IMG/VR virus record: IMGVR_UViG_3300046011_007800
Span: 1-23,956 of that record
DNA length: 23,956 nucleotides
Strand: one strand, 5' to 3'
Source of the DNA: a virus
Of the stretch, positions 1 to 23,956 are shown piece after piece. The notes beneath the pieces were generated by a model. It saw nothing but the letters and a program-made list of their open reading frames with translations. It had not been told where the DNA came from and made no database searches. Each line of letters opens with the position of its first letter. Within the stretch, counting starts at the first letter, position 1. The position numbers were made by a program, and so were the translations under genes.

Positions 1-3000
1 TACGGACTTTCAAATTCTAACCCAAGGTAATTCCTAGCTGCTGTTTTTATAGCCGGAGCAATCCATCCAGCAATAGGGCTTTCCCATCCTTTCATTTCTG
101 TACCATACATTTCTCTGGCTTCGTAATCTTCGAGGGCATCTCTATAAGGTAAAAGTTTATTAACAGGAGAAGCACCAAATGCCATAATATGCTCAATTGG
201 CTGAGCCATTCTATTTGCAAAGTGAGTTGTAGCTTCCCATAATCGACCAGCTGTTTTTCCAATTGCGTTAGACATTGCATATCCGGCAATTTCACTTCCG
301 TCACTAGCAAACTTTCCCTCTTCTCTTATGTCTTTGTTAACATTAAATCCGTTATTAGACACTGCTGCTTTGATGATGCCTTCTTCATCTACTGCACTTC
401 CAATATTCTTAGGGACTTGAACTGTTACACCTGTACCCACAGAAAGTTTTTCAGAGAAAGCTCCTTTGTTTTTTACTCTTTGCTTTGCAGCTTGTTTAAC
501 TGACATGTTAAAATCACTAATCAAAGATGAAGAATCATTGCTAATACCAGCAACTCCAAATCTACCGCCGTAGCCACTAAGAGTGAAGCTTAGACTTTCA
601 GGATCAACACTAGTGACTGTCCCACTTAAAGTTTCAAAAGTACTAGGCCGGAAAACATAATTATCGTATTCCCGTTTATCTTTCTTAGCTTTTACATTTT
701 TCTTATGGCGATGAAAAAATTTAAGTTCCTCATTGCTCATGTCTCCTTCGTTCTTCATAACTTCAGATTGACGCAAAGCAGATCTGTATTCAGAACTATA
801 AGGAGCAACGTCACCTAGTATATTTAATTTATGAAGTAATGGATAGTTTTCTGGGTCTAGACCTTTTAGTTCTTTGTGCAAAGCCGAGTATCCTTCTCCT
901 GGCATTCTATACTCACCACCTCCATGACGAGTACTACTGTATGGATTTCCAATTGTTAGGTTTTTTGGCATCCAAGAAGGTAATGTATTTCTTATTGGAT
1001 TGTACTGGGGAGCTTCACTTTTAAACAAGAAACGACGAACAACTTCTGAAGTAAAAGGAACGTTTGCAACGCTACCTCCGCCATGTAGATCATAGAATCT
1101 ACTAGCAACATCCATTGAGTTACTAAAGGATTCTAGCTCTGATCTTTCTGCCCCTATCTTTCCTGTTCCAGTAAGAGCAGCCTTTGCAGTTCTTGCGAAG
1201 TAACCAACAAGACCACCTAGGGCAGTTGTTTGTTGCCATAACTTACCCATAACTCTACCAGTCGAATAGGGAGAGACTGGAGCCGCCATTGGCGTAGCTC
1301 CTGGAATACTCATGTCAGGGGTTTCTTCCATGCCTGTAGTTCGCTCAAGAAGCTCTACAGGACGGTCTTTGCCTGCTCTTGCCCATTCGCCTACGTGCAT
1401 AAGCTTAGGAGCTTTAATTAGGTCTGCTAAGGGCTGAATAAAGGGATAGATAAAAGGTACCTGGTCAAATGCCGCACCTGTAATAGGAGTAGGCCTCTTC
1501 CAGTAGTTTTCTCTTTCTAGTTTATATGTAAAGTTCTTAAGGAAGAATTCTGCAACTGGTCCATGATTACCAGATGCTCCTGACTGAGTAGCTCCACTTG
1601 AAAGCCGTGCTGTTAAGGTTGGTCTGTAATAGAGTGCATCGTCACCTTCGTATCCACCTTGACCCATTTCCCACTTTTGGTTACGTCTAACAACTTCTAA
1701 TCTTTTACCCTTATTTAAATCCCTAAGCTCTTGTGGAGTTTCTTTGGTGCCAACAAGGCCTGTTGTTAGCAGGTACCATAGCCCACCTATAGCAGCGGTC
1801 GCATAGCCTATTGCACGCGTGCGAGGAGCATAATCAATGGCAGCCTTTAAACGGTTAAGAACACTGCGCTCTCCTTTAAGAAGACTCTCTTTCATTCTCT
1901 CATCGGAGAATTGAGTTATTCTTTCGGCCAAAGCAGAGAACCCGCTAGCATCTCCTCTTGTTTTATTAAGAGGATTATTCAATGCAGCAAATTCTCCTTT
2001 CTTTTTTAAATCATTTATGTGACTAATAATTTCGCCCTGGATTCTTTCTACTTGTCGAGGATTCAAAGGCCTCTCACCTCTATCAGGCCGAACACGACGC
2101 ATAATGACTTTATCATTTTGTTCTTTAAGTTGCTCTACCTGACTAGCAATAACAGCTCTTTCTCTTAAATTCCCAGGTTGGGATAGGCCTTGACGGCGCA
2201 TTGCAATTTCTTGCCGACCTAGCTGTAATTGGCGATTTTCTGCTTTTACATGAGCCTCAATCTCTAAAAGATTAACATCATTACTTCGCTGGGTAGCTCT
2301 TGTCATCTCATCTAAGTGCTCTTTTGATTCTTTTCGATACTCTTCTCCAGCAGTATCCATAAGATTAATTGCTTTCTGATCTTCTGCATCCTCATAAAAA
2401 ACTTTTTGTTCTTTTAAGTTTCCATCCTCATCAAAGTCATCAGGTCCATACTCGTCGTCTTCAAAAAGCCTAACTCTACCTTGTCTCTCAAGATATCTCA
2501 AAGCAGCAAGTCTTCTTTCGTCTACAACATCTGAGAGTTGTCCAAGACGACTTGTTCTCTCGTATACTTCTCTAACTTCTGGGCTCTGAAACAATTCATT
2601 AACAATAGTATTCTCAGTTCTTACACGATCATCTGATATTGCTTTGCCTAGTGTATGTTGATAAAAATCCGCAGAAACATCTTCAATCTCATCCCCATAA
2701 CCTTCCATCTGCTGTAGCTCTTGGAACATTCGGCCAATAGGACTGTCTTCTATCTCCATTTCTGCTCGAAGTAATTTGTTCTGCAAAGACATAGTGCGTT
2801 CTGATTGCGCACCAAATCTATTACGAAGATATTGTTCTCTTTGACCTTCTTCTACAATTGTTTCTCTGCTTAGAAATCTACCACCATGAACCATTATTGA
2901 GCCAGCAACAAAGCCTACACCAAGCGCAGTTGTTGGCTCAGAGGCTCCAGGCATAGCTTCTTCAACTTTTCTTCTCCAAGAGCTAAGTAAAGTTGCTTCA

Positions 3001-4541
3001 CCTATATAGCTTCTAAGCTCATTAGCTCTTGCAAACACATTTGCAATCCCAGGAATCGGACCATTCGCAAACGGACCCATTCCAGCCATTCCGGCAATAC
3101 CAAATGTTCCACCTATTAAAAATCCAGGCAATGTGCCCTTTCTTAATCTATTGGAAAGCATAGCTCCTCCCATGGCAAGGGCGGTTGCTTGAATTCCCCC
3201 AGCTACAGTAGAAGTAACAGTGTTACCATTTTGCATAGACCAGCCAATCTGATTTAAACCAGTAAGACCTGCGGCTACACCCGTAGCAAGACGGCTATAT
3301 CTCCCTAGCATGGCAAACCCATGACCATGCTGGATTACTGGCATTAATTTGCCTTTAACTCCAAGATCTGATAGTCTTTGTTTTACATCAGGATATAAGT
3401 ACTCAAAGAAACTGCCAACCTCATTACTTAACTCACTCATAAGATTTGATGTTCTCTGTAGAGCATGAGTTGTATAAGATTCTGCAAGTAAAATAGGATT
3501 ACTAAACTTTCTTAGTCTAGAGCCGCCAGGAGCATTCTGCTCCATTCCTAGTAATTTCTTTGTAATCTTACCAGTTGTAGTCTGCCCTAGACCTTGAAGT
3601 ACATCTCCTAATTTAACGTCAATCTCACCAGCAGAAAGCAGAAGATAGTCTTCTCGTCCACCAATGGTCTCTGCAAGTGTGCCGCCAGTTGCCCGGTTCT
3701 TGATACCAAGAGTTTCATCTAGTATTGTAAGTAATCCTTCTGTTACCTTTCCTTTATCTACTAGCCTTGCTTTTACACTTGTCTCAATTTTTTTACCAAC
3801 TTTAAGAACACCACCATCAGAGAGAATACCTTGATGAATGTCTCCATTGCGATAAACAAGGAAATCCATGAATTCCATGTTTTTTCTTTGAACATCACTT
3901 AACCCAAATTGTTTTTGGTAAAGGTCAATTGTTCTTTGCTTGCCAGTTACTCCTAAGCTGGTAGAAGATATATTCAAGAATATATCACTCTTACTGTCTC
4001 GAACAGTCGAGTAAGAGAGAATGTCAGCTAGATAAGTTGCTCTTGTAAAAAGCTTAGATACGTTATCAAAGATTGGTACTCCTCGGTTGCCTAACTTAGT
4101 TAGACCGGAATACCAAAACTCTTTCTCTGATTGAAAATCTACTCCATCTAAAGCAGAAGCTCCACTTGTAAGTCCAAGCCGTAAAAGCTTTGACAAGACT
4201 TTCTTGCCAGAGCTAGCACCTAATACATCTCCAACTTTTTTATTTGCTGCGTCTAAGCCAATAACTGGTATGGATTGGTTATATTTTTTTTCTACTTCAG
4301 TACTGATGCCTTCAAAGAGGTTAGGTAAGAACTTATATGTCCCATAAGCAAGGGAGCCCATAACAACAGATCTGAATGCCTGGTCTGCTGTTGTGTTCTC
4401 CTCTGCCGCTGGACCTCCAGAAGGTGCCCAAGTATCTACTTCATCTGAGGACTTAGAACGCTCTGCTGCGTCGCCTATAGGAATATTACTTATTTGCCCT
4501 TGGCTTTTTAATTGATCAGATAAGAAACTAGGTAAAGCCAT
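1..4541 (-). CDS. Tape measure protein (partial, runs off the left edge)
   Basis: An uninterrupted minus-strand frame runs from an ATG at 4541 to the window edge: at least 1513 codons with no stop. The start follows AGGAG four bases upstream. The product starts MALPSFLSDQ. It has glycine/alanine-rich hydrophobic stretches at roughly residues 430-505 and 909-931, and long charged helical, probably coiled-coil, sequence at roughly 547-890 (rich in E, R, Q and L). Length, hydrophobic segments, helical content and position directly after the chaperone-like genes and downstream of sheath and tube all fit the tape measure protein, which sets tail length and sits inside the tube. About residues 1295-1385 form a beta-rich segment that weakly resembles an SNase/OB fold. 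No lytic enzyme motif was recognised in the visible part. The C-terminus is outside the window. The family call is from context and composition. Confidence 0.82.
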   Translation of the reverse strand, partial: MALPSFLSDQLKSQGQISNIPIGDAAERSKSSDEVDTWAPSGGPAAEENTTADQAFRSVVMGSLAYGTYKFLPNLFEGISTEVEKKYNQSIPVIGLDAANKKVGDVLGASSGKKVLSKLLRLGLTSGASALDGVDFQSEKEFWYSGLTKLGNRGVPIFDNVSKLFTRATYLADILSYSTVRDSKSDIFLNISSTSLGVTGKQRTIDLYQKQFGLSDVQRKNMEFMDFLVYRNGDIHQGILSDGGVLKVGKKIETSVKARLVDKGKVTEGLLTILDETLGIKNRATGGTLAETIGGREDYLLLSAGEIDVKLGDVLQGLGQTTTGKITKKLLGMEQNAPGGSRLRKFSNPILLAESYTTHALQRTSNLMSELSNEVGSFFEYLYPDVKQRLSDLGVKGKLMPVIQHGHGFAMLGRYSRLATGVAAGLTGLNQIGWSMQNGNTVTSTVAGGIQATALAMGGAMLSNRLRKGTLPGFLIGGTFGIAGMAGMGPFANGPIPGIANVFARANELRSYIGEATLLSSWRRKVEEAMPGASEPTTALGVGFVAGSIMVHGGRFLSRETIVEEGQREQYLRNRFGAQSERTMSLQNKLLRAEMEIEDSPIGRMFQELQQMEGYGDEIEDVSADFYQHTLGKAISDDRVRTENTIVNELFQSPEVREVYERTSRLGQLSDVVDERRLAALRYLERQGRVRLFEDDEYGPDDFDEDGNLKEQKVFYEDAEDQKAINLMDTAGEEYRKESKEHLDEMTRATQRSNDVNLLEIEAHVKAENRQLQLGRQEIAMRRQGLSQPGNLRERAVIASQVEQLKEQNDKVIMRRVRPDRGERPLNPRQVERIQGEIISHINDLKKKGEFAALNNPLNKTRGDASGFSALAERITQFSDERMKESLLKGERSVLNRLKAAIDYAPRTRAIGYATAAIGGLWYLLTTGLVGTKETPQELRDLNKGKRLEVVRRNQKWEMGQGGYEGDDALYYRPTLTARLSSGATQSGASGNHGPVAEFFLKNFTYKLERENYWKRPTPITGAAFDQVPFIYPFIQPLADLIKAPKLMHVGEWARAGKDRPVELLERTTGMEETPDMSIPGATPMAAPVSPYSTGRVMGKLWQQTTALGGLVGYFARTAKAALTGTGKIGAERSELESFSNSMDVASRFYDLHGGGSVANVPFTSEVVRRFLFKSEAPQYNPIRNTLPSWMPKNLTIGNPYSSTRHGGGEYRMPGEGYSALHKELKGLDPENYPLLHKLNILGDVAPYSSEYRSALRQSEVMKNEGDMSNEELKFFHRHKKNVKAKKDKREYDNYVFRPSTFETLSGTVTSVDPESLSFTLSGYGGRFGVAGISNDSSSLISDFNMSVKQAAKQRVKNKGAFSEKLSVGTGVTVQVPKNIGSAVDEEGIIKAAVSNNGFNVNKDIREEGKFASDGSEIAGYAMSNAIGKTAGRLWEATTHFANRMAQPIEHIMAFGASPVNKLLPYRDALEDYEAREMYGTEMKGWESPIAGWIAPAIKTAARNYLGLEFESP

Positions 4542-4571
4542 TTAGCTCCTAAGAATAAAAACTACTTAATT

Positions 4572-5636
4572 CTATTTTCTCTTAATTCCTTTTTTTATTC
4601 TTATGTTTGTCTGTTTCTTTTCTTCTTCTCGTTCTTTCTCTTTTTCTGCTTGTTGTTGTCTTAGCCAGAATTCGTGGCCAGCGGGCCATAGTCCCATTTC
4701 AATTTGTAGATTAAGAACTTCCTCCTCTGAGAGAAAAGGACCCTTAAAGTCGTTCTCAGAGAAGCCACCAAGATTGTTATTTCTATCAATCTTTATACCA
4801 GGAACAGCAACGTTTATTCCGTTTGATAAAGCATATGCATCCTTAGGAGGAATATAATCAACAGCAGAAGTATTACTAGGAGGTGTGACCACCCGCTTAG
4901 GTGGCTTAGTCTCTTCCTTGGGTTCTACTGGGATAGGCTTCGAAACTTCCTTAAGAAGTTCCCTCTCTTTGTCTTTCTCTTCTTTTAGCTTAATAAAATG
5001 CTTAAGAACAAAATCGCTGTCTTGCTCATCTTCAGTCTTTGGCTTTTGAGGCTCTTTAACTTTTTTACCTTTAAGAGCAGGATCTTCTGTAGTTCTAGGA
5101 TCGTAGATCTGAAGCGCTGCTTTTATAACTCCATTTTCAAGTAAGTACTTCTCAGCACTAGCAAATAGACTAGAGATCCTATCAAAGGGCAACTTGTCTA
5201 GCATTTCAAATGTATAAGCTTTAAACACAAGACATATAACTGTATACATCTGGTATTCAACGTTTGTCTGAGCAAGACTGCGATATAAATTAATCCTTGC
5301 ATTAAAGCCAGGAATATTAATATTCCCATTCTCATCTGGAATGATTCCGGAGTCACTAACATACATAATGAGATTAGACACGGTGTCTACAATACCAGCT
5401 GGTAAAATTTCAATTTGCTCATCTGATCTTGGAATATCAGAAACTGTATAGTCTCTAAAGATCTTAATCTTCAGAGAGTAACTGCTTAAGCTTTGTACTT
5501 TCTCAGCGTATCTAATTCTTTTATAATGCCCCCAAGGAATGCGAGTAAAGTATTCCCTATGGACCCTATTAAGCCCATAAGGAAGATCTACTACATACAG
5601 AGGGATATCTTTGTATTTAAAGATATCTAGTTCCAT
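4572..5636 (-). CDS. Tail assembly protein, possible second chaperone; function not certain
   Basis: 354 residues, starting at ATG 5636 with AGGAG five bases upstream, 20 bases after the stop of the previous gene. The N-terminal ~190 residues look folded (MELDIFKYKD onward, many aromatic residues). Residues ~190-255 are a lysine/glutamate/proline-rich low-complexity stretch (KGKKVKEPQKPKTEDEQ). The C-terminus contains a MGLWPAGHEFW motif and ends in a very basic and acidic coil (EKEKEREEEKKQ, then KKGIKRK). Position between a chaperone-like gene and the tape measure gene is where tail assembly chaperones sit, and the WPAGHEFW-coil end recalls the end of extended chaperone products. It has its own start and ribosome site, so no frameshift is needed to make it. 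It could instead be an unrelated tail protein. Confidence 0.55.
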   Translation of the reverse strand: MELDIFKYKDIPLYVVDLPYGLNRVHREYFTRIPWGHYKRIRYAEKVQSLSSYSLKIKIFRDYTVSDIPRSDEQIEILPAGIVDTVSNLIMYVSDSGIIPDENGNINIPGFNARINLYRSLAQTNVEYQMYTVICLVFKAYTFEMLDKLPFDRISSLFASAEKYLLENGVIKAALQIYDPRTTEDPALKGKKVKEPQKPKTEDEQDSDFVLKHFIKLKEEKDKERELLKEVSKPIPVEPKEETKPPKRVVTPPSNTSAVDYIPPKDAYALSNGINVAVPGIKIDRNNNLGGFSENDFKGPFLSEEEVLNLQIEMGLWPAGHEFWLRQQQAEKEKEREEEKKQTNIRIKKGIKRK

Positions 5637-5656
5637 TAGCGCTCCTAACTCTTAGA

Positions 5657-6190
5657 CTAGAGTTCCTTGCTAAGAGAGAAAGCTAACTCAACAGGAATAA
5701 ATGCGCTTAGACGACTAATCATATTAACTAGTAGATCAGGAAGACCAGCTGCTAGCTCAGAGACAGACTCTTCATTAAGACGAGGAAATGCAACTGCTGA
5801 CTCAATAATTTCCTTATTAAGCTTATCAGGGTCACCTTCTGCAATCTCTCTAATCATCTTCATTTCTTTAACACGAAGAGGACGGACCACAAACCACTTA
5901 CCATCTTCATGAGGGTAAACAATGATTGTACCGTGACGCTCCTTCATCTTAGCAAGATAAGAACGTGAACAGCCCATCTTCTCAAGCTCTATATACATAA
6001 GCTCTTTCTCATCTACAGGAGCTGCAGCTGATACAATTGTTGGCCTTCTTTCTGTCTCCATTTCCTTTTCTTCAACTTTATCTTGTGCCTCTTTTGCTTT
6101 GCGAGAAGCAGCTAATCTTTGAGCTAACTTCGAATCTGTATCATCTTCCACTGATTCCGCCACTAGGGTATCTATCACTTGCTTCGCCAT
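5657..6190 (-). CDS. Probable tail assembly chaperone
   Basis: 177 residues, ATG at 6190 preceded by AGAGG. Residues 1-50 are polar and charged, probably disordered or helical (AASRKAKEAQDKVEEKEME). Residues ~60-177 form a compact helical domain with a short beta part (GTIIVYPHEDGKWFVVRPLR) and the stretch DPDKLNKEIIESAV followed by LPDLLVNMIS. That pattern, a count of residues per gene and location between tube-like genes and the tape measure gene fit the tail assembly chaperones that coat the tape measure during tail assembly (lambda gpG-type role). No slippery heptamer is visible near its stop. Assignment rests mainly on gene order and the helical C-terminal motif. Confidence 0.6.
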   Translation of the reverse strand: MAKQVIDTLVAESVEDDTDSKLAQRLAASRKAKEAQDKVEEKEMETERRPTIVSAAAPVDEKELMYIELEKMGCSRSYLAKMKERHGTIIVYPHEDGKWFVVRPLRVKEMKMIREIAEGDPDKLNKEIIESAVAFPRLNEESVSELAAGLPDLLVNMISRLSAFIPVELAFSLSKEL

Positions 6191-6238
6191 ATTAACCTCT
6201 TTAAATATTAAGTAACATAAAATATCTTATTATTAGTT

Positions 6239-7129
6239 TTAAATTCCTCTAACACCTATTTCGCCTCCTCTCTCGACCTCTCCTCTCAGTGTAAGCTGAT
6301 TAGTAGGATCAAGAGCTACAGGCACTATCTCTTTTGATCTTGCCATAAACTTATAAACTTCCATGACAGGTTGATCATCAGCCATAACTTGCTGAGACTC
6401 ACCGATGAAGTGTATATCCTTTAAGATAACATTGACTGATGGATTGTATGCAAGTATTGAAGATTGATAGTCACCTTCTAGGAAATCTACTGTTGAGCCA
6501 GGATTATATCCTGGGTCACCATAGGCAATAACTATATTTATTGGCTTTCTGCTTGAGTTTGTCTTTGTCGAGATTACTGAGTTGTCAGTAAACTGATCAG
6601 GGCGAGAATATCTTCCTGTTGCATCTCCTCTCATTGCAGCAGTCAAGATAGTGGTAATCGGTAGATTTTCTTGCACACCCTCTTTGCCCCCTGAGAGTAA
6701 AGCTTTTGCTCTATTAAATAAAGTTTTATTTTCAAAGATTGCACTTATCAATGAAGCATTAGCTGAAAGTACATTGTCTTGTGCATATCCTGTTGCTGTA
6801 TTGGGACTATTGCCTGAGAGATCAATAAGTTTTTCTGTTATTTTTTTCTCTATCTCAACAATATCAGTTAAAGTTGAACTTCCATTTTTAAAATGATCAA
6901 CAAGTAAACTACTTAGGTAGTTCGGATGTTGAAAATTAATATATAGCTGACCAAGAACAATTACTTGTCCGTGCGAAACTGCATCAAAATATAAACTATT
7001 GTATCCATAAATTGGTCTTTTATTTTGAGAGAGTTCATAGCTAATACCAAACGCGTTGACTATAAGCTCATCGCCTAAAAAAAGTGAGACATTAGAACCT
7101 GTATATGCTGTTGCAACTTCACGTGCCAT
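6239..7129 (-). CDS. Tail tube-fold structural protein, third paralogue
   Basis: 296 residues, starting MAREVATAYTG at 7129. It shows the same two-part core as the 201-residue tube protein at 8914-9519. Part A (about residues 9-70) has a beta strand, LFLGDELI, ISYELSQNKRPIYGY and VIVLGQLYINFQHPNYL, matching the tube protein's IKAVFGAQEI, YAIQREKAPIYVLGE and IAGSLIFIQFDKHAI. Part B (about 195-272) has KPINIVIAY and a VNVILKDIHFIGE strand followed by VYKFMARS, matching FDITISAANEYG, VIHGVEL and TYLARAV. A ~115-residue helical and serine-rich insertion separates them. Such proteins are expected in the tail shaft or at the tube-baseplate junction. Similarity among the three is read by eye and is weak for this copy. 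Confidence 0.6.
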   Translation of the reverse strand: MAREVATAYTGSNVSLFLGDELIVNAFGISYELSQNKRPIYGYNSLYFDAVSHGQVIVLGQLYINFQHPNYLSSLLVDHFKNGSSTLTDIVEIEKKITEKLIDLSGNSPNTATGYAQDNVLSANASLISAIFENKTLFNRAKALLSGGKEGVQENLPITTILTAAMRGDATGRYSRPDQFTDNSVISTKTNSSRKPINIVIAYGDPGYNPGSTVDFLEGDYQSSILAYNPSVNVILKDIHFIGESQQVMADDQPVMEVYKFMARSKEIVPVALDPTNQLTLRGEVERGGEIGVRGI

Positions 7130-7145
7130 TCATCTATCCTTAATG

Positions 7146-8726
7146 CTACGGATCCATTCCAATTGATTTCAGAAATGCTAAATAATCTGCATTTAGCTCT
7201 TCTACCCTTTTCTCCACGCTATCCAGGCTTAATGAGCTGGTCACTGCCTTTGCTTTTGCGTCCGCCTTTGCTCTATAAAAAGCATCTAACGTTGGATAGT
7301 CCAACGGATTAAGGCTGCTACCATCCCTGAAAGTGTCCACCGTAACTATTGTTCCTGGTTTTCCTGACGCTGGAAATGCTTTATCAAATAGTTGTCTTTG
7401 ATTTTCTACGTTTTCTGATTCTTTAAGCGGATTTCCCAATACCCAATATTCTGTATTCTTTTTGCGAGCTTCCTGTAATGCTTCTATTTCTTCTTTTTCA
7501 GCTATCATCTTTGCTTGTGCTTGTTGTTGTTCAAGGGCAAGCGCATAAGCCGCTTCCGTTTGGCCTCTTATTGGTCCAGTTTGAGTTACAGGTGGAGGAT
7601 TCTTACCATTAGGATTGCCTGCCGGAGCCCTAGTGTCATAGACTTTCATACTAGGAGTTTTTATGCTTCGCCCTCTAGCATTAACAAAGTTAAAATCTCC
7701 TTTTGAATCGTATATATCTTCAAAGTAAACAATATCTCTTGCAATATATTGATATTGTACTTCGGTGTAAATATCTTCAACTGAAAGAGTCTGAGAGTCA
7801 TGGACTATCTCAACTCCATAAAGGATAATCTTGCCCATATTACCGGCTTCGTTAAAAAGCAAAATAATAATATCAAAAGGCAGAATGTCAGAAGGCTTTA
7901 GTTTGTCCCCTGTCTGTGGACCATCCCAGGAGAAATCCCATTCCTTCCTAGCATACTCTTTGTCTCCGTAGCTTTTTTGAAGCATATCTCTTAGTTGATG
8001 GTACTCTTCATACCTAAGCCTTAATTGTGCATATTCTTCAGTGTCTTCTTCGGCCGCTTCTTTGGTTCTATCTAAGATAGCTTGTCTATCTATTTCAAAT
8101 TGTTGTTTTTGCTCATCTGTTGGACTTTTAATTTCTAAAAATTTTGTCCTTAAGTTTCTATATTCACCCTCTAAAGCTTGTTCAGTTCCATATTTTTTAT
8201 TAGCTATAGCCTTATATTTTTCTATATCTCCTGAGCTGCTTATCGCTAGTATATCAGCTTTAAGTTTATCATTTGCGTTTTGGTTTTTAATATAGTACTC
8301 AGTATTGCCACTACTATAACTCAGCATACCAGCTTTGTCTTCGTGAAGCTTCCACCACCCATAGTCATTCTCATCAAGAACATGCTTATGCAGCTGGTTA
8401 AAAATCATAGTACCAGCGATGGTTCTGCCGCCTCTGGCAATAGCAATTGGATTTTTAAATCCCAAAGCTTTGACTGGGGTCTTTGAGTTATAAGTTGAGA
8501 TACTTATAGTTTGCAAAGTTCCAATACGGAATACTTTTTCTGCATTTAACTGTTCAACGCCTTTAATTCCCATTCTACTATAAGCAGGAACTCTTATAGT
8601 TGCGCTGATGTCGCATCCAGAAAATCCCAGACTTCTGTTCATTCCAGTTCTATAACTAGTCTCTCCACCTTTAAAGGCATCTGTATTTATTTCAAGCCTG
8701 TCGGGCTGTATAGGAGCAACTGGCAT
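7146..8726 (-). CDS. Tail tube-fold structural protein with coiled-coil insertion, second paralogue
   Basis: 526 residues, ATG at 8726 with a purine-rich GAAGGGAAGAG stretch upstream. Residues ~98-115 (RGGRTIAGTMIFNQLHKH) match residues 57-74 of the tube protein (RGKRGIAGSLIFIQFDKH), and residues ~283-330 (PFDIIILLFNEAG, ILYGVEI, YQYIARDI) match its second half. Between them lies an insertion of about 160 residues, at ~121-280, mostly charged helix (EYRNLRTKFLEIK, KQQFEIDRQAILDRTKEA, RLRYEEYHQLRDMLQKSYG) that is probably a coiled coil. A proline-rich linker (~366-385) leads to a second helical C-terminal region (EQQQAQAKMIAEKEEIEALQEA) ending LKSIGMDP. It is likely a specialised tube or tube-cap/baseplate-junction protein. 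The exact place in the tail is inference. Confidence 0.65.
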   Translation of the reverse strand: MPVAPIQPDRLEINTDAFKGGETSYRTGMNRSLGFSGCDISATIRVPAYSRMGIKGVEQLNAEKVFRIGTLQTISISTYNSKTPVKALGFKNPIAIARGGRTIAGTMIFNQLHKHVLDENDYGWWKLHEDKAGMLSYSSGNTEYYIKNQNANDKLKADILAISSSGDIEKYKAIANKKYGTEQALEGEYRNLRTKFLEIKSPTDEQKQQFEIDRQAILDRTKEAAEEDTEEYAQLRLRYEEYHQLRDMLQKSYGDKEYARKEWDFSWDGPQTGDKLKPSDILPFDIIILLFNEAGNMGKIILYGVEIVHDSQTLSVEDIYTEVQYQYIARDIVYFEDIYDSKGDFNFVNARGRSIKTPSMKVYDTRAPAGNPNGKNPPPVTQTGPIRGQTEAAYALALEQQQAQAKMIAEKEEIEALQEARKKNTEYWVLGNPLKESENVENQRQLFDKAFPASGKPGTIVTVDTFRDGSSLNPLDYPTLDAFYRAKADAKAKAVTSSLSLDSVEKRVEELNADYLAFLKSIGMDP

Positions 8727-8727
8727 A

Positions 8728-8844
8728 TTAACTCTTCCCTTCTGTAATGTAGTTTAGTATTAGATAAATACTAAGAAAAAAAACTATAGCAACCAAGATG
8801 ATTGCTAAGTCTAAGTTATTCCTAATTTGTTTTAAGAAATTCAT
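8728..8844 (-). CDS. Small single-pass membrane protein, 38 residues
   Basis: This short ORF starts at ATG 8844, five bases after AAAGG, and stops at 8728, two bases before the ATG of the next gene. The product begins MNFLKQIRNN, then has a hydrophobic stretch of about 22 residues (DLAIILVAIVFFLSIYLILN), and ends YITEGKS. The basic N-terminus and hydrophobic core predict one transmembrane helix with the N-terminus inside. It is the first gene after the terminator at 8855-8889, so it heads the downstream tail transcription segment. No family was recognised. It could be a membrane-associated assembly or lysis-related factor, but nothing shows this. The ribosome site, tight fit between terminator and next gene, and non-random hydrophobicity support a real gene. 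Confidence 0.6.
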   Translation of the reverse strand: MNFLKQIRNNLDLAIILVAIVFFLSIYLILNYITEGKS

Positions 8845-8854
8845 GTTAACCTTT

Positions 8855-8889
8855 AAAACAAAAAGCTCACGTATATTATACGTGAGCTT
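8855..8889 (-). terminator. Rho-independent terminator after the tail tube gene
   Basis: Positions 8863-8874 and 8878-8889 form a perfect 12-bp inverted repeat (AAGCTCACGTAT / ATACGTGAGCTT) with a 3-base loop. Read on the minus strand it is followed by TTTTTGTTTT, the U-rich tract of an intrinsic terminator. It lies about 25 bases downstream of the stop of the tube gene and just before the small membrane-protein gene. The palindrome would fold on either strand, but the U tract is only on the minus strand. A TATAAT hexamer (minus strand, 8875-8880) lies across the loop. Confidence 0.88.
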
Positions 8890-8913
8890 CTGTTAGTCAG
8901 CTATGTTTTCTTT

Positions 8914-9519
8914 TTATGGAACTATAACTGCAGCTCCACCAGTACGCTGAATTGTTCCAATCGGATTACCAGCACTCCAACGAGTAACCGCACGGGCAAG
9001 ATATGTAGTTTGCATATCAGCTTGGCGATCCTCAATGCCCATGCCCCAGCCTTCATTCATAAGCTCAACGCCATGAATAACACACTTAGCAGTCACACCA
9101 TATTCATTAGCAGCTGATATTGTAATATCAAATGCAGGAATCTGGTCAGCATAGAATGCCTGAGCAATCGCACCCATATTAGCAGAATCTACAGTTGGTA
9201 CGTCTGTAGTGCTTATCAAGTCCTCTGGGGAAATTTCATAGGTCTTCTTTACGAATGCACCTAGGCCATTCTCTCTGCTAAATGTTTCTAGAATAGCATG
9301 CTTGTCAAACTGAATAAAAATTAGCGAGCCAGCAATACCACGCTTGCCGCGTGAGAAAGCACGAGGATTGGCTTCACCTAGAACATAGATAGGAGCCTTC
9401 TCTCTCTGGATTGCATAAGAAACTGCCATAAGATTGCCAATTTCTTGCGCGCCAAAGACCGCTTTAATATCAGCTCCTGAGAAGCTGCTAAAAGATCTTG
9501 TTGTTAAATCTGCTGCCAT
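8914..9519 (-). CDS. Tail tube protein
   Basis: 201 residues, ATG at 9519 after AAAGGAGA. This is the shortest and simplest of three proteins sharing the same core, and it directly follows the sheath gene, the usual place of the tube protein of contractile tails. Visible parts: GADIKAVFGAQEI (~15-27), a strand with YAIQREKAPIYVLGE (~35-49), RGKRGIAGSLIFIQFDKH (57-74), a variable segment (~80-125), then PAFDITI and NEYGVTAKCVIHGVEL (~128-153) and TTYLARAV. The beta-rich pattern fits the tube fold, whose hexameric rings stack into the inner tail channel. A strong terminator follows the gene, which suits high-level expression of sheath and tube as the end of one transcript. The name comes from position and paralogy, not a database match. 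Confidence 0.75.
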   Translation of the reverse strand: MAADLTTRSFSSFSGADIKAVFGAQEIGNLMAVSYAIQREKAPIYVLGEANPRAFSRGKRGIAGSLIFIQFDKHAILETFSRENGLGAFVKKTYEISPEDLISTTDVPTVDSANMGAIAQAFYADQIPAFDITISAANEYGVTAKCVIHGVELMNEGWGMGIEDRQADMQTTYLARAVTRWSAGNPIGTIQRTGGAAVIVP

Positions 9520-9548
9520 AGTAAATCTCCTTTAAGTATTAGTTAGTA

Positions 9549-12542
9549 TTAAGCGCTAAGGTTAACAGAGAAGACAATTTGTCTAAGTTCAAAGACAGGT
9601 GTAATGCTGACTTTGACTGTCATCTTGCCAAGTACACGATCAGCGGGACTTTGCTCAATTGTAAATGTACCACGTGTAATTGTCTGAACAGGCTCACCAG
9701 CAAGGTTAGCCTTAAAGACCTCAGAGAGTGAAGCCTCAAGTGCGTTTCTCTTAGGAGCAGAAAGACCTTTACCAATGAAAGGACGAGCTGCATCTCTAAG
9801 CTCTTTGGCAATCTTAGAAACAATTCTAATACTGGTTAGACGTGTGTAATCGCTAGTTGGGCTAGCAAAGGTTGGCGAATCAACAATGATAGCATTGCCA
9901 TTATCATCACGGCCCATCACAAGTCCAAGACCAGAGCCCATGTCAAGCACCTTAGCTTCTGTACGATAGTTAATCGAAAGATTTGGAAGCTTAACATTAA
10001 TTAACGAATCAGGAGCAGGGGTGTTAATAAAGGACCCAGCAACCATTGCAACTGCACTTCCAAGATAGCTTGGGCGGCGAGGATTAATTGTATCAGCAAT
10101 AGCGCCAAAAACGCTGACTACAGAAATAAACTTACCAAGGTCAATCTTCTTTCCGTTTGCATCATAAAGAAGATTACCAGGGCTAAGATAGTCAATGCTC
10201 TTATCAGCCGTGGCGAAGAATCCGCCATGCTTAAGACCATTGTTGAAATCACTATGGCCGCCTACAAACTTATGACCAAGAAGACCAGTGCCATTATCTT
10301 CGGATGAAGCAATGTAGTATGTGCCGGTTTCAACGTCTAAGCTATAGGTTGGGGCCTTACCAAAGTAAGAACGAATAACACGAGGTGAAGTGCCCCCAGG
10401 AAGCTTGCAAGGAACAAGACCATGCACAAAGCTATAGTCTGTTGAGTTTTCATAGCAGTAAGAAGCAACCAAGTGAGCAAAGTTAACTTCCTTAAAGGCA
10501 AGACCTTCGGGAGCACTTGCTAGTGTTGATCCATCGCTTGTAAGTGAAAGAAGTTCTCCGTCCGTTGACCAGTAGTAAGTATATGTGTAATCACCATTGT
10601 CAACAATTGCACAATAGCCAAGGGCATCGTTCAATGAACCAACAGTAGGATACTGACCAACACCATCAACTGCTGAGAATGTAACCGCGCTCTCAGACGC
10701 GTTCTTTTCATTCAAGTTAGCATTAAGGGCAACAACATAATCAAAGGAAGCAAGATCAAGCTCTTCGAAGCAGGTATGAAGCTTCTCATAGCGCTTCATA
10801 GCAGGAAGAACTTCACCAGTCTCACCTAGAGAAAATACAGACTGAGTAACGCTAGTAGTATTAAGTACCGCATAATCAGTAAGGCCTAGATGGGTATAGG
10901 GTGCTTTGTTGATTCCGTAAGAGCGAGCGAGACCGCCAGCCTTAATGTAATCAAGCTGCACAAACACACCGCCAACTGCAGAAGCAAAAGGACGAAGAGG
11001 ATCAGCTGGGTATAGACCAATGTCTGCAGCCCCACCATATGACCATGAATCATCAATCGTTAGTGTCACACCACCAAGGCCACTGTTGCCAGTTGCTGTA
11101 GGAGCAGCCGTAAAGAAGGGACGAGCTGTGTATCCTGCCCAAGTGTGGCTTGCAGGATAAACAAGATCTCCGTCCGCATTGGTATCACCACCGGCAACAA
11201 TGTAAAGATCACTGCCATCATTATCAGCGTAGAAAGGAAGCTTCAAGAATTCTGCATTATCATTAAGAGCCTCTTTTAGGGCTGCTGCAACATCACTATT
11301 GCTTGTTAGCGTACCAGTGGTAACACCAGTAGCAACAATACCAGAGATAGCAAATGTGTATGTTAGTGGGCTTGCCGTTGTAAAGCCTTGAGCTGCGTAT
11401 GTACCAGCAACACTAGCAATTGATGCTACTGCGCCTCTAACTTTACCTGTACCAGTAGCTGCAGCGCCAGTTATAGCACCTGAGACGTTGACAGTAACAG
11501 CAATAGTAGCATCATTTGCCGTACTTGCTCCACCAAGATCAGTGCCAAGTACAGTAATATCACCAGCGCTATATCCAGTTCCAGGAGTTGTGATAGTTAC
11601 ACTGTAAACGCCACCTGCAGAAACTCCAATGGTTGCTCTAGCATTGTCGTGGCCGTCGCCGTCGTCAAGCACAACATTAGTATATGTACGAACAGCGCCT
11701 GTGACTGTAGCAACAGAAAAAGTAAGATCGTTAGTGCCAGCACCACCACCAAGAAGATCGCCAGCAACAAGAAGCTCTTCGCCAACTGCATAAAGCGAAC
11801 CACCACCTACTACACTAACTGTAGTTTCTGAGTAAGGTCCAGTTCCATCAAATGTAGGAACACCTTGAACTCTAAGTAAAGCTCCAGTGCCAGGACCAGA
11901 ACCATCATACTCGGTAGCAACACTAGCATAGGTCTTAGAGCCACTGGTAACACTAACGGAAAGCACTTCAGCCTCAGCGCCCATACCAACAACAGTAGGA
12001 GCAACGTCGCCTAACTCAAACTCAACGTCAACTTCACCGCTATCAATAATAGCACCCTCTGCTGCCGTACCTGACCACACGATCGTTGAAGTTTCAAGGT
12101 TGACAATTAGAAGCTCGCCAGTAGCAGCAACTTGATTAGCGCTATCTTCTGGGCTGTCAGAGATATTCTTAGAGTGGCGATATGCAACGCCATACTTAGC
12201 AGCAGCCTCAGGAGAAGCATGCTTAGGTGTAATTTTGAAACCAAGTTCAGCAACAGAAATATCAGCGCCAATCTTTGTTACATAAGGAGCTACACCAGGA
12301 AGACGATAAACATAAATGTTTGTCGCGCCGCCGGCACGAGCTTCAGCAACACCTTTAGCAACTTCTGAATTCGAACCAAATTCAGTTAAAGTGCCTTGGA
12401 GACCATTAGCGAGATAAGGCTCAGACGTTAAACCCTTAGATGCAGTACCGATAATTAAAACAGTCTGGCTATTATCTGGGACAAAGCTACTAAGATTTCC
12501 GTCTTGAAGTTGAACGTAACTACCGGGTAGGTTTACATACAT
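9549..12542 (-). CDS. Contractile tail sheath protein with large repeat insertion
   Basis: 997 residues, ATG at 12542 five bases after AAAGGAG. The N-terminus has the sheath signature: MYVNLPGSYVQLQDG, then VLIIGTASKG and EPYLANG, corresponding to the PG-Y-V and V-IG-A-KG pattern of phage sheaths. The C-terminal ~150 residues are also typical: RLTSIRIVSKIAKELRDAAR, GKGLSAPKRNALEASL, a TRGTFTIEQSPAD strand and the final RQIVFSVNLSA. The protein contracts around the tube to drive DNA delivery. It is much longer than common sheaths (T4 gp18 is 659 residues). The excess is mostly a glycine/threonine/valine-rich beta region at about residues 185-500, including two ~75-residue repeats. This insertion probably decorates the sheath surface. 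Confidence 0.93.
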   Translation of the reverse strand: MYVNLPGSYVQLQDGNLSSFVPDNSQTVLIIGTASKGLTSEPYLANGLQGTLTEFGSNSEVAKGVAEARAGGATNIYVYRLPGVAPYVTKIGADISVAELGFKITPKHASPEAAAKYGVAYRHSKNISDSPEDSANQVAATGELLIVNLETSTIVWSGTAAEGAIIDSGEVDVEFELGDVAPTVVGMGAEAEVLSVSVTSGSKTYASVATEYDGSGPGTGALLRVQGVPTFDGTGPYSETTVSVVGGGSLYAVGEELLVAGDLLGGGAGTNDLTFSVATVTGAVRTYTNVVLDDGDGHDNARATIGVSAGGVYSVTITTPGTGYSAGDITVLGTDLGGASTANDATIAVTVNVSGAITGAAATGTGKVRGAVASIASVAGTYAAQGFTTASPLTYTFAISGIVATGVTTGTLTSNSDVAAALKEALNDNAEFLKLPFYADNDGSDLYIVAGGDTNADGDLVYPASHTWAGYTARPFFTAAPTATGNSGLGGVTLTIDDSWSYGGAADIGLYPADPLRPFASAVGGVFVQLDYIKAGGLARSYGINKAPYTHLGLTDYAVLNTTSVTQSVFSLGETGEVLPAMKRYEKLHTCFEELDLASFDYVVALNANLNEKNASESAVTFSAVDGVGQYPTVGSLNDALGYCAIVDNGDYTYTYYWSTDGELLSLTSDGSTLASAPEGLAFKEVNFAHLVASYCYENSTDYSFVHGLVPCKLPGGTSPRVIRSYFGKAPTYSLDVETGTYYIASSEDNGTGLLGHKFVGGHSDFNNGLKHGGFFATADKSIDYLSPGNLLYDANGKKIDLGKFISVVSVFGAIADTINPRRPSYLGSAVAMVAGSFINTPAPDSLINVKLPNLSINYRTEAKVLDMGSGLGLVMGRDDNGNAIIVDSPTFASPTSDYTRLTSIRIVSKIAKELRDAARPFIGKGLSAPKRNALEASLSEVFKANLAGEPVQTITRGTFTIEQSPADRVLGKMTVKVSITPVFELRQIVFSVNLSA
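11463..11690 (-). repeat. Sheath insertion repeat, copy 2 (residues ~285-360)
   Basis: Second unit, directly after copy 1: YTNVVLDDGDGHDNARATIG, then SAGGVYSVTITTPGTGYSAG, DITVLGTDLGGASTANDATI, and VNVSGAITGA. The GTGYSAGDITVLGTDLGG core matches LYAVGEELLVAGDLLGG of copy 1. Confidence 0.55.
11694..11936 (-). repeat. Sheath insertion repeat, copy 1 (residues ~203-283)
   Basis: This unit of the sheath gene encodes a Y-V strand, a DGSGPGTGALLRVQG segment, then VGGGSLYAVGEELLVAGDLL, GGGAGTNDLTFSV and TGAV. It aligns with the following unit: the G-S/V-Y, G-Y/A-x-G-E/D, LGG, T-ND and V-x-V-x-G-A positions correspond. The similarity is at protein level; the DNA is not a perfect repeat, so the duplication is old or selected. 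Glycine-rich units of this pattern are common in phage surface fibres and decoration proteins. Confidence 0.55.
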
Positions 12543-12560
12543 TGACTCTCCTTTAATTAA

Positions 12561-13301
12561 TTATGAAAAAGATAATTTTAATACAACGTCTTTAATTACA
12601 AACAGACTGGACCAAGTGAGTTTTTCTATCGATACAGCGTATTTAACTGTTCGTTTATGCCTCAAAGATTCAACGTCATCTCCTGTTTCTTCAGTAAATG
12701 TGAAGTCCACTACTCCACTGTATTTAACATACCATAGATAAACCTTAATGATATCCATGACCCATTCTTTCAGAATATCAGCCTCATGAGCTGTTTTTCC
12801 ATATATGCTAAGTGAGATGTTATAGTCTATTCTTTGACTATAAACATACACCTCTGAAGTATCATCCTCGGGGTCAATATATCTACCTTTTAGTATAGGA
12901 GTTACCATTCGACGAGATGGAGCATTCACAGCGCCAGTGCCCGCTGCGCCTGGCTTTCCATCTAGTACTTTGAATACAATAGCAGGAGTTTCACTTTCTA
13001 CGTTAATAACAGGTCTCTGGATAATTAATCTTTCGTTATTCAACCATGAAGGAGCCATTGTTTTAGTAGCAAGGTCAATAACCTCTTGAAGCAAAGGCAT
13101 TACTTCATATATACTATTAATTCTGACTTTTTCATTGTCAATCTTAAGCATAGCTTTACCGCTTGGCTCAAGAATTATATTACTTGGAACACTGCTTTTA
13201 CCTAGAGATGTAAGTCCGGTTTGCTCAATAATATCAAGGATAAGGTGTTGGCCAGCTGAGTTTAAATCATTAAGTAATGATGGGCTTAAGTTATCTAACA
13301 T
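12561..13301 (-). CDS. Probable tail terminator / neck protein
   Basis: 246 residues. The ATG at 13301 lies one base after the TAA of the upstream gene, so translation is probably coupled. Residues ~1-75 are helical (LLNDLNSAGQHLILDIIEQ, then YEVMPLLQEVIDLATKT). The C-terminal half has alternating strands around a helix: SEVYVYSQRIDYNISLSIYG, the helix EADILKEWVMDIIKVYLWYV, then strands VDFTFTEETGDD and RTVKYAVSIEKLTW. A strand-helix-strand body with paired beta strands, just before the sheath gene, fits tail terminator or tail-completion proteins (gp15-like role: capping the tail and joining it to the head). I do not recognise a specific family, so the name is from fold impression and gene order. 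Confidence 0.5.
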   Translation of the reverse strand: MLDNLSPSLLNDLNSAGQHLILDIIEQTGLTSLGKSSVPSNIILEPSGKAMLKIDNEKVRINSIYEVMPLLQEVIDLATKTMAPSWLNNERLIIQRPVINVESETPAIVFKVLDGKPGAAGTGAVNAPSRRMVTPILKGRYIDPEDDTSEVYVYSQRIDYNISLSIYGKTAHEADILKEWVMDIIKVYLWYVKYSGVVDFTFTEETGDDVESLRHKRTVKYAVSIEKLTWSSLFVIKDVVLKLSFS

Positions 13302-13302
13302 A

Positions 13303-13851
13303 TTAGTATTTCCTGCAGTAAAGAATTATATACTCAATACGTCCAGTATCTGAACGCTTTTCATTCAATGTGTTAATTGTCCAAGTAAGATCGCGGCGCT
13401 CTGGCTTGATAACGCTACCATCTGGATCTAATGCAAGTTCTATAATTTTATCTTCATAGTCTATAGTCACTGTGTTTTGAACATAAAACTTGCAAAACTG
13501 TTTTTTGCTTCGGCCAATCTCTGTAAGCAAAGAAGCGCCAGCTTTTTCTTGGTCACTTCCAATGTCAACCTTAAAAGCATCGACATAATGCTCATCCCAA
13601 AGATAACCTTCACCTAGACAAATACTGCATCTCTGATGCATCTGTCCTTCCTTTGCTACATTACAGGAACAAGGAATTCTATACTTATTCTCATTCCGTC
13701 TAAACTTTCTAAGCATTACCTTAAATGCTTTTGGAATTTCATAGACTGAGCCCGCAAAAGTATCTTTAGTTTCTTTACGTAGGTCTACTTCTTTTTGTGT
13801 AAGCCTTGGACCTGAGGTAGACCTGTAGAAACGACTTCCTTTTATTGCCAT
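13303..13851 (-). CDS. Neck / head-tail closure protein with four-cysteine metal-binding motif
   Basis: 182 residues, ATG at 13851 after an AAGGAGG-like site. Residues 61-78 carry a CxC-x11-CxxC arrangement (C61, C63, C75, C78) followed by LGEGYLW, resembling zinc-ribbon or rubredoxin-knuckle motifs with C-x-x-C-x-G-x-G. Similar cysteine knuckles occur in phage head-tail joining proteins. The N-terminus is basic (MAIKGSRFYR), then FKVMLRKFRRNENKYRIPCSC. The C-terminal ~80 residues are beta-rich (KFYVQNTVTIDYEDKIIEL and DTGRIEYIILYCRKY). Its position in a run of neck genes between the capsid and the sheath supports a role in the connector. The stop is one base from the next start. Metal binding is inferred from the cysteine spacing. 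Confidence 0.5.
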   Translation of the reverse strand: MAIKGSRFYRSTSGPRLTQKEVDLRKETKDTFAGSVYEIPKAFKVMLRKFRRNENKYRIPCSCNVAKEGQMHQRCSICLGEGYLWDEHYVDAFKVDIGSDQEKAGASLLTEIGRSKKQFCKFYVQNTVTIDYEDKIIELALDPDGSVIKPERRDLTWTINTLNEKRSDTGRIEYIILYCRKY

Positions 13852-13861
13852 CTAGTCCTCC

Positions 13862-14950
13862 TTAGCTACCAGTATCTGGCCAGTTGCCATTTATATTTCT
13901 ATAGATGTACCGGTAACGATAACGATTTTGATAGGCATAATCTGGGTAGTATCTGTAAGATCCAGGTAGTCTGGTTTTGACGTTAACGCTAGGGGCAAAT
14001 CTTGGCATATTATCAATTGATCTACCAAAGGCAGGATAGTCTGCTCCCATGTATCCTTTGATTGCCATACCAGCATTAAGACTAGCACCATAAGAGAGAT
14101 TACCATTGCTATGAAGGATTCTATGTAAGTCTTCGTCACGCTTTCTCATTTGCTCAATCTTAACTTTCAACGCAGCGGCATTATCAGCCCATTCAACCTT
14201 TAGATCACCAAGTTGCTTGGCACGAGGAGCTCCGAGTGCAAGTGAAATATTCTCTATAAGATCAATAGAGCTATTAATAATTACGTATTCCATCTTAACA
14301 TAGTCAAGCCACTTTTGTGTACCATTTTGTATTGGCATATTAAAGATCATTGCGTCTACAACTTTTGAGTATCTATAAATAAGATAATTAACAGTATCAG
14401 CATCAACATCACCTACAATGCTGCCAACGTTAGAAAGAACCTGATCATAGGTTGCGTACATAGGAGTATATCTACTAGTAAACCAAGACTCGTCCTCTAT
14501 GCCAACAGAGCCAACAGCCGCGCCAACTTCTTTAATACCTCTAATCTCAATAACGTATTGATTGTTATTAAGCAGAGTATCAAAGCCTTCGTCTTGAGAA
14601 TACGCATTACTGTCATTACCACTAGACCTAACAGTAAAAGGGACAAGACTTGTAAACATAACAGGAACAAGTGCTGTTCCAACATTCACTTCAAAGTAAG
14701 CCCACCATTCACCAACTTGTGCGTCATCAGCAGTCAAATAACTATAAGTGTACTGACCATATTTAGTTGCCGCGCCAGGATCGTCCTGGTAGACAATTGC
14801 ATCATCTTCCAGATTTACCCCAGGTAGACCAGGCTTTCTACCATAAGGATAAATAGAGACAATAGGATTAAGCCCATTAGTTAAGTAGCCATTGCCATCT
14901 CTGACTTGACAAACAATATCAACTGTTTCTCCTTGGGTTACGTTTAACAT
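13862..14950 (-). CDS. Possible head-tail connector protein with beta-rich N-terminus
   Basis: 362 residues, ATG at 14950, one base after the TAA of the preceding gene and with AAGGGA upstream. Residues 1-110 look like a beta-sandwich (MLNVTQGETVDIVCQVRDGN to VPFTVRSS). The middle, about 150-290, is helical: YATYDQVLSNVGSIVGD, NYLIYRYSKVVDAMIFN, WLDYVKMEYVIINSSIDLI and KVEWADNAAALKVKIEQM, which resembles the helical head-tail connector proteins in general layout. The tail end is tyrosine/arginine-rich (NRYRYRYIYRNINGNWPDTG) and probably flexible. It is in the neck cluster, so a portal-adaptor role is plausible. No precise family was recognised. Confidence 0.42.
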   Translation of the reverse strand: MLNVTQGETVDIVCQVRDGNGYLTNGLNPIVSIYPYGRKPGLPGVNLEDDAIVYQDDPGAATKYGQYTYSYLTADDAQVGEWWAYFEVNVGTALVPVMFTSLVPFTVRSSGNDSNAYSQDEGFDTLLNNNQYVIEIRGIKEVGAAVGSVGIEDESWFTSRYTPMYATYDQVLSNVGSIVGDVDADTVNYLIYRYSKVVDAMIFNMPIQNGTQKWLDYVKMEYVIINSSIDLIENISLALGAPRAKQLGDLKVEWADNAAALKVKIEQMRKRDEDLHRILHSNGNLSYGASLNAGMAIKGYMGADYPAFGRSIDNMPRFAPSVNVKTRLPGSYRYYPDYAYQNRYRYRYIYRNINGNWPDTGS

Positions 14951-14951
14951 A

Positions 14952-16058
14952 TTATTCCCTTATTATGTTAATGATAATTTTTTTGCCATTAACAATCCAA
15001 GAGTAGCCAACGTCGACTGCATCCTGATTGCCATCCATAATATTCCTAAACAACTTAATTGTATCTGCTGTTACACTGGTAGGATCAATATCTTTGTTAA
15101 AGGTAAGAATAATTTGTTTGGTCTTTAAAGATACATTGCTAGAGCCGTACTCCGGCTCAATCTTTACAAGTTGAAACTCAGTAGCAGCGGCCAGTATCTC
15201 TGCTTGTGTTGGAGCGTCTAACCCAATTGGGCTCTGTGACACTGTAGTGGGTAGCTCTTTAACTTGATTAGCAGCTGTTGAGAAATCAAGCTTATAAGTA
15301 TCTGCGAGATATTCTATTGGACGCAGATTAATAGTCCATGCATCTCCAATCTTAAATGCGTCAGCTGCCCCACCAATTAACTCTAGATAGATATCTTTAT
15401 CTTTGGCAATCTTATTACGCCCGGTTAAAGGCAAAAGATCATGAGTTACAAGTGCAGCGCTTTCAAAATACCAGTTCAACTTACAAGTTGACGAACTGCC
15501 TGCTTTAATAACTTCAACCACAAGAACATCACTTGCTACTCCAGTGTAATATCCACTAGCTTTAAGTATTCCTTCGCCTTGCGATGTAAGAAGATCTTTC
15601 TCTGCGTCAAACACAGTTCGAGACCCAATATAACTCCATTCATTATCAGGAGTAGATGAACCACTAATCAATAGACGATAGTCAGTCTTTTCTTGCAAGA
15701 AAGATTTAGGTCTAATAATTAATTTACTTTTGACAGTTGCGTCATAGGCATAACTCATTTGCTCTAGAAGAGCTTCTCCGGCTGCATCGCATCTAACAAC
15801 TTCTAGTTCAACTGGAACTTCACCTTTTAAATGAAGACTTTCAAGTGTCTTAGAGTAAGAGGATTGGTTTGTAAACCTATAAAGCTTTTCTTCAAATTCA
15901 ATCCCTGTAAGGATATGATTGTCAGGGCCAACTAAACTAATACTATTCTCAGCAAGAAATTCAGACACCTCTTGGTTAAAAAGAATTTCAATCTTTTCCC
16001 CAGTAGGAAAAGTAGTAAAGCCATCATCTGGCCAGACTGAATGAATAGTAAAAGCCAT
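14952..16058 (-). CDS. Structural protein with two Ig-like (Big_5-type) domains
   Basis: 368 residues, ATG at 16058 with GAGGAG eight bases upstream inside the end of the previous gene. Two copies of the bacterial Ig-like pattern frame the protein: IHSVWPDDGFTTFPTGEKIE ILFNQEVS near residues 5-32 with its closing strands at ~110-132 (LIIRPKSFLQEKTDYRLLIS), and VKIEPEYGSSNVSLKTKQII LTFNKDID at ~298-325 with closing strand GKKIIINI. The 'P-x-G-x-x-x-V-x-x-x-x-x-I-x-x-x-F-N-x-x-I/V' pattern is that of SbsA/Big_5 domains. A separate beta module at ~160-247 (GYYTGVASDVLVVEVIKAG, GDAWTINLRP) lies between. Likely a surface-exposed neck or head decoration protein. What it binds cannot be seen. Confidence 0.6.
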   Translation of the reverse strand: MAFTIHSVWPDDGFTTFPTGEKIEILFNQEVSEFLAENSISLVGPDNHILTGIEFEEKLYRFTNQSSYSKTLESLHLKGEVPVELEVVRCDAAGEALLEQMSYAYDATVKSKLIIRPKSFLQEKTDYRLLISGSSTPDNEWSYIGSRTVFDAEKDLLTSQGEGILKASGYYTGVASDVLVVEVIKAGSSSTCKLNWYFESAALVTHDLLPLTGRNKIAKDKDIYLELIGGAADAFKIGDAWTINLRPIEYLADTYKLDFSTAANQVKELPTTVSQSPIGLDAPTQAEILAAATEFQLVKIEPEYGSSNVSLKTKQIILTFNKDIDPTSVTADTIKLFRNIMDGNQDAVDVGYSWIVNGKKIIINIIRE

Positions 16059-16060
16059 TG

Positions 16061-16279
16061 CTAGAACTCCTCAATGTAAGACTCAAGAGTGCACTCAACT
16101 TCGCAACCAGTGACTAGAGTAATTTCTTGAGTTTCAAGACTTTCCGCCTCTATAACACAATCCTCTGCTTCCATAATTGCCTGATGCTCTTCAAAGGCTA
16201 ACCTTCTGAATAGAGCCTCCATGTCCCTATTAGAAGTGACAGTTGAAAGGGCGCGGGCAATCTTATCTTCTAAACTCAT
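16061..16279 (-). CDS. Small acidic protein of unknown function
   Basis: 72 residues when started at ATG 16279, which has AGGAG with a five-base spacer. An in-frame GTG at 16285 overlaps the ribosome site and is the less likely start. The product starts MSLEDKIARALSTV, is helical and very acidic, and ends TLESYIEEF. It has two cysteines near the C-terminus (GCEVEC). It is the first gene after the capsid terminator and heads the neck cluster. Small acidic proteins here may be assembly chaperones or minor structural parts, but no family was recognised. Confidence 0.7.
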   Translation of the reverse strand: MSLEDKIARALSTVTSNRDMEALFRRLAFEEHQAIMEAEDCVIEAESLETQEITLVTGCEVECTLESYIEEF

Positions 16280-16304
16280 ATCCACTCCTAGTAATTAATA
16301 TCTA

Positions 16305-16311
16305 GATACCG
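16305..16311 (-). promoter_or_regulatory. Candidate -10 element upstream of the neck operon
   Basis: The minus strand reads GTTATAATG just after the U tract of the capsid terminator and about 25 bases before the ATG of the small acidic gene. TATAAT is a perfect sigma-70-type -10 hexamer. No convincing -35 lies 16-18 bases upstream, because that sequence is the terminator stem. It could be a -35-independent or phage-specific promoter, or chance in AT-rich DNA. Confidence 0.3.
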
Positions 16312-16320
16312 ACATTATAA

Positions 16321-16358
16321 CAAAAAGAAAGCCCCCAGGCCTTTCGACCTGAGGGCTA
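16321..16358 (-). terminator. Rho-independent terminator after the major capsid gene
   Basis: On the minus strand AGCCCTCAGG (16357-16348) pairs with CCTGGGGGCT (16339-16330), ten pairs including one G-U, with an eight-base loop TCGAAAGG. TTTCTTTTT follows. It starts about 20 bases after the capsid stop. It would end the head-gene transcript, or attenuate it so that capsid protein is made in excess over neck proteins. Confidence 0.85.
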
Positions 16359-16377
16359 TTTACTTATCCTCTAATTA

Positions 16378-17664
16378 TTATGAATTAGTAGGGAAGTTTG
16401 AGCTACCGTTGATAGCATCACCAGCAGGAAGGAAACCAGAGGTGGGATCGTAAACAGGACGTGCAATCTCAGGAGCGTAGAAGTTCTGGTCGCAGAAGAT
16501 ATTCTTAAGCGTGACTAGACCCTGGCCTTCGTTGTACATGAAGATACCCCACTTCTCTGACCACTTCATCTTGAAGGTCTCGAAGTACTTGTCTTCCCAC
16601 TCATCAGCAACAATGCCTGAACCAACAATTAGAGCACCAAGTGACTTGCTATCGCAAAGAACGATATCGGTAAGCTTAGTAGCAGGATCGTAAGGCATAA
16701 AGCGTGAGGTCACAATGCGGAGACCAAACGGAAGACCAATAGGAAGCTGAGGAGCAGCTGTAATGGCATTAACGTTAAAGTCCTTAAGCGAGGCCGAGGA
16801 ACCATCGGCACCAGTACCAAGCTGACCGCGTGAATAACCCTTTGAAAGAACACCCTTAACGGCATCAGGGACACCGCTAACGTTGGCAGCTGAACCCGTG
16901 TAGTTACCAAAGAGATTGCCGCTACCGCTCTGCATGGCAAATGCACGAAGGACGGGGTCGCGGACAAACATAAGGTACGTAAGCGGATGGCAGATTAGCG
17001 TATCAGGCGTGAAACCTCTCTGGATGAGAAGGTGGTACGCGTTGAAAAGGTCATCAATGGTAAGAGTACCATTAGTCTTGAGCGTAATGTCACGACCAGT
17101 GGTGATACCAAGAGCTGACTGCTCAGGATTAAGATTGTCGAAAGCAGGAACGCTGATGTTCGTGATGTGCTTAGCGATTTCGGTCTCCTTGCGGCGAGCG
17201 AAAGCACGACCAGCCTCACGAGCAAGGTAACCAAGAAGATTCCAGTTGGAAGCCTTGATTGCCTCTTGCGTAAGGGAGATCATAACACCCCACTTGTCGA
17301 TGGCGGCCGTAGCCATACCACCGCCAGTTGTCACACGCTCTTCACGGTAACCTTCAAGCTCAGTGACCTTATGGACAGTGAAAGCTGAAAGGGCAGGAAG
17401 GCGGAACTCAGTAATACCATCCGGCGCAGGAATGGTATCAAGGAGTGGGGTAAGATTGAGCATAGGCTCCATCGGCTCCATCATAATCTCAACAATTGAG
17501 TGCTTGACCCAGGGCCCAAGCTCAGCTGACGTAATCGCGTCTTCGATTGAAAGACGTGAGTCGCTGGAGTGGTCTGAGCCAGGAAGCCAACCGTTGTTCT
17601 TGATGAGCGCTGTAAGCTCACTCTGATCAGCAATTTCTAGGTTCTTGTGCTTTAGTCTTGACAT
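16378..17664 (-). CDS. Major capsid protein (HK97 fold)
   Basis: 428 residues, ATG at 17664 after AAGGAGA. The pattern fits an HK97-fold major capsid protein: a helical N-arm (residues ~1-60), a strand pair with YREERVTTGGGMATAAIDKW (~106-125, extended-loop region), then the backbone-helix motif GVMISLTQEAIKASNWNLLG and YLAREAGRAFARRKETEIAK, the P-domain stretch LTIDDLFNAYHLLIQRGFTP, DTLICHPLTYLMFVRDP, and later strands LPFGLRIVTSRFMP and LGALIVGSGI, which are typical A-domain elements. It is followed by a strong terminator and has GC-richer codon use than most neighbours, both consistent with very high expression. No obvious long N-terminal delta domain is present, in line with a separate scaffold. 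Confidence 0.85.
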   Translation of the reverse strand: MSRLKHKNLEIADQSELTALIKNNGWLPGSDHSSDSRLSIEDAITSAELGPWVKHSIVEIMMEPMEPMLNLTPLLDTIPAPDGITEFRLPALSAFTVHKVTELEGYREERVTTGGGMATAAIDKWGVMISLTQEAIKASNWNLLGYLAREAGRAFARRKETEIAKHITNISVPAFDNLNPEQSALGITTGRDITLKTNGTLTIDDLFNAYHLLIQRGFTPDTLICHPLTYLMFVRDPVLRAFAMQSGSGNLFGNYTGSAANVSGVPDAVKGVLSKGYSRGQLGTGADGSSASLKDFNVNAITAAPQLPIGLPFGLRIVTSRFMPYDPATKLTDIVLCDSKSLGALIVGSGIVADEWEDKYFETFKMKWSEKWGIFMYNEGQGLVTLKNIFCDQNFYAPEIARPVYDPTSGFLPAGDAINGSSNFPTNS

Positions 17665-17698
17665 TTTTCGGTTCTCCTTATTGAGATTATGATTTTAA

Positions 17699-19222
17699 TT
17701 AGAGTAGGACGCGCACGATGGCAGCGAACTGACCACCGGTTGACTGATGAATTTCCGCAGGGTGACCATCATTAGCCGAACCAGGAGTACGATCAGCGAG
17801 TGACACGCCATCATAATCATGGAAAGTCTTGACAGAAGCAAGATCAGCCTTAGGTGAACGGTCAAGTGTATAGCACTTACCAACAATGTCTTCAGGGCGA
17901 TGGTAACCAGCAGGATCTGACCAGATTACGCAAATCCCAGCAACTGTTTCGCTTGCAGCAGAGCTGTCAACCGAGACACCAACTTCAGCAGGACGAGCCA
18001 CATAAGGAACAAAGTTTGAATACTTGTCATAGGCAAGATAATCACCAGGCTTGACATTACCACTCACACCAGCAAACACTGCAACGTCAACAACCTGATC
18101 ATCAGAGTCAGCATCAGGATCCGTAGCATCAGCACCAAGAAGTGCAGCAGCAGGAGTTGGTGAATAGCTGAATGTAACAACAGTACCAGCAGCAGCAAGC
18201 GTACCGGCACCACCATCTTCATACATGAAAAGAATACCAAGATCACGATCAACAAAGTAATCGCCAGTCTTCTTTAGACTGTCAGGGCTACCCTTCTCAG
18301 CCTTAAGAGTTGCAGCACTAACCGCAGCAGAACCATAAGTAATAGGATTATAAAGGTTATGCTCAATGTTCTTACGACCGAAAGCAAGAGCAACCCAGTT
18401 TTCATTTGTTACGTCAGCGTAACGAACAGGAAGAAGCCCCTTAAGTACTGAATCGAGTTCTTCACCAAGAAGCCACTGGGGATAGGCAGGAGACTCAAGC
18501 TCAGCAAGAGTAGAAATCTTGTAGCTACCAGCAAGGGTAGTAAGAGTACCGCTCTTCACAGGGGCGACAGGAAGGCGAAGAGTGTGATCCTGACCAGTCC
18601 AGAACGTTGACTTGTTCTCACGACGATAGTTCATGAAACGAAGCTTATTGGGCTGCGTACCATCACCGCCGGCCCAAGCGTAAACCACGTTAGCAGCTAC
18701 GCCGATTGGGCGAGAAATGAAAGCATCACAAGTCTCTGAAGCACCAAGAAGACCACGACGCTTAAGGGCTAAAGTGACCTCAGCAACACTATACTCAACA
18801 GCACCAGCAACAGGAAGACCAGTTGTAAGGTCTTCAATGCGCTCAGCGACATCTTTGGACGTATACTTAAGAATCTTAGTAGTATCACCGGCAGCAAGAG
18901 CAGCCTTCCAAGCAAGACGAATACCAGCAGGAACAAGACGACCTACTGTGCCATGATTGATTGAGGAAGTAGCATTGTCACCATTAAGGCTTTCACGCGT
19001 AAGAGCGACAAGCTTACCAGGCATGATAACAACCTTATCGGTAAAGACGTGACGCTGATAGTCATAAGTAAAATAGCCAGCGCCTGAATTGGTAGCGCTA
19101 CGGCTAATTGGGAGCCAAGCCGCAGCGGCAAGGTCATTCTGAGGGGCAACCGTATCGCCATGCGTAGGGGCGATAATCGGCTTACCATAATCGATATCTC
19201 TAAACTTTCTGTATGTTGCCAT
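17699..19222 (-). CDS. Virion structural protein upstream of the capsid gene, possible head decoration or fibre protein
   Basis: 507 residues, starting MATYRKFRDIDYGKPI at 19222 with AGGAGAAAATT before the ATG. Composition is rich in A, G, T, D and S with many short strands and few charged helices, typical of a beta-rich structural protein. No signal peptide or membrane segment is visible. Internal landmarks are RPIGVAANVVYAWAGGDGTQ (~190), YFVDRDLGILFMYEDGGAG (~355), the aspartate-rich DATDPDADSDDQ (~395), and a C-terminus with GGQFAAIVRVLL. It is transcribed immediately before the major capsid gene and shares that gene's GC-richer codon use, which suggests an abundant head component such as a decoration protein or capsid fibre. 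I do not recognise the family. Confidence 0.6.
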   Translation of the reverse strand: MATYRKFRDIDYGKPIIAPTHGDTVAPQNDLAAAAWLPISRSATNSGAGYFTYDYQRHVFTDKVVIMPGKLVALTRESLNGDNATSSINHGTVGRLVPAGIRLAWKAALAAGDTTKILKYTSKDVAERIEDLTTGLPVAGAVEYSVAEVTLALKRRGLLGASETCDAFISRPIGVAANVVYAWAGGDGTQPNKLRFMNYRRENKSTFWTGQDHTLRLPVAPVKSGTLTTLAGSYKISTLAELESPAYPQWLLGEELDSVLKGLLPVRYADVTNENWVALAFGRKNIEHNLYNPITYGSAAVSAATLKAEKGSPDSLKKTGDYFVDRDLGILFMYEDGGAGTLAAAGTVVTFSYSPTPAAALLGADATDPDADSDDQVVDVAVFAGVSGNVKPGDYLAYDKYSNFVPYVARPAEVGVSVDSSAASETVAGICVIWSDPAGYHRPEDIVGKCYTLDRSPKADLASVKTFHDYDGVSLADRTPGSANDGHPAEIHQSTGGQFAAIVRVLL

Positions 19223-19243
19223 AATTTTCTCCTATAATTTGGG

Positions 19244-20059
19244 TTAGACTTTCACATCTAGTGGGTTAAACTTTCCTGAAATAAAGCCAGAACGCACCTG
19301 TTGCACAAGATAGTTCTCAGCTTTATTTATATCATGATTTCGTAATTCTTTATATTTACTAGCAACTCTGCGCTCTACAGAAGTCCAGTATTCAGGTGTG
19401 GTATCCATTGCATCTTCAATGGTATTCATATCAAGCTTCTTGCCAAGCTCTTTAGGCTCAACAGAATCTTCAATAACAATCTCTTCTGGCTCTGAGCTAT
19501 CAACAATCTCAGTTGTTGTTTCTTCTACTGAATCCATTGGCCCACTCATCTCTTCGCTAACTTCCTCAACAGAGGACTCTGAAGGAATTTCCATGCCAGC
19601 AGTCTGAAGGGAAGAACCAAGTTGCCACTGCCACTTCTGATGCATATCAATACGCTCAGCTACGAAGTTTGCAACACCTTGCTCATTAGCAGCATTAGCC
19701 ATGTCAAACACATTCTTAAGCATAGCAAGCATCACCACATTCTTCTTGTAAATATCAAGAGCAAGTTCACTTGCTTCAGTGGTCATAGAGTCGTCTTTGA
19801 TTGATGCTGTCTCGACCATATAAGTAAGAGAGTGAGGGAATGAACCAAGCTTGCGGATATTTTCAGCAAGTGGGTCTACTGAGCTAGAGTAGATGTCATC
19901 ATAGATATTTCCAAATAGCTCGTGATACTGAGCAAAGTCAGGACCAGCCACATTCCAATGTGCACGATGCGCAGTAGAGTAGAGAGCAATTACATTACTA
20001 AGCAAGCCCTTAAGGGCGTCAGCTACTTGAGCTGGGCTAGTTGTCATTTCAGTTTCCAT
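19244..20059 (-). CDS. Dps/ferritin-like protein with acidic linker and C-terminal extension
   Basis: 271 residues, ATG at 20059 six bases after GGAGG. Residues ~8-155 are a Dps-type four-helix bundle: LLSNVIALYSTAHRAHWNVA, then GPDFAQYHELFGNIYDDIY, DPLAENIRKLGSFP, and near the end GVANFVAERIDMHQKWQWQL. The Dps ferroxidase positions are H34 (HWN), H46 and the D62/E66 pair (DPLAE). The aspartate usually four residues after the second histidine is glycine here (G50), and one extra residue precedes D62, so iron oxidation may be altered. Residues ~156-205 are an acidic serine/glutamate linker, and ~210-271 a helical extension not found in ordinary Dps (EYWTSVERRVASKYKELRNH). The N-terminus is not lysine-rich, unlike DNA-binding Dps. 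Its place between protease and capsid genes suggests a virion or assembly role. Confidence 0.85.
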   Translation of the reverse strand: METEMTTSPAQVADALKGLLSNVIALYSTAHRAHWNVAGPDFAQYHELFGNIYDDIYSSSVDPLAENIRKLGSFPHSLTYMVETASIKDDSMTTEASELALDIYKKNVVMLAMLKNVFDMANAANEQGVANFVAERIDMHQKWQWQLGSSLQTAGMEIPSESSVEEVSEEMSGPMDSVEETTTEIVDSSEPEEIVIEDSVEPKELGKKLDMNTIEDAMDTTPEYWTSVERRVASKYKELRNHDINKAENYLVQQVRSGFISGKFNPLDVKV

Positions 20060-20104
20060 ATTATTCCTCCAAAAGGATTAAGTTAAATTAATAATTACAC
20101 AGTG

Positions 20105-20133
20105 ATTCTAGCATAATTTCTATACTTTAGCCA
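20105..20133 (-). promoter_or_regulatory. Candidate extended -10 promoter upstream of the Dps-like gene
   Basis: The minus strand reads TATGCTAGAAT, a TGn-extended -10 (TAGAAT at 20110-20105). A poor -35 (TGGCTA, three of six matches to TTGACA) lies 17 bases upstream. It lies within the 67-base gap before the Dps-like gene, the longest gap in the head module apart from the portal/MuF junction, and would allow separate control. AT-rich DNA makes chance matches likely. Confidence 0.3.
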
Positions 20134-22877
20134 CCTATACCAGGAGAAGGATATGCACCAAGGGGAGGAGTCTCCTTCTTACTCCATACAATTGGAGCCA
20201 TAATCTTCCTAAGCTCTGAGGCCTTTTTGACAAGCACTTCCTCAGTCTTGTCGTATAGACCATCTTCGTTCATCCTAGCAATAGTAAGAATGGCTGCCGG
20301 ATCCTCCTCTGACGCATCTACACTCATGCCAGGACCATGAGTAACAGTTCCTTTGCTATGCATAGCATCAATGACTCCATATCCTTCTTTCATTTCAGCT
20401 GCGTCGTCTTGCTCACCAAGTGAACCTGAACTAACGCCAACTTCATTACCTTTGCTATCAAGGCGATAAGAAACAAAGTCACCTACAGCAAAAGTTGGCG
20501 TTGACGGAGTTGTATAAGTTTTCTCAGGAGTATAAGCATCTTCGACTGAAGACTTAACACTTTCCTCAATAGCAGTCTCAGCAACTGGCTCATTGTAAAC
20601 AAAGTCACCCATAACCCAAGGACCCTTAACTGAATCTTCAGTTCTCATACGTTCAATCTGGGCAGCTTTCGCATAAGCCCAAGTCTTGCCACCATCACCA
20701 CCCCAAAGATCCCAAGCAATGCGTCCAGCAGAAGGAAAACCTTCTTCGCCTTGGCTAAACCCAGGAGCCTTCTTGTCAACTTCATGACGTGCGAAGAAAC
20801 TCTTCATACGCATAACAGTAGAAGCAGAAAGTTCTTTCCGATTCATAAGATCTCTTGCGCGGGCGACGCCCACGGGCGTACCACCTCTTTTGAACTCTGC
20901 ACGCCACTCAAGAGCACGCTTAGCAGCTGATGCCATGCCTGGTGTTGGAACAAATCCCTCGGCTGCGTCATCGATTTCTTCAACAAATAAATCTTGAATT
21001 TCTTCACCAAACTCACTCTCATCCATCTTAGACTTACCAGCATCTTGCATACGTGCAAGCATCTTCTGGGCACGAGCCTGGATTGACTTAACCTTATCCT
21101 CAGCAAGACCCTTAACTTGAGGAGCTCTAGCAATTGCATTGCGAAGATGAGGAAGATCAACCTTACCATCTTCTCCCTTGTACGGGAGATGGCGAAGTGA
21201 ACGAGGCTTAGTTTTACCCTCTTCATCTTTCTCGCCACCTGGAGTAATATAAAAGAATGAGCTATCTGGGAGATTGTTAACGTAAGCGGTTGTCCAGACG
21301 GCATCATCAATGGTAATTGTCTTTACCATTTCAGAGAACATCTCAGCTGACATATCATCGGCTAGTTCTACATTAAAATTACTAGCAAGAAATTCCTTAA
21401 CAGAGTCTAGTAGTGACTTAGTATCAAGTTCAACCTTGGCAAGCTTTTCGTCAGCAATAGCTTTACCAGAGCGTAACTCTTCAAGCTCTGACATTACCTC
21501 TATAGGAGCAATAGATTTTGACTTAATGTATTCGTCAACAATTGAAAGGATTTCCTTCTTATTGTCTTCTGATAGTACGCTGGGCATTTCTTGCTCCTCT
21601 TGATTAGTTAGGTTAGTTTGATCTTCCATAGGTTCTGTTTTATTCGCAGAGACTAGTCCATCTGGAATAACAGCAAATCTGCAGTAACCATTTGACTCTA
21701 TGGTTTGGGAAATAATTTTACAACGATTCTCACTGGCATGAAGAGCACAATTACCACACTTAACACCAATGCTAAGATTTTCATTCTCTGGACCACTCTC
21801 ATAACCAACCCAAATACCGGGAGCCTTATCAAGGGGTCCAACTTTACTAGCAAGAGTCATTAAAGAATCTGCTAAAGCTTTCTCTTCCTCTGAAAGCTGG
21901 GTATACAGATCAACATCATCTTCTGCAATCTCGACTGGGAGCGTAGCAACTGGGCCATTGTCAAAGCTAGCCATAATCTCTGAGTCACTAATATCAGTAA
22001 CCGCATTCTTAAAACAATCAGTAACAACCATAGTAGTCTTAAAGTTTTCTAAATATTGCTGTAGAGCGTCACCACCAACCTCTTTATAATTCATTACTCT
22101 GGCATGTACGTCAGCGGGATGTGTAACATAAGCATAGCCACGATAGCGAAGACCACTTGGTACGCCATAGGCTTTAACGCCATCAATGTCATCGCCAATA
22201 TCCCATTCCATTTCATCAGTCTTGTATGATCTGCCGCTAATAGAATCGTAAAGATCATTAGGAGTCATCTCAACACTAACTGTGAGATAGCGGCCATCAA
22301 GGGTTTTCTCTACGGCTTCTGGATCTGTAACAAGTCCCTTGACAAGTACCCATCCAAGGCCCTCAAAATCCTCATCAGTCATCATTCCAGACTTGGCAAG
22401 CTTCTTCATATAGGGAGCCATAGCAACATCAGGAGCCTTAAGCATAAGGCCATCCTTGATCATTATAGAGCTAACATTATAAGCAGCTTTAGGGTTGTCT
22501 ACCCAGGTTCCACCAATGGCACGACCGACCGCGCCTACCTCTCTATTCTCAATCTTCTTACCATCAACGACAGCAACTTCCTTATGCATAGGCTTAATGG
22601 GAATGTTGTATGGATTAGTAAGTGTAGGAATTGCATCTTTCAAGTCAGATGGCATATAGATAAGATTGTTCTGAGTAGGTCTCATACCGTGAGTAACCTT
22701 TGTAAGAGTTACTAGACCAACCTTATTCTCTGCAACACCATCACTGATAAAGTATTTAAAATCAAGAAAGTGCGGGCTTTTCTTGTCCCACACTTCATGG
22801 GTAAAATCGCCCTTGACACTATTAACAAAATAGTCCTGAACAATACCTTCTTGTAATAGTCTTTTACTTATCTTCAT
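20127..22877 (-). CDS. Head maturation protease fused to scaffold and C-terminal accessory domains
   Basis: 916 residues, ATG at 22877 overlapping the MuF gene end by 14 bases. Residues ~35-265 look like a herpesvirus/HK97-type prohead protease: H98 (NIPIKPMHKE) and S201 (DGRYLTVSVEM) are the likely catalytic His and Ser, with H253 in VTHPADVHARV as possible third residue. C374, C377, C386 and C399 form a four-cysteine cluster (KCGNCALHASENRCK). Residues ~430-520 are acidic and helical, like a scaffold. About 545-612 (LRHLPYKGEDGKVDLPHLRN) and 650-745 (GVARARDLMNRKELSAS, then SAGRIAWDLWGGDGG) are two domains often seen in phage protease/scaffold polyproteins. Residues ~795-890 resemble a small SH3/Tudor-like barrel. 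It should process the capsid shell and scaffold. An internal start may release the scaffold part separately. Confidence 0.75.
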   Translation of the reverse strand: MKISKRLLQEGIVQDYFVNSVKGDFTHEVWDKKSPHFLDFKYFISDGVAENKVGLVTLTKVTHGMRPTQNNLIYMPSDLKDAIPTLTNPYNIPIKPMHKEVAVVDGKKIENREVGAVGRAIGGTWVDNPKAAYNVSSIMIKDGLMLKAPDVAMAPYMKKLAKSGMMTDEDFEGLGWVLVKGLVTDPEAVEKTLDGRYLTVSVEMTPNDLYDSISGRSYKTDEMEWDIGDDIDGVKAYGVPSGLRYRGYAYVTHPADVHARVMNYKEVGGDALQQYLENFKTTMVVTDCFKNAVTDISDSEIMASFDNGPVATLPVEIAEDDVDLYTQLSEEEKALADSLMTLASKVGPLDKAPGIWVGYESGPENENLSIGVKCGNCALHASENRCKIISQTIESNGYCRFAVIPDGLVSANKTEPMEDQTNLTNQEEQEMPSVLSEDNKKEILSIVDEYIKSKSIAPIEVMSELEELRSGKAIADEKLAKVELDTKSLLDSVKEFLASNFNVELADDMSAEMFSEMVKTITIDDAVWTTAYVNNLPDSSFFYITPGGEKDEEGKTKPRSLRHLPYKGEDGKVDLPHLRNAIARAPQVKGLAEDKVKSIQARAQKMLARMQDAGKSKMDESEFGEEIQDLFVEEIDDAAEGFVPTPGMASAAKRALEWRAEFKRGGTPVGVARARDLMNRKELSASTVMRMKSFFARHEVDKKAPGFSQGEEGFPSAGRIAWDLWGGDGGKTWAYAKAAQIERMRTEDSVKGPWVMGDFVYNEPVAETAIEESVKSSVEDAYTPEKTYTTPSTPTFAVGDFVSYRLDSKGNEVGVSSGSLGEQDDAAEMKEGYGVIDAMHSKGTVTHGPGMSVDASEEDPAAILTIARMNEDGLYDKTEEVLVKKASELRKIMAPIVWSKKETPPLGAYPSPGIGG
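21585..21599 (-). promoter_or_regulatory. Strong internal ribosome site and ATG within the protease gene
   Basis: The minus strand reads GAGGAGCAAGAAATG: a near-ideal Shine-Dalgarno six bases before an in-frame ATG (residue 431, MPSVLSEDNKKEIL). Starting here would give a 486-residue product (20127-21587) lacking the protease and cysteine parts, beginning exactly at the scaffold-like region. Nested scaffolds made this way are known (lambda Nu3 within C). The site also encodes QEEQEM, so a codon-driven coincidence is possible. Confidence 0.45.
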
Positions 22878-23376
22878 TAGCCTTCCTTATAATGACTTTG
22901 CTATTAGGATGATCAGGCGGTAAGTCATAATACTTACTATCTGAGATTTTTCTATTATCTATTATAGACTGACTACTTTGATTATATACCTGGTATGATT
23001 CTTCGCCGCTATCCTTCAGCGCATTGAAAACACCCCAGTTATAACTTCTCATTCTTTCTGTCTCATAGATAGTCATCATCCTATGACCAATAGTCTTAGC
23101 TGTGTCAGTTATAGTATTGCCTTGCCGATTGCGCATCTCAATATGTAACTTATCTATAAAAAACTTCTGAACCTTCAACTGGAATTCTATGTTGCCAGTA
23201 TGAGTCTCATTAGTTAAGTTAGAAGAGTCAGCATACTCAGAGTAGCCCTTTATGTAAGCTTTAATGCTGTTATCTTTGAGCATAATAGAGAAACGTTCAA
23301 ATGCTGCGTCAACAGTAAATTCAGGATGAATGTCATAGTCAGCATTTTCCCTTAGGTGGCCAACTAGTGCATTCAC
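22864..23376 (-). CDS. MuF-like minor head protein (may be the C-terminal part of a portal fusion)
   Basis: 170 residues if started at GTG 23376, which has GAGAGG only two bases upstream, a poor arrangement. The frame stays open upstream to a TAA formed at the A10 run (23515-23517), with no ATG, TTG or other GTG in between, so translation may enter from the portal gene by a -1 shift. The C-terminal half has the MuF/SPP1 gp7 pattern: IYETERMRSYNWGVFNALKD (TE-x-x-R-x-x-x-x-G) and LPPDHPNSKVIIRK, matching the usual PP-x-HPNCRC end but with S and V in place of the cysteines. Such proteins bind portal and DNA and are packaged in the head. It overlaps the protease gene by 14 bases. Confidence 0.65.
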   Translation of the reverse strand: MNALVGHLRENADYDIHPEFTVDAAFERFSIMLKDNSIKAYIKGYSEYADSSNLTNETHTGNIEFQLKVQKFFIDKLHIEMRNRQGNTITDTAKTIGHRMMTIYETERMRSYNWGVFNALKDSGEESYQVYNQSSQSIIDNRKISDSKYYDLPPDHPNSKVIIRKANEDK

Positions 23377-23498
23377 ATCCTCTCTGTATTCATCAAAGTC
23401 TAGAATAGTATCTGTAACTAGACTTCCCGGTCCGCTTTTAGTACCGTGCTGGTTTGATGGCCTAACAGCATTAGCATTTGCTTTACCACTAGGCAGCG

Positions 23499-23956
23499 CT
23501 ATTGAATTTTTTTTTTAATATCTGCTGGATCTTTTTCAGTAGCCAAGGCTGGCTTCTTTGCTGTATTGCCGGCTGCCAGATCCCTAGCCTTCTGTAAGTC
23601 ACCAGAAGACATTGGAGTTTTGTCACTCTTTGCAGAGGTCTCAGCAAGAGGAGACATTGGGTTTGCCCCAAGTCTAAGAAGCTCTTGAGCTTCAGTAACC
23701 ATCTTGTAGTACGAATGATTCCAGTCATCATCTGTAGAGCTTGACATACCAATGCGATCTCTTAACTCATCATGGCTAATCGCGCTATTTAGCCATAGCT
23801 GAATAGCAGCATTCTCTTTCTTTATTTGATTTTCAACATCTATTTCTTTGAATCTAAGAACAACCTTATTCTCTGGTTCAAGCCAGTCAAAGCTATTATC
23901 TTCCGTACTTTCTTGAAGCATTGGAACAATAAGATGAGCGTAGATTTGCTCTTTTC
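23499..23956 (-). CDS. Portal protein, C-terminal part (runs off the right edge)
   Basis: About 151 residues are visible; the frame is open to the window edge, so the start lies outside. The stretch ENKVVLRFKEIDVENQIKKE followed by AIQLWLNSAISHDELRDRIG is the characteristic end of portal proteins (a beta strand with R/F-x-E/D-I-D, then a helix ending in x-x-E-x-R-x-x-x-G). The C-tail is polar and flexible (SPLAETSAKSDKTPMSSGDL, then DPADIKKKIQ). The portal is the dodecameric ring at the packaging vertex. The reading frame ends in IKKKIQ-stop just after a run of ten A (23507-23516 on the plus strand as T10). A -1 slip there joins it to the MuF frame. Confidence 0.78.
   Translation of the reverse strand, partial: KEQIYAHLIVPMLQESTEDNSFDWLEPENKVVLRFKEIDVENQIKKENAAIQLWLNSAISHDELRDRIGMSSSTDDDWNHSYYKMVTEAQELLRLGANPMSPLAETSAKSDKTPMSSGDLQKARDLAAGNTAKKPALATEKDPADIKKKIQ
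23507..23516 (-). other. A10 homopolymer: candidate -1 frameshift or transcript-slippage site
   Basis: The portal frame reads ATT AAA AAA AAA ATT CAA TAG. A -1 shift within the A run bypasses the stop and reads AAT TCA ATA GCG onward into an open frame that leads without interruption into the MuF domain. The new frame first encodes NSIALPSGKANANA and then RPSNQHGTKSGP. A one-base assembly or sequencing error in the homopolymer would give the same picture. Confidence 0.6.

Follow-up and report, generated by a model that had tools for sequence, protein, structure and literature searches.

In phage P22, the C-terminal helix-turn-helix of the scaffold binds coat protein and holds on to the inner capsid wall (PMC9965877), and cargo proteins fused to the P22 scaffold tail get loaded into P22 heads (PMC9962691). 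The internal proteins of phage T4 reach the head core via a targeting segment (PMC3012670). Phage-encoded Dps proteins have been treated as products of stress genes that act in the infected cell (PMC8008677, PMC6669764). Across the open-licence full texts searched, we found no description of Dps in virions or of its linkage to head genes or proteases.

Here we describe a viral Dps gene located within a head operon. The analysed DNA (hereafter the window) is the whole stretch of 23,956 nucleotides of the IMG/VR virus record IMGVR_UViG_3300046011_007800. All genes of its head operon lie on the minus strand and are transcribed in the order portal, 170-aa protein, 916-aa protease-scaffold, Dps, 507-aa protein, major capsid protein and tail genes, including the sheath. 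The window end cuts the portal gene, which encodes ~515 aa in relatives, leaving its C-terminal portion (23499..23954). Next come the 170-aa protein (22864..23376), which matches the KLEB27-3 portal protein in the C-terminal part of the latter, and the 916-aa homologue of prohead protease-scaffolds (20127..22877), which resembles the prohead protease of Bacillus phage KLEB27-3 and the product of the same-position gene of Moorella phage MTATph1. The Dps gene (19244..20059) is followed by the gene for the 507-aa head protein (17699..19222), which is syntenic in relatives and weakly similar to ME3 gp021, likewise encoded directly before a capsid gene. The 428-aa major capsid protein (16378..17664) matches Pfam Phage_capsid_4 (1.9e-10) and phrog_3922 (1.6e-9) and is similar to the capsid proteins of ME3, KLEB27-3 and MTATph1.

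An earlier note on this DNA had placed Dps between the maturation protease and the capsid genes. The gene does lie between the protease-scaffold and further head genes, but the 507-aa gene, which the note passes over as it does the strand, intervenes before the capsid. Phages with a Dps gene in the same order, which that note had pointed to as a check, were found: 19 public contigs (L002–L019 and L039) carry the window-type Dps or its tail, and the order is kept in each of them wherever neighbouring genes are covered.

Several other features of the operon were recorded. Residues 644–743 of the 916-aa protein (20649-20948, minus strand) form a phrog_2859 domain (1.7e-29; RHEVDKK...GYPS.GRIAW..WGGD), a domain of unknown function found again next to Dps and proteases in a number of unrelated head modules. 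The same protein contains a four-cysteine motif, KCGNC ... C ... GYC (21675-21761), which looks like a small Fe-S or metal-binding domain; this domain is also present in proteins adjoining or fused to Dps at L028, L035 and L128. By eye, the 916-aa homologue of L019 (4868-7918) has an extra C-terminal DUF5824-like domain. Just 3′ of the major capsid gene there is a strong terminator-like hairpin of 12 pairs, 8 of them G-C (16330-16357). The tail sheath protein (9549-12542) is unusually long, at 997 aa, and its N-terminal part, which is what the fetched loci cover, differs strongly between close relatives.

The Dps gene runs on the minus strand from an ATG at 20059 to a stop codon ending at 19244 and encodes 271 aa. 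Three parts can be distinguished: a ferritin-like four-helix bundle (residues 1–153; 19601..20059), an acidic linker (residues 154–222; 19394..19600) and a C-terminal hairpin (residues 223–271; 19247..19393). In profile searches residues 14–153 match Pfam Ferritin PF00210 (7.3e-11), while the 271-aa protein matches the phage Dps family PHROG 3636 (phrog_3636, 1.7e-21) and, among solved Dps structures, reaches 4.7e-18 at best. AlphaFold2 modelled the monomer with pLDDT above 90 in the bundle, below 50 in residues 162–222, which are predicted to be disordered, and about 90 in the hairpin. The predicted bundle helices span residues 9–36, 42–70, 96–123 and 127–153, with the short BC-loop helix typical of the Dps family at 78–84; the hairpin consists of helices 227–242 and 244–257. 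Foldseek aligned the bundle with Dps structures at target TM-scores of mostly 0.84–0.93. The linker carries a net charge of −19 and the final 49 residues one of +3. Conservation is highest in the tail (68–73%), lower in the bundle (57%) and lowest in the linker (33–35%).

By its modelled fold and its main ligands, the 271-aa protein is a Dps. The earlier note had read a Dps bundle with HWN at residues 34–36, an acidic linker and a helical C-terminal domain from the letters alone; the position of the motif was correct, and the remaining elements were borne out by the searches and models above, including the profile match on which the note had made its reading depend. The lysine-rich DNA-binding N-terminal tail known from some Dps proteins is absent: no lysine occurs in the N-terminus, METEMTTSPAQ. 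A Dps-specific promoter was considered and rejected, since promoter-like matches did not exceed shuffle expectation.

Gene order indicates that viral Dps is tied to head genes in most lineages examined, in several different ways. In 45 out of 68 clusters, Dps begins −4 to +17 nt after a gene encoding 540–620 aa, which proved to be the portal phrog_776 in all three cases tested. Where the capsid gene phrog_777 was found in the group's large records, it lies downstream of Dps on the same strand. In L078, L092, L021 and L073, which belong to the same group, the portal-Dps pair is followed by giant ORFs of 1–2.6 kaa in which hardly any domain can be recognised.

In four other clusters (L024, L026, L102 and L111), Dps is part of a 1–2 kaa protein with head maturation protease domains of the phrog_18402/859 type. 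The gene for this polyprotein lies directly or closely before another gene, which in L024, L026 and L102 encodes the phrog_777 capsid. Fusions of Dps to Peptidase_S78 were found at 53 loci (S78 match of 6.7e-39 in L135), and at 47 of these a PF04860-type portal directly precedes the fusion; chimeric assembly was rejected as their source, given that there are 53 loci from many metagenomes. Two further loci, L116 and L294, encode fusions with an XkdF protease in different domain orders, and in L134 Dps stands beside the capsid protein phrog_2522. As these arrangements occupy separate places in the tree, either head linkage arose more than once or the domain moved between head modules.

There are exceptions: in L133 Dps stands beside a replication gene, and in L124 and L283–L290 among unrecognised genes. 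L023, L025, L030 and L033 were grouped with these, their head linkage being unassigned.

The prohead protease acts inside the prohead, so its fusion to Dps is strong circumstantial evidence for an internal location. We think that in the window lineage a borrowed scaffold tail brings the Dps cage into the prohead, as part of head assembly, and put the probability of this reading at roughly 0.7. The bundle would fold and probably assemble into a Dps dodecamer. From each subunit a flexible acidic linker would extend, ending in a hairpin that, judging by the comparisons given below, was apparently taken from the C-terminus of a protease-scaffold. Like the C-terminal helix-turn-helix of the P22 scaffold, this hairpin most likely attaches to the capsid protein on its inner face, and the cages would thus be carried into the prohead. 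There the maturation protease encoded by the adjacent gene probably cuts the linker, which would leave compact cages among the packaged DNA. Iron uptake by the cages could then limit Fenton chemistry on packaged or newly injected DNA.

A broader version of this reading, in which Dps cages have acquired the scaffold's capsid-binding arm, serve as scaffold core and are also retained in the mature head as internal, possibly injected, iron-binding particles that protect DNA, with several independent fusions to unrelated prohead proteases, is one we hold only tentatively.

The iron-related steps depend on the ferroxidase site. The Dps site, formed between subunits by two histidines, an aspartate and a glutamate, is present as H34, H46, D62 and E66; together with W35, these residues are invariant in 59 aligned sequences. 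The residue four positions after the second histidine, which is acidic in canonical Dps, is not kept in the window protein (G50), and relatives have G, A, E, Q or S there, mostly G or A. Ferroxidase activity is therefore not assured. That the main ligands have been kept speaks for selection on metal chemistry in most lineages, and a cage equipped with them could bind iron and dampen Fenton reactions on DNA. In the XkdF-Dps fusion of L294 (1-2033), the Dps domain has SWN in place of HWN and lacks the usual glutamate, so its site looks degenerate; the C-terminal part of this protein resembles, by eye, a zeta-toxin-like or kinase P-loop domain.

The loss of the acidic position 50 and the altered site of L294 would fit a purely structural role, in which a dodecamer with twelve capsid-binding tails replaces or completes the scaffold while iron chemistry is incidental or lost. 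Such a role would also agree with the building of Dps domains into protease polyproteins and with the fact that in the window lineage only the Dps protein bears the scaffold tail. We nevertheless regard it as unlikely: a structural block has no need of four ligands that do not vary in 59 sequences, and related phages build heads of the same family without Dps.

Delivery by a borrowed scaffold tail rests in large part on the origin of the hairpin, which was approached through relatives of the capsid protein. A scan returned 80 loci, which beyond the window lineage belong mainly to phages with capsid proteins at 31–47% identity (L149–L217). The head genes of these phages are ordered portal, protease-scaffold, 507-like protein and capsid, and no Dps gene was found in the fetched stretches of their head operons. 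Most of their protease-scaffold proteins end in a hairpin with the motif iqerYlqlRfskGpeAAeayLddlrakGliP. The window-family Dps tail reads VASKYKELRNHDINKAENYLVQQVRSGFIS, and its stretch homologous to the scaffold tails covers residues 230–264 (19268-19372, minus strand).

A profile was trained on 47 scaffold tails and searched against 1907 proteins. Outside the training set, it found only two stretches in neighbouring scaffolds (L168 and L165) and the full-length window-family Dps tails, at 13–19 bits, with the next best match at about 5 bits. The window tail scored 18.3, a value reached by 0 of 20,000 shuffles (at most 12.3). Profile-profile comparison of Dps tails with scaffold tails gave a probability of 91–92%, against no more than 5.1% in 200 column-shuffled controls. 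The window's own 916-aa protease-scaffold did not yield the hairpin (profile-profile probabilities of 0.2–3.4%), so in the window lineage it sits on Dps. When the intermediates L149, L150 and L186 were left out, profile E-values rose to 0.07–4 and significance was lost; the Dps tails still stood near the top of the background ranking, with a profile-profile probability of 76%. A further scan for intermediates towards L149 and L150 returned only the same two phages and one additional contig. In other phages Dps is followed by a DUF5824-like domain, which was rejected as a counterpart of the tail (hhalign probability 0.2%).

The profile searches thus support homology between the Dps tail and the scaffold tails, over some 40 residues and with few intermediate sequences. 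On the simplest reading, the capsid-binding element at the scaffold C-terminus appears to have been relocated to the Dps gene; the scaffold role of the homologous tails is itself deduced from their position and sequence. The tail could instead be an unrelated helical extension, serving for example in oligomerisation or DNA binding, that came to resemble scaffold tails by convergence. The shortness of the stretch, its dependence on L149, L150 and L186, and a PDB fold search in which the tail alone had no match would all be compatible with this. Convergence is nonetheless quite improbable in our view, given the shuffle and background controls, the shared location, in both cases at the very C-terminal end and preceded by a negatively charged stretch, and the lack of the hairpin in the very protein that bears it in relatives. 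The earlier note's proposal, a ferritin-like shell brought into the head by its extension, was thereby strengthened rather than settled: the tail resembles the C-terminus of protease-scaffolds, and relatives are fused to prohead proteases.

To follow the viral Dps more widely, an alignment of twelve viral Dps domains was used as the query. It retrieved at least 595 relatives in viral contigs but only two in 84,980 bacterial and archaeal genomes, each on a short contig from a metagenome-assembled genome, with head genes on the same contig. The wider clade was not found in the cultured phages searched, which have only distant Dps genes (16 records; 26–34% identity where measured). Three of these were examined: in S-SRM01 and BUCT695 the gene stands among non-head genes, and in BS162P1 among unannotated ones.

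As for clues to the hosts, the photosystem gene psbA is absent from 20 records, and WhiB is present in 13 of 20 large records, mainly in the group with the phrog_777 capsid. WhiB is absent from the four window-lineage records, and hosts may therefore differ between groups.

A tree was built from 68 viral clusters together with five cellular Dps proteins encoded on plasmids and three from cultured phages; in it the viral clade stands apart from the sampled Dps of cells and cultured phages (support 99/98). That Dps is an ordinary stress gene, late merely by location, which has no part in the head and shields host DNA or replicating DNA in the cytoplasm, would accord with its place away from head genes in cultured phages and with the published interpretation (PMC8008677, PMC6669764), but it is very improbable, as it leaves the scaffold tail, the several prohead-protease fusions and the strict portal-Dps order unexplained, and the viral clade is a separate one.

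If delivery into the prohead is correct, a gene that is widespread in viruses and at present interpreted as serving against stress during infection would become a component of head assembly. Nature would here have used a scaffold tail to load an HK97-fold capsid with a ferritin-like cage, a strategy that engineers have imitated with P22, and the case would also touch on how phage capsids and encapsulins are related. Why many uncultured phages keep an iron-binding cage in their head operon thus becomes a testable question.

With the Dps mini-ferritins (MrgA 2chp, PA0962 8ff9 and Vibrio cholerae 3iq1) the window protein shares the fold and the four main ferroxidase ligands. Unlike them, it belongs to a separate viral clade, lies in a head operon and has a long acidic linker and a scaffold-like tail, while lacking the lysine-rich N-terminal tail and the acidic position 50. 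The stand-alone Dps proteins of cultured phages (Synechococcus S-SRM01, Aeromonas BUCT695, Bacteroides BS162P1 and Lactobacillus phages) are likewise phage-encoded, but have no tail and, where examined, lie outside head operons.

The earlier note had drawn a parallel with encapsulins. In encapsulins (PMC11202242, PMC6668986) and, it appears, in the window protein too, a C-terminal extension directs a ferritin-like protein into a shell of the HK97 fold; the parallel holds for function only. The window shell is a tailed-phage capsid with DNA packaging, encoded in a complete head operon with portal, protease and tail sheath genes, and the extension is a scaffold-type hairpin of ~35 residues, not a short cargo-loading peptide. 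The window Dps is therefore not encapsulin cargo.

By analogy, its mode of action is probably that of the T4 internal proteins or of engineered fusions to the P22 scaffold. T4 internal proteins likewise enter the prohead core by means of a dedicated targeting segment (PMC3012670); in the window protein this segment would be C-terminal and scaffold-like, the cargo a ferritin-like cage and the cleavage a presumed one. The P22 scaffold and the fusions engineered from it likewise use a C-terminal helical hairpin as the capsid-binding and loading element (PMC9965877, PMC9962691). The fusion in the window is, in contrast, a natural one, and its likeness to P22 is drawn as a structural and functional analogy.
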